Source: Steinernema hermaphroditum (Eukaryota > Nematoda > Chromadorea > Rhabditida > Steinernematidae). Taken from it: a stretch of 64,000 bases of DNA. The position numbers and the translations under genes were made by a program. Shown in pieces: positions 1 to 64,000 of the stretch (positions are counted from its first letter, which is position 1; each line of letters starts with the position of its first letter). The notes below the pieces were generated by a model, which saw only the letters and a program-made list of their open reading frames with translations, ran no database searches and had not been told where the DNA came from. The DNA is taken from positions 16,182,001 through 16,246,000 of the forward strand of contig CM059622.1 of NCBI GenBank assembly GCA_030435675.1, given 5' to 3'.

Positions 1-2
1 CT

Positions 3-353
3 CAAATTTTAATTCGAGAGTTCGATGATGACAGTGGGAACAACGAAACAAATACATATCCGATTGCGACTTCTATTTTTGAGGTCAACTTTCCAAGCCA
101 CCCTACCTCCGACTTTTTGTCGTTTGTAAATGATTCAAAAACAGCTTGCACGGAGACACCTGGAATCCGAAAGCCAATCTACAAACCGGCCTCCATATTT
201 CAGATATGTTTCAAACAGAGCTATCAGCTGAAGGTAAAGACATCCATTCATATTGCCGAAATAAGCAACGATCTCAACAGCTTATCGAAAGACCTATTCA
301 GAAAGTGGCATACAAGTGTCCAAACCTTCTTTCCCTATCCTCAACTAAGCTAG
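3..353 (+). CDS. 3' end of an unidentified gene, cut by the window edge
   Basis: One frame is open from the first bases of the window to a TAG at 351-353, giving about 116 residues without a start. The composition is protein-like: an acidic stretch near the left edge (EFDDDSGNNE), then a Ser/Pro/Phe-rich part. A possible splice donor (AAG|GTAAAG) occurs near 232, so the last part could instead be intron. I recognise no domain. It could be the last exon of a gene lying mostly to the left. Confidence is limited because no homology can be checked and the fragment is short. Confidence 0.4.
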   Translation, partial: QILIREFDDDSGNNETNTYPIATSIFEVNFPSHPTSDFLSFVNDSKTACTETPGIRKPIYKPASIFQICFKQSYQLKVKTSIHIAEISNDLNSLSKDLFRKWHTSVQTFFPYPQLS

Positions 354-2084
354 CACATAAAGGAACGAGGTTCTTTAGCTAAAATTTAATTAGTCTTTGA
401 GCAGGGAAGCGTGCAATTCCTTTCGCTCCCGCTTTTTGAACCTAAATGAGGTTATGTCTTCTAGCATGCAAAAGAAGAGCACTCCAACTGTCCTCTTCTC
501 ATTTCAGTAATTAGTTTCGTCTGTAAGAAGAATTTCTAAAAGTCAAAATCGAAAAATCGCGCATGACTGAAGAGCATAAATTCCGAACAAAGGACATATC
601 TGTCTTGTCCTTTGGCGCGGCCAAGGGGATTCATGTATAATGAATTCCGTAATTCCTATATGTAAAAGAAGAATCGGCGGGTTGGTTGCTCTATGTGGCT
701 GCACGCGACAGACAATCATGAGAATAAAGACCCGGAGGGGAAGCGAACCCGATCAGGAATAAACCGCCTCCGCAATGAGTTATGCAGACACACCAGAAGT
801 AGCCACTAGCAATATAAGGTGGTACAGTTCGGTACCGCTAAGGCCGCCAGGCCGCCAGATGGCCGCCAGATTTTGGATTGAAATTTCGTCCCATGTCTTC
901 TTGAAAGTGGTCTTCAGTGAGTCATTTGTTTACTCTCCTTCAAGATGGTCCACACGCGAAATCCGTAGGGTTCAAATCGGGGCTCTTAGAGGGCCAATCA
1001 GAACTCTCAGCTCCCCTGGCAACAGTGCCAAATTTCGCGTGATTCCCTTCTTCGTTAAATTTTTTTCATTTTCTGGGTCTAGGTTCTACAATGTTCTGTG
1101 CACCGTCCATAATATTGTCACGTGCACTACAATGGAATCCTGAATATGAATGTTGTGATTTGTCACCAAAAACATCACGTTTACGTTGTTTTTTCACAAA
1201 TCTGTGTGTCTTGCTTTCACTGCTTCTCGTGTCATCATTGAAACCTCTCATTAAATTTTAAAGCCCCGAGCGGTTGAAGGTGTTTGATTGGCCTACAACT
1301 TGAAAAGCATCGTCTTTTTATCAATAACCATAGTTTCGGACAATGTTTAATCTAAGATTTATGATCAGCAGCTGGTTGAGTGGGTCGTTGTGTACACTGG
1401 CCTATAACCTTAAGTTTCCAGGTGGCACAGATGTCCTAGTGCAGTATCACTCATAAAAACAATCAAATGCTTTATGGAGCAACAACAGGCTTATGGTTTG
1501 CTCTGTGAACAGGAAAATGGTATTTTAATTCTTATTTTGAAACATAAAGCGAAGGATAACACAAATAGAAGAATCAAAAAACACTGTACTTCGGTGGTCT
1601 ACTAAGTCTCATAGATCATGTGTGCTTGAATTGACTGATATTTTGAGTATCATCGTTAAGAACTGAGTAACACTGCATGTGGTCCTCGAAATTGCTACTT
1701 GCTATATGAAACTCTGTATGTATCCTTTTTCTGAGCTTCTTGTTTGTTCTTTGCATAGTTCATTTTCATGTATCATTGCTTCCGTAATGCGCTGCTAGAC
1801 AGATTCTCCCCAAATACACACCTTCCGATAAGCTGATCTCTCCCGCAGCCCGCAAAGTACGTGTCTATGTTTTGCTCCAAAACTAGCCGGCTATGACGAT
1901 TTTTGGCGGAGAACGGCTTAAAATTTGCGAGGATCAAAAGTGCGAAAATTATTGCACGGTTCGATGTTCCTGGACGGTTCGATGTTTCTGGAAGAAGCGT
2001 GATACATAGGAAACCGAGCGAGAATTGCAAATACACACCTTAACATCGATAATTGAAGTGATCTTAGCAGGTAGAGCATAGTAT
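354..2084. other. Gene-poor interval with one tRNA-like remnant
   Basis: I see no coding exon with convincing splice sites here. Around 723-797, read on the minus strand, there is a B-box-like GGGTTCGCTTCCC followed by a T-rich stretch, the signature of the tRNA-like elements seen elsewhere in the window. It does not fold as a tRNA. Confidence 0.4.
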
Positions 2085-2789
2085 TAAAGGGACCCGGTCA
2101 TGGATAAAAAAAGTTTTATAAATCGTCTGAAAATTTTTATCCCCCTGTTTTCGGTGTCGCTGAGCACGGTGGTGAAGTCGGTTTCCCAAAAAACCCAGTC
2201 GTTTTCAAGAAACGAACCTTAGGATTCAGAATGTGTTTTACCGTTGGTCCCGACACGATCTATCCGGCGCGGCACGAGTTGCGCAATATTTTCGTTCTTT
2301 TTGGCCGAAATAGGTGACGACCAGCTCCGCGCTTGGGAACATTTTGCTCAGCAGCTTCTGGCGAGTCGAATGAGCCCAGGCGCGCCTAGATTGGATAAGT
2401 GCGTAGAAAACGCGGGAACTACGGTCATGTCCGTCATGCAAGTCGTTTCGGGACCGACACACCGAGAATTGGACAGGAAAACTGTGTGGATCCTAAGGTC
2501 CGTTTCTTGAAAACTACTGGGAATTTTGAGAAACTGATTTCAGCATGATGTTGGGCAGCCTTTAAAACAAGGGGCTGAAATGTTTTCGGAACGAACCGCG
2601 AACTCTGCCTTGCGCTTGAAGGCAAAGTTTGCTCGACGTTTTTTGACTATTTTTTGCTATTTCTCGGAAACTATCATGTTTTCCGAGAAACCGACTTCAC
2701 CATCGTGTTCAGCAACCCCGAAAACAGGGGTGTACAAATTTTCAGAAGATTTGAAGAAGTTTTTTTATCCATGACCGGGTCCCTTTAAA
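2085..2789. mobile_element. Palindromic DNA-transposon relic (MITE-like)
   Basis: The two ends are inverted copies: TTAAAGGGACCCGGTCATGG on the left, its reverse complement ending near 2789 on the right. Homology between the arms continues inward, with matching blocks around 2190-2260 and 2455-2520 in opposite orientation, so the arms are several hundred bases long but diverged. There is no transposase-like reading frame. The termini and lack of coding capacity fit a non-autonomous DNA transposon. The superfamily is not clear, because the target duplication (perhaps TA or TTAA) cannot be separated from the terminal bases. Confidence 0.7.
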
Positions 2790-5700
2790 AGTGAAAAAAT
2801 ATATCCAGAAATGGACAGTAAGTGAACTGAGGCTGTGATCTGTGATCCTTCATAAAGAAGCCTCTACAAGCCTAACCCAAAACCACAGCTCGTTCGCCGG
2901 TCGACAACTTGGGCAGATCTGGTTCGGGATAGCTCCGGATCACAAGAGGCCGTTCCGAAGTATCAGACGAACTTTCGAGATTCGTAGGTTTATATGTAAC
3001 CAGCAAATCCCCAAAATATCGGCTGCCCATGCGAATATGTGCGAGAAATGCCTGTAGCAAAGCCACGTGAGAACTGCATTCGCATATTACCAACAACAGC
3101 AAACACCCATAATGTGCAATCCCCCAAACCCAAGCTTTGAGCTCGATCGGCGTTTCAAACTTCGGAATGGTCCGTTGATAGTACGGATGAACTGTTCAGT
3201 CATCCTTTGCAGTTCGATCTTGCTTTGTTCCAACGAAGTCCTGCGTCAGGTACATTCAGAGAGTATATATGCCCTTGAAACTAGAGTGTACCACGCAATA
3301 TCCCCTCCCTATGGGACAAAAGAACATCTCTATCTTTATATTTATGCACTGGGACTTCAAGCACTCACAAACATTTCGATTCCTCCCAGACGAGTCGAAT
3401 GTCGGCCACGGATATAAACAGTAATTTCGTCAGGTACACGACAAAAGAATAAAAAATCAAAATAGTCGACGATAAACATGCTATGTACTTATTCTATACA
3501 CATATAATTGTTATTTATGCGCTCCGTATACATTCCAAAAATAGCAAAACCATATGTTTGGCTGTGGGGTTCAGACAACAGACAACAAGATACATCATAG
3601 GCCTTAGATAGAGCCATGAAACGTTGTTCCGCCACGTGAACATTTGGGCAGAACGAAATGGAACGTCATATGTCTGCCCATTGAAATCTTGGAAGGACAT
3701 GGTTTTAATCATAAGTCTTGCGGGCTTAACTGCGGCATTTAAAGTTCTTTCCTCCATAGTGTCGCATATCAACTGATGCTGAAACGATTTTCAAATTCGC
3801 CGCTTGTCCACTCATTCATTTTTCATAGTCACACATGAGGTCCTTACCAGTGTGTTCTTGTGAAACTGAATCCAACAGAAGCGAATGTTGGTGACTCCCA
3901 ATGGGAGCACATGTATTTTTATGTTGCCATTTCGCAAATCGCACTGATCTACCCAGTAGCATTTACCTTTTTAACAGTTTACGTCTCTCAATATAGTGCG
4001 CCTGAGGATTGAAGCAGAGGGATCACTTAAAGCTGAGAACTCAGTAGCCATCTCCCAATGAAAGTCGATTATTATGAGTTTACGTAGGCCATAACATGCT
4101 ATTTTGGGAAATACACGAGACTGCTTTTCTGGGAGCGGCACAAATAGTCAATGAAAATAGCCAAAATCTCTAGTTGATAGGCGCTGGATTGCCCTACAAC
4201 AAAGCTGGCGGCTCAGCTCAGTGTCAGTGACTTTTGCCACCAAGAGCTCCGTCCAAGGTCGAACTCGATCATCCCCAATCCTTTCAACTTTTAACCTTGG
4301 TACAGTGGTCCCCATTTTCTGCTCCCTTCGGGCGTATTTGGTCATTTTGGTTTTGAAAATTACCGGCAGCCTTGCTGTCATATCCATTTTCTTCTGAACT
4401 GTCGTAAAATAAGTGATGTACACAGATATTCTTGCAATAATCAATCTAGCTTCTTTATCTTCTATCTTTATCCCATCGAATTCGCCATTCCATTGTGCAA
4501 TTCCTGTACATCATTCGGTGTCTTAAACCTTCCATTTGCCGACTCCCCTATACGGAACTTCCCTGCACATTGTTCGATTTTCATTCCATCGAATCTTTAA
4601 ACTCTTTTAAGACTCTTGCACTTTTATGATCTCCAACCATTGCCCGAAATGGGCTTTTTAGGCTACACATGTATAATTCAGATCCTGCTCTTTTGGTCGG
4701 CTTTCATCATATGCTCCCTGCATTTTCATCGAAATTCCATGGACATGTGACCAATTTGCAACGTGGCATTTCTGGTGAATCCGTCTGGGTCGACACAAAC
4801 GATCGGTGATTGGATGTACTCATCCTCCTGAAAGCGCCCAAAACAATGGCAACAGCGATTGTCGGTCTCTGTATTGTGAGTGAGCTAAAATTATCCTAAT
4901 TATCCTAATTATCCCTAATTATTGACCCTAATTATCATGAAAGCCGACCAAAATGTTCCACGAAAAGAGCACTTTTCTTGAAAATTTCGTGTGATGAGTA
5001 AAAATTTGGGCAATTTGCGAATGTCTAACGAAGGATTAATGTTCTTTCCGGAAACTGAAATAGGTTTGTTTTTAGGATGATAGATCGTCATGCTTTTCGC
5101 ACAAAGACTTAATTTCTCGAAGCCATAGTCTTTACAGACGTTGTTTCAACTCGTTTCGATGAATCACTTATCGTACTTGAGGGAAAATGGTTTGAAAACT
5201 CTTGCGTCAAAATACGGAAGAAACCCGGCGTGCAAGAAAGTTTTTATTACCGGGGGTGACTAACACACCAAGTGCATCAGTAATTCGTATCTCAACTACC
5301 CCAAAAACAAAAATAAAGTCTGGAAAACTTCTTGGACTTACAGTTAATCGGTAGGCCCGACTGTAGCACAATAAATTGATCAGGATGATTCTCGTCATCG
5401 TTAAATGTAGATTGCTCCCGGTGTATCGATTGTTCAGAGCGCTTATTGTTCTCTTTCTTCGTACAACGGACCAGATAACAGACAGGTCCTTTGTAGTCAG
5501 CTTCCGACCCATTATGAAGGACCTCCTTTGCAATTAGAAGTCAGTAGTAATCGAATAGAAAGGGTCCTAGTCACGGTGATTCGCTTCCTGCCACGCATTT
5601 TTTGATGGTGTGCTAGCGGTACACATTTTGATATGACTCACACGAGACTCTTCGGCTATATGCAGCATGAAAAGCAACGGGGATTATTGGGAAGGCGGCT

Positions 5701-6648
5701 AGTTCTGCGCCTTGATAGTGGAAAAAGCAAGAAAGTTTTCAGCACTGCGGAGCTACTGGACACTGTATCGGCAATATGGAACGAATAATGTGTGGTAATG
5801 ATCGAAAAAATGTACAAAACTTTTCTCTACATTCTCTTTACTTACTTTGCTTTTCAATGAAATCATGTTAGCCACACGATTACCCATTACAGGCCATCTT
5901 TATGGATCACACCTCCAATTTAACTGCCCTTTTCCTGCCATGTTTATCGTGCTCCTACTAATACGATCTTTGACTAGTCCTAAGCATTCCACCCCCGTTA
6001 TAAATATTAAATACCATATAAGCCTCTAAAGTACATCACCTCCGCCAATTGGGGTTGAAATTCTGTGCTCCGGCCAGCGATGATCTCTTATTAATGGTCG
6101 AACCTGAAAGAATATCTGAAACAGAGATGTTTGGTTTTTGACACTTGAAGACCCGTCGCTGACGATTTTCTTCAAATTCCGAGATGAGCCATTCGGTTCG
6201 TCTACTACTGGGTTGCAACATTGAAAATGACCGTTTTTAAAAGTGAATGTTTAAAGGACACCAAAACGCTCATTTCGCTTAAGGTATTCACCATTCGATT
6301 GCTCAACATCAGTCGTCTTTTCGGGCAGGAGCCGGTGATAGATAAACAGCAAAAAAGAAATCTTTCAGCTCAAAATGGAGAGCCATTCTGAGGGTCAATT
6401 TAAAAAAATGCGGTCTCGGGCACTTGTACTTTTTGAGAATCCGAGGGTCATTTTTTCAACATTTCGCCTCTGTTTCTGCAACGCAGAAGTGAACACGTGG
6501 AGCCACTTAGTAGCTCTGTGTAACAGCTACCTGCTAGATGTCCCCGTTGCCTGTTATAGTCCTTAATCGATTGGAAACGCTCGAATTAACAGCGGTCATT
6601 TTCAATGTTTCAACCCAATACAATTATTGAAAATATCTTGAAAAGAGC
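2790..6648. other. Interval without a convincing gene
   Basis: Short open frames on the minus strand at 3515-3772, 4148-4444 and 5207-5533 have no recognisable domain and no clear exon boundaries. A short AT-rich microsatellite of TCCTAATTA-type units lies at about 4889-4937. Nothing else stands out. Confidence 0.4.
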
Positions 6649-6651
6649 TTA

Positions 6652-7524
6652 CAAGGGAAGTGTTCGAAGTGATACACGCCGATTTGGCTGAAACTTTGTA
6701 GACTGGTAGAGCTATGGTCATGCAGTGCAGTGACGTATACCGCACCGGCAGCATCTTATATGAGAGGGTCTAAAAGCAGGTTAAAATACAGGGATATCGG
6801 TGATATAGTGCTGTTTAAGCACAATGAAAACGGATGACTGTGTGGTGTAGTGGTTAACGTGCGGGACTACCATGCCTCTTTTTTGCGCGGGTTCGATCCC
6901 ACTCGACGGCATAACTTTTTTTCTTAGCTCCACTACCTTCCTCAATGTCTTTAACCCCACTTAATCGCACGAAAATCGCTGTTTACGACAGTCACAAACG
7001 ACCACACACAGCGATACCGTAGTCGAATCAGTTTTTTTTTGTGAGCTGCTTGGGAATAATAAGTTCTATTTCACTTGGTTCTCCTCTTGTAATCCACTTA
7101 TCAGCTAAAAAATGGCGTTTGATTTTAGGCAACAGGACTCTGCGACCGAAGTTTCACTACGCTATCGCTGTGTGTGGTCGTTTGTGACTCTCGTAAACAG
7201 CGATTTTCGTGCGATTAAGTGGGGTTAAAGACATTGAGGAAGGTAGTGGAGCTAAGAAAAAAAGTTATGCCGTCGAGTGGGATCGAACCCGCGCAAAAGA
7301 GGCATGGTAGTCCCGCACGTTAACCACTACACCACACAGTCATCCGTTTTCATTGTGCTTAAACAGCACTATATCACCGAATCCCTGTATTTTAACCTGC
7401 TTTTAGACCCTCTCATATAAGATGCTGCCGGTGCGGTATACGTTACTGCACTGCATGACCATAGCTCTACCAGTCTACAAAGTTTCAGCCAAATCGGCGT
7501 GTATCACTTCGAACACTTCCCTTG
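6652..7524. mobile_element. Palindromic MITE with CAAGGGAA ends, TTA duplication and tRNA-like cargo
   Basis: Long inverted repeat: left arm about 6652-7015, right arm about 7155-7524, spacer about 140 bp. The ends read CAAGGGAAGTG...CACTTCCCTTG and are flanked by TTA at 6649-6651 and 7525-7527, consistent with a 3-bp target duplication. Each arm contains a tRNA-like block (A-box-like GTGTAGTGGTTA, B-box GGTTCGATCCC, then a T-run), about 6837-6913 on plus and 7259-7344 on minus. A 3-bp TTA/TWA duplication is typical of the PIF/Harbinger superfamily (established knowledge); assigning this element there is inference. The element at 30149-30649 has the same ends. Confidence 0.85.
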
Positions 7525-7527
7525 TTA

Positions 7528-8169
7528 GCATTGAAGTAGGTTGTATTCCAAGCAAGTAGTATTCAAAATAAGTAGTTATCTGCTTTACGGTCCTGAATCA
7601 GAATACCGTAATGTGTTATTTCCGTGGGCCACGAAATTAGACACTTAAAAAGGCAATAATTCATTCTGTTCATGTCTGAGTGAGCAAAGTAGATACTCTG
7701 CGAAACGTAAACATGACTTCGCAGATTTGGACGCACGTCGGAATCCTTAATATTGTCCACTTTGCAATGCGGAAAACAAATTGAACACAGGCCTGATTGA
7801 CAGCCGAGAATCCTTAACGTGTCTTTGCAATTACAAGAGGAGAACGCGGAATTTTAGCAAAATTCTGCGAACTGGATGCATCTAGGATCATGGAGGCGCT
7901 GACGACACGGTTGGTTTGCTGCTAAACTGGTATCTCCTGTTGGTCAGCGAACTTAACCAAAGTGAACGCCTTCTTCCAGGTGAAGTGATCAATCCGGAGT
8001 CGAGATAGAGATCAATACGGGATGCATTTCGGTGAAAAGATCCTAGTAAAGGCGTTGCCGGTAAAGCACAACTATCGGAGTGGATCCAATGGATGCACGG
8101 TGAAATCTTTAACACAAAGGAAGCAAGATACTTTTGTTTGAATAAAACATTGTGAAATAAAAGTGCATC
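7528..8169. other. Interval between two palindromic elements
   Basis: No convincing gene, RNA or repeat was seen here. An open frame on the minus strand runs across part of it into the neighbouring element and is not protein-like. Confidence 0.35.
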
Positions 8170-10138
8170 TTGTAGTAAACGCCACAGACGATGTAAACAA
8201 TTTTTGTGAAATTTTGAGTCACAAAGGAACCGGACCATCAATCGGAAACAATTCGGTTCGAGACTCCGTTTTGATAGCCATGTTTTCCACAAACTTTGCA
8301 CTTAGCGTCTGTTCCCAACAGTTACATTTTATTGTCGCCCCAAAACGAAAATATTGTGTTAAATGCACTAGTAATGAATCGAGGGATTTACAGGTTCATT
8401 TAAGTGTTTGTTTCGAACAGAGCCGACATAAAAAGTATATGTTGTTCTCCCCCATTATTTGGAAAACAACGGATTAGCCGAATCCTTTCTGTCTAAAAAT
8501 GATGACATGCGCACTTATTCGATAAGCATATCAGCAAGTCTAGGTGTATCAAGAGTATATTGATGTCGCAACCTTTTGCATTCTCCAGACTCGAGTATTA
8601 GATCGAATTCTGTGGGATCTATGAGAAGACTACAGTCACCTTTGCCGACATGGGTACTGTCTATGTGGGCAAACTGGGTAGTCCCTTTGTTTACCATCTA
8701 CCGTATCCGGGTTCGACACCCCTCCCAACCATTCTTTTTTATTTTCTCGATTTCATGCAAACCGTCCTCTTTTTACTTCCGGAATAACTAAGCTTCTCAA
8801 GAAGGTACTCTTCGGAGGTTAAGCAATTCAGCGTCAGTGCTAATCTCGGAAAGAACCCTCTTTAGCGTCATAATAGGATTGCCGACTATACTCTACCCTA
8901 GTGAGAATCCTGAATATTTGCACCACTTTTTGCGCTTGTAGGCTTGTGTGCAGGCTGACGAAAGGCAATTTTCCAACGGAGTCGTAAACAAATTGGAGAA
9001 TGGAGATAATATCGAGAAAAACATGTTTTAGATGGGGAAGTCACGTGAGAGAACTGCTCGTCCCTCGTGGAAGTATAAAAAACAGCTTATACATTGAAGT
9101 TCAATGCGCGTTCAAACTTGTATATTTGGCGAACTTTCTTTTAGGCGATTTTTGGAGCCAACTGGCTAATTTCCTCACATCATAAAAAATACAATTACTT
9201 TATGGTAGTAAACAAAGTGGGTGTCCCGGAAGGGGCTTTGATTCATGGGAATGTGGAGGAGAAAAATAATAAGGATGAAAACATTTTTTAGGAAATGATG
9301 CGGGAATACGGATCAATGAGTTCTTTGAATAGCTGAAAGGGAGCTGAACCACGTAAAGTGATTGTCGCTATTGATTTAGGAATCGTTCAGTTTAGAAATC
9401 AGAAGTGAAGAGTGCGTTCTTGAGTAGCTTCACTAAATTTGAACAGAAGTAAAAATTGATCCGTTTGCATAAAATAGAGGGAATAAAAATAATGGTTGAG
9501 ATGGGAGTCGAACCTGGATCTGATAAATGGTAACTGAGACGCTACCCAGTTTGACCACCTATGCTTACCCCAAAGTTAGCTATTGGTAAAGTTAGCTATA
9601 CTTTGACCACCTATGCTTACCCCAAAGTTAGCTGTTGGTAAAGTTAGCTATACTCTTCTTATGGATGCTCCAGAATTCGATCTAATACTCGAGTGATTAC
9701 GAACGCTTTCTGGAGAACACAAAACGTTGCGACATCAATAAACTTTTGATAGACTTAGACTTAGGCTGTACTCGTCAAATAAGTGCGCATCTCATCATTT
9801 TTTTGACGGAAAAGACTCACCTAATCCGTTGTTTTCCAAATAATGGGAGAGAACAACATATACTTTTTATGTCGGCTCTGTTCGAAACAAACACTTAAAT
9901 GAACCTGTAAATCCCCCGATTCATTACTAGTGCATCTAGCACAATATTTTCGTTTTGGGGCGACAATAAAATGTAACTGTTGGGAACAGACGCTAAGTGC
10001 AAAGTTTGTGGAAAACATGGCTATCAAAACGGAGCGTCGAACTGAATTGTTTCCGATTGATGGTCCGGTTCCTTTGTGACTCAAAATTTCACAAAAATTG
10101 TTTACATCGTCTGTGGCGTTTACTACAAAATCACCTGC
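8170..10138. mobile_element. Large palindromic element with tRNA-like sequences in both arms
   Basis: The left arm (about 8170-8760) and right arm (about 9475-10138) are reverse complements with high identity in their outer 440 bases. The ends are TTGTAGTAAACGCC and its complement. Both arms contain a tRNA-like block with A-box GTCAAACTGGGTAG or similar and B-box GGTTCGACNCC (about 8660-8735 plus, 9492-9570 minus), followed by a T-rich tail. A peptide of about 85 residues can be read from either arm only because the arms are copies; I do not regard it as a gene. The spacer of about 700 bp has no recognisable transposase. Confidence 0.75.
9551..9654. repeat. Tandem duplication, 2 x 52 bp
   Basis: A 52-bp unit starting TTGACCACCTATGC is repeated back to back (9551-9602 and 9603-9654) with one or two differences. 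It lies in the right arm of the palindromic element and is absent from the left arm, so it arose after the arms formed. Confidence 0.8.
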
Positions 10139-13100
10139 GTTCTACTTTTCAGAAGACGTCATTTCAACCTTTAGCTTTTTACTTTGCTTCAGAATGTTTC
10201 GTTTCTTTCATATTTCACAGGGCCATGTGGTTTGGTTAACATTACGTTTTTCGGTCATTGAAACCACCATTTGCATCTTAATTTGTTTGTCTTTACTCAA
10301 TGGTTAAAAATGACGTCCAGTTTTCAAAGAAGCCCACTCATATAGGTCAAATCGACGACGCATAAATCGCCCACTTTGGTCAATTAAGCTTGCATAAATT
10401 AAATATTGTCACGTAGGTTCTCTGTGGACTTTGAGAAATCTGAAGAAAGCAAAACTCGGTTTACTTGGCTCGCTTACTCTTAACACACCCAATCCACAAG
10501 ATGTACGCAAAATGGTGAAAGGACTCTCTATTCTGTCCAACAAAGAGCATATTTGGGTCTGCTGTCAACATCGGCCATCATGGATCATTTTCGGAACCTC
10601 CCAGGAAACAGATGTCTGTGCATCAGCTCATCTTTTTCGAGGCATGCGATCGCTTATAAATGTTGACACCTAAGAGTCGGCCTGATTTTCATTCAAATAT
10701 ATCTTCTGCATAATGAAGTGGCAAGTGACGTGAATCCAACCCTGCTAAGCCATGTTTATGCATCAAAGAGTGTCCACGCTGGTCGTTTAGACATGAACAA
10801 ATTTAACTTTCTCGCCCACGTTTGACATTTGGGAAGAAATATTTCTAAATACTCAAATGAAAACAAGGCCTTTCTCAAATGGCTTCTTTTTTAGCCCGAA
10901 TTTTTTTATACAGAAAGGATTCTTGACACCATCCTGTTCTGAGAAACGTTTTGTGTTTTTCTGTGATATTGTTTTTGGTGGAATGCAAAAGTGCACTCTG
11001 CTCAAAAACAGGAAAATTAAAAGAGAACAAGTGGCTTTATCTTGGAAATGCACATTGTTTTGACACAAAAATAGAAGTAATATCGAGCCATCTGGATGGT
11101 GAATGGTGCAGGGAACGTAATTGGATAACACAGAGCCACTCAATAACATCTAACAAATGGATGATCAAATTCGCTTCCTCTAGCAAGCCGTGCAGGTTTG
11201 GCCTTTGCTCTCAGGACACCCACATCGCACTTACAAGACGGAACGAAACCCCTCAGTACTCAGACTTCCGATAGTCAACATGACCTTACGATTTCTGCGT
11301 GCCAATTAATGACAAACATGTGGGGTGTAGGAAGACTCACGGACTCCGTAAGGATCTTTGGCTATTGAAGCAGGGATCTCTGAATGCTCTGAAACATGAA
11401 TTCTTTCAAAATTAGAGATCTATGCTCTACGACTATTAAGGAGAAAAGGAAAAAAAAAGAATAAAGGGTTTCTGAAGCGATTGATCTTTGGCTCTTTATT
11501 CAAATGCTACATATCACATGTCAAATGCGCTTATTTGTAGCACTCTTACCACCCTTGACTGAAACATTCATCGAAATGTCAAGGACCATTAACTACGGTT
11601 GTCGCATCGAATATCCTAAAAATATATGGTTTTCTTTTAAGTGCAAATTCTAAGTCGGTCCGATGTCCACACCTATCAGATTACCTATCTTAAGTACGTC
11701 ATGACTCTTCGACGTAGAATCTTTCCTCTTTTCAAAGTTTATGCTGCACTAAAGTATTCATGGAACTTGAAAAGACCGACAATAGTTGAACAACTCGTAG
11801 CCGCAGCTCATCCTTGGGACTCCTTTAGGACCTCGTGTGAAGGGATTGCTCGTCCAGCAAACTTCTAGACATGAACTTCTAGACCAAGAATAGAGCAAAG
11901 CTCCATATTTTCATTCATGTCACACTACGGTGGCCAACATGGCGATCTCTGGCACTCGAATATGCGATCTTTGAAAATATTCCACAGTTGCAAGAAAATG
12001 TTTTTGGATATCCGCAAAAAAAAACAAAGTCTAAGTGTGTAGTCTAAGCGATTAAAAAGCATAAACTGATCATCGTTACAGGCTCTGTCACTGAACATTG
12101 ACTAGGTGAATCAAATGGGACATTTTTACCAATGACACCCGCGCCTTGCCAATCAGCCAGCTCTGTTTAGAAGATTTTTCGTACGTCGAATAATTTGTTA
12201 GACACTACGGGGACTGATCCCTTGACCCCCTGCATGGCAGGCAAGCGCCATACCAATCAACCAACCAGTAACTGCTTAATAATGCCTCACGGGTTGCATT
12301 ACTAGCTTCCGGTATTTTCATTGTACTGTACCCTGATTTTTTGCCTGATTCACTGTCAAAAGTTTGATTTGTGGTCGTCAGCAAAGATATTCCGAGGGTT
12401 CACTCCCAGATACTCAGGCTCGACAACCCTTGTACTCACCCAAAGCACAGTTTCTTCATCCAGCCTTCCTAGGAGCCTCTAAAAATACAACATTAAAGCG
12501 CTCATAAATGAAGCACACGTGGATGTATGTCTCATACATGTCGATGGGAAAGTTCCGAATTTTACGACTTATATAGTAGTTTTCACATAATGAATTATTC
12601 AAAGCACAGTTGATCATAAATTAACATTAAGAATCCCACAATGTAGTCGTATAATCGGGCCATTTGCTCTATTTGAACTATTCCGTCTGCTGGAGGCCAT
12701 GATACTTCAGTTATAACCACACTGGCCCATTTCGATATAATGCATCCTACAGGCGCTAGGGCTCTGGCGTTAGTAAATCTCAATACAGCTGGATCCGATC
12801 GTTTTTTTGGCAAAATTCGTAGCCACGAAATGGACTAAAAGTGACTCAACTCGTTTCTTCTGAACTGTCAATGCGAAGGCGTTTCATTCTCCACTTCAGC
12901 TGTTCATGATTTAAAGATAACCAAGCTAACAAGAGGATGTACCCCTCTTTTGACGGTCAATTTCTTTGGCAACATCCATTTTTAACTTTTAAAATTGTTT
13001 GTCAGCAACTGTTTTCCAGGAAAACAATTGCCTTCTGCCCAAAAATAACTCATTTGTTTTCAAAACATATTTGCCCATTTTGCCTGTTTACCGCTCTCCG

Positions 13101-16100
13101 AAGAGAATTCGTTAGAATGTCGTCCAAATTGTGCACGGTTCACTAGAAGTTCTACTGATTGCTGCAGCCATTTTGAAAATGAAAATTTATTATGCATGCA
13201 CTGACATTTAGTGTTTGGTGAGCAGTGCTGTGAATTATGTATAGGGAGACCTTTTAGAGAAGGTGCTTAGGTCGGGCTCAGTCGAAAGGCTGCCATTAAG
13301 ACTGTGTCATCAGGTTGAGAACGTTTATAATTTTGGACAATGACAGGTTTGCTAAGAAGAGGTTGCTAATGGATAGTTTGGTTTTTGGCGTTCTAACAGA
13401 CATGGTTGCTTTCGGAGCCAATGCACAAAGTACGACTAGAGGTGAGTGATGTACAATAGCCCGTGATCACAAATCGTGCATTTTTTTAAGTGATTAGAAA
13501 CACTAAAAACCATTCTTTTTGGAGCACAGACGAACGAAAATAGTCAAAAAATAAGAGATGGGTTTAAAATATTAAAAAATCTGAGCGAAGCTTATTATAA
13601 AGAAAAAAACCAAAGAAATTTGCAAAAATATGAGCCTACTTTGGGACCCAGGTTTCTCTGGGCTTGGCGGCTCCACGTTAGAGTTTGATATATCTTAGGA
13701 CTTTAGAGGATAGCGGACTTTCAGCGTCATACTGTTCAATTGCTCGAATCATCTAAAAGAGGGTTTGATATATGATTTGCATCCAAATCTTCACAGACCT
13801 CAAGTCCTGGACACTGGATGACACTTTATATTCACGTCTGGAGACCTCTATCGAGTGGAAATTTTAAACAATTGAGGATTCTGCAAATTGGCTTATCGAC
13901 CGATCATTTCGGGACATACAAGTCAATTCTCCGCTGTTCAGTGGTGTGATGGGGTGAGGGAGTTGACGTAGAGTTGAGCTTCTCTGAGGGTCCTGCCACG
14001 TTGGTCATCAAGTGAGCAGACAGAGGCGACAGTGCTTCTATGAGCTCGATTGGCAAGTGGAATCAACATTTAAGAACCGATTGTGTGTTGATTCGTCTTT
14101 TGCAGACTGAGAACTGTGTTTCATTTTGGGTCACAGAACTGGCATATGCGATACAGCTACATTGAAAAATGTTTCGTTTCTTGAATTCCATCTTGACCCG
14201 ATTTAAGGAAACTATTTCATCTAAAAGGAGCTTTTCTGCCTTGCAATACATATTATCTATTTTTTGCATTCACCTGATGATGAGAAACATTTACTGGTGG
14301 TCGAGTGACATACTGTAACACCCTGTAAAGTCGCACAAGTTCCGCAACACAACAAAATGAGCAAAACCACCACTTCTTCATCGCTGATTCCGGCCCACAC
14401 TCACTCCAATGATCTCTTCAGCCTGTCCACGGAAGTGCGGTCACAGAAGCCTACTTTCTGAACAGTGCATGATGGTTGATAGGAATGTGTCATTTCCTAA
14501 AGGCCATGCTACTGATAACTAGGCTGACTCAATTTCCAGCGAATGTTTGCTCACCTTATGGTTAGAGAAAGGTCGTATATCAACGATACTTTTTCGACTT
14601 TTGGATTTCTAAGCTTGAAAGTGCGTGTGTTGTGGAAAACCACCATCTACGTATAGATAGTTTTTTTGTGTTATGCCAATTTTTTGAACTCATCTTACTG
14701 GGAGTTGATCTGTTTCGCGTTCTAAGAATTAAAACGAAGCCACTTGGGACATTCGGACAGCAGCACCCAGACGAACGATGAACGTGCAGCACGAGGAGAC
14801 CTTTCAACAACCTGCTCACATCATCCTTTTCAACTACACTCCTTGTTTTTGATATTTTTTCTCAGTGCACCTGTCATTAGTGACAACAGCACGTAGGCCG
14901 AAGTCTTTTGTCCGTGGCGGTTTTGAATGGTGATGTTGGAAAAATAAAACAAAAACATCAGAGTGTAACACGCCTACGGTTACATGAATGTTTCATGGGT
15001 GCATCGTTGCATATGGAGGAGAACAAGAGATGAGTTTCCAGGAAAAGCAATGTTTCATCCATTCAGAGCCATGATGGCTAGACATACAGTACCTCATAAA
15101 TTCAAGAAGGATCCGCAACTCCTGATCTCGGAAGTGAATCCCCTGACTCATAAACGTCCCAAATCATGGAATCTATCAAATCCGAGTCAGATTACGGTTT
15201 ATGTTTTATAGGCTAAGGATAAGAGACGTAGATAATTGTGGATAATCCAACACTCTTTACCTTAAACATGCTTACAAGTCGATGATCTTAATCTGCCTAT
15301 AACGTAGACAGGCTTATCCATGGCCGCTTCCTTATCCACATCCGCATTTTGGAATATTCAATCCAAAGGGCTCTTAATGCAGACGGTAAACCAACTCGGT
15401 AAAGTATAATCTCAATTCAGAACGAACATATCCAGACGGGACACCAGACTATAGTGGATGGGGTGGGATGGGTTTAACGAAGGTTTAACGGATATAAAAA
15501 TGATACTGTAGAGGCACCAAACATGGTAGTTATAATTTGTGAAATCTACGCCTTTTAATCTGGTAAGGGAATGTTCCAAAGTGTCCCTTAACTGGATTCT
15601 TGTGCAGCCAACGGTAACGAAGAGGACACAGATATTCGTAGTAACATGGTGAGTGATATGGTGATATCTGTGTCACTGCAATTAATCTACGGCGGGAATC
15701 TGCAGAACTGTCCCGCCTCAGGTCGAGCTGAAAAATGGCACACAAGAAGGCATTCATTACCGAATGACCCCAAAAGCTCATTCGCTTATATGCACATCTG
15801 ACCATGTAAGCACCCTTCGATTACGTGACAACACCGCCAAAAAAGACCACCAATTTCCTTACACGAAGCTGTTTAGACAAACAGTCTAGACATGTCAGGA
15901 CAATGCCGGGATCTGCCAAAACCATCACGACAGTAGCTCGCCTCAACCTCAGCTGTGAAGACCTGAACACATGCATCTTACATTGTAGCTTGATGTAAGG
16001 AAATTGGCAGTCATTTTGTGGCGGTCTTCAAAATGGTGGTCTTTTTTGGCGGTTTTGTCGCCACACCCTCCCTCCAAAACAAACCACTATGGGCAATACT

Positions 16101-16194
16101 TTGAAACCTGCCACGAACATTTTTAATATGGAACTGGTTAAACCTTGTTGGGTCCTTTTATTAATCATTAAAGGACGCGAGAAAGAACCAGAAT
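10139..16194. other. Six kilobases without a convincing gene
   Basis: Only short open frames without domain or splice support are visible. On the minus strand at about 12203-12275 there is a degenerate sequence resembling tRNA-Gly(GCC): its middle still reads CTTGCCTGCCATGCAGG, but the B box is damaged. Otherwise nothing is recognised. Confidence 0.4.
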
Positions 16195-16339
16195 AGGGAT
16201 GGCTCAGAAGTGAGTCGAACCTGGATTCACGAAATGGCAACCAAACCTTACCCAGTTCGACTACACAGAGACACCGGTCGAACTGGGTAGGATTTTGGCC
16301 ACCATTTCACGGAGTTCGACTCTCTTCTGAGCCATCCCT
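16195..16339. mobile_element. Short hairpin made of two facing tRNA-like copies
   Basis: AGGGATGGCTCAGAAG at the left end is mirrored by CTTCTGAGCCATCCCT at the right end. Between them are two tRNA-like blocks in opposite orientation, with A-box GTCGAACTGGGTA and B-box GTTCGACTC. The whole 145-bp unit is a near palindrome with a very short loop. The same A-box/B-box pair appears at 8660, 9570 and 56316, so these form one tRNA-derived repeat family. Confidence 0.8.
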
Positions 16340-17071
16340 GTAGTTGGCGCTTTGTTGACATAGTTGGCCATAGTCGTTTGAACGTAATTTTCGAAACATA
16401 TCCGACAGGCTTTCGGGATTATCGTTCAGTAACGGATGCCTACCTGTGTGCTAATTTTCAGATCGATCTGAGGCAGACACTTCGGAAGGAGCCCTGGGTT
16501 TTTGCGTCTTTATAAGCAAAGTTTGAACATTATCTTTTTAGGAAGACTATAGACCCTCAAATGGTCGCATTCAGATGTGATGACGAGCGACATTTCATGC
16601 ATCATTCATATGTAGACTTATCCAAATCTTAATTCTGATTATGGCGGTTTACCGACGTGGTTGTTTTATGATGAAAACGTCACCTCAATGTACTCTATTT
16701 TCGAGATTTCCCATCTTGTTTGCCTACATTGTCCACATACAATCGAATGCACCTGTTGACATACCCATTACCACCACAGATCCTCTTTGGCGACCCTCAA
16801 GGGCCTCGCGTCGTGCCTGCTCCGTGCGGGCCACCCTCGACGCCCCACCTCGGCCAGGACAACCCCCTCCTGCTGAGTCAGCTCATTTTTTCGACCTGCC
16901 CTCCCCCTAAGCGAAGCGAACGCCCCACGCTCCGCCCACCGCCGCACCAGAGGCGACTCCTTATAAGGGCGCGTCCGTTGGCTTGTTTACCACATTCCTC
17001 AACGTCCTCTTCTTCTTCCAGTAGCCGCGATCTCTCTTATCAAATCACCCCATCCAAAGTCTCATCCCAAA
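16340..17071. other. Upstream region of the small RING gene
   Basis: No separate gene is supported. From about 16780 the sequence becomes C-rich and contains a long proline-rich open frame that runs through the RING start; I take it as 5' flank/UTR. CCTTATAAGGGCG near 16958 could be a TATA-like element. A CT-rich tract ending CTTCTTCCAG near 17020 could serve as a trans-splice (SL) acceptor about 50 bases before the start codon. Confidence 0.4.
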
Positions 17072-17382
17072 ATGGTAAGGAGCTCTTCGATATTTCGGCC
17101 TTCTTATTCTGTTCATTTTAGTTCGGAAAGCTGATGAAAAAGTCCAGCAAAGAGGAGCAGACCTCGCCAACCTGTGAGCACCAACATCTCCCGGAACGCT
17201 CCCTGTCCGTTCGCAAACTCAAGTGTCCCATGTGCTCGGAGTCGCTGTGCAGCCGAACGTTCGTGCAACTGCCCTGCCACCACTACTTCCACATGCACTG
17301 CGTGCCATGGTGGAAGGGCGACTGCTCCTTCTGCCCCATTTGCCAGGAGCCCGTCGACCATGTCGAATGGATCCAGGCCTAG
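17072..17382 (+). CDS. Small RING-H2 finger protein (87 aa)
   Basis: Two-exon model: ATG at 17072-17074, intron 17075-17121 (GTAAGG...TTTTAG), exon 2 at 17122-17382 ending TAG. Exon 1 contributes only the start codon. The product is a short Lys/Ser/Glu-rich leader followed by a RING-H2 domain at residues 36-81: CPMC, then CHHYFHMHC, then CPIC, giving all eight zinc ligands in C3H2C3 order. RING-H2 domains recruit ubiquitin-conjugating E2 enzymes, so this is probably an E3 ligase or part of one; its substrate is unknown. A tryptophan pair follows the HxxC motif (VPWWK), as in many E2-binding RINGs. There is no membrane segment or signal peptide. The upstream internal Met in exon 2 is a less likely start because splicing to the ATG preserves the frame cleanly. 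Confidence 0.82.
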
Positions 17383-20300
17383 GTTGTTCTTTGTTTTCAC
17401 TGTGTACAGACAAATAATATATATTTAAACATCGGTTCGCTTTGGGGCAGCACAGAGTAGTATGGTTTATTTCTTCAACTCAGAAGGCATACAAAAACAG
17501 GTGGCTTCGATGATGGCAATATACGGTATTGCCACAAATCTTAACATCAAAAACATGTGCTACTCATCTGGACATCTATCTTACTCTGCAAAGACCAGCC
17601 CATCTTCAGAGCACAGATTTGGAAATTTCATCGAACATGGGAACACAAAGGACACGAAGGTTGTTTGAGATGAGCACAAACTCTTGAAGAATGGCATAGG
17701 ATACTGGCAGATAACTCCCGATCTCGATATGACCCAAAATTCTGGAGGTCATTCGAGAAGACTCCAAGAGAACCAAAAACCTTCCCGTGTTTACACAAAG
17801 CGCAAACTTCAAAGAACACATGTGCTTCCTGGTGGCAACACCGAAGCCCTTTCCACCACTTGACTACGCTGATTTTTGTGTCTACAGGCCAGCTGTAAGC
17901 ACGTGAAAGGTCAGCGAGTCACGTAAGTCACGTAACTAAAGCACGTAAGTGAGAGGGTCCACCTGTCACTTTTATGAGACGCATATCGATTATGGACGGT
18001 AATGGGCGGGTAAAGAGTAAACCTTCACATGTGAAACGTGTTGACGAAGTTGAAATTCTTTGGATTACTGGATCCGCCTGTAATCAATCACTGTGTACAC
18101 GTTTAGTTGAAATATATTTTACTCGAATTTGCACCCGAATATATCCAGCTTTAAAAAAAAAAGACCAGCTTCAGTATTCTACATTTGGCGTTTACCTCCT
18201 GTCCAGGCATTGCTGCGGGAAGCCGTCAGAACTTCGCCTTACCTGTGTCCTATATTGTCAGCGGTCGATGGCCATCTAGCCGTGAAGGTGGCCACCTTCA
18301 GAAAAATCAGTTGCTCTGTAAGAAGGAGCGTTAGGACGGCAGAGTTCTTCTGATGTACTATGATATAACCGACTCATTTCTAGCAGCATTTTCCCAATGC
18401 TGGGTTCATGCATCCATCCTTCCATAGTACCCTCGTCTGTCTAATGATAGCGTTGTTGGTGGCCTCCACAGTGAAATCAAAGTTGATCATTATTAGGCAT
18501 AAGCTATACACGTGGCCATGTCCCACGTGAGCTTTAACTTCGTTTTTACGTAATCCATTCCGCCCTTCTACAGTCTCCTCCTGGCAATCTCATCGTCATG
18601 ACCTTCGTCGGGGCCCACGTTTCCGATCCAAAAATCATCGCTGGCAACATGCACGTGTCTCACTCTCTTAAATTTCACTTCCACAGGTGGTTCCTGAAAT
18701 ATGACCCATTCCTTGTGTAACGGAACTTTTGGCAAACACTACACTTGTCGGCCACCCACGATGTGCCTGATGCGACCAGGGGCGTTTAGTCTTGCTTACC
18801 GTACCGTGGTTTGGCTGCTACAGCTCATTGCATCAAGGATGAGTCAACGATTTTGTATCACATCTTTCATCATTGAACCTTGCCAATGCTACCTTGGGAG
18901 CAGAACGATTTGACGCGAGACTTTCGAGGATATCAGCGAAGTTGTCCCGCTTGAACTCTACAGATATATAAGGTTGCGGGCAAGCAAAGCGAGCCTTTTT
19001 TGCGCGTGGCCTAACATCCAGGTTCCGGCTTAGGTACATGCCTATGGATTAAGCGAGTCTAAAGGGCGAACCCTGTTGTCTTGGTAGCTTCGCTGATGTT
19101 CTCTCGTGTCAAATCGTTACCCACTCTGTTGCCTTGGACCTTTGTGGCAGTTGACTACAAACACTCCTCAAATGATCGGTCAACCCTGTAAAAACAGGGT
19201 ATTTCCATTGATGTTGTGTCAAGTTCCCAGTTAACCGTTCTTAACTGATCCACCCCCGATACATTTGAAGGCACACGTAGACAATAAGAATCGAAAGAAG
19301 GCACACGTAGACAATAAGAATCGAAAGACACCGACCAGTCCTTTCGCGTCACTATGATATTTCGAAGATCCATGCAAACACATGGAGTCATCTGTCTATA
19401 GAGGCGAAGTTTCAAAAGGAAAGGATTAAGTGTTTTGCCAACGCACGCCGGCGTCATTTCTGCAACGCAAGAAGACCCTGTGCATTGTCTTGTTTTGTTC
19501 GACCCGCATAATCCGCGGGTGCAACATGCCTCAACAGACCATTACTCAACGATCGCCTGTGCGCAACAAAGACACGCACTTAAGTGACTAACATGTATGT
19601 CATCGATGGAACTTTAAGCCTTCAAGATCTAGGAAATCTCAAAGTGCATCCTGGGCGATAAAGACTTCATATAAAATGATTTCCAGCCATTGTGCGACGT
19701 GCGCCAAAGAAAAGTCGTTTGAAAGCGTTTGGGAAGATCGGACGGACGGACGCGCATAATTAAGTTTTGAAGCAAAGCTATTATGCGAACGCATCAAGAC
19801 TGCTCGTCCAAATATCAGTCACTTTCAGGCGACATGATCAAAAAACAAACAAGAATCTGTCAAACTGCATAGATAATATTACGAGTTGGTACTCATGAAT
19901 GGCTGATGGCATTTCATACAGCATAAGGAGGCCAGGTATTACTCCGCAAGAGGGAACTTCAAGCAGACTTTGGAGTTGAGGCTAATGTTCAGCTTTGGCT
20001 GACGGTCTTCTTGGCGAGATAAGGAGTGCCATCTTCACGAACGAAAGACCACAGATAGCTCTATGTAGCAAGGACGAAAAGTGCAACTCGTGTCATGCAG
20101 TCCCAAGAAAGTGAAAAAAGGAAGTCAGTCGCCTTTCGCAGGCAGTTCTTTCCATCGCGTGCCAACGGTTTTTTAGGTTGAAATCTCTGAAATCGAACAA
20201 TTTTTTAAAAGAGCAAGGACAAATTAGGCTTTTCAAATACAAGATCAACTCGAATAAAGTTCAATGTTCCACGGTTCCAGGTTCAAATGCATAACTAGGT

Positions 20301-20992
20301 CTTACAGGCAAAAGTTTTCATAGCCGTTAGAAGTAGATATGTAACAGCTCAGGGGCATAGTCATGTGACGGTAACGGAATTGAATTGTGAATTGAATAGA
20401 GAGTGAATTGAAATTGGACCATGATTTTGATAGAAGAATGCAAAGATGTGAAAAAAGACAAGTTATAGACATCTACCGAATACTGGCCTTTCTTTCGTTA
20501 AAAAGCACAGACGAACCTATGAGAAAATCTCTCTTTTCTTTCCAAACTCAGCGTCTCGATGCACAACGTTTCAGATGATCTAACGGCCTCACCATTTGTT
20601 AACGCTTATCAGACATAGACGTTCAAACTGATATGAAAGGTTTGTCACTGGTGCAACTTCGCCCAAGTCAACCTCGCAGAGGAGGGCATACTTGGAGCAC
20701 ATAGAAAGTGCGCGGCAGTGCCTATCGTTCTTTGCGAAGAAGCCCTGGAAACGTAGCGAGCGCTTCGTTTAGCTCTGGAGTCGAGGTCACCGATCTCTCC
20801 GAAGATCTGTCCTGCCTGGACAGTACATTCCCACTGTCCGTTCACCTTTTCCCCTTTAACCTATCGCGTGCCAAGGTGGAGGAGTGTCCAGTACAGTACA
20901 AATGCACGAATACAACTAAGTTTTTATGCACATATCCAAATACAAATTCCGAAATAAAAGCGCAGAATTGCTCTGTTCGCAACATTCCACCT
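17383..20992. other. Interval without a convincing gene
   Basis: After the RING gene there is an AAATAATATATATTTAA stretch consistent with a 3' end. A 31-bp direct duplication of a segment beginning AAGGCACACGTAGAC lies at about 19264-19327, and a small hairpin (ACCCTGT/ACAGGGT) at about 19184-19201. No coding or RNA gene is recognised. Confidence 0.4.
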
Positions 20993-21584
20993 ATGACAAT
21001 GAAGATCAGCGCCCTCTTGGTTACTGTTATTTGTACATACATCGTCACCGCCGATATAACCTGCTATAACGGAACTAACTTCCACAGGCATATAGAACTC
21101 CCTGGGTGCCCGGAGATCTTCATATCGTGCGATCAAGGTATATCTGGTAGGTTAATGGGAACTGAGATCAAGTTTTTTATTTTCGCTCTTTAGATGAGAA
21201 TTGGGATAAGGGCACCTGCGTAATCGGCGAGACCGAGATCAACTGTACTGCGGTAGGTACCACGAGGAAACTGGGGTGCCAATATGACATTGCACCAAAA
21301 AGGGGGTTTTTTGATTCTTTTCTCGAAAACCATATGGTAATTTGACTTCGGGACAGATGGACGGAAGAGTTGAATCGATCTTCTAACTTGAGATTCTCGA
21401 CTTGAGTATAAAATACCGGTATATCTTTCAGGAAAGCTTCGTCTATGACGATGGGTTTGAAATCAAATGCTGCAAAGGGGCTCTCTGTCCTGGCTATCCG
21501 ACGAGGGAAAGTGGCGCCATGGCACTCAGCACTTTTTCGCCATTCCTTGTTGTTCTTGTGGTGGCAACAATCTTTAGTTGTTAG
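20993..21584 (+). CDS. Ly6/uPAR-like small GPI-anchored protein (118 aa)
   Basis: Three exons: 20993-21137, 21194-21252 and 21432-21584; introns have GT...TTTAG/TTTCAG ends and phases agree. The N-terminus (MTMKISALLVTVICTYIVTA) is a signal peptide. The mature part has the spacing of a three-finger/Ly6-like domain: CY early, three further single cysteines, one in the NCT of exon 2, then a CC pair and LCP. The C-terminus ends in a hydrophobic stretch (FSPFLVVLVVATIF) with no charged tail, as in GPI-anchor signals. Nematodes have many such secreted or GPI-linked proteins; most act at the cell surface, some at synapses. No specific function can be assigned. The second ATG (MKISALL) two codons later is an equally good start. 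Confidence 0.8.
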
Positions 21585-22590
21585 AGTTCATTTCCAACGA
21601 ACTCCACGTTCTTTCTTATCTTGTAAACTGTTTGCTACATTCCTTGTTGTTGTTCTGCTGTCTTGTTACCAACTCTCTAGCGATTCATCCTGTAACTTTG
21701 TGATCTCAGCATTTTTTTCACATATGCGTATTAACTGGACTATTTTGTGATTAAAGTATTATCAGCTTTTTTGACACATGGCTAATTGGATGACTCCAGC
21801 CAATATTTAAAGTCTCAGCCCTACAATGATGACAGCAACGAGAATGGAGGGAGTTGGGACACAGAATCGTCTGTTGGTTACTGTCCCAAGCAGTGATCCC
21901 AACAAGAGCCGTGCGAACCGAGACGCTGAAAAACCGAGACCGAAGTCAAAACAGTGAGGAATTCATAATTGCCACAGAGAACGGCTTTCCTCCTCACATG
22001 TTTACCCCAACTACCATGCTCCCTGAATTGAAATCCAGTAATCCACGTGACTAATTGGATGACTGATACTTCCGAGACCGAGACTGCATGGCTCTGATCC
22101 CAGCAAGTCCGCCGACAATCGCAACATTTGATAACAATAGGCAAAAACCCCTTGCATTACCCCTTTTTGAGTACTCTTCCGAGCACTTTTTGGTATAATA
22201 AGAGCGGCTTCCTTGGCATTTCATTTTGGTTCTCAAAGGTATGCTTGAAGATCCGATGGGTGGCAGTCTCTCCGTTAGCTGAATATGGGAAATATCGTTA
22301 TTTGGAGAAGATGCTGTAGAGAGTGATAGTCGTGATGATCGAGATACGATCGGATGTCCCGAGTTGGGAAATTTTCAACTAGGTACCTTGTGAAAATGAC
22401 ATGATTCGTAAATGTGATCACATTCCGAGAATGGAACCACTCCGATACGGAGCTGTTGTGTCGGCAGCACTCGCATAACATTCTACTTCTACTAAATATC
22501 ATAATTGATGCGGATTATTCCGTCACGGAACGTCTTCACGCCACATCTCGGCCCACGCCTTTGTCTGCCGAACGTTCCTTTCATTCAGCG
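21585..22590. other. Spacer between Ly6-like and protease genes
   Basis: No gene recognised. A short phrase around TAATTGGATGACT recurs near 21785 and 22053, and CCGAGAC-type words repeat near 21915-21950 and 22070-22085, suggesting a decayed local duplication. Confidence 0.35.
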
Positions 22591-23565
22591 ATGCAGGTTC
22601 TTATCGAAGCTCTGCTTCTATTCGGGCTCATGGCTACAGTGTTCACCAAGAATTCCATTGTTGGGCCTGGAAGTCGTGCATCCACACCCGGAGATCATCC
22701 CTATTTCGCCTCCTTAGTAACGGTGTCGACTAATCAGAGTGAGTCAAGAATAGGAATTCTATGTGTATATGTTATACAGAGTTCTGCGGAGCAAGCATCA
22801 TCGGAAGTCGCTGGATCCTCACTGCCGCGCACTGTCTCATGCCTGATGGTAAACTATTTCAAAAGGGACAATTTGAAGTAATGGTTGGGCATCACTCAAA
22901 ACGACAGGATTGGTATGCTGTGAAGAGGATAAAGTTGCGAACCAAGTATAATGACCTCAACGCTGGGAATGATGTCGCTATCCTTGAGGTTCGTTGCTTT
23001 TTTGATATTAGGAAGGTCACCCGCAAGATTCCACTTCAGACCGACAGAAACATCACCTTTAAGGAAAATGTCCAGCCTATTTGTGTCGCTGGATTCGACA
23101 TAGAAGCAGGCGAGCCAGCCCTAACCATGGGATTCGGATACACTAGTGGGTTTTGAGTAGAACATTATCCTGTATCCAAATCTGTTATTCAGTCCCAGGG
23201 ATCGACTCACACTCGAAACGGATGTTGGAAATCGATGGAACGATTCTGGATGCCGAGAAATGCGGCATCACTCATGGGTTCAACAATCGTGAGGGACTCT
23301 GCTTCCTCGCCAATGGTGGAAGCCCTTGTTCCGGCGACTCAGGAGGACCTATAGTAGATAAGTACGGGATCTTCCAGCATGGCCTGCATCATGGAGTATA
23401 CCCAGGATGCAAGATTGGACCACCCTGTATGACATGGTCTCTCTTCCCGCCGTTTACATTCTCTTTTTAGCGTTCGGCCATCGTGTGAGCTCCATGGACA
23501 CATGTTTGTTCATTGCACTGACTACCAGAGGCGAGGTGGAGTGTCGGAAAGAGTATGAATGCTAG
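22591..23565 (+). CDS. Secreted S1 (chymotrypsin-fold) serine protease, 263 aa
   Basis: Five exons: 22591-22738, 22780-22988, 23040-23145, 23193-23426, 23471-23565; all junctions are GT/AG and the frame closes at TAG. A signal peptide (MQVLIEALLLFGLMATVFT) precedes the activation site, where mature enzyme would start IVGPGSR. The catalytic triad is complete: His in LTAAHC, Asp in NDVAILE, Ser in CSGDSGGP. The residue at the base of the S1 pocket (position 189 in chymotrypsin numbering) is Ser, not Asp, so trypsin-like Arg/Lys cleavage is not expected. C191 and C220 are both present. The exon 4/5 junction was chosen because it restores a normal S1 C-terminus (GHRVSS...). The exon 3 acceptor at 23039 is preferred; an unspliced reading is also open. 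A polyadenylation signal AATAAA follows near 23590. Confidence 0.85.
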
Positions 23566-25537
23566 AGCTATGTGACCGCTTCTTGCATATAATAAAGTCC
23601 GTATCCGACATGTTAACTTCCACCTAGGAAGAAAGATGCGCCTGGTTTCGGTGTTTTCTTCTCATTTCATAGCGCTGTTCTGGTTATATTCTGTGATTAT
23701 ACATGGTAGAAGCAGAAGTAATTTGTGAGATCCAAACGGAACCTACATTCTACGGGTTGAAAAGGAGCACATTCACACACACGTCTCTCTACGCCAGCAC
23801 AAGAGAGAGACCCAAGAACCAAAAAGAGACCCAAATGAACCCAAGAAGCAAAGCTTCCGAATATCCGAATTCAACCCTAATTCGGCGAACTCTGTTTCTG
23901 GTTCCCGCTACGACATGCCTGGTTGAACACTGACCATTCTGTGACATTGTTTAGGTATAAGATCAACGTGTTCCAATTCGAATACCTTACCCAACCCACA
24001 TACCCTATATCTCATTAATAATAGGTTAACAGGTTAACGGTATAGGTTAACTGTAGTGTGTTATAATAACCTATATATCATTCTGATTGGCGCCTAATAG
24101 AAGCGAAGGTTTCCTAGCCTTTTCTTGCATGATGAACCCATCTGTAAATGAAACTGAAGGCAACGTTTATTAGTTTGATATGAGTGCACCCTCAATGGGT
24201 CAAAAACACATGGTTTTGTATAGGTTAACTGTAGTGTCTGGACCCAGTGCTTGTTTTCGATAACATTCGAGTGAACTGTGCACTCATTACAAGCTCTATT
24301 CTTCTGTGTCGAGATGATAATAATCATGAAACAATATATGCCAAAACAACACATGTTCGTCTGATTTGTGAAGGACGCCTAACATCTCTATAGTATGTAA
24401 ATGTCATTGATTTTTGTGTAATAAATAAGATGTTCATTGGATCCTTTACGAGCGCTTGTCTAGACGGCCGATTGGTAAATGTCGCCGTGTGACATTCTGT
24501 GAGAATCAACGCAAATGCAGTTTCCCCTTACATTTTTGAGCATCGGAAGTTGGATGACAAGCGCCGGAACGCAGGCGGCCGGAAAAAACTTTGATGCAGC
24601 ATGATTATAGAACGGAAACGTCGTAGTGTCCTTGGATATAGCGTTGATGAAAAAACATTTACCGTTCGTCATTTGATCTAGGACGGATGTCTTCTAAGTG
24701 TCTTCTTCGGGCGGATGCCTTCTTTTGAGCCGTTAGACAGTGTCCTCGCGTCGATTCCTTCGAATCAATCATGGGGAGGACTTTTTAGATTCATGCTCCC
24801 AAACATCCGATTTACACATTCGGTTCTCATCCATTCTAGTACATCCATCTCCGTGTCGGATTTCGGTCCGACAGCCGTGGGACACTATGCAGATTCGCCG
24901 TGGTAAGAGCAGACCTGTTACCTTATGACTATCAAGCACCAAGCGTCGCACCATAGTAATCTTATCGTTACAAGGACCAACGTATCGCTGTCAAACATCT
25001 GACTTTCTTGAACCCAAAAGAAGATCAGTGATCGTCAAGTACATCACACGCGCACTTTCCTATCATCTTACTGATTATCAGCACAGAGCAATATGTGTTC
25101 TAAACTAGTGTAGAAGATTGAAGATTAGCAATCCTCTACTGACTCAAGATTTCAGTATAACATGTAATATCTACGGCATATCTTTTATTTGGGCAGGGCA
25201 CCTTATGGATAGATGATTGGACATGGAATGACGCCTTCATGCGATCAATCGTTAGTTGATATTATGGGTTAATGAGAGGTGATCTCTAGCATGCCTTTTG
25301 AGCACATACTTTCCAACCTCATTCAGCGGTCACAAAAACTTGTGACTTGTTTGTACTGTCTACCTCTGTCAAATGATCGTCGATCGCACTTAAAAAGTGC
25401 ACAATCATAAGATCACACAGAGTAACTTTTAGAATGTTGTTTGAACTGTCTGAACTAACTGATATCGTAGTCACAAGGTGTCTTATCAGTTGGACATAAA
25501 AGAAGGCCACGATCCCGTCTAGATCAGCTCACCAACC
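23566..25537. other. Spacer and promoter region of the second protease
   Basis: No gene is supported. Near 23995-24075 and again near 24220 the words AGGTTAAC/ATAGGTTAACTGTAGTG recur. Just before the next gene, CAGTTGGACATAAAAGAAGG (about 25488-25507) holds a TATA-like box. It is shared almost exactly with the promoter of the paralogous protease on the other strand. Confidence 0.45.
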
Positions 25538-26707
25538 ATGAGAGTCATCCTTGTCCTTGCAGTCCTGTGGACAGCTTCCCTAGCGTTCCTCGTGGAGAAG
25601 GTCGAGGAGCCTTCAGTCTTTCCCGAAAGCTATGAGGCCTTCATGGAATTGGGCCAAAAAGCGGCCATTCACCTCAACGAATCACGTCTGGTAGGTGTAA
25701 ATTTGAGAAGATGGACATGCCCTTCTAGGTCTTTGGCGGCCAACGCGCCGGTCTTGGCTACTTCCCATACGAAGCTTTCCTCAGCTACCAGAGTAGTAAA
25801 GGTGGTAGCTACATCTGCGGAGCCTCTTTGGTCACCACCACTCATGTCATCACTGCCGCTCACTGTGCCTACGACTTGGTTGCAGGAAAACTCCTCTTCG
25901 GCACGGTCAATCTCCAGCAGCAAGGTCCCAACACCCAGGCCCGGAAGATCACTAACAAGATCGTACATACTGGATATGTGCCCGGACAGAATGGAATCCA
26001 CAACGACATCGCCATCTTAGAGGTATGTCGAGTTTCCATAACAAAATATAGCTTGGATTGACGATACTTATGGTGAGGTCTCGTGCATCCAGGGACATGC
26101 ATAAACTTTTTTAAAACCTCGATTGATTTCTGCGAAACTTGTAACTTCCCTTTGTTTCAGTTCAGTCCCGCCGTTAGCCTCAATAAGGACGTCCAAATCG
26201 TGAAGATCCCATCGAACGACGCCCCGGTTCTCTCTTCTGGAAAAGCCATCGTCTCCGGCTTCGGAACCTACACCTGTAAGCCAAAATTGTTGTAATGCAC
26301 ATGCACTCTATATGTGTTTAGTCCGTGGAGGCCAGTCCGTGACCAGCCAGCAAATGCTCTACGCCGAGGTTGACCTCGTTCAGAAGGCCACGTGCCGTCA
26401 GCGCTGGCGCGGCGTTCCCATCGTCGACAGCCAGCTCTGCGCCGGATCCCGTGGGAAGGGCGTCGGACCTGGCGATAGCGGAGGACCCATCCAGGTCAAA
26501 CACAACGGTCAGCTCTACCAAGTCGGGCTGTCGTCTTTCGTTGCATCCGATGAGCGTATGATGCAGTACGGTCAGGACCAGATTCCGAACGTCTTCACGC
26601 GCGCTTCGTCGTTCTGCACCTTCATCAGTCAGGGCACTCGAGGAGGATTTCGATGCGTCGATGCCAACGGCGCTGGAGCTGGCGACTGTCGTCCTTCTGG
26701 GCGTTAG
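25538..26707 (+). CDS. Secreted S1 serine protease, paralogue A (315 aa)
   Basis: Four exons: 25538-25690, 25729-26022, 26161-26275, 26322-26707. The protein has a signal peptide (MRVILVLAVLWTASLAFL), an unusually long acidic propeptide of about 30 residues, then VFGGQRAG as mature start; the first intron lies exactly at that boundary. The triad is intact: TAAHC, HNDIAILE, GDSGGP. Cysteines of the 42-58 and 168-182 disulphides are visible (YICG/AAHC and ATCRQ/QLCAG), but C191 and its partner C220 are both absent (GVGPGDSGG; GLSSFVAS). Position 189 is Gly. An enzyme with altered substrate preference is likely, possibly digestive. The gene faces paralogue B across an SL1 gene pair. The promoter has ATAAAAGAAGG about 40 bases upstream of the start codon. 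Confidence 0.88.
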
Positions 26708-26829
26708 ATCTTGTACTATATTTGTATAACCATGTGTATAATGTATAACCGATAAAGAAGAAGTATTTCACAGCATACTTTTTTGCACAATTACTAGTTG
26801 TACACCTTCCGTCAAGCATTTTCTTATAA
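26708..26829. other. 3' UTR of protease A and 3' flank of SL1 gene
   Basis: A TACTATATTTGTATA stretch and a GATAAAGAAGAAG motif (variant polyadenylation signal) are shared with the 3' UTR of paralogue B. The block GTACACCTTCCGTCAAGC before the SL1 gene is also found, inverted, after the SL1 gene ending at 34149. Confidence 0.5.
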
Positions 26830-26923
26830 GCATCTCGAAGGAGACGCAGTTCCAAAATTTATCTCGCCACTTTCATTTGAAAGAGCGGATCTAATGTTTA
26901 CCTCAAACTTGGGTAATTAAACC
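26830..26923 (-). ncRNA. SL1 spliced leader RNA
   Basis: Read on the minus strand from 26923, the sequence begins with the exact 22-nt nematode SL1 leader (26923-26902), followed at once by the donor GTAAAC. Then come an internal stem-loop, the Sm-type site ATAAATTTTGGAAC, and a terminal hairpin GCGTCTC-CTTC-GAGATGC. Length, order and Sm site match C. elegans SL1 RNA. The RNA donates its leader to pre-mRNA 5' ends by trans-splicing. It is divergent from the SL1 gene at 27178. Confidence 0.97.
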
Positions 26924-27177
26924 GACGACGGAGAGGTGTGGAGGCACTTGTGCCGGGAGCGACTATTGCGTTGCAGTGCTGTAGGGTGTCTACTCCAGAT
27001 ACGCAGAGAAATGTCTCGCACTGGCCGCGTCGCTTCTCCGCGCGCAAAAGAGCAACACCGACCATAACTTACGCTGCAGTCGCGATAGATTTCTCTTTTT
27101 CTCTGCATTAGGCATTCCACAGCGCTGCGACGAGACGGTCCCTCCCCACACAAGTGCCTCCACACCGCATCATCGTC
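26924..27177. promoter_or_regulatory. Bidirectional SL1/SL1 promoter (254 bp, palindromic)
   Basis: This 254-bp spacer separates two divergent RNA starts and is a near palindrome. On the plus side, CGGTCCC begins at 27136, 42 bases before the RNA start, inside a longer conserved block (GACGAGACGGTCCCTCCCC then ACACAAGTG). The U1 and U5 genes here carry the same core at the same distance, so it is the proximal sequence element (PSE) of snRNA-type genes. The minus-strand arm holds the diverged copy AATAGTCGCTCCC. An 82-codon open frame across the spacer is a by-product of the palindrome. Confidence 0.85.
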
Positions 27178-27272
27178 GGTTTAATTACCCAAGTTTGAGG
27201 TAAACATTAGATCCGCTCTTTCAAATGGAAGTGGCGAGATAAATTTTGGAACTGCGTCTCTTTAGAGATGCT
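27178..27272 (+). ncRNA. SL1 spliced leader RNA
   Basis: The leader is exact at 27178-27199 with donor GTAAAC; an internal hairpin follows (about 27209-27238, with GGAAGTGGC). The Sm-type site ATAAATTTTGGAAC lies at about 27240-27253 and the terminal hairpin GCGTCTC-TTTA-GAGATGC ends at 27272. Divergent partner of the SL1 gene at 26923. Confidence 0.97.
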
Positions 27273-27471
27273 TATAAGAATTGTATCACCAGAAACCGAT
27301 CAAACAGATCAATTTTAGCACCGCGTCCGGAGAGGAACGCTCACAATAAGATAGTGATCAAGCTGCACATAACTGTAAGAACTGTAAGATGACATGCTTC
27401 TTCTTCATTGGTTACACATATTGACTATACAAATATAATACAACGTCTAATGCCCTGACGGACGGCGGCCG

Positions 27472-28566
27472 TTATCCGTTGACATGGGCGCATCGGAATC
27501 CGCCTCGAGTGCCCTGACTGATGAAGGAGCAGAACGACGAAGCGCGCGTGAAGACATTCGGAATCTGGTTTTGTTCGTATTGCATCTTGTAGTTATCGGC
27601 CACAACGAAAGACGACAGCCCGACTTGGTAGAGCTGGCCGTTGTGTTTGACCTGGATGGGTCCTCCGCTGTCGCCGGGTCCGACGCCCTTTCCACGGGAT
27701 CCGGCGCAAAGCTGGCTGTCGATAATGGCACCGCCCCAACGCTGCCGGCACGTGGCCTTCTGGACGAGGTCAACCTCGGCGTAGAGCATTTGCTGGCTGG
27801 TTACGGACTCTTCTCCGCGGACTAAAGGCATACAAAGTGCATGTGTGGAACAACGAATGCTTACAGGTGTAAGTTCCGAAACCGGAGACGATGGCTCTTC
27901 CAGAAGAGAGAATCGGGGCGTCGTTTGATGGAATCTTTACGATTTTGACGTACCTATTGAGCCTAACAGCGGGACTGAACTGAAACGTGGGGAAGTTATA
28001 GGTTTCGAAGCAGACAAGCCCAACCGAGGCGTGTGACAAGTTTGTACATATCCCCCAATGCGTAAGAGCTCGACATACCTCTAATATGGCGATGTCGTTG
28101 TGAACTCCACTCTGTTCGGGCACATATCCAGTATGTACGATCTTGTGAGTGATCGTTCGGGTCTGAGCGTTGGGACCTTGCTGCTGGAGATTAACCGCAC
28201 CGAAGAGGAGTGTTCCTCCAGTCAAGTCGTAGGCACAGTGAGCGGCAGTGATGACATGAGTGGTGGTGACCAAAGAGGCTCCGCAAATGTAGCTTTGGCC
28301 GTCACGGCTCTGGTAAGTAAGGAAAGCTTCGTAGGGGAAGTCGCCAAGCCGAGCGCGTCGGCCGCCAAAGACCTAGAAGGGAGTGTCCACAGTCTCAAAT
28401 TTAGACCTACCAGACGTGATTCGTTTAGGTGAATGGCCGCCTTTTGGGCCAGTTCCATGAAGGCCTTATGACTCTCGGGAAAGGCCAAAGGCTCCTCGAC
28501 CTTCTCTACGAGGAACGCTAGAGAAACTGCCAATAGGACTACAAGGACAAGGATGACTCTCATCAT
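27472..28566 (-). CDS. Secreted S1 serine protease, paralogue B (304 aa)
   Basis: Four exons on the minus strand: 28566-28411, 28372-28079, 27979-27865, 27821-27472. Intron positions and phases are the same as in paralogue A, and exons 2 and 3 are the same length. Signal peptide (MMRVILVLVVLLAVSLAFL), acidic propeptide, VFGG mature start, and triad TAAHC / HNDIAILE / GDSGGP are all present. As in A, C191/C220 are missing and position 189 is Gly. The C-terminus stops earlier (...RCAHVNG), losing the Gly/Arg-rich tail of A. The promoter has GGATATAAAAGAAGG near 28596-28610, matching A. A and B are mirror images about a centre near 27051. Confidence 0.88.
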
Positions 28567-28846
28567 TGGTGAGCTGATCTAGGCGGTTCATGGCCTTCTT
28601 TTATATCCGACTGATACGGGGCCTCGTGAAAACAACATCAGTTCGTTCAAACAACATTCTAAAGGACACTGTTAGTGATCAGAAGACAATGTACTTTTTA
28701 AGTGCGACAGTGCTGATAATACGTAAGATATTAAGAAAGTGCGCGAGAAAAACATGACTATTTCGAGCACATAACAATGTGTTAACTTGACACAATGCTG
28801 GTACATTCAAATATGTACGTTCTACTTTGGCTTCCACAGATCGACT

Positions 28847-29846
28847 ATGGATACCATATCGCAACTCTTCATCGAAGCCGTCATCGATTTGAACTGTAGC
28901 ACGTCTGATAGGTCCAACTTCGCGAAACTCTCTTCGTACTGGGGAGATCGCGCAACCTATGTCATCAAGAATCGAATCGAAATCGCCCTATACATCAATT
29001 TCGCACCAAAGAAAGGAAAACGCCGATTGGAACGCAACAGGGAGCAGCTTTACTATGGATTCTATCGCGGTGTACAGAATGTCTCCAAGCAAGTATTTGA
29101 CGATCCTCGACGTCATGCCATTACGAACATCAATGTCTACGAATACTACCGTACCAACCGCTTCCTCTGCAAGAGGATGACCGCTGACGATGCTGAAAAA
29201 CTAAAGCAGATTCTGGTCAACAATTGTCAACCTATTGAAATCCTCCATTTCGAGCAATTTCCATTTAGAGAGAGCGGTGAATTTTGGGATCTTATAGACG
29301 TCATCCCGGCTATAAGGAGATTCGAACAAGGAGCTAATGTGCACCACAACGTGCAGAGGATGAACGAATCCATCAAGAAGCTATGCGCAGGAGGTTGCTT
29401 AGAGTATTGGAAAAACGAATGGATGGATCGACAACCCACTGGGACTCGACTTCGTTAACCTCTACGACATGACAGAAGGACCCCGAACAACAAATCATGC
29501 TGAAGCCTACCATAGCGCACAGCGCCATTATTGGCGATCTCCACATATGCCACTAGGAGAATGGCTAGCTACGTTCCAGAATGTACAGCATGCGGAGGAA
29601 ACGAGGATCCGAGATGTCCTCCTGCTAAGGATCGAACCCCGTCCTCGCCATCCTACAGCAATTGCGAACGACGAGAAGCTGCAAGAAGCCCGCAGGAGAT
29701 TGGAAGACATACTGGATTCCGGCACAAGCGTCGAAGAATTTTGGGAATTCGTCGAAAAGTATCTGACAAGAGTAGGAGCAGTAATAGGATATAATGTCCA
29801 AAGGGACCAGGACACCTCAGAAGAACTGCTCACTACAGAATCTTAA
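28847..29846 (+). pseudogene. MULE-transposase-like gene with a frameshift
   Basis: Two long frames follow each other: 28847-29458 (204 codons) and a second frame open through 29846. The second contains EGPRTTNHAEAYHSAQRHYW, which looks like the C-terminal region of MULE-type transposases (TNNxxEGxH-like block followed by a helical tail). The first frame ends ...LEYWKNEW, and the second frame, read slightly upstream of its first ATG, gives GWIDNPLGLDFVNLYDM. The natural join is therefore near 29415-29425, beside an AAAAA run, suggesting a one-base indel or an assembly error. The N-terminal half (VYEYYRTNRFLCKRM...) resembles nothing I can name firmly; a nematode F-box-associated domain is one option. 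It lies inside the snRNA island. Confidence 0.5.
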
Positions 29847-30148
29847 TATTTATAGTCCCGAATTGTATAGTATGCATTGAGTAAATTATTACATTCCAAG
29901 ATTGCGCACAGAAAATTACGCAAGTTCGCGCGAAACTAATGCCATTTAAAACCGATGCCACATTCGCGCAAACTGACCGATTTTGATTCGCGCAAACTGA
30001 CCGTTCGCGCAAACTGACCGGGTGTCTTTCTTATACGCATACCCCAGATGACTGCCATTTCTACGCGTATTCTTTTGGCCTAAACGACCACAGACTCTTG
30101 GGACGGTTGACGATGGCCCAAAACTAATTTAGGTACCAGGTAGTCTTA
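29847..30148. other. Short spacer with CGCGCAAACTGACCG repeats
   Basis: Between the broken MULE-like gene and the next MITE, the phrase TTCGCGCAAACTGACCG occurs twice close together (about 29961-30020) with a partial third copy. No gene is seen. Confidence 0.5.
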
Positions 30149-30649
30149 CAAGGGAACATCCCCAAGTGTCCGACGAGTTAGGAGCTGAGATGTGGCGCGG
30201 CTTGTAGACGGTCTTCTAACTAAGAAAACGCACATAATCTCATCGGCCATAAATCAGTCGGGCTACCATAAAGATGGTCATGAAGTTGCAAGGTCTCCTG
30301 GTGCGATGTCCCTGACTAGTCAGAATATACGGTATTTTTGTCCGATTTTGGACGGGGTTTTTAAGGATTTCGGCATTTAGAGCCAAAATTAACATTACCA
30401 GTTAACAACCATGTTCTTTTAGCAAGAAAAGGGGTCAAAAAATGACAAAAAAACTGACAAAAATACCGTATATTCTGACTAGTCAGGGACATCGCACCAG
30501 GAGACCTTGCAACTTCATGACCATCTTTATGGTAGCCCGACTGATTTATGGCCGATGAGATTATGTGCGTTTTCTTAGTTAGAAGACCGTCTACAAGCCG
30601 CGCCACATCTCAGCTCCTAACTCGTCGGGCACTTGGGGATGTTCCCTTG
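30149..30649. mobile_element. Palindromic MITE with CAAGGGAA ends and TTA duplication
   Basis: Left arm about 30149-30345 and right arm about 30455-30649 are near-perfect inverted copies. The ends CAAGGGAACATCCCC...GGGGATGTTCCCTTG are flanked by TTA on both sides (30146-30148, 30650-30652). Ends and duplication match the element at 6652-7524, so both belong to one family even though their interiors differ. The right end lies directly beside the truncated 3' end of an SL1 gene. Confidence 0.87.
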
Positions 30650-30663
30650 TTAGTCAATTTTCG

Positions 30664-30737
30664 TTCCAAAATTTATCTCGCCACTTCCATTTGAAAGAGC
30701 GGATCTAATGTTTACCTCAAACTTGGGTAATTAAACC
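30664..30737 (-). ncRNA. SL1 RNA gene lacking its 3' hairpin
   Basis: The leader is exact (30737-30716), the donor GTAAAC and internal stem-loop are intact, and the Sm-type site ATAAATTTTGGAAC is present. The terminal GCGTCTC...GAGATGC hairpin found in every other copy is missing: similarity ends after GGAAC and unrelated sequence leads to the MITE. Its promoter still pairs with a complete U1 gene. It may be non-functional or give an unstable transcript. Confidence 0.88.
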
Positions 30738-30983
30738 GACGACGTTGTGGTGCGGAGGCACTTGTGCGGGGAGCAACTATCTCGTTGCAGCGCTGTGAGG
30801 TTCCTAGTCCAGAGAAACAAAGAAATGCGGTGCGAGTCGTGATCGGCGGCGCTCTCGCTGTCGAAGCAATGCGAACGAGTAGTTTTTTGTGGGTCATTTC
30901 TCTGCTTCCCTGGGGTGGACACTGCGCACCGTTGCAACAAAACGGTCGCTCCCCACATAAGTGGCCAGCACTGGACGACTCAT
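30738..30983. promoter_or_regulatory. Bidirectional SL1/U1 promoter (246 bp)
   Basis: Between the divergent SL1 (30737) and U1 (30984) starts. On the U1 side CGGTCGC begins at 30943, 41 bases before the start, followed by TCCCCACATAAGTG, nearly the same as in the SL1 promoters. The last 45 bases before U1 (ending GACTCAT) are shared with the second U1 gene. The SL1 side has the GGAGCAACTATCTCGTTGCA version of the same element on the minus strand. Confidence 0.83.
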
Positions 30984-31146
30984 AAACTTACCTGGCTGGG
31001 ATCTCCCCGCGATCAGCAAGGCGGGGAATCCATGGCGAGGCTGGGACATTGCACTTTCGCTCCCGGCTGACCCGTGTGGCAGCTCCGAGTTGGAGTTGGC
31101 CAACAGCTAAATTTTTGAGTCAGGGGACAGCGTTCGCGCTTCCCCG
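30984..31146 (+). ncRNA. U1 snRNA
   Basis: The RNA begins AAACTTACCTGGCTGGG, the conserved U1 5' end that pairs with 5' splice sites. Downstream are the U1 landmarks GATCAGCAAGGCGGGG, GGCGAGGCTGGGACATTGCA (stem-loop II region), the Sm-type site TAAATTTTTGAGTC and the closing hairpin GCGTTCGCGCTTCCCC. At about 163 nt it matches the nematode length. It is the 5'-splice-site recognition RNA of the spliceosome. Confidence 0.96.
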
Positions 31147-31289
31147 CATAAATCATTTAATGTGGTCGGACGGGATCGCCGGCTTTCCCTTTTTTTAATG
31201 ATTTTTTGTGATTTTTTCAAACAGCCATACAATAGACTTAAACGGCAGTGTTCCCTTTTGCTAAGCGAGAAAGTCAAAACGAACTTTTT

Positions 31290-31375
31290 CTCTGTCTTCT
31301 CTGCCGTGGACACATCACACCGCCCCGTAGCGACGGTCGCATTTGCATGGCGTCGATCGGAGAAGATCGGTCGTC
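31290..31375 (+). promoter_or_regulatory. U5 snRNA promoter with PSE
   Basis: CGGTCGC begins at 31334, 42 bases before the U5 start, preceded by CCGCCCCGTAGCGA. A TTTGCATGGCGTCG block follows. Both U5 copies in the window keep this arrangement; in the second copy the core reads CGGTGGC at the same distance. Confidence 0.75.
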
Positions 31376-31495
31376 AGTCTCTGGAGTCGACGCAGTTAAC
31401 CGAGAAATTCTTTCGCCTTTTACTAAAGAATTCCGTGCGTCGACTCACTTTATGAGTTTATCTCAATTTTTGGAGTCCCGATCGCAAGAGAGGGA
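31376..31495 (+). ncRNA. U5 snRNA
   Basis: It contains the invariant U5 loop 1, CGCCTTTTACTAAAG, inside a long stem (GAATTCTTT...; GTCGACGC pairs with GCGTCGAC). Next come the Sm site CAATTTTTGGAG and a terminal hairpin ending GAGAGGGA. It starts with AGTCTCTGGAG like other U5 RNAs; the length is about 120 nt. U5 aligns the exons in the spliceosome. Confidence 0.95.
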
Positions 31496-31720
31496 TAATT
31501 AATGAATACATAAATAAGGAGCCACTGGTCATTGGAAAGAAAAGTGTATACGCTCTTTACAGACCGTTTGAATCATTCTCATAGAAAGTGAGAGAAGATG
31601 AGACGTGTGAAAGGCCACCTCTAAATAACACTGGTGAAGATGAAAAGAACAGCCGATGTTAAAGATTGACGTTCCCCTTGTGATTTACACAAATTCAGCA
31701 CGGCTCAATACAAAAAGATT

Positions 31721-31791
31721 TGCATCGGCCGGGAATCGAACCCGGGCCGGCCGCGTGGCAGGCGAGCATTCTACCACTGAACCACCAATGC
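31721..31791 (-). tRNA. tRNA-Gly(GCC)
   Basis: 71 nt. Anticodon loop CTGCCAC gives anticodon GCC; A box TGGTTCAGTGGTAG and B box GGTTCGATTCC are intact. The acceptor stem contains a T-G pair, and there is one C-C mismatch at the base of the anticodon stem relative to the other two copies. This one may be weaker or drifting. A T-run terminator follows on the minus strand. Confidence 0.9.
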
Positions 31792-31921
31792 TCTCATTGG
31801 TCTGTGTCGTCCGTCGATATCCCACCAAAACACCACCCGAAAACGTAAACAACTACTTTGTGCTTATAGATCTGTAATCGCCAAGGAGCGAAGTGTTGGC
31901 GAATTTCTTAAATAGGTGCAG

Positions 31922-32180
31922 AGATGGAATACCGGACGCAGCGATTGAAACGGTTATGGAGAAAATAAACAGGAATATCCGGGGCTAAATTAGCTTCGCG
32001 GGTGTGCCGGGTTGATTGAAAAAGCTACACATTAAACCGCTTCTGACGTGTAGCTCTTTGTCCCAAAGTGTAGTTCAATTATTTGTCTACACTGTGCGCA
32101 CCGGCGAAGCTAAGTTACCTCCGATATTCCTGCTTATTTTGTCCATAACCGTTTCAATCGCTGCGTCTGGTATTCCATCT
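31922..32180. mobile_element. Short inverted-repeat element (MITE)
   Basis: The left arm (AGATGGAATACCGGACGCAG and inward) and the right arm (ending ACCAGACGCAGCG-type complement, ...TATTCCATCT at 32180) are inverted copies of about 85 bp separated by about 90 bp. There is no coding sequence. The minisatellite begins immediately after its right end. Confidence 0.8.
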
Positions 32181-32181
32181 T

Positions 32182-32411
32182 AAGGCGCAGAACCACTTCG
32201 GCGCAGACCTACTTAGGGCGGAGAACCACTTAAGGCGCAGAACCACTTAGGGCGCAGAACCACTTAGGGCGCAGAACCACTTAGGGCGCAGAACCACTTC
32301 GGCGCAAAACCACTTAGGGCGCAGAACCACTTAAGGCGCAGAACCACTTCGGCGCAAAACCACTTAGGGCGGAGAACCACTTAGGGCGCAGAACCACTTA
32401 GGGCGCAGAAC
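32182..32411. repeat. Minisatellite, 16-17-bp unit, about 13.7 copies
   Basis: Unit AGGGCGCAGAACCACTT, with variants AAGGCGC..., CGGCGCA... (one base shorter) and a GGAGAA form. The variants recur in a pattern, suggesting duplication of multi-unit blocks. It abuts the right end of the preceding MITE. Confidence 0.93.
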
Positions 32412-32537
32412 AAGGTCGCGTGTTTGACACCGCCCAGTGTCTTTAACGTGCCATAAGCAGACGTGTGACAACACGACGGAAACGCTGACGACTGTTGTCA
32501 CGATTCGTCCCTCGTCAGGACTTTTGTCTCATAAGAT

Positions 32538-33196
32538 ATGCCGGCGAGAACATGTGGCGTAAAGCCTGAGCTACCCATAATCGCCGCCGAAGCTGATGAA
32601 CAGCCTACCGTTGTTGATGAGTGAGTGTTTTGAATTTGCACGTTTAAGCGTAATTGTTTTAGCATTCAAAAGAAACCCGACGAAAAAGAAGAGATCCTGT
32701 TCGAGGAGGCTTCTACAAAACGGACACGGACGAAAACAACCGGAAAAGGAGCTTACATGCATGGAGGCTTCACTTATCGGCGCGATCGAGAACTTAGAAA
32801 GCAACCTGGGAAGATATCGTTCAGATGCGTCGATCGTCAATGCTCTTCTCGAGCTCATATAGACTCTATTACTCACAGAGGACGCGTTGTAGTGCCTCAT
32901 AACCATGGGCCCGATATGGTTGATAAACAGGTAATATTCCTTTCTTCTTGCCAAACAAACTGAAATCGCCTGTGATTGTTGAGATCCGCCTTGCCCATGA
33001 CCAGCTTGAGCAGATGGCGCGTACGTCCGCGTCGACGACCTCTGACGCTCTTGCAAATAGGAATGCCGTCATTGCTATTCGTAGCAACCTGTCCGCAGAA
33101 GCGTTAACCCGTGCAACAGATTCTTCCGCTTTTACGCGATGGTTTCAACGTCGGCGTCACAAAATTCGTCTTTCTTATCATTGTCCCAATCAGTAG
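32538..33196 (+). CDS. FLYWCH-type zinc finger protein (187 aa)
   Basis: Three exons: 32538-32620, 32663-32930, 32984-33196. Residues about 59-113 look like a FLYWCH domain: a GGFTYRRDREL start, the FRCVDRQC cysteine pair, hydrophobic VVVP and the closing HNH. The order C-x4-C...H-x-H fits the fold, although the usual W before the first Cys is F. FLYWCH domains bind DNA; in worms they occur in transcription regulators and in MULE-type transposons. The N-terminus is acidic then Lys/Thr-rich; the C-terminus is Ala/Ser-rich with a basic end (WFQRRRHKIR). The last acceptor could also be at 33001. A host regulator or a piece of a transposon are both possible; the broken MULE-like gene 3 kb away makes the second plausible. 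Confidence 0.65.
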
Positions 33197-33429
33197 TTGT
33201 TTTTTGTTAACGTTATAAATTTTTGATTTCAAAATTTAATGTTGTGACACCGGATTTTTGTTCTCGCCTTCGTCGGTATATCTTATAAGACGGCGGTGCT
33301 CGTTTGCGCTCCGAAGCGATGCGGTCTTTTCGTGTGATAGATTTCTCTGCTTCTCTGGAGTAGGCACCCCACAGCGCTGCAGCGAGACAGTCGCTCCCCA
33401 TACAAGTGCCTCGGTACCAGGTCATCGTC
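33197..33429. promoter_or_regulatory. Upstream region of the SL1 gene at 33430
   Basis: CAGTCGC begins at 33388, 42 bases before the SL1 start, inside GAGACAGTCGCTCCCCA-TACAAGTG, so the PSE is present with one core change. Unlike the other SL1 promoters, no divergent RNA gene is visible on the other side: the region runs into the FLYWCH gene's 3' end. A TTATAAGATATA sequence lies at about 33281-33292. Confidence 0.65.
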
Positions 33430-33523
33430 GGTTTAATTACCCAAGTTTGAGGTAAACATTAGATCCGCTCTTTCAAATGGAAGTGGCGAGATAAATTTTG
33501 GAACTGCGTCTCTTTGGAGATGC
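33430..33523 (+). ncRNA. SL1 spliced leader RNA
   Basis: The leader is exact at 33430-33451, donor GTAAAC, Sm-type site ATAAATTTTGGAAC, terminal hairpin GCGTCTC-TTTG-GAGATGC. It is tail-to-tail with the SL1 gene at 33801. Confidence 0.96.
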
Positions 33524-33707
33524 ATATGAATAAGTACATAAGTAAGTACCTTTCTCCGATTCTTACTATGTTTTGAATGAAAGATAGAACAGTCGAAGAA
33601 GCCTCCGTCGTGTGCTAACCAAGCTTGGCTCCTAAAACGCAGCAGATCTCTCTTTTTCAAATTGCTCTACTTACCGTCTAGAACAGCGCTTTGTGTTATG
33701 ATTATAA

Positions 33708-33801
33708 GCATCTCGAAAGAGACGCAATTCCAAAATTTATCTCGCCACTTTCATTTGAAAGAGCGGATCTAATGTTTACCTCAAACTTGGGTAATTAAAC
33801 C
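33708..33801 (-). ncRNA. SL1 spliced leader RNA
   Basis: Read from 33801 on the minus strand: exact leader (33801-33780), donor GTAAAC, Sm-type site ATAAATTTTGGAA, terminal hairpin GCGTCTC-TTTC-GAGATGC. Divergent from the SL1 gene at 34056. Confidence 0.96.
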
Positions 33802-34055
33802 GACGTCGATATGGTGTGGAGGCACTTGTGCCGGGAGCGACTATTGCGTTGCAGTGCTGTAGGGTGTCTACTCCAGATACGCAGAGAAATCTTTCGCACT
33901 GGCCGCGTCGCTTCTCCGCGCGCAAAAGAGCAACACCGACCATAACTTACGCTGCAGTCGCGATAGATTTCTCTTTTTCTCTGGATTAGGCAACCCACAG
34001 CGCTGCGACGAGACGGTCCCTCCCCACACAAGTGCCTCCACACCACATCATCGTC
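33802..34055. promoter_or_regulatory. Bidirectional SL1/SL1 promoter (254 bp)
   Basis: Same length and near-identical sequence as the spacer at 26924-27177, including the plus-side CGGTCCC at 34014, 42 bases before the SL1 start, and the minus-side AATAGTCGCTCCC. Small differences occur mainly next to the start sites. Confidence 0.85.
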
Positions 34056-34149
34056 GGTTTAATTACCCAAGTTTGAAGTAAACATTAGATCCGCTCTTTC
34101 AAATGGAAGTGGCGAGATAAATTTTGGAACTGCGTCTCTTTCGAGATGC
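34056..34149 (+). ncRNA. SL1 RNA with a variant last leader base
   Basis: The first 21 leader bases are canonical, but base 22 (34077) is A instead of G, so the donor context changes from GAG|GTAAAC to GAA|GTAAAC. The rest of the RNA is intact: Sm-type site ATAAATTTTGGAAC and terminal hairpin GCGTCTC-TTTC-GAGATGC. The copy at 35499 carries the same variant. Confidence 0.95.
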
Positions 34150-34289
34150 TTATAAGAAAATGTTTGACGGAAGGTGTACGGTAAGGTAAGCAAGTAAAGT
34201 AAGTGAGAGGCATCTTCTGTTCTGTTTTCTAAAAGTGTTCAAACTTCATAAAAGTGAAAAAAGGGTCTATGTTCCAATAGTGGTTGTGT

Positions 34290-34475
34290 TGTGAGCTTCG
34301 TTGTGAGCTTCCCGGCTTCCAGAGGGAATTGGGACACCCGGAAGCCGTAGTCCCACCACCGTTCACAACACGATATCCGACGTGAAGAATCCGGCCACGT
34401 GAGAAGCCATTCCAATGGTTGCCGACGCTCGAAGACGCAACTCCCGGACCAAGACGCAATGCTTCTGTGATAAGG
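34290..34475 (+). repeat. Fragment of the retroposon family
   Basis: The hairpin CGGCTTCC...GGAAGCCG and the following TAGTCCCACCACCG block match the middle of the three full-length copies at 36340, 47742 and 58311. Both ends of the element are missing, so this is an old fragment. Confidence 0.75.
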
Positions 34476-34691
34476 TATCTCAGCTCGTAGCCACATTAAA
34501 TTTACGCTATCTTGTCCGGTCATTATTCTCGTAATAAATTCGGGGCTCATCCAGTTGTTCTTGCAATAACCAATCTCATTTTGGCTACTCTTCATTAATG
34601 CTTCACTCATCTTTTCTGTGAGAATGATTCAAACGGATATGTAAAAAGTGTAGATAGCTTTCTCTCCAATGACCAGTTGCTCCTTTTATTA

Positions 34692-34811
34692 TCCCTCTCT
34701 CGCGATCGGGACTCCAAAAATTGAAACAAACTCATAAAGTGAATCGACGCACGGAATTCTTTAGTAAAAGGCGAAAGAATTTCTCGGTTAACTGCGTCGA
34801 CTCCAGAGACT
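34692..34811 (-). ncRNA. U5 snRNA, second copy
   Basis: Loop 1 CGCCTTTTACTAAAG is identical to the first copy, as are the flanking stem, the Sm site CAATTTTTGGAG and the terminal hairpin GTCCCGATCGCGAGAGAGGGA-like end. Only a few bases differ. The promoter core CGGTGGC lies 42 bases upstream (34847-34853). Confidence 0.94.
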
Positions 34812-35108
34812 GACGACCGATCCTCTCCGATCGACGCCATGCAAATGCCACCGTCGCTACGGGGCGGTGTGGTGTGTCCACGACAGAGAAGGCAGAGAAA
34901 AAGTTCGTTTTGACTTTCTCGCTTAGCAAAAGGGAACACTGCCGTTTAAGTCTATTGTATGGCTGTTTGAAAACATCAACATCGGGGAACGAATTGCGTA
35001 ACAAAGGGAAAGCCGGCGATGTTGGTTCACCAACATTGTATGATTTGTGCAGGGAATGCATGGCTCATAGCGCTTTTAAAACTGACAAACATCAGATACA
35101 AAAAGTAT

Positions 35109-35179
35109 TGCATCGGCCGGGAATCGAACCCGGGCCGCCCGCGTGGCAGGCGAGCATTCTACCACTGAACCACCGATGC
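35109..35179 (-). tRNA. tRNA-Gly(GCC)
   Basis: 71 nt with a fully paired acceptor stem (GCATCGG/CCGATGC), anticodon loop CTGCCAC (GCC) and intact A and B boxes. A TTTTT terminator follows on the minus strand. It shares upstream sequence (GATATCCCACCAAAAC) with the copy at 31721-31791. Confidence 0.96.
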
Positions 35180-35405
35180 TTCTGTTACTGCGCGTACTCC
35201 ACTGATATCCCACCAAAACGCCGCCCGAAAACGTATTTTGTACATATCAAGCCCTGACAATATTTCAGGTCGCTCATCTTTGTACAAAAATCTTTACAGT
35301 GCAAATAGACGCGATTTTAGTGATTTTCTTGCACAGTTCAGATATTTGTTCGATGATCTGATGTTTATCAGCTTTACAAGCGCTAGCTTATAAGCCATAT
35401 TATAT

Positions 35406-35499
35406 GCATCTCGGAAGAGACGCAGTTCCAAAATTTATCTCGCCACTTCTATTTAAAAGAGCGGATCTAATGTTTACTTCAAACTTGGGTAATTAAACC
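35406..35499 (-). ncRNA. SL1 RNA with a variant last leader base
   Basis: Read from 35499 on the minus strand, the leader ends GAA instead of GAG (35478), with donor GTAAAC, as in the copy at 34056. The internal stem has two further changes (TTTTAAATAGAAG). The Sm-type site and terminal hairpin (GCGTCTC-TTCC-GAGATGC) are intact. Confidence 0.95.
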
Positions 35500-35753
35500 G
35501 ACGATGGTGCGGTGTGGAGGCACTTGTGTGGGGAGCGACCGTCTCGTCGCAGCGCTGTGGAATGCCTAATGCAGAGAAAAAGAGAAATCTATCGCGACTG
35601 CAGCGTAAGTTATGGTCGGTGTTGCTCTTTTGCGCGCGGAGAAGCGACGCGGCCAGTGCGAGACATTTCTCTGCGTATCTGGAGTAGACACCCTACAGCA
35701 CTGCAACGCAATAGTCGCTCCCGGCACAAGTGCCTCCACACCTCTCCGTCGTC
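35500..35753. promoter_or_regulatory. Bidirectional SL1/SL1 promoter (254 bp)
   Basis: The third spacer of exactly 254 bp. It is the spacer of 26924-27177 in inverse orientation: here the CGGTCGC core belongs to the minus-strand gene and the diverged TAGTCGC (35712) to the plus-strand gene. Confidence 0.84.
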
Positions 35754-35847
35754 GGTTTAATTACCCAAGTTTGAGGTAAACATTAGATCCGCTCTTTCAA
35801 ATGGAAGTGGCGAGATAAATTTTGGAACTGCGTCTCTTCAGAGATGC
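35754..35847 (+). ncRNA. SL1 spliced leader RNA
   Basis: The leader is exact at 35754-35775, donor GTAAAC, Sm-type site ATAAATTTTGGAAC, terminal hairpin GCGTCTC-TTCA-GAGATGC. Confidence 0.96.
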
Positions 35848-36030
35848 TTATTACAGAGAGATGAGAGTTGAGGGTGAGAAGAGCGACGTTATTTACGGTA
35901 CATGTTCCTTTTATGACTTCTATGATACATCACATGGCGGTAAGCACACAAAGTAGACTGCTCCGATCTGTTTATGCAAATAAACATCGGTTGTTCTTTT
36001 CACCTTCACCATGGTCAAATCATATTTGTG

Positions 36031-36193
36031 CGGGGAAGCGCGAACGCTGTCCCCTGACTCAAAAATTTAGCTGTTGGCCAACTCCAACTCGGAGCTGCCA
36101 CACGGGTCAGCCGGGAGCGAAAGTACAATGTCCCAGCCTCGCCATGGATTCCCCGCCTTGCTGATCGCGGGGAGATCCCAGCCAGGTAAGTTT
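36031..36193 (-). ncRNA. U1 snRNA, second copy
   Basis: Read from 36193 on the minus strand: AAACTTACCTGGCTGGG, GGCGAGGCTGGGACATTG, Sm-type site TAAATTTTTGAGTC, final hairpin GCGTTCGCGCTTCCCC. It is almost identical to the copy at 30984. The PSE core CGGTCGC is at 36228-36234, 41 bases upstream, and the last 45 upstream bases are shared between the two copies. Confidence 0.96.
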
Positions 36194-36339
36194 ATGAGTC
36201 GTCCAGTGCTGGGAACTTATGTGGGCCGCGACCGTTCCGTTGCAACGCATTTATCGCTTCACTGCAGAGAAGCAGAGAAAAGCATCAGATGAGATTCGTG
36301 TGCGCCAGGGAATACTGCGCCCATGTCATCATAAATTGC

Positions 36340-36832
36340 GACTTCACGACTTTATTTCGCGAATCAAAAGCATTATGCCTTGCGCGACACCGAAAATAGA
36401 CAAACAGAGGATGTCTGGCAGACGACTTCATCCCTGGCGCGGCGTAGATGTCGAACCGGTCGTAGACGGCGCACTTCACGGGGCATCTGGGAATCGGCAA
36501 ATCTTCAGCTGCGGCAGCGGAATATCGTTTGCGGCACAGCGGACGCTTCTGAGCTTGCATCTGATGGTCCGTGGTCCGGGAGTTGCGTCTTCGCTGATCC
36601 TCAGAGCGTCGGCGTCCTTCGGGATGACATCTCACGCAGCGTCGGGCGTCGGATTCCTGGCGCCGGCCATCTTGTTGTCAGCGGTGGTGGGACTACGGCT
36701 TCCGGGTGTCCCAATTCCCTCTGGAAGCCGGAACAGTCACAACTGCCACGGGGTTTTGCCATCTGGCCAACCAGACACTCAGAGAGCGACCGGAGGGACC
36801 GACCGCTCGCCACCGCGACACGAGTGAGAGCC
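36340..36832 (-). mobile_element. Non-LTR-type retroposon (SINE-like), copy 1
   Basis: 493 bp, flanked by a perfect 13-bp direct repeat CATCATAAATTGC (36327-36339 and 36833-36845). On the minus strand it begins TCTCACTCGTGTCGCGGTGG, after a few extra bases, and ends in GATTCGCGAAATAAAGTCGTG. Inside are a strong hairpin (CGGCTTCC/GGAAGCCG) and a GAGCG...CGCTC hairpin. There is no reverse transcriptase. The target duplications show insertion by an RNA-copying mechanism; it must use another element's enzymes. Confidence 0.88.
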
Positions 36833-36845
36833 CATCATAAATTGC

Positions 36846-37349
36846 ACACCACTTAAAGTTACATATCTACTTTATTTACCACAATCATCGATGAAACCAC
36901 CATATATGTACAGTAATACAATAGCGATGAACGCATACTAAATAGTACATATAAGAAGAAGAAAAAATACAAAAGATTAGGAGGCAAAGAGAAATGCGTC
37001 GAACGTTCAGCAAGAAAAAGGTCAATCCCAGGAGGCTCTGTTTTTGTCATCGTGATTTATTCCGTCGGTTGGCCCTTGTGCTTTGCCCGTTTTCTTATCG
37101 ATTTTGTACAACAGTGCTTGTCGGACGTGGTCGCAACCATCGACTGTAACTGTGCCACGGATCGTAAGAGAGAAACGGGCAATTGACCAGGGCTCATCCA
37201 AAAGGTTTCTAACGCTGAACAAATTACTACCTCCTCTGGGCGGTATCCCGCTACCGTATACCGTTGACCGCGGATCTTGCTGAACATTAAAAGGGGGACT
37301 TAGTTTCACCGCAAGTTGCCAGTTGCCCGTACGGGTGCGGGACGGACAA
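36846..37349 (-). other. 3' region of the leucine-zipper-like gene, with an open second frame
   Basis: On the minus strand this follows the stop codon at 37350. A frame shifted by one base stays open from 37804 down to 37022, overlapping the annotated protein and adding about 109 codons after its stop. AATAAA on the minus strand at about 36871-36876 is a likely polyadenylation signal, so the mRNA probably covers this second frame. Confidence 0.45.
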
Positions 37350-38327
37350 TCAACAACTAGCGGGACGACAGACTGGATTCGGGACTGTTGGACAGTCCGG
37401 TTCTCTGTCCAACAGTGATTCGAGGTCATGTTCTTGCAGATACTGATCGAGCTCATTGGGGTCGTAGTCGCCAAATAGATACTCATGTATGTCAAATTCG
37501 GGAATTTTAAGGGGCAGATAATAGTTTGTGGGTTGGGTGGTGGGGTCGGAAACCGGATTCGGATGAGTAGCATTTGAATAATAAACACAATCAGGAGAGT
37601 TAGTCGGCGGCGCATTTGGCCAGGAAAATGACGGCTGTTCGAATTGGGTCTCTTGGGTTTGCCCATTTGGATTTGGATTAGAAAATGTGGTAGAGGACCA
37701 CGGTATCTCGAAAATGGGAGGGGGGAAAGGTTGCAGATGCATTGCAAAGGGGGGTTGATAGGTGTGTTCAAGAAACAGATTCTGAGTGGCGGGTGGGTTG
37801 CCAAGATGAGGGCCTGGGTGAGATTCGGGAGCTAGATATACTTCAGGCTCACTGTGGACATTTGCGTTTTGAAGAGAGTGTGGACGACGATCCACAGGAG
37901 ACGTTCCGCATGCCGGCGGATTCGGTGGATTGCCAAATGCGTTTACGATTCCACTTGTAGGAGGTCCGTTTTGTGCAATTTGAGGAGATTCTGCTGACTC
38001 ATCATAAGCAACTGAAGCGGGAGTAAGCAGCGAGCTCGCACTATAACCACTCGGCCGTGTTGTAGTAGGGGCGGCAGCAAGCAAAGACTCCAAATCCTGA
38101 TTGCGATTCCTCAGCTGCGCGTTTTCCTTTTCCAGCTTTTCGATAAGCGCATCCTTGGATTTTTCTCTCTCCTTTGCCTAAACATGACCAGTTGTAATCT
38201 AATAATTTAGAAAACAAAGAGCAATCACGAGCATTTGTCACAAAGTAGAAGAACTTACAATCTCTTGGAATTTCCTTTGACGAAGGGTGGATGGAGAGAC
38301 GGGACCGACCTTGCGCTGTCTTGGCAT
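37350..38327 (-). CDS. Leucine-zipper-like protein, possibly bZIP-derived (298 aa)
   Basis: Two exons: 38327-38259 and 38177-37350, intron of 81 bp with GTAAGT...TTTAG. The N-terminus (MPRQRKVGPVSPSTLRQRKF) is basic and is followed by a coiled coil with heptad hydrophobics: ALIEKLEKENAQLRNRNQDL. This resembles a bZIP, but the basic region lacks the usual N-x7-R signature, so DNA binding is uncertain. The middle is rich in Pro, Asn, Ser and Gln, like a transcription activation region. The C-terminus is acidic (EYLFGDYDPNELDQYLQEHD). A nuclear regulator is the best guess. A second open frame overlaps the C-terminal half (see findings). Confidence 0.6.
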
Positions 38328-38647
38328 CTTCGAAAGTAAACCAAGACAGCATAGAAGAGGGACAGATAACACATCGACGTTTATAACGGTCAGCTCAAAA
38401 AGTACACAAAAGCGGTTCCTAACGCCTCACGTCGTTGCTAAAGACGGAGTACCTGTGGGTCTGTGAGGTGTGCTGATAAGGCACTTCACGTAGCACAGGG
38501 TTGTTTTGGTGATTGCAAAATATTGACATCACAGCAGCACAGTAACATTAGTGAATTGAAAATTTCAGGACCTTCAAACTTAATGCCAGTTTATATAAAA
38601 AAAACTGAACGCAGAAGAATGAAAAAAATGTTATAAAAAACAAAACT

Positions 38648-38718
38648 TGCATCGGCCGGGAATCGAACCCGGGCCGCCCGCGTGGCAGGCGAGCATTCTA
38701 CCACTGAACCACCGATGC
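38648..38718 (-). tRNA. tRNA-Gly(GCC)
   Basis: 71 nt, identical in its mature part to the copy at 35109-35179, with a TTTTGTTTTTTAT terminator on the minus strand. Flanks are mostly different from the other copies apart from GGATATCCC just upstream. Confidence 0.96.
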
Positions 38719-38812
38719 TCAACTATACCAATCACTGGAATTGGATATCCCCTCAGGCATATATCCCAAGCAAAAGTGAGGCAAAAACAGAAGATATGGG
38801 TCATCTCCCATC

Positions 38813-38884
38813 GCGTCTGTGGTGTAATGGTCAGCATGGTTGCCTTCCAAGCAATCGACAGGGGTTCGATTCCCCTCAGACGCA
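38813..38884 (+). tRNA. tRNA-Gly(TCC)
   Basis: 72 nt: acceptor GCGTCTG/CAGACGC, A box TGGTGTAATGGTCAGC, anticodon loop CTTCCAA (anticodon TCC), B box GGTTCGATTCC and terminal A. A TTTT terminator follows. It is divergent from tRNA-Gly(GCC), about 95 bp away. Confidence 0.96.
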
Positions 38885-39107
38885 GAAGCTTTTGCATCTT
38901 CATATGTGTTCTAATTTGTCACTCGAACCATTAAGTGGCATGATTAAGTGGACTTTTGCCTTGATACCAAAAACTTGTATTTATCTCGACATTACTGATC
39001 GATCAAATACTGATTGTCCCAATGTTGTCGGCGTTTTCCTTTATTAGGAATGACAATGGACATGAAACCTTTGCAAAATGAAACGCTATTTTGCACGCCG
39101 GATGCTT

Positions 39108-39160
39108 CGGAGGTGAAGTATACTCGTGGAGGTGAAGTATACTATAGGTGAAGTATACTC
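39108..39160. repeat. Short tandem repeat, about 3 units
   Basis: The phrase GGTGAAGTATACT occurs three times in 50 bases, directly at the left edge of the large palindrome. Confidence 0.8.
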
Positions 39161-40762
39161 TGCAGCGCAAAGCTATAGGGTCACCCCGCTGTGTTTCTGG
39201 CTCTGTCACTTTTCGCATCTGCCCGGAGAAACCGGCATGCGCATGTGGTAGACCGTCCACTGAAACGCAGGGAACGCCACTTTCCCCGGAAACACGTGCA
39301 CACATTAGGAGGGTACGGCAGGTAGAACTTTCCAGTGTACCGTTTTACCTGTGCAAAATTATAGGGTCACTTCCGTATTTTGCGTGAATTTCGCTATTTT
39401 CCTCGCGTTTTTTTGTCTGTTTTCTTTTAATTGACTTCTATTCAGATGTTTATCAACCGTACCGCGCGGAACGAAGCTCTCGGGAGAGCAAAAGGCGGCA
39501 ATTTCGGCGCTTTACAAGACCACCTCCTCGATTCATCGGATCTGCTCCGAAGTTCACCGAAACCAGCACGTGGAGTGCCAATTTTTGTTTCTAGTGAACG
39601 GGTAGGGCTCTGTAATAGGGAAGTCGCGCTCGCCGGTCGTAGCTGCGCGCGAGAAGCACTTGATAGCGCGCATTAGTTCCATGTCTACGATAGATTGTAA
39701 GAGGTTCGTGGAGAATTCTGCAGAATTTGCAGTTGAATTGCCGTCGAAGTGCAATGAATCGGGTGCGAAGCGGAAGTCAGTGGTCAAGCAGCACGTTTTG
39801 ATAATCATTTGAACCGATTTGCGTCGAAACGGGAGCGCTTCAGAGCTTCCCAAACGAACTGAACGCGATCCAAATCAAAACGCTTCCACAGCTGAAGTTT
39901 CCTCCGCAGAATGGACGTTCTTCTCGTTCCAAACACTCCAAAATGTATTCTTCCGTCCAGAAAGCGCTGTTCCATCTGTTCGGATCCGAAACAAACACCT
40001 GAAATTGAAAAAATCAAGATCATTCATCAGTTCACATTTGCATACCTGTGTCCAGACTCGACTCAGATTGTTTCTGGCGTAGTCCAAACGATGCATCTTC
40101 TGAGCGGCGGTCAAACAGGGCGCATTCGATCGTTCATTGTTCCAGCATGCATTCCACTCCTGATTCATTGCACTTCGACGGCAATTCAACTGCAAATTCT
40201 GCAGAATTCTCCACGAACCTCTTACAATCTATCGTAGACATGGAACTAATGCGCGCTATCAAGTGCTTCTCGCGCGCAGCTACGACCGGCGAGCGCGACT
40301 TCCCTATTACAGAGCCCTACCCGTTCACTAGAAACAAAAATTGGCACTCCACGTGCTGGTTTCGGTGAACTTCGGAGCCGATCCGATGAATCGAGGAGGT
40401 GGTCTTGTAAAGCGCCGAAATTGCCGCCTTTTGCTCTCCCGAGAGCTTCGTTCCGCGCGGTACGGTTGATAAACATCTGAATAGAAGTCAATTAAAAGAA
40501 AACAGACAAAAAAACGCGAGGAAAATAGCGAAAATCACGCAAAATACGGAAGTGACCCTATAATTTTGCACAGGTAAAACGGTACACTGGAAAGTTCTAC
40601 CTGCCGTACCCCCCTAATGTGTGCACGTGTTTCCGGGGAAAGTGGCGTTCCCTGCGTTTCAGTGGACGGTCTACCACATGCGCATGCCGGTTTCTCCGGG
40701 CAGATGCGAAAAGTGACAGAACCAGAAACACAGCGGGGTGACCCTATAGCTTTGCGCTGCAG
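39160..40762. mobile_element. Palindromic Tc1/mariner-type transposon relic with 600-bp arms
   Basis: Left arm 39160-39760 and right arm about 40165-40762 are nearly identical inverted copies; outer ends read CTGCAGCGCAAAGC. The 400-bp middle encodes, on the minus strand, a transposase remnant. CLTAAQKMHRLDYARNNLSR fits the start of a Tc1 catalytic domain, and after a probable intron (about 40055 to 39995) a frame reads CGGNFSCGSVLIWIAFSSFG, matching the Tc1/mariner GGGSVMVWGAFS-type block. The frame then ends in a stop. Total length (1.6 kb) is that of Tc1, but the inverted repeats have grown far beyond the usual size. Confidence 0.78.
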
Positions 40763-41066
40763 TGCTTTCATGGGCGCTTTCAACCGATCAAGTTTGTGCC
40801 TTAAGTTCGTGGCGTCAGACCGATGAATAGACTCAAATCTTCAAGCATTGTTCAAGACGAAATCTTTCCAATGTTGCGAATAACATCAATATTTGACTTT
40901 TAACTATTAATTTACAAACGCATTGTGAAAGAGAGCAAACAAAACCGTCTCATGTGATAGAGGTGATAGGGAGAAGCAGCCGTTTTTGGTAAAACATCAG
41001 AACCGCATTCACAGTCTCTCCCTATCGTGCTAATTCGTGTGCTTTCAGTCATCTCTCTGCTAAACA
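40763..41066. other. Upstream region of the small HLH-like gene
   Basis: No gene recognised. CTCCCTATC occurs on both strands at about 40967-40975 and 41022-41030 (inverted). The coding start at 41067 is 20-25 bases after TTTCAG, which could be a trans-splice acceptor. Confidence 0.35.
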
Positions 41067-41457
41067 ATGACCATTAATCGCCCATCTCGTTCCGAAAACA
41101 CTGCTCAAGGCAAATCGAAGGCGCGAATTCGTGCCAACCGGCATTACATGAAGGTCTGATTGGTTTTTTTGCCCAATTTTGAAGCTCAGCTTTCAGAGAA
41201 AGGGAGCTTGGGACTTTCTCCAAGCACTTCGCCCTGTTTTGGAGCAAAACCAAGTTCACATTGTTTTGCAAATGCTTAGCGATTTCTACCAGCAAGAAAA
41301 CTCCCAACTTCATGCCTCCCAACAGGGCGATTCGGTTAACGCGGCAGCTGAACCGCAGTACACCTCGCCCCAGCTTCACGAAGCTGACAACAGTCCCGAA
41401 TCCAGTCTCTATATGCCCACTTATGAGGTGGTTAATACCTATCACCATTCCAGCTAA
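41067..41457 (+). CDS. Small basic helix-loop-helix-like protein (115 aa)
   Basis: Two exons: 41067-41153 and 41197-41457, with a 43-bp intron (GTCTGA...TTTCAG). The N-terminal third is basic (KSKARIRANRHYMKRKGA) and is followed by two predicted amphipathic helices with a very short loop: AWDFLQALRPVLEQ and QVHIVLQMLSDFYQQE. That layout resembles a bHLH domain, but the loop is shorter than normal and the usual Glu of the basic region is missing. The tail is Ser/Gln/His-rich and ends YEVVNTYHHSS. It could be a divergent transcription factor or an unrelated small helical protein. A polyadenylation signal AATAAA lies near 41540. Confidence 0.5.
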
Positions 41458-41637
41458 ACCGAGTGGTCCAACAGTTCTAGTGGCTACTAGTAACAACCTA
41501 TGTTGTTTCTCCCTTTTCAACATGTATGTTGTGTTTGTTCAATAAAGGGATGAATGTCAACGATGTGATTCGGGTCGAAAAGAGCGTATTGCAGGGGTGC
41601 GCATGGGGTTGGCCTATTTTTTCTAACAGCTGCCGCA

Positions 41638-42004
41638 GGCCGATTTGCTGCCCTCAGGATGTTTGTGGCGGGACCACCCGGCCGATTTGCTTCCTCCTCT
41701 AGGCCAGCTTGCTGTCCTCCCATTTCTGACCGTTTTCGTGCGTTTTTTACTATTAGTTTTGAGTCCAAGTTGGAGTCTGAACATCGCTACTGACATGCCA
41801 GAAGTGCCTCCAAATCTAGACCTCCCAAACAAGAAGACATCTTGTTCTGCTCCGTCAACGTTATCGTTGATAGATTTTGTCCACTTTGGATCACTATAGC
41901 ACAAGAATGGTCAAAAACTAGTAAGAACAGCAAGTTGGCCTGGAGAAGGAAGCAGATCGGCCGGGTGGTCCCGCCACGAATACCCTGAGGGCAGCAAATC
42001 GGCA
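41638..42004. mobile_element. Inverted-repeat element (MITE-like)
   Basis: Left arm about 41638-41720 (GCCGATTTGCTGCCCTCAGG...) is mirrored at about 41930-42003 (...CCTGAGGGCAGCAAATCGGC). GGCCGATTTGCTTCC also recurs within each arm. The 200-bp middle has weak inverted similarity near its edges and no coding sequence. Confidence 0.75.
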
Positions 42005-43046
42005 TACAACACCGTCACTAACCGTCACCACCGTATTCCGGGACAACTAAGGGAGATCGTCGCGAGACCATCGCTATTAACATTCATACCGCTACTAGAT
42101 ATTGTCATAAAAACCACGCCAATCACAACAAACAAAATCGGGTCAGCTCAAACCCGGGCAACTGGGTAAGAAAACCATAAAACATCTACTCAGAGATTCT
42201 TTGTTTACAAGAAAGATTGTAAACCGAATGCGACCACCTCCTTTGATGTTACTGATAAGTGTTCGCTGTTAGGTCGATCAATAAAGGCCCCATTTCTTTC
42301 GATGCATAAGACACACGGAGCAATGGAGATAGATTCGCTCCAAAACCTACTAATTTAGATCTCCAGTGGTCTGATGGCTCTTCTGAATCTTCTGAACGAG
42401 CCTTTAGTAGCTGGAGTCGTTGATCTTTGCGTGTTCTTGAGGATGGAAACACAGCTGGAAAGTGTATCATGTGTACAGTAAGGATGTGGGGAGAACGAAG
42501 TTGGACCTTGCAATCAAGCCTCTAGAAATAGCCCACAATCACGTTACGAAAGGTATGATCTTTTCAACGTTCACAATCTGCCTGTTAGTTCATTTGACTA
42601 AAAATAGTCGGAAAAGGAGGGAATTCAGCCTGATAGCAAGCGGAAAAGGGACTTCACAAACATGAAGGCAAATTGTGTAGTTGTGCATACTTCTGTTCGG
42701 GCACTTGTCCTCAGTGTTATCGCATTTTGACATACAACCCTCCATGTAAGCCCTACATTTCTAGTTAACCGTTCCCTACCCCATCCCTTTCCTCGCCTTA
42801 TAGCGTCACCACTACCCTTCACATTGAACTTGCCCACAGCACCTTTCAACGAAACCCAGCACTGCAGCTCCTCTTCCTATCACCTCTGCCTGGCACACTA
42901 CATGTCCTTATCGTGCTACTTTCGGCTCCCAGTGCAGCAGTTCAAAACAGCTCAGCACCGCCAGCCCCTCGCGGCGATTACAATAGATAAAAAAGGCGAC
43001 TCGGCGCCATTCACTCCACTTCGCCGCTCCATTCGAAGCAGCCGCA
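42005..43046. other. Upstream region of the M13 peptidase gene
   Basis: No exon recognised. From about 42770 to 43046 the sequence is C-rich, with CACCTTTCAACG- and CTCCACTTCGCCGC-type words, and likely contains promoter and 5' UTR. Confidence 0.35.
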
Positions 43047-45722
43047 ATGGTGCGTATCGGCGGCATGGCCTCGCCGAAGAGTCCAACCTACATCGCGCTC
43101 GACAACTCGCTCTACAAACAGTGCGGTGGCGATAACGATGGCGCTCTCAAGAGTAAGCTCACTGATCCCGGTGGACCTTCATGCTTTATTCACATTTCCA
43201 GAGCTGAGCCGAACGAGCAAGATCCATCTTCTGCTCATCCTCTTCTCCGTCTTCGCCTCCACTTTGATCGTTTCCGCTTTGATCGCTGGACTCTATTGCC
43301 GTTTCGACTATGTGAGCTTCAAGGAACTTCGCGAGGATGGTGAGCTTTCATCTCAAGAACCATCTGATTCCCCAAGTTTCAGTTGTCCCTGTCGAAGTAC
43401 TCATCGACGAAACTGAAGCCGGTCTACCAAGCACCCATATTCGTCCACCGGAAGTGTCTCACAGCAACGGATTTAAGGAGGCTTCGCGCTACTTGAACAA
43501 GCTTATCGATACGTCGGTGGACCCATGCGACAACTTCTACAAGTACTCCTGTGGAAACTTCGTCAAGAACAACATGAGTAACGCTTTCGTGGCTGTGCAG
43601 AAGAAGGCCGATGAGGATATCTTCAAGCAGCTGAAGACCACCGATAATACGGTACGTATTTTGGCTAGGACACCTTGACCTGTATCCCATTTTAGGATCT
43701 GAAAGCCCTGCAGACCACCAAGACGGTCTACGACGTCTGCGCCTCCACCGACTACTCGAAGTACACCGGCAAAGAAGTTCTCGACATCGTGCGCTCCTTC
43801 AAACGCGCCTCCGGCCTCAACTTCCCCTTCATCGACAAGCGCTGGCACGAGACCGCCGACCCGAAGTTCACTCCTGTGCAACTCGCCTCCACCCTGGCCC
43901 TCATGAAGTCCGTTTTCGGCGTTGACAGCATCGTCGAGATCGACGTGGACACCAACTGGGCCAACCCCGCCGGCAAGAACCCCTACTTGATGCACATCGG
44001 CGAAGCGTCGCTTTCCCTTCCCACCGTCTTCTACCGCAACGGTCATTTCGACGAGCAGAAAGGAAACGTCGAGAAGCAGATGCGCAACGTTCTCACCAAG
44101 ATCGCCCAAGTGGCCAAGGTGCAGGTGGACAAGCAGACCATCGAAGACACGATCTCCCAGATGCTCGAAGTGGAGAAGGCCCTTGGCAAGTTGATGCGTC
44201 TTCCCGAGGAGACGCGCACCGTTTCCGAGGAATGGAACCTGTTCACCATCGCGCAGGCCAAGGCACGCTGGAGCTTCATCGACTTCCCCACCTATTTCCG
44301 TTTTGTCGCCATCGACAACGCCAAGGTGCAGAAGATGGTCACCGGCGAGAAGTTCCAGTTCGTTGTCACGTCGCCTAAGTACCTGGACGGCATCGAGAAG
44401 CTCATCAAGGAGAGCACGGTCAGCGACTACGGCCTCCGCAACTACTTGATGTTCCGTCTGATCGCGTCGAAGGTGAAGTTCCTCGGAAAGAGCCAGCTGC
44501 AAGCCGGCGACGACGCCGTCCCCTCCGACAAGGTGCACCACGGCTGTGTTGGCTATCTGCGCACCAAGATGCCCTACGCCGTCGGCCGTAGCTACGTCGA
44601 CAGCAAGGCGAAGGCGGAGCGCGAGAGCATCGAAAAGAAGCTGATGCGCATGGCCAATTACATCGGCACCGCCTTCCAGACGATGATCGACGAACTGCCG
44701 TGGATGACGCGCGAGGACAAGCGCCGCGCCACCGAGAAGATCTACCAGCTGGTGAAGACCGTCGGCGCGCCTGAGTGGATTCTCAACGACCAGAAGTTCA
44801 CCGACTACCACAAGGACCTGGTCATCGACCCGAAAGACGATTTCTTCAATGTGCAGCTGAAGCTTGACCGCTTCCACCATGGAAAGAGCCTTGCCTTCCT
44901 CGTCAGGGACAAGATCGATCGCACCGATTTCTCCTCGATCTCCCCGGCTACCGTCAACGCCTGGTACCAGGCTCATCTGAACTCGATCAGCTTCCCTCTG
45001 GCTACCCTTCAGGCTCCGTTCTTCGACACCGAATGGCCGGTAAGTGGACGAAACCATACTGCAAACACTCAATAGGATCCTATGACCGACTTTTCCTCTA
45101 TACCTTGTCTCCAGAGATCTTTGGACGTGATTCTACCAACCATCCTTTTCAGCTTTCGCTCAGCTTCGGCGGCATGGGTTCCACGATGGGCCACGAACTG
45201 TCGCACGGCTTCGACGACGGCGGAATGCAGTGGGACCCCACCGGCACCTTCAAGAGTTGGATCTCGAGTAACAAGACCAAGTCGGGCTTCGAACGCATGC
45301 GCGTCTGCGTCGTTAACCAGTACGACCAAGTGTGCCCTTATGGCGAAGGCAAGAGCTGCGTGAACGGCAAGATGACGCAGGGCGAAAACATCGCCGACAA
45401 CGCCGGAGTCCGCGCCGCCTACCGCGCCTACAAGTCGCTCGTTGCGCTTGACGGACCGGAACCCCGTCTTCCCGGAGCGCTCACCTCCCAGTATACCCAC
45501 GATCAGCTCTTCTTCATCGGCTATGCAGGAGTGTGGTGCAAGGCCGAGCAGAAGGAGGAGGAGTTCAGCAGACAGGTCATCATCGACGTCCACTCGCCCG
45601 ATCGCGAGCGCGTGCTCGAGTCGCTCAAGAACTTCGCCGCCTTCCAGGACGCCTTCAACTGCCCCGCCACCACCACGATGGCGCCCAAGAGACACTGTAA
45701 TGTGTGGGCCGGCGATAACTAA
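43047..45722 (+). CDS. M13 (neprilysin/ECE-type) zinc metallopeptidase, 808 aa
   Basis: Five exons: 43047-43152, 43202-43339, 43383-43651, 43696-45039, 45153-45722; all GT/AG, frame consistent. It is a type II membrane protein: a cytosolic stretch of about 40 residues, a membrane segment at about 44-68 (IHLLLILFSVFASTLIVSAL), then a large ectodomain. The M13 N-terminal signature is present (DPCDNFYKYSCGNF). In the catalytic part, NAWY is the substrate-binding NAxY motif, HELSH the zinc site with its catalytic Glu, and ENIADNAG supplies the third ligand; the C-terminal CNVW box is kept. The enzyme should be active. M13 enzymes trim extracellular peptides such as neuropeptides and hormones. Exon 4 is GC-rich with strong codon bias, suggesting high expression. 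AATAAA follows at about 45769. Confidence 0.93.
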
Positions 45723-46314
45723 CTTGTGATAGTCACGTCAAGCATTGATCTAAAACTGTAGGCATGTCAATAAAGTCACGCAATTTGTAGCATTTCCACA
45801 TTTATGACCAAAGAATCGCTCCTTCATTATGCTCCAAGCTCATTCCACTCGCGATTCATTTTGCAAGCTTATCTCCGGTCTCTGTCTTACCATATTCCCA
45901 TGCTCATGCTTTCCGGATCAACACCTCATCCTATGTCCTATACCATGCCTTGTCCATGTTCATCCACCCACAGATCCATGTTCATTTCTTCCGCTTCATT
46001 TCTTTCTACATCGGGGAAGAAAGCAATGTACATCCTACTTTTCAAACGAACGTGCATTGAAAAGAATTCACGTATACAGCCTTAGACGTGTGGATGATCT
46101 GATACGAATCTTCAAAATACCAACCATTTGACCAAGGGCCCTTCTCTACTGATCCATTTAAAATGTTGTGATGAATCCATCTTCTATTCTGAACCAATTA
46201 GCTCTCGTTACTTTCGGTGGCAATAACTTTATTTCAAAAACCAATAGTCGAGTGAAGAGAAAGTACAGTGGCATGTCAAAAGTCGTCGAATCGCGTAGAC
46301 CGTTTTCTCGTCCG
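45723..46314. other. Region between two convergent genes
   Basis: Contains the 3' ends of the M13 gene and of the RNF115/126-type gene. AATAAA-type signals lie near 45769 (plus) and near 46210-46220 (minus, AATAAAG from CTTTATT). No other gene is seen. Confidence 0.45.
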
Positions 46315-48858
46315 TCAACTATGGTCCGAAATGCCACTGCGGCAGATGGGACAGGCGCCTCCACGCTTGAGCCAGGGAACGATGCAATCGCGGTGGAACA
46401 CGTGGACACAGTTCAGCTTGACCATTTTTTGCTCTTGGAACAGTTCCTCCATGCAGACGGGGCATTCAGAATGTTTCGGTGGCGATATCGACACCTAAAA
46501 AGAGTTGGTGAATGTCATGTTTTTAAGCCATTCCTTACCTTTGTCATCATAGCATCGATTTGGGCATCGGTCAGAAACGGTTTCCTCTCCCTGAACTTCT
46601 CCTCAAAAATCCTCCCCTTCTTGCCGCCACTCGTTTTTCTGGCCGACGGCACGGCAACCCTCGATCCACTGGTGATCTGCGGAATGCCATGGAAGATGTT
46701 CGAGTAGCTCTCGTCGTCGTTCAGCGTCGGCATCGACTCGAAAATGCTGGATAGCTCGTTCGCGTCCACAGCACAGGGCTCTAGGTCGTTGCAGCAGGTT
46801 TGCATCCTTAACTCGACGTCGTCGTGGTGTGCGATGGTGGGCAGCTCCTCGAACAGGGACGAGTAGCTCGGGTCGTCGAGGATCTGTGCCGACTCGCTTC
46901 CGATCACGTCGACGGAGGTGAGGCCCTCTTCGACGAAGCCATTGCGACAGGCGACGCATTCGAATTTCTAAAAAACCAAGGAGTGATGCTGATGTAATTG
47001 GGTCGCCTTTGTGGGAAAATGTGTCTGCGAAGGAAATGCATATAGGCATTTTGCAAATCATAAGGGCATAACTGCGATTTGGAAACGGATTTCTGGATTT
47101 AGCGATTTGGGTAGGTACATCAGATAATGGTTGGATTATAGAGAGTTGGGCGGGTAAGGGTACCCGAACCGGAAATTTTTCTTCTCTGATCGTCTTTGCT
47201 CGCTTCCTCCAGTGCAAGAGGATAGTTGTGCTTTCATAGGGCCTCGATTTTTCGGCCCTTCGTTTGGGGAACTCTCCGGGTTTGGATTCGGATCAGAAGA
47301 CTGTCGGAAACTTTAGCTGGTTAAACCCTAGTCAACAGACTATAGGCAAGAGACTTGCCTGCTCATCCACATAGGCAGAAACCCCTATCCACGATCGCGT
47401 AACTTTCAAAGGTTGTTTACATGGTAGGGTGTGGGAATAAGCCTCCGCCCTTTTGGGTTTAAAGTTCACTCATGTAGACCTATTTGAGAACCGTCGCTTC
47501 AGTCCGATTTGAAGAGGGCATTCCGAAAGGCTCCCTTGCCAACCCATTAATTTTGAGTACGACAATATTTTCCTTCTCATCAATAAATAAATAAACTTTC
47601 TCATCATTCAATTTTATGATCTTCTCAAATCAAAATAAACTAGCAGTTATTCTCGAGATTTCATGATCTCGTTCCCATGGTCAAATCAACTGCATTTCAT
47701 GATATCAAATCGGTTTTTTTTTCGGTTATGTGTTCAATAACCGGTCTCACTCGTGTCGCGGTGGCGAGCGGTCGGTCCCTCCGGTCGCTCTCTGAGCGCC
47801 CGGTTGGTCAGACAGCAAATCCTGTGGCATGTATGAGTTTTCCGGCTTCCAGAGGGAATTGGGACACCCGGAAGCCGTAGTCCCACCACCGCTGACAACA
47901 AGATGTCCGACGCCAGAAATCCGACGCCCGACGCTGCGTGAGATGTCATCCCGAAGGTCACCGACGCTCTGAGGACACCAATACTGAGGAAGACGCAACC
48001 CCCGAACCACGGACTCATCTCTTCGTAGCAGATGCGAGCTCAGAAGCCTCCTCTGACGCAGAAGCCTCCTCAAACGCCCCGAGAAGAAGAAGTTCGGCCG
48101 CCATTTCCGGAGTTTCGCCGATTCCCAGATGCCCCGTGAAGCGCGCCGTCTCCCACCGGTTCGACGTCAACGCCGTGCCAGGAATGAAGCCGTCTACAAG
48201 TGATATCCTCTGTTGTCTATTAATCGGTGTCATGCAAGGCGTAACGCCTTTGATTCATGAAGTAAAATCGTGAAATCGTGAAAAAATCGTGAAATCGTGA
48301 AATCGTGTTCAATAACATATTAATCTCTACGAATCTCATCCCATGGGATCTCCTCAACTTGAACATGCTCGCACTTCATGCACATATTCTAGGCACCACT
48401 TATGGGCACGGTTCCGCATTATAATGGTCATGTACTAAAATAAATGGAACAAAGGACATATGAAGTTCATTGCGATTAGAGATCATTCGGAACTTCCTCA
48501 TAATTACAACAGTAATTACATTTGCAGCGAACGTAATTACAATAATTTTCGTATTTCTAATTATCACCAGAAATGACCAACTCGATTAAGAAGTATCAAG
48601 AACCCAAAATTAGTCTTTGATGGACCAAAAATGGACCAAGAGAACCGGACTCGAGCCGGCTTCGGCTAGGAATGCGATCTCTGAAAGACCCATCCCTATG
48701 ACAATTACGGCGCCCTTTAATCCTGGTAAACCCTTACCATTCCCTAACCAAAAAACATGCCTTACCTCACTACAGGGCATAGCGTCCTCGCACACATGAC
48801 AGAAATAGACTTTCGGCAGAAGGCGGCCACTGTCTTTGGATTCCTTCGTGGCGGCCAT
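46315..48858 (-). CDS. RNF115/RNF126-type RING-H2 E3 ubiquitin ligase (233 aa)
   Basis: Three exons on the minus strand: 48858-48766, 46967-46539, 46494-46315, with consistent frames. Joining exons 1 and 2 creates a zinc ribbon: YFCHVCEDAMPCSE then KFECVACRNGFVEEG. This is the N-terminal zinc finger typical of RNF115/RNF126, which binds ubiquitin or client proteins. A low-complexity acidic middle follows, then a C-terminal RING-H2 with all ligands: CPVC, CVHVFHRDC, CPIC, plus the E2-contacting PW. The family ubiquitinates mislocalised or misfolded cytosolic proteins and trafficking cargo. It is shorter than vertebrate RNF126 (about 310 aa), mainly in the middle. The first intron is 1.8 kb, far longer than the others, and contains a retroposon in sense-opposite orientation. 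Confidence 0.88.
47742..48304 (+). mobile_element. Non-LTR-type retroposon (SINE-like), copy 2
   Basis: 563 bp inside the first intron of the RNF115/126-type gene, in opposite orientation to it. It is flanked by a perfect 12-bp repeat GTGTTCAATAAC (47730-47741, 48305-48316). It begins CGGTCTCACTCGTGTCGCGG and ends in a tandem tail of AAATCGTG units (about five). It shares both hairpins with the other copies. An extra short duplication (GCAGAAGCCTCCTC) is present near 48030-48065. Confidence 0.9.
48630..48740 (-). repeat. Possible tRNA-like remnant
   Basis: On the minus strand, GGCTCGAGTCCGG resembles a B box and is followed by a T-rich tail. It lies in intron 1 of the RNF gene. No tRNA fold is evident; similarity to the other tRNA-like elements is limited to the box and tail. 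Confidence 0.3.
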
Positions 48859-50085
48859 ATGTAGTATAGTCTGAAAATGAAGACCTGTTGTTTTGCCGGG
48901 TTCTACAAGCGACGCGTGAAATCAAACGCGACGCATCCACGATCCACGGGGAATTCAGAATTGAGATATGGACATGAGTCAGACAAAAATTATTTTTCAG
49001 GCTAGACAGTCATAGCTATATGTTATGGATGAGTGAGCTTATTCGGGTCTCGGAGGGCTAATATGACAGGATGTTAACTTAGCGTAAAGATTGTGGGAGC
49101 TGACTTCAGGGAGATTAGTTCCACTGAAAATGCAGTGATCGTCAACAACGACTAAGTAAAGGCGGCTTCAATACATGGATATACGATAATTCTGTGTACC
49201 GTATACCCATACGCATACCTTAAGGTGATCCGCATAAGATGAACCTTCAGAAACGAGGACATGGAAGTGTCAAACTAAAGAGTCGAATTAAGAGGGTTGA
49301 TATGGGCGGAGTTACATTGGGAGACGCGTGAATGGGCGGGACCAAAGTGCCAGAATTCGCACGTATGTTATGTGATTAACCTAGAGTTTTTTGAGATCAG
49401 CATCAGCTGGACAGACCAAAGGATGAGCACAACAATTGGCTTTCTTTGACTCTCTGACTCCATGACTCGTCGTTTCTCGACTCGAATCTGCACATCCGGT
49501 CCTGTCAGACTAGGATTGTTTTGTTCACCTAAACTTTCACAGACCGGGCTCTGCACCGAATGACTTTTGTCCAATATGAGGCCGAGTCTGTGAGAAAGTC
49601 ACAGTGGGACCAACTGGCACGTCAAGGGAACGTCAAAGGGCAACCGAGATTTTGCGAATGTATTCATACATCAAAATTAACAAAAATAACCTGCAGTCAC
49701 TGATCGGGGTTCATCTGAACGCAGAATGTAGCTGTTAACCCACTGCAGAAGGTGTCACGCGCATCGGTCCAGTCCTCGAATAGCATTACTAAAATGCAAT
49801 AAGCATATCTCCTTCACTTGAGCTGGCACTTATTGAAATGCACTTATTGGCGACCATTAAGGACTTCATCCAAAAATAGAGCGCTGGTTATAGAGGACAT
49901 GGGAATTGTTGGGTTATGAACATATAAAGTGGAACATATGAAAAACAGGCTCTGAATGTCGAAACTTTATCTATCTGAGGTATTAAAACCACGATAGTTT
50001 TGTTGGATTGAGCACGCAATTGAAGGTGAGGTGACTGGCATAACAGGGAATTAGGGCCATAGAATTGAGTGAGAACGGTGGGTGC
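48859..50085. other. Interval without a convincing gene
   Basis: Upstream of the RNF115/126-type gene start. Only short open frames without domains or splice support; nothing else recognised. Confidence 0.4.
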
Positions 50086-50170
50086 TATAGATGGGCACGA
50101 CCGGATCGGATCGGCTAGCCGTTCAGCGGATACGTGAGCCGGTTGACGCTGATATCTGGGTGCAGCCACG
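50086..50170 (+). repeat. Dispersed GATGGGCA / CCGGTTGA repeat, copy 1
   Basis: It starts AGATGGGCACGACCGGATCGGATCGG and continues with CCGGTTGA-like words in both orientations. Related blocks lie at 52925-53105 and 59795-59940. Confidence 0.6.
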
Positions 50171-50499
50171 AATTTCTGGGTGCTGCTTAGAACTTGAGGA
50201 GTACGACCAGGATTAGTCATAAAATATAGGCCTTTTAGACTGATAGCACTAAGCAAAAGAGACCTTATATAACGATATAATAAACCAGGAACCATGAACC
50301 AGGTTATGAGTATGATCACCGGCCACTAATCCATTTATGTAAGTGAATACCAACACATTCTCATGTAATATGTACTATAGTAAATCAAGAAGAAATCACC
50401 CAACAAAAAAAGCGGAACACGCGTAATAGCGCTTCACAAATCGGCGGCAGAGAACACGGAACGAGGACACAACTCTCGGCCTAAGTGTCAACTTGAGAA

Positions 50500-50860
50500 T
50501 GGCCAAAGAGCGGCAGCGCGTATCTCCACAGGGGGTCGACGGAAATGAGCGGCGCTGAAGTCCGCCGCGAGTCCACGCGCACCCCAGTCGGCACGAGAAA
50601 CTTTCGTAGAGTTTCAAAAAACGCCCAAACGAACCCACTTAGCCAGCTCCTTCCGCTGCACTCCGGCGTCGATTTGATATTAATTAAGCGCCGCGCGCGA
50701 CAAGAATTCCGGCGTCGTTCGCACGTCGGGACCGCCTTTGAAAAAAGGACATTAGAAGTGGAGAGTAAGGTTGAATGTGGGGCCGCGGAAAAGCAGAAAA
50801 AAGAGACAGAAGAAGGGGTATCATTTAGATTTAAGGAATCACTCCCAAAGTCTAGCTAGA
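50500..50860. other. GC-rich segment of unknown nature
   Basis: Unlike its AT-rich surroundings, this part is rich in CpG (GCCGCCGCGAG, GCGCCGCGCGCGA). An open frame of 104 codons (50545-50859, plus) has a basic, Arg-rich sequence (IKRRARQEFRRRSH) without a known domain. It could be a promoter/first exon or an isolated exon. Confidence 0.3.
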
Positions 50861-52924
50861 TCTTCATTTATTATCTACATGCGAATGCATACAAAAAGCG
50901 AAACGTCCCGATCAAGGGTCGATATCAGTCACGGTAGAAATGTTGCTTCATCTTTGGATTACAAGAATTGAACCATGGTGAATAGCTTCACCCAAATAAC
51001 CACATTTCAATGTAGACATAAAAGGCACATACTGCTCATATCACGCCCGGGCGAATCAACCATATAATTGGAACATTTTTATGGCTGACCAAATCTGTGA
51101 CCATATGATATTAGGTCAATATGTTTTCTTGAAATGAAGATAGTTATTGAGGGATTTGGATCGCGGATACGTAGAAGAAACATAGAAGTAACCAGCGAAT
51201 ACATAATCGTGCCTACATTGCTGGAAGCACTACATCATGAGGGTTGTCTGTGTCCAAAGGTGGGATCACTCCTATAGGGATTATTCAAAGTGAGTCCATG
51301 AATGAAGAGAAGAAGATAAGCGTGCATAAAATCTTGTTTTTCAAGGCCTATTATAACAGAGAGAGAGAGGAGTATCAGTTTGGGAAGCAGAAAGAACAGA
51401 GTACAAATATGGGCTTTCTGCCCAGGCTTTCTACCCACTGGAGAACGTAGGATCGTCTTAACTTCGATTCTCACAGGCCTGTGACTGTAACAATCACCCT
51501 CCTAAGATCCAAACCCTCTTCATTGGTTAATTTGAGAAGACATCCTGTATCAAGGAAAGCCTTGAGGGTCCAACTAAAAGGCCTCGAGCACGATGGGAGG
51601 ACGATTTCAATATTATGCAAGGCGGCTAGAACGTACCGAATAGGTAATGGTCATCATACCTTCGATGTTAACTTAGCTAGGCAATAAATGTAAATCTTCT
51701 ATCGTCACACACACGTTATAGTTCGCAAACAATAGTACATCACTACCCACCGCCGCCAGTACGATTATAGCCCATAGAATCAAAAGAGAGTGGCCTTTGT
51801 CTTGGCCAAGCCAGAGACTAAAACCACTCTTGACTCTTTTATTGCCACCATCGCTCTCGTGCAAGGCGGCCTTTTGGAATTTATGCGCGCCGATAAATTT
51901 TACGATTAGCGTCGCGGACAAAAAGTGACACCGCTGACACGCGTGTAATATGGCCTAAGGGATGGGATCTCGGGCAATTAGTCGATTGGAATTCAATTAC
52001 AAAAACGTGCTTTTTGGTCGGTACACGCATAAAATTCTAAACGCACGCCTAGGGACTTTGGGATTTGACCTAATCTCGTTTGATTGAACACAATTTTTTT
52101 GCCGTAGATTTCGACGGAAATGTCTCTTTTCAAAGAATGGAGCTGCAAGTGGAGACATGTCTGCTTACCCGGATCTGATTAATAATAAAGATGGAGAATA
52201 TTCCATGCAGAGTTCTTCTGCATCTTTGAGCAGAGGGGGACAATTGGCCCAATCTAAGTACATCCGTAATTGTAAGGCAAATGCTGCAGGCTTAATGATG
52301 TGCGTGGGATTCAGTAGACGGCGAAATCTTCCAAGACATGATCGATGGTTCTTGAAATGTATGATGCGTGACGTAACATAGTGATGTGGACCAATGATTC
52401 GAATGTCGAACAGGGTGGGGTGACATTCGAGAGGTGGTAGACGAAGCTGTTTTTTGAGCAAAAGAAGGGTGTTTCTGACCAAAACAATTATGGGATCTTA
52501 ACCAACGAAATCACTTTACAGTTATTTCAATTTTTGATCACAGATTCGTCTAACAAACAGGATTTGTTGGCGTTATGCAGCAAAATAGCAGCTAACCCTT
52601 AGTAGACCTTTTAGCACTCCTTTCCTCGTCGTCAAACACACGTCAGAAGGTCGAGAAAGTCAAGTCAAGTCGAAAGTTCTTATGTTTTCTAGAGAGGTAT
52701 TATTATCGCAATCCATTTCTTGAAAACAACGAATGGATTACGCCTTTCCATTGACTTCCACTGTTAAAATTGTATGTCCATGGGCGGTTCACGACCGTCC
52801 AAAGGATGGCCAAAAGTGAAAATTGCGTGTTGATAACTGTCCATCCATGGGCTGCTCATGGGTAAAAGTACTCGATCCATGGCTGTTCATGTTCCCGCCG
52901 CGATTACTCTTACCCATCCATATC
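50861..52924. other. Interval without a convincing gene
   Basis: Only short, unsupported open frames. Nothing recognised. Confidence 0.4.
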
Positions 52925-53105
52925 CAGAGATGGGCACTGATCCAATATGACCGGTTGAATCGATCGAAGCGACTGAGGACTCTATTCAGTTGAATCCCGA
53001 TTGAATCGAATCACCAATCGCCAACTGCCAGTGGATTGGAAACCAATCGAATCGAAAGTCAAAATTCAACTGGCGATTCAGTCGATCAGTTGATTGAAAC
53101 CTATC
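52925..53105. repeat. Dispersed GATGGGCA / CCGGTTGA repeat, copy 2
   Basis: It begins AGATGGGCACTGATCCAAT and contains GGTTGAATCGATCGAA, GATTGAATCGAATC and their complements, giving a self-complementary low-complexity block about 180 bp long. Confidence 0.6.
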
Positions 53106-56100
53106 TCAATGCTCATATCCATGTTTTATGCCGACTCTAATCGGAAACCATTTCTTAAACATGGCGCATATAACTGTTTTATTGAATTTTGAAATTGTCG
53201 GGGATACCTCGAAACACTGCGAGCCTAGATGGCACCACAGACCATAAGCGACATCCATAAGCTCAAGACTACAGTTAGGTGTTTTTTTGTAAGTTTTCGG
53301 ATATCTTAGCAATTTCGTGTCCGAGTTTGGCTACTCTAATGTCTCGCGTCCAGGTTCAGGTTTCAATCTGGGTAACTCTGATCAGCTCTCTTTATGACAT
53401 CACCAAGAATCACTCTATTTGAGGGATCCTAACTCACTATTCAATCAAAGAATGAAAGCCCTAGCCCCCCACATGACTACACAACTAGGACTACAAAATA
53501 GCGAATTCGAAACGCCGAACTCCCAGCGAGAAGAACGAACTCATAGAGAACACGCGAGTGACTCTCAGCCATGAAACCTCATCTCTTCGCACTAACAAAC
53601 AAGTCGGCTTTCGTTGAAGCGACATCACAGATCGAAAGCGCATACACGAGTGGCCAAATTGTGTTAACTTATGAACGCGTTTCTGCGAATAAACATCGCC
53701 GGAAGCTGTCTACTTCCGGCTTCAATCTATAAACACGGACAAGTTCCATCACATTAGGGCGCTTGTATGAAATTTTTAAAATTTCAGCGAACGCCATCAC
53801 ACCAGTCCTAGGAGGGTAGCCTTAGAACGCATATACATACATCACTAACGAAAAGTGACGTAAAAACATATTTTCTCACTGCCGTGGCGTTTCATAACAA
53901 ACATAACCTTAAAGTGCATGATGGATTATGCTACATTAATTTAGACATACGACTACGCATTTCGAGAGAAACTCAGATTCTCCACATACCAAAGAAGGAG
54001 CGTTGATATACGAATGTGCCAACATGGCCATCAATGATTACGTCTGCACAGCGTAGTCCTGAGCAACCGACTGGGCACAGAGAAAAATGATGGAAACTAA
54101 CAATGTGAATATTGTCTGGGATCTGGCCCATATACAACTTTTGTTCTAGATCTATAAACATTTCGAGTTTCAATAAAAAAGTACCTCTACGCGCTTTCTC
54201 TGGACTATTTTGGACAAGAATTGTTCTTTAATTGTTGGAGTTCAGGGTACAAATCATGTAGGTACAAAACAAATATGTAAATTGGTTGCAGAACCAGCCA
54301 CCCGAGCCTAACCATCCCTCACGGATCACAATTAGATAATGGGCACAAATACAGTTCCTAAACTTGATCGCTTACGAAGCGAACCAAGATGAATCTCGCT
54401 CTCGACGGCTCAACCACGGACGGAACACTGAATGCGGGGTCCGATTTACATGATTGTTCGTACAGTAAACCCTGTGCCCTACAACTCCGTGAACCCAAGA
54501 TAGATAGACGTCCGAAAAATACAAAGTAGAAGAAGTGGGCGACCCCAAATAAGAGAAGAAGCCAGAGAGAAAGTTATCGCAAAGGCGGAGATTTACATTC
54601 TAGGTCGACCTTATTAAATTAACGTGCCAAGTACGCACTCATCGAAGCGAATGTATTAATAACGCTAGTGTGGTCAGCCTGCGGAAAGAAATCGCTGTAT
54701 TTTTAAATATAAAAAGTAAATCCATATTTGGCTATGGTGACTTATAAAATTCTCACGGTTCTTGTGAGGTACAACCAGAATGGTGATAATTTGAACGGAA
54801 CGTCACTTAGATAGCGCTTTTTGATCTGCGCAGATTGGTGGGTGCGACAACAGTTCGCATGTTGCAGACGGCCTGATTCAAAACAGATTTCGCATCAGAC
54901 TCAAAACAGACGCCCACAAGGTCTCATTAAATTAATTCGCTGATGCAAATATAAGTCAAAGTGCATGCATATGATCAACGTTCTATGTAGAAGAAAACGT
55001 CGCAGACACCGATATCTATGCTAACCATGCAAGACGAAAACAGGAACGTAGCAGATATGCCATTCTACAGTAAGCACAACGAGTCGGCTGACTCGTTGAG
55101 ATCACACTCCGAGTGTAACTGACCTTACCTACCACATTCTGAATGGCAGTTTTGATAAGGTTGTTCCCAAAGAGGTACTAAAACACTGGATTTAACTGCT
55201 CTATACTTTGATGTGAACGGTAAAAGCTTACTACAGTTGTTGCTTTAGATTATTCCTGATCTGAGAAGAATCATATGAAGTAAAATTTCACATTTTTACA
55301 CAAGCTATTTGAGTGACGCGACCATTCATAATCAGATTCTTATCGCTCAACCTCAAGAAACCTCAATTCACAACCTGTACCAGATGTCCATTTTTTGGGG
55401 GCACGACAACCGGAAATTTAAAACACCGATCCATTAACCGACCGCCCTTAGCCCTTATTTACTCTCCTCTCCGCTCCCTACGCGCCCTAATTGAACGTCT
55501 AAATAATTGAACACGGCCGCGAAGTGCCTGTAAACAATTTATCTCACGCGCCGCGTCTCACAACAACAGTTGCCCGCTGCACTCGACTACCGGAATGCAT
55601 AATGAACGGGTAATAATGGCCACATTCCTAATGACCACCGCGATGGCACCACAGGGCACTGAGCCCCACTTCAAGTAATGTGGGCATTTAGAGCGCAAAC
55701 AAAGTGATTTCGTCGTCCTCACCGTTACGGCCACATCTCTCGCGTTCTTGTCCCCCTTTAGCCCTATTGCGGGGGGTTCTTTAAGAGATTAGAGAACAAA
55801 AGAAAACGAGTTTAACAAAGTAGACTCGTCTTCCTATGGAATTTCAGTGCAGTCTCAGAGAGAAGAGGTCGTTGGCCGGAGAACAGTCACCGTCAGACAT
55901 CTAAATGGGATGTTAGTTATGTAGACATTCACTCATTAAGAAGTGGTTGTGGTTATTGATAAAGGAAAACAACAAGGACTGGTAGACAAAGTTGACAAAT
56001 GACCTCATTCAATAAAAAGGTTTCAAGGTCATTCCAGAGAATAGAACAATCTCAGCCGGCAGACAATGGGGGAGTAAAACATATTACAAATTCAGTCAAT

Positions 56101-56315
56101 TCAATAATAAAATCTATTAAATCTGGAAATCTATTACTCACAGCTTGACCGAAAAGTTGTCAGATTGTTGTCTGTTGTCTGAGTTGTCTGAATTGCCAAA
56201 TTGTCATATGGGAATCTTACAATCGAACCTTCTGGAAACTCACAACTGGCCATCTAAACAGGTTTCGAAAGTTACGCTGAAATGACTACAGACAACTTTG
56301 CCAAAAATGCTGAAA
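53106..56315. other. Interval without a convincing gene
   Basis: Only short open frames with no domain; a GC-richer stretch at 55520-55600 (CGCGCCGCGTCTCAC) could be regulatory. Nothing else recognised. Confidence 0.4.
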
Positions 56316-56390
56316 CTGTGTGTGTGGTCGAACTGGGCAGTGTCTTGATCTCTGATTTTGGGGACCTGGTTCGACTCCCTTCCCAAGAAA
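56316..56390 (+). repeat. tRNA-like element
   Basis: A-box-like GGTCGAACTGGGCAG and B-box GGTTCGACTCCC with family-like spacing, followed by a T-rich tail (TTCAATTTTCTTTATTTC). Same family as the blocks at 8660, 9492 and 16195-16339, but here as a single copy rather than a palindrome. Confidence 0.6.
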
Positions 56391-57263
56391 TCCTCTTCAA
56401 TTTTCTTTATTTCTCCATTCTCCAACTTTCGAAGGGTATATGCCGACGAGTTTTTGGAATTGACATTGTAATGTATGCCAGGTCGATCTGAGGTTCTCTT
56501 GTCAGATAGCCTCATAGGAATAATAACGAAAGAAGCCACAAAAATGAACTTAAGACCAGTGTTATCCCTTCGAAACAGCGTAATAGATAGATTTTAAGAA
56601 GATGATGCAGATGGAAGTACCTACTGAAAAGCGTACGCGAACAAGCAACGTTTAAATTATCGAATCGTCCATTTCCTACTGGCGCAAGACAATGGTAGCA
56701 GGCTGAATGGTACTTTTGTTGTCGCCTCGTAGAAGATCTCCTTTCTTTCCCCCCAAACAAAAATGTGATCACTTAAATTTCCTGTCTAGAACCTGATTGA
56801 ACGATGGCCTATAGCACAAAAGGGCATATGGAAAAGGTCGAAAGATTTATGGCCAGGAATGGCACATCTTTTTAGTACATTTGTAATGTCGCGGACACAA
56901 TTAAAAGACTCGCACTTACAGGGTACTCCTGGCTAGCTTCGTTAGTCAAAAGGAAAAGATTCCAGGGGGTAACTTGCAAATAAAAAGAAGAAGTAGTGAG
57001 TTGCATAGGCAGAGTTCAGCAGCATGTTGAACATCTTTCTTCATCACCATTGGCCCGCTCCTTTCCTTGCTCTAAGAAACCAGAGGAATGCAGCTACTAA
57101 TGAGGATGTACAAGGCAAAACATCGTGTGAAAAAACTTTTGCCTTCTCTTGGTCTTTCCCAGCGAACCCGGTCCAAAACTACCCCGGTCTTTCCCAGCGA
57201 ACCATGTCCCAAAGTCCAGACGCGCTCTCCAGCCAATTCCCATTCCACGCACCACTGAACCCG

Positions 57264-57539
57264 CTACTCTACTATTCGGGAAGTGTAGTCATCACTTTTC
57301 GAGAACTTCCATTCTTCTTTGGACCCACCACATACGTCTCTCCCCCCAATTAAGATTCTAATTCCATCAACTTTTTCTGTATACCACAAAGAAGTCCACT
57401 TAGCGTCGACTTTGATTAGCGTCCAGCACGCCAACAGCTGCAGCAGCACACAGTTGTAGAGCTCAAAAAACATGTGCAGAGGAGCGACTTGACCGACTAG
57501 AGAGCGTTGCGCGTTAATTTCCTCATCCGTAAAGGTCAT
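57264..57539 (-). CDS. Possible exon of an unidentified gene
   Basis: The minus-strand frame from 57539 has gene-like codon use in its first 60 codons (GQVAPLHMFFELYNCVLLQL), with a possible donor near 57375. No domain is recognised. It may belong to one gene with the candidate exons at about 57800-58039 and 60800-61060 on the same strand, but I could not connect them. Confidence 0.25.
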   Translation of the reverse strand: MTFTDEEINAQRSLVGQVAPLHMFFELYNCVLLQLLACWTLIKVDAKWTSLWYTEKVDGIRILIGGRDVCGGSKEEWKFSKSDDYTSRIVE

Positions 57540-57751
57540 TTGTTGAATGGCCGCAGATACGAGGGTAATTGTGCCGGGGGGCCAGACGGCGCTGAGAAGA
57601 TAAGGAGTCGGATCTTAATGAATCGGACACGTTTTATGTCGACGCGATTAGGTTAATCTTTAGGCGCAAAGTGCAAAGGGCGATTGAATTAAATGCGGTT
57701 CATACGAGTACTAAGAAACTATCCTATTTTATGGGGCAAAGAAGCTCTGAA

Positions 57752-58039
57752 TTAGAATCCACCTTCTTTGAAAGACAGGAAGCTCGAGGAGAGGGATGTG
57801 GGAGCGAACTTGTGACCTGGAGATCGACATGTGTCCAGCGCGGACACATCCGTCTCCATTCTCTTCTCCTCATAAATCACTCTAAACATCTGTAAAAAAC
57901 CGCACTTCCTGAAGGAGCGGCCGAAAAAACGCGATAAGTAATGAGCGACCTCGATGGTCCGCCGGTCTTTGGCTTCGGGCAATTGAGAGCTCACTGCTAC
58001 ATCGGTCAACATTTCAACGGGGAACCGGGAGTCGATCAT
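57752..58039 (-). CDS. Possible exon of an unidentified gene
   Basis: The minus-strand frame starting MIDSRFPVEMLTDVAVSS looks coding for its first 55 codons; the latter half is less so. No domain is recognised and no splice partner is certain. Confidence 0.25.
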   Translation of the reverse strand: MIDSRFPVEMLTDVAVSSQLPEAKDRRTIEVAHYLSRFFGRSFRKCGFLQMFRVIYEEKRMETDVSALDTCRSPGHKFAPTSLSSSFLSFKEGGF

Positions 58040-58310
58040 AATTTATCGCCGACATCGCCGAAACATCTGTCACCACAAAACACGAGGAAATAGGTGAACT
58101 TAGTCATAAAAATAGACCGCGGAGGAAATGAACACATTAGTTGGGGAGAGCGAAATGTAACAGGGGAACGTTTCTACATTTTGATCGGGAAAGGGAGGGG
58201 GTTGAATATAGCTGTGGCTACAGTTTTGATCTAAAATTATGTTGAACTTCTTTTCAGCTCACCCACTTATCAGTTATTGAAACCTTTTTTTGCAAACAGT
58301 GTACCCTGTC

Positions 58311-58831
58311 AAGAGTCTCACTCTTGTCGCGGTGGCGAGCGGTCGGTCCCTCCGGTCGCTCTCCGAGTATCCGGTTGGTCTGATGGTAAACCCTGTGGCA
58401 GTTGTGAGTTTTCCGGCTTCCAGAGGGAATTGGGACACCCGGAAGCCGTAGTCCCACCACCGCTGACAAACAAGATGTCCGACGCCAGGAATCCGGCTGC
58501 GTGAGATGTCACCCTGAAGGTCGCCGACGCTCTGAGGACCACCGAAGACGCAACTCCCGGATCACGGACTCATCTCTCCGAAGAAGATGCGAGCTCAAAA
58601 GCCTCCTCTGTGCCGCAAACGTCTCGAGAAGAAGAAGTTCTACAGCCATTTCCGAAGTTTTGCCGTCTCCCACATGCCCCGTGATGCGCGCCGTCTCCGA
58701 CCGGTTCACCATAAGCGCCACGCCAGGGATGAAGCCGGCTACAACGAGACATCCTCTGTTTGCCTATTATTCGGTGTCGTGCAAGGCGTAAGCCTTTGAT
58801 TCACGAAATAAACTCGTAAACTCGTAAACTC
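58311..58831 (+). mobile_element. Non-LTR-type retroposon (SINE-like), copy 3
   Basis: 521 bp, flanked by a perfect 10-bp repeat GTACCCTGTC (58301-58310, 58832-58841). The 5' part reads TCTCACTCTTGTCGCGGTGG, and the 3' tail is AAACTCGT repeated about three times. Both internal hairpins are kept. It is the cleanest copy for defining the family's ends. Confidence 0.9.
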
Positions 58832-59794
58832 GTACCCTGTCGACAGGATGAGGAACTCAGGTTGACCAATGACGCAAAACGGTACCTCACACTATGAAAA
58901 TTCGATGTAATTATGTTCCGTTTTGTCAACAAGGAAAAAAGGTTTCTTTTCGTTGTACTTGTTATGAACTTCCTTTGAGGTACCTATGATTTTGTTTCCA
59001 CTTTTTGACTTCGTCCTTAGGTGTGCTACAGTAAAAAGAGGCAGGTCCTTAACCACACAGATATTGACCGATATCCTGCCTTTTTTAGTCCACGTTATAG
59101 CCAAATCGTTCCGGGACCTCGAGTCCACTCCGACCCCCGAACTTTGGGAACCCGAGTATCACACTGAATCTTTCCTGGTCACATGGAAGCTTCGATTCGG
59201 AGTGCATTTAGACTCGAGATCCTGGCACGATTTCACCTCTGACATTGACAATTACTCCAAGATTTGTTAGATCGCTTTGTGATTGGATCATTGGCAACGT
59301 TGAACGAATCGAAAAAGAAAACAAATTAAAAGTAATTGGATCATCTCACATACACACCTGTCCAAACCATCATTTTATCTATGGGAACTAGACGTTAAAG
59401 ATTCCTTCGTCTAATTTTATGATTAACGGATGGGCACAAATGAGAAAAGTGAAACACAAGATGTGTTTTACAACTAGGTCCTCAAGTTCCAGACACATGC
59501 CTAAACACAAGGCGATCCTGTATTTTACGTAACATCTAATATCCAAGCTCCGGTTTAGGCTCATGCCTAAGGCGAGCGAGCAAGAAGGGCGAGGTTGTGT
59601 TCAGCTCCGATGTTTTGTTGATAGGTTCGCACATATCACTTACGGAATCTTTCGTAGGCACCTCACTTGGGCTCGTTCATATTCCTGGGCACGTTCTTTT
59701 TTCGACACAACAAATGGGAATTCAAACGTCAATTATTAGCTAACATGTTGAAACGTTTCCCGCTTGCTTACAAGTTGCGCTCTTGTGCCATGAA
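58832..59794. other. Interval without a convincing gene
   Basis: An open frame of 94 codons (58986-59270, plus) is present but has no domain or splice support. Nothing else recognised. Confidence 0.35.
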
Positions 59795-59940
59795 CAGATA
59801 TGAGCAAGAACTGATCGAATCGGATCGGATAGCTGTTCAACCGATCCGTCAACCGGCTCACGGGTCGGCTGAATCGGCTAGCCAACCGGTTGACCGGTTG
59901 ATAAGGATATACGGCTCAACAGTTGCCCATCTCTGGTCAT
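59795..59940 (-). repeat. Dispersed GATGGGCA / CCGGTTGA repeat, copy 3
   Basis: On the minus strand it starts AGATGGGCAACTGTTGAGCC and continues with several CCGGTTGA/TCAACCGG words and GATCGGAT motifs, as in copy 1. Confidence 0.65.
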
Positions 59941-60774
59941 GAATTTCATATTTACGTATAGGAAAGCAATTTTAGAATGGTTCAAAACATGTCCTTTGAA
60001 GAGGACATGTGCAAGTTAGTACACATCCGCATAAGTACAAAAGCACTTGAATCCCAAAAAACTTGTTTGTTTGGATTACGGTATTTACTAAGCTATTTAT
60101 TTCCCATGTCCTCATTGTGTCCTACATCTTAAAAGTGCTAAAACAGAACAAAATCGGAATACACATAAGTGATAATTGAGCACATGATTGATGTATGATG
60201 GTCCAATTTTCGCATTACAAGCAAATGTTTAAATCATAGCAATGTTCCGGATTTCTCATGGACACGGAATCAGCACAGAATAGATTTTCGAGTTGGTACA
60301 TGAGGATTGAAACTTTGATAGTATTTAAAGCCAAGTATGGAATAGTGATTTTTATTGATTCCTGTAGCTATGTTTCACTTTACGAAGGCTTAAGGACAAG
60401 CGATGGCATGACACCTAACGTCCAGGCTTTGGTTCATTCCTATAGATTTCAAGTGAACCCAAGGGGCGACCCCTGTAGGTACCAATTTATCCACCCCAAA
60501 TATTCGTCGAATGCGGTCCAGTACATAACCTTGCGCATTTTCACACTTTTGCGTATACTGTGGATTGCGGACGACAACAATTCCGTTTTTGGATCACTTA
60601 TCTAGGCACCTCTAACCATCTAGAGGTCATATTGCCCGTATCTGGGAATGTAAAAGACGGCCCGAACCTGATTCAACAAAGGCTATTTCCTTTTGAATAC
60701 AGCTTACCTGTTTTTACACGAAAGACGGTCACAAGTTCACCTCCCGGTCAGCTCTAAAACCTCATCAGTTCCGC

Positions 60775-61230
60775 TCAAGAATCAGCAAATAATGGCTTCC
60801 ATCCATCAGTCGATCTGAAAAGAAAAAGGACCATTCTATCTGCAGCCTCGCACGCTCTCCGATCCACAAAAAGCATCTTGGCCGCGCGTCTTGCGGGAGC
60901 CTCCTCCGCATCGAAGCTAATTATCCCCATTAGGCGGACTTCTTCGACGATGAATTCGACGAGCAGATCGACGCCAAGAGATAAGAACGCATCGTCATGA
61001 GGAAACGGCGGGTGCATTTCGCGTTTGCATTTAGCGCATCGTATATACAAAATAATTTGTTTATACATTGAGCAGATGAGCAAAAATTGAGAAGTAGTGG
61101 TGAAGAAGAACGCGTCGTGATCGTTGGACACCGTGGTGGCAACCGACGACGACAATCCCGTCAGCTGAGTTCGCTCCTCTGCTGACCGGCACTTATGTTT
61201 ACCTCTTCCTGCCACCCTTCCTGTTGTCAA
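60775..61230 (-). CDS. Possible coding exon(s), unidentified
   Basis: The minus-strand frame is open for 151 codons. The part CAKCKREMHPPFPHDDAFLS through SFDAEEAPARRAAKMLFVDR has gene-like codon use, and a CTTTTTCTTTTCAG acceptor-like sequence follows on the same strand (about 60823-60836). The FFFTTTSQFLLICSMYKQII part looks intronic. I cannot name a domain. Confidence 0.3.
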   Translation of the reverse strand: MTTGRVAGRGKHKCRSAEERTQLTGLSSSVATTVSNDHDAFFFTTTSQFLLICSMYKQIILYIRCAKCKREMHPPFPHDDAFLSLGVDLLVEFIVEEVRLMGIISFDAEEAPARRAAKMLFVDRRACEAADRMVLFLFRSTDGWKPLFADS

Positions 61231-61526
61231 TCAAAGACACGAGATGTGGGAAGAGTGGCACCCAGGGGGTGTCGAGTTACCCGTTGCTTGGAAAAACTAA
61301 CGACAAGCTGTTACTACTAGAAGTGGTGTGGATTTACTAGTGGTTCGAAACGCTATACTTACTATTTTGTTCATATAGCATTGCAGCTAAGACCAGAAGG
61401 AATTTTGTACACTGGTGGAGTTCAGTCCAGTGAATCAGAATCCGTCAAAGAGATTCCGTTGCGTTTTCGTAGAGCGAAAAGTTAAGCGCATCGAAATATA
61501 GCAAATTTTTTTAATGCAATGCGAGC

Positions 61527-61602
61527 TTGACGGTGTAGCACAATGGTATGACTTTAGTTTCTCAATTTTTGGGTCAGGGGTTCGACACCCCAAGCGACAT
61601 TA
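61527..61602 (+). repeat. tRNA-like element
   Basis: A-box-like GGTGTAGCACAATGG, a good T-arm (GGGGTTCGACACCCC) and a T-rich tail (TTATTTTTTTCTTTTATTT). The acceptor ends do not pair, so it is not a normal tRNA. It resembles the block in the 6652-7524 element more than the GTCGAACTGGG family. Confidence 0.55.
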
Positions 61603-62885
61603 TTTTTTTCTTTTATTTGGAATGAGTGTTATTGCGGTTTTCATTTCTCCTGAAGCGAAAAAATGTGATGCGTGTGAGGCAACGTAGTGTGTGGTCCATG
61701 TTATTTTGAGCGCAAAATACATTTGGCATCCATCTCCGTAAAGTGGAAATGAATTCGTGGAGTCGTAATGTGGGTATAGTGACTATGAACGTCATCCACA
61801 TGCTGGAATGTTTACAAGGGGCCATTTTCAATGTAACAACCCAATAGTGCATAGGCAAAGAGCTGATGGCTTGCGCTACCTGTAGTAAGGTACGTCTGAT
61901 TAGGCCTCAATATAAAACTTTAAATAGCATGGATAAAATATCGTTTTCATCATAAACTACTCACGGCAGATACGTAGTCACAAGACCACCGTCATGGATA
62001 CAGCAGACATAACAACGTAAATGAATTCTAGGACTGCTCACATTGACGGAAGGGGCCATTTATAAAACGTTCTTCGACTTCATTAAAGTGTAAATGCGGT
62101 AGACACTATTTAATTCCTCTTCCGCCAAAACAATTGCATTTATATGATAATGAAGCACAATAGGTGATTACGGCTTACCCAGCCAGCACCGAATTTAGTA
62201 AACAGGCTGCGTTGATGAGGAAGGAAATCCTAGAGTGCAATCCAAGGAGGGGTAGTAGCCAGATCGCCTTCTGACTTTGAAAAGGAGGAGATATTGAGTG
62301 ATCGGCAAATACCATAAGTTATTCCATTCAAAAACACATCATCATAAAGAAAAGGGCCCATTCAGGATGCATATCTAAAGTGCGTTGTTCATAAATCGAA
62401 AGAACTCGATAGGAATATCTCCCTGAGGAAGCTTCGTTCATCGATAAGGAAGAAGCTGGATTAGAAAGGTCCGGTGGTTACAAAGGACAATGGAATTTTC
62501 GGTAAGGGAGCTAATTTAGTTCATTTCAGTGACACAGAGAACTCTTGTTTCTTAATAAGGAAGCGTTTCTCAAACAAGGGAACATCAGAAGAATATCAAA
62601 GATATAGCATTCCGATGACATGTTCCCCGGTAGCATAAAGCTTAAAGTACGCGCATGCCCATTATCAGATCAAACGAGGATATGGATATGTGTAGGAGGG
62701 GCAGACGGCATTTATGATTCTTTAAGCGTACACGTATGCACTATCACGACTGAACGCAGAGAATGGACAGATATGGATGTCCATGAATGGAAGAGCCTGT
62801 GTCTACATGAGATTACGCATCAGCTCTTTCGAAATAGCTATATGTCATTCATATGTAATGGAATGAATTTGTCATTGACGGCTAT
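61603..62885. other. Interval without a convincing gene
   Basis: Short open frames only (for example 62620-62895, plus, no domain). Nothing else recognised. Confidence 0.35.
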
Positions 62886-63500
62886 GATCACGTGAACATC
62901 TAACATAGCTCATCAAATGACTTACACACCAATTCGGCTTAACTATCTGGAACGGATAGATCCAGCCTGGGGTCGTGTGCGCATAAACTAACATAGCTCA
63001 TCAATTGACTTATAGAATTTGATCTATCTTCGATGTTGATCACATGAACATCTAACGTAGCTCATCAAGTGATTTATTGAATTCGAGATACTAGCAATTG
63101 TTACCAAGCCACACACCTATTCGACTTAAGTGTGCTGGAACAAATAGAGCCAGGCTAGGGTCACGTGCGCATAAACTAACATCGCTCATGAAAGGACCTA
63201 TAGAATTCGATCCAGCTTCAAGTAATCTAAAAAAGGGCTCGAAATATACGAAATATAGCGCACGTGACCCTAGCCTAACTTTATACAAAATGATGACATT
63301 CGGTCACTAGGCTAACGATACTGTCAAGGGAAGATTCCCAAGCCGAATCGACTTATAGAAATCTACAAAAGAATTCGAGATACTGACAAGGTCACACTTA
63401 AGTATCCTGGAACGGATAGAGCCTGGTTGGGGTTACGAATGCCTACACTCGCCTGTCCTCGGTCAACCTTCAAGCTATCTAAAATAAGGCTCGAAGTAAG
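62886..63500. repeat. Diverged local repeat array
   Basis: CTAACATAGCTCATCAA-type words recur at about 62900, 62990, 63052 and 63174. Each is followed by TGACTTA/TGATTTA and AGAATT(C/T)GA words, and blocks like AGCCTGGGGTCGTGTGCGCATA recur at about 62965, 63155 and, inverted, 63260. The array is old, with mixed orientations. No function can be read from it. Confidence 0.6.
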
Positions 63501-63529
63501 GCATTCGATCACTAAGGCACATAATTAGA

Positions 63530-63605
63530 TGGTGAAGGGTATAGCAGTGGTCACGACTGTCATTTTCGCGGGTCGGTTTCGAGTCCTCAATGCGGCTACA
63601 CCTTG
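63530..63605 (+). repeat. Weak tRNA-like element
   Basis: GGTATAGCAGTGGTCACG resembles an A box and GGTTTCGAGTCC a B box, at tRNA-like spacing. The stems do not pair well. The rest of the window to 64000 holds nothing recognised. Confidence 0.35.
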
Positions 63606-64000
63606 TACATAGCCTTTAGCGATTCATTAACCCATTTAAGACAGTCTACTAAAAAAGCTTTGTATTATAGAGCAAAAAACATTTTCGAAGTTATCAAACA
63701 TGTTGACCTCTATCCGGAACACGAAACAATCCCAAAAATGACGCAAATCACGGGCCTCCCTCTTTAGAGGAATTCGACAATTACAAGCCTAAAACACAGC
63801 ACTTTCAACTGGCACTATTCAACCCTATTCAACAACAACGTCGTTCCCATAGTACGCATAAGTTCTCCTTTTTTTCTAAGGCAATCACGCCGCGTCGAAA
63901 GAAAGGTAAAGGTCAGAGGCGGCCCAAAAAGAACACATAATCGAAAAACACAGTGTAATGCAACATGACGTCCAAGCCAAGATTAGATTTAGCTGTGACA

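Follow-up and report, generated by a model that had tools for sequence, protein, structure and literature searches.

Dispersed SL1, U1 and U5 RNA genes with predicted SNAPc-type promoters in a domain of about 2 Mb of Steinernema hermaphroditum

Why do genes for the trans-splicing SL1 RNA and for the cis-splicing U1 and U5 snRNAs lie side by side, and could they share promoters? The locus that raises this question is found in a stretch of 64,000 nucleotides of the S. hermaphroditum genome (contig CM059622.1, positions 16,182,001 to 16,246,000), which we call the window. A preliminary description had proposed eight SL1, two U1 and two U5 genes within 9.4 kb, arranged in head-to-head pairs with shared bidirectional promoters, which might coordinate the supply of the two kinds of splicing RNA, and without a 5S gene. 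Rfam and leader searches bore out these counts, the proposed distances between divergent starts (254 bp for each of three SL1/SL1 pairs, 246 bp for SL1/U1) match exactly, and no 5S gene was detected in the window at the Rfam gathering score. The head-to-head arrangement applies to four divergent pairs, but both U5 genes, SL1 33430 and U1 36193 are partnerless (Table 1). The window also contains four tRNA-Gly genes that the preliminary description does not mention; two of them lie outside the island, at 38648-38718 and 38813-38884. A protein search with an M13 peptidase exon gave 9 matches of 22-28% identity, one of them named as Acidobacteriaceae and none as a eukaryote, and was of no use for identifying the organism.

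Table 1. Small RNA genes and divergent promoters of the window island (positions within the window).
Feature	Position	Strand	Evidence
SL1 RNA gene, exact leader, pair 1	26827..26923	-	PSE score 31.9, upstream element 13/15
Divergent promoter of pair 1, 254 bp	26924..27177	.	Two PSE-like and two upstream elements
SL1 RNA gene, exact leader, pair 1	27178..27274	+	Leader and Rfam SL1 match
SL1 RNA gene, exact leader and Sm site, without 3' stem, divergent from U1 30984	30663..30737	-	
Divergent SL1/U1 promoter, 246 bp	30738..30983	.	Two PSE-like and two upstream elements
U1 snRNA gene	30984..31147	+	Rfam RF00003, 122.5 bits
U5 snRNA gene, downstream of U1 30984 on same strand	31376..31496	+	Rfam RF00020, 84.9 bits
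tRNA-Gly(GCC) gene	31721..31791	-	
SL1 RNA gene, exact leader, no divergent partner	33430..33526	+	PSE score 44.0
SL1 RNA gene, exact leader, pair 2	33705..33801	-	Leader and Rfam SL1 match
Divergent promoter of pair 2, 254 bp	33802..34055	.	Two PSE-like and two upstream elements
SL1 RNA gene, leader with G22A, pair 2	34056..34152	+	Leader and Rfam SL1 match
U5 snRNA gene	34691..34811	-	Rfam RF00020, 80.8 bits
tRNA-Gly(GCC) gene	35109..35179	-	
SL1 RNA gene, leader with G22A, pair 3	35403..35499	-	Leader and Rfam SL1 match
Divergent promoter of pair 3, 254 bp	35500..35753	.	Two PSE-like and two upstream elements
SL1 RNA gene, exact leader, pair 3	35754..35850	+	Leader and Rfam SL1 match
U1 snRNA gene, no divergent partner	36030..36193	-	Rfam RF00003, 120.2 bits

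Are the SL1 genes indeed SL1 RNAs? Six of the eight leaders are exact and two comprise one mismatch (G22A, at 34056 and 35499), while 100 dinucleotide shuffles gave 0 occurrences. In all eight genes a GT donor directly follows the 22-nt leader, and the Sm site AAATTTTGG, whose place in SL1 RNA is between the second and the third stem, is present. For the three-part fold, 22 sequences were analyzed that had been picked among 66 distinct forms, together with one mutated partner. Standard pairs make up 98.9% of the pair cells vs. 31-46% in slid controls, and three base pairs show changes on both sides. The last (3') stem is kept in seven of the eight genes. Hence eight leaders are present, but only seven genes are full length, and SL1 30737 diverges from the consensus past ...AAATTTTGGAAC and lacks the 3' stem. 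It is probably a damaged copy and adjoins a foldback repeat with 205-nt arms (30145-30653). Rfam MIR matches at 30293-30505, which are below the cut-off and inside this repeat, were rejected. The Rfam covariance models gave a divided picture: both U1 and both U5 genes score above the gathering score and are full length (RF00003 positions 1-166 and RF00020 positions 1-117), whereas all eight SL1 genes match RF00198 over positions 1-103 with 30.1-38.3 bits and none in the whole window reaches the gathering score of 75. This score is a cut-off set by curators and not a biological feature, and SL1 genes were found by pattern searches instead. Because of leader, donor, Sm site and three-part fold we file these loci as SL1, although the RF00198 score counts against it. 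The SL1 22-mer itself occurs at 367 places in the genome, which is not a gene count since 27 of the first 30 listed are not SL1 genes.

The island of the window is one of many. On the same contig (C2), the region from 15.3 to 17.4 Mb (about 2 Mb) comprises at least 57 SL1, 39 U1 and 13 U5 genes among the matches listed. The strands of these 109 listed genes are split 55/54, and 64 of them sit in divergent pairs (SL1/SL1, SL1/U1 or U1/U1). Among 41 neighbours less than 400 bp apart, 32 are divergent (p=1.6e-12 against an expectation of 25%, with related copies taken as independent). The earlier proposal of co-location and divergent pairing thus holds, and the arrangement is far from random. In the 32 divergent pairs of the domain the starts are 188-366 bp apart, below the 1 kb that is the limit for a bidirectional promoter. 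A misassembly of the window cluster is unlikely, since pairs of this design are seen 32 times from 15.33 to 16.34 Mb.

Besides this domain, the genome contains a tandem SL1 array on contig C4, a U5 cluster on C1 and an rDNA array on C7, whose unit carries 18S, two 5S, U2 and two SL1 genes (5S, U2, SL1, SL1, 5S and 18S). One genome thus holds three SL1 settings: the divergent domain, the tandem array and the rDNA spacer with 5S and U2. The proposed separation of SL1 from 5S is correct for the window but does not extend to the genome, as the C7 array keeps SL1 beside 5S; SL1 has not simply departed from 5S here. Correspondingly, 5S and SL1 share a tandem array on C7 but not in the window (no 5S at gathering score). 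One might speculate that functional SL1 and U5 RNAs come from the copies on C7, C4 and C1, and that the C2 domain is a graveyard of mostly dead copies. One of the eight window SL1 genes is truncated and two have an altered leader; in the domain, 2 of 57 SL1 genes show an altered Sm site, and the mutated partner of SL1 15581724 (locus L086) carries two leader changes. However, domain copies are on average 93-99% identical to each other in nt 40-79 of SL1 (nt 8-41 are set by the search pattern and carry no weight) and 88-100% identical in nt 0-159 of U1; identity drops to chance level just outside in both cases. In addition, 39 of the 42 scored U1 matches (with at least 42 in the genome) lie in the domain. 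We consider a graveyard very improbable.

Which promoters might drive these genes? A PSE-like core was found at -51 in 74 of 75 SL1 and at -50 in 24 of 25 U1 genes examined, at -50 in all three U5, at -51/-52 in all six U4 and at -59/-60 in all four U6 genes examined; U6 promoters also have AATAAAA-like (TATA-like) boxes. U2 and the SL1 at C1 17.42 Mb gave no score for this element. Within the window, the PSE matrix, trained partly on the genes of the island, found the 12 genes and zero other sites over threshold. A second, upstream element, TTTCTCTG-N1-2-TTCTCTG, is located near -88 in most genes examined outside rDNA; this two-spacer model replaced a one-spacer model that misjudged U5, distal U1 and U4. 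The exact element occurs at 90 places in 90.6 Mb vs. 2 and 1 for reversed-pattern controls, and 62 of the 90 are 78-93 bp before a listed gene start. All 28 remaining places were inspected and 10 turned out to be U1 or SmY genes by Rfam, then absent from the gene list, which the motif had predicted. We suggest this motif as a candidate DSE-like addition to nematode snRNA promoters. At C2 10.93-10.97 Mb, it was absent from all genes of three divergent SL1 pairs and from a lone SL1; it was also absent from U2 and both SL1 genes of the rDNA units examined, and from the SL1 at C1 17.42 Mb. Therefore, either the element is not always needed or those copies outside the domain are silent.

Within the domain, the element is unevenly distributed. 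With an element threshold and two promoter types defined after inspection of the data, 20 domain genes lack it; all are SL1 genes and each faces an element-bearing gene. None of the 46 unpaired genes lacks it (Fisher p=7.2e-6, with related copies taken as independent and unpaired status judged among the matches listed, where one such gene was later shown to have a mutated partner). This gene, SL1 15581724, was consequently rejected as an unpaired element-less case. In 19 of 32 pairs (20 of 33 including L086) one upstream element stands for two genes, and no pair lacks it on both sides, as compared to 2.9 expected (P=0.013). One-element pairs (188-252 bp, mostly about 220) are shorter than two-element pairs (221-366 bp, including those of the window; p=3.0e-5). 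Outside the domain, both U4 pairs examined on C3 are one-sided for the element, and both unpaired U4 genes examined have it. Shared bidirectional promoters are thus not what the four pairs of the window display, as each of their genes has its own PSE-like core and upstream element, but sharing is suggested elsewhere, in the one-element pairs of the domain and the two U4 pairs of C3. Promoter sharing fits the shorter pairs; with an element on both sides, as in 13 of 32 pairs, no sharing is needed.

We regard it as likely that C2 harbors an approximately 2-Mb domain of dispersed SL1, U1 and U5 genes with SNAPc-type promoters, whose one-element pairs probably share the upstream element. Each domain gene would be transcribed from a predicted promoter that consists of the PSE-like core near -50, as putative SNAPc binding site, and, in most genes, the DSE-like element near -88. 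Two-element pairs would represent two complete promoters back to back; in one-element pairs, the element-less partner would probably rely on the upstream element of its neighbour. The divergent pair behaves as the unit that is copied, and the supply of cis- and trans-splicing RNAs might be co-regulated.

The same pairs might also be a mere by-product of copying, if palindromic pairs multiply through inverted duplication by fold-back or template switch plus gene conversion and if elements are lost by drift, without selection for sharing. Each of the three SL1/SL1 pairs of the window is an inverted repeat with 205-210-nt arms (84-86%) and 40 nt between them. Copies of these pairs match each other with 95-97% complementarity along 452 nt, a stretch that ends at the RNA 3' ends. 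Of seven unit-to-unit matches (at least 90% identity, at least 350 nt), five stop on either side no more than about 7 nt from the RNA ends. Furthermore, trypsin gene pieces form a larger inverted repeat (centre about 27,070), and pair 1 (centre about 27,050) lies at its axis; both centres were obtained by arithmetic. Similar 3' flanks were found in 4 of 32 pairs, yet the other 28 have none within the approximately 200 nt examined. SL1/U1 pairs join unlike RNAs and therefore cannot result from a simple fold-back of one gene. Drift alone is insufficient, because in the domain the element was lost only in paired genes (in none of the 46 unpaired) and never on both sides of a pair. We thus judge a pure copying by-product to be rather unlikely.

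Another scenario invokes two promoter classes, in which SL1 genes without the TTTCTCTG element use CCACGAC as activator site and the pairing of classes was inherited from founder pairs. In the domain, 12 of the 20 element-less SL1 genes but 0 of the 37 element-bearing ones have exact CCACGAC immediately ahead of the PSE, and this motif may substitute for the upstream element. By eye, the C2 10.9 Mb pairs show CCACGAC or a near variant on both sides, and there are related copies among the one-element pairs. However, the exact motif is missing in 8 of the 20 element-less genes, at least four of which (15557246, 16037450, 16101348, 16108606) have nothing close to it. A founder pair would also need separate origins for SL1/SL1 and SL1/U1, and the two U4 pairs repeat the same one-sided pattern. 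Two inherited classes appear unlikely to us.

A bolder version of our preferred reading, a domain with element sharing in its shorter pairs, seems less likely than not: the SNAPc promoters of the SL1 genes would be truly bidirectional, a single upstream element would act on two PSEs, and a trans-splicing and a cis-splicing RNA (SL1 and U1) would be fired from one enhancer. Within a splicing-RNA domain of megabase size, selection and copying would then act on the pair as a unit, and the Sm-class RNAs (U1/SL1/U5, U5, U4, SmY, U2) and U6 would occupy separate chromosome territories. If the domain is what we propose, its dozens of one- and two-element divergent pairs would represent a natural experiment on the balance of SL1 and U1 supply. 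Nematode snRNA promoters would gain a candidate DSE-like element with predictive power for U1 and SmY genes.

Among the matches listed in a literature search (titles and opening abstracts, mostly outside subscription journals), none describes a divergent SL1/U1 arrangement. Partial parallels exist. In trypanosomatids, small RNA genes are divergent from tRNA genes that help to drive them. Here, too, a small RNA gene may borrow a promoter part from its divergent neighbour; the trypanosomatid neighbour, however, belongs to the Pol III tRNA genes and has internal boxes, whereas here both sides have snRNA-type promoters. In other animals and protists, 5S is linked with snRNA or SL genes in multigene repeats, which likewise unite unrelated small RNA families at one locus. 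The C7 unit is of this kind, but such repeats are tandem, while the C2 domain consists of dispersed pairs. The 5S-SL1 tandem repeat of Caenorhabditis, as far as described in PMC8961926, comprises multi-copy SL1 genes, in C. briggsae with two SL1 orientations relative to 5S. SL1 is multi-copy here as well and lies beside 5S in the C7 array; in contrast, the window SL1 genes are dispersed, divergent and beside U1 and U5 without 5S. For Oscheius tipulae, SL1 and 5S genes are reported to be unclustered (PMC8022731), and the window SL1 genes are apart from 5S, too, while divergent SL1/U1 pairs and an snRNA domain set S. hermaphroditum apart from the part of that description available to us. A further parallel is provided by the SNAPc-dependent promoters of nematodes, for which the accessible part of PMC6436959 describes one motif upstream of snRNA genes, an extra TATA box in Pol III genes, and a concentration of related piRNA promoters in regions that measure 2.5 and 3.7 Mb. 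We likewise found one motif across snRNA types, a TATA-like box in U6 and a gathering at megabase scale. Beyond that description, a second element near -88 is unevenly spread within the divergent pairs of S. hermaphroditum, and, if our reading is true, the C2 domain would be a further megabase gathering of SNAPc-type promoters beside the piRNA clusters of C. elegans.

All eight SL1 genes of the preliminary description were recovered by their leaders (six exact, two with the change G22A at SL1 nt 22; none in 100 shuffles), and its two U1 and two U5 genes all lie above the Rfam gathering score. Four tRNA-Gly genes are present as well in this window of 45% GC. The Rfam SL1 model matched all eight loci, yet with 30-38 bits, under its cut-off of 75; they are still regarded as SL1 RNAs, since leader, GT donor, Sm site and fold are present. 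One SL1 RNA gave a fold z-score of -2.49. In an alignment of 22 sequences from 66 distinct forms and one mutated partner, with the SL1 starting at 30737 left out, standard pairs occupy 98.9% of the pair cells vs 31-46% when slid, and both-sided changes at three pairs were equalled by 3 of 500 shuffles. Seven of the eight are full-length, because 30737 ends before its last stem, beside a foldback repeat. This repeat has 205-nt arms, 98% complementary and 99 nt apart, and reached only scores under the cut-off with Rfam miRNA models. Trypsin gene pieces flank the first SL1 pair and make up an inverted repeat whose centre is near 27,070, the pair sitting at its axis. The window covers C2:16,182,001-16,246,000; the assembly comprises 90.65 Mb in 60 contigs, five of them 16.7-18.4 Mb long. 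Assembly size, the five large contigs and the GC content would fit Steinernema; for S. carpocapsae, PMC9071541 gives 4A+1X and 84.5 or 111 Mb.

Coordinates and positions of features (C, assembly contigs; L, fetched genome loci)
Feature	Location	Detail
rDNA unit, ~9.9 kb	C7:8001-18000	5S(+), U2(-), SL1(+), SL1(+), 5S(+), 18S(-)
SL1 array	C4 13.376-13.387 Mb	head-to-tail
Non-gene SL1 22-mers	1501-1522 of each locus	L001-L015, L018-L020, L022-L030
PSE-like element, SL1	-51	74/75
PSE-like element, U1	-50	24/25
PSE-like element, U5	-50	3/3
PSE-like element, U4	-51/-52	6/6
PSE-like element, U6	-59/-60	4/4
SmY cluster, 32 kb	C1:14.07-14.10 Mb	five genes
Single SmY	C1:14.683 Mb	one gene
RNA-like copies	C4:12.834-12.863 Mb	four, near-identical
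Trypsin gene pieces	window 25538-28570
Foldback repeat	window 30145-30653	abuts truncated SL1 30737
M13 (neprilysin-like) peptidase exons	window 43789-45719

The window's island is part of a larger domain of dispersed SL1, U1 and U5 genes on contig C2. Genome-wide Rfam counts are lower bounds, with scores covering the best candidates: 39 of 42 scored U1 matches lie at C2 15.59-17.35 Mb and the remaining three elsewhere on C2. The U1 listing is probably short, as every scored candidate (42/42) matched; six further copies lie within the same interval, two found via a 5'-end pattern and four via Rfam. At least 33 U5 matches scored: 13 at C2 16.2-17.4 Mb, 4 at other positions of C2 and 16 at C1 16.76-17.11 Mb. 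On C3 are found 17 of 18 scored U4 matches (4.46-4.73 Mb) and 17 of 21 for U6 (14.6-15.6 Mb), on C7 19 of 20 for U2, in the rDNA array, the sole other one being weak (49.9 bits), and 36 of 43 for 5S. The C7 rDNA unit carries SL1 together with 5S, its U2 and SL1 being divergent with 191 bp between them, and C4 holds at least 28 SL1 genes in steps of 365-468 bp. SL1 thus occurs in three settings (domain, C7 rDNA, C4 array), and the loss of SL1-5S linkage that had been implied is therefore not right.

Among the first 30 listed SL1 22-mers, 27 are not SL1 genes; these lie on C1 and proximal C2. In the 11 of these loci that were compared pairwise, the 22-mer falls inside an LTR-like repeat, 278-381 bp long, at 58-92 nt from the repeat's end and directly 3' of a TATAAA-like run. 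Three same-strand LTR-like pairs, 4.7-9.7 kb apart and 97.8-99.7% alike, stand ahead of gag-like frames with DUF1759 (two) or DUF7083 and aspartyl protease (one). At one locus (L010) a primer site that matches tRNA-Gly was noted by eye. Another (L005) contains an additional TTTGAG, as if SL1 were trans-spliced onto the AAG within a copied SL1. The SL1 leader may have come into the R region of the LTR by capture.

Orientation was counted for the listed genes pooled over C2 15.3-17.4 Mb (57 SL1, 39 U1, 13 U5; 55 plus, 54 minus). With starts up to 400 bp apart, divergent orientation is seen in 32 of 41 neighbours (p=1.6e-12 vs 25%), convergent orientation in 3 and tandem in 6; within 1 kb the figures are 33 of 59 (p=4e-7), 13 and 13, both p values overstating independence among related copies. 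The 1-kb figure is fairer, since convergent genes need space for both RNAs; at any distance, 40 of 108 neighbours are divergent and 39 convergent. The 32 divergent pairs (17 SL1/SL1, 11 SL1/U1, 4 U1/U1) span C2 15.33-16.34 Mb and include 45 of 57 SL1, 19 of 39 U1 and none of 13 U5 genes. U5 lies 338-547 bp downstream of a same-strand U1 in 8 of 13 cases, or 9 if the U1 at locus L122 is counted.

With starts aligned, a PSE-like element is common to SL1, U1, U4, U5 and U6, some scores being low; the four U6 promoters also carry an AATAAAA-like box, and the U2 promoter gave no score with the PSE-like matrix. This matrix, trained partly on the same genes, raised only the 12 genes above threshold in the window and no further site. 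Near -88 lies an upstream, DSE-like element, TTTCTCTG-N1-2-TTCTCTG, with exact copies at 90 places genome-wide (reversed patterns: 2 and 1), 62 of them 78-93 bp ahead of listed gene starts. All remaining 28 were fetched, and 10 are at Rfam genes (four U1, six SmY). A PSE-like site accompanies 15 of the 28: nine are Rfam-confirmed, and six comprise a U4-like fragment, four copies of one RNA-like sequence and one other. Among the 13 without such a site one is U1, the other 12 being unexplained. Because exact copies precede listed genes and predict U1 and SmY genes, the upstream element is taken to be a genuine component of the promoter, one that can predict genes. The six SmY genes traced through it lie on C1. 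Four RNA-like copies on C4, preceded by a perfect upstream element and a PSE, contain an Sm-like TATAATTTTTTG as well as a stretch resembling a hairpin, and gave no Rfam match at E 0.1.

The proposal of shared bidirectional promoters has to be divided. Each of the window's four divergent pairs carries the upstream element on both sides, so that two adjoining promoters face opposite ways there and sharing is not required, while one-element pairs elsewhere fit sharing. Upstream-element scores fall into two modes, 12-15 of 15 and at most 11, and 0.3% of shuffles score 12 or higher; the promoter classes were set after the data were seen. Both sides bear the element in 13 of the 32 pairs, one side in 19 and neither in 0, vs 2.9 expected if random among paired SL1 (P=0.013); one-element pairs are shorter (188-252 vs 221-366 bp, p=3.0e-5). 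All 20 element-less domain SL1 face an element-bearing gene, and 46 of 46 SL1, U1 and U5 genes counted unpaired have the element (Fisher p=7.2e-6). The twentieth of these, SL1 15581724, comes on top of the 19 one-element pairs and faces a mutated, element-bearing SL1. For U4 on C3, the element is one-sided in both pairs read and present in both unpaired genes read. The constant position of element-less SL1 opposite an element-bearing gene, the presence of the element in unpaired genes and the one-sided U4 pairs are as promoter sharing predicts. Against sharing counts the absence of the element from seven SL1, three pairs plus a single gene, at C2 10.93-10.97 Mb, from the rDNA SL1 and U2 genes read and from one SL1 at C1 17.42 Mb. 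A second promoter class among SL1 genes, marked by CCACGAC, gains odds because 12 of 20 element-less SL1 promoters have this motif ahead of the PSE, vs 0 of 37 element-bearing ones; the U4 pairs pull against it, and we consider it rather unlikely. Promoter sharing in one-element pairs is plausible from these sequence patterns.

The main rival to sharing is that the palindromic build of the pairs could favour inverted copying. SL1-SL1 identity drops to chance directly past the RNA end (+100); on the upstream side it has done so by about -110, and U1 has a similar profile. Units match one another at 90% or better in seven cases, over 417-489 nt, and five of these matches stop, at either end, no more than about 7 nt from the RNA ends. 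It is thus the pair that is copied or homogenised as a unit. That the arrangement coordinates the supply of trans-splicing and cis-splicing RNAs, as suggested in the preliminary description, would be a hypothesis. Taken together, the SL1/U1/U5 arrangement is real and unusual, a new form of the clustering already known for snRNA and SL genes.
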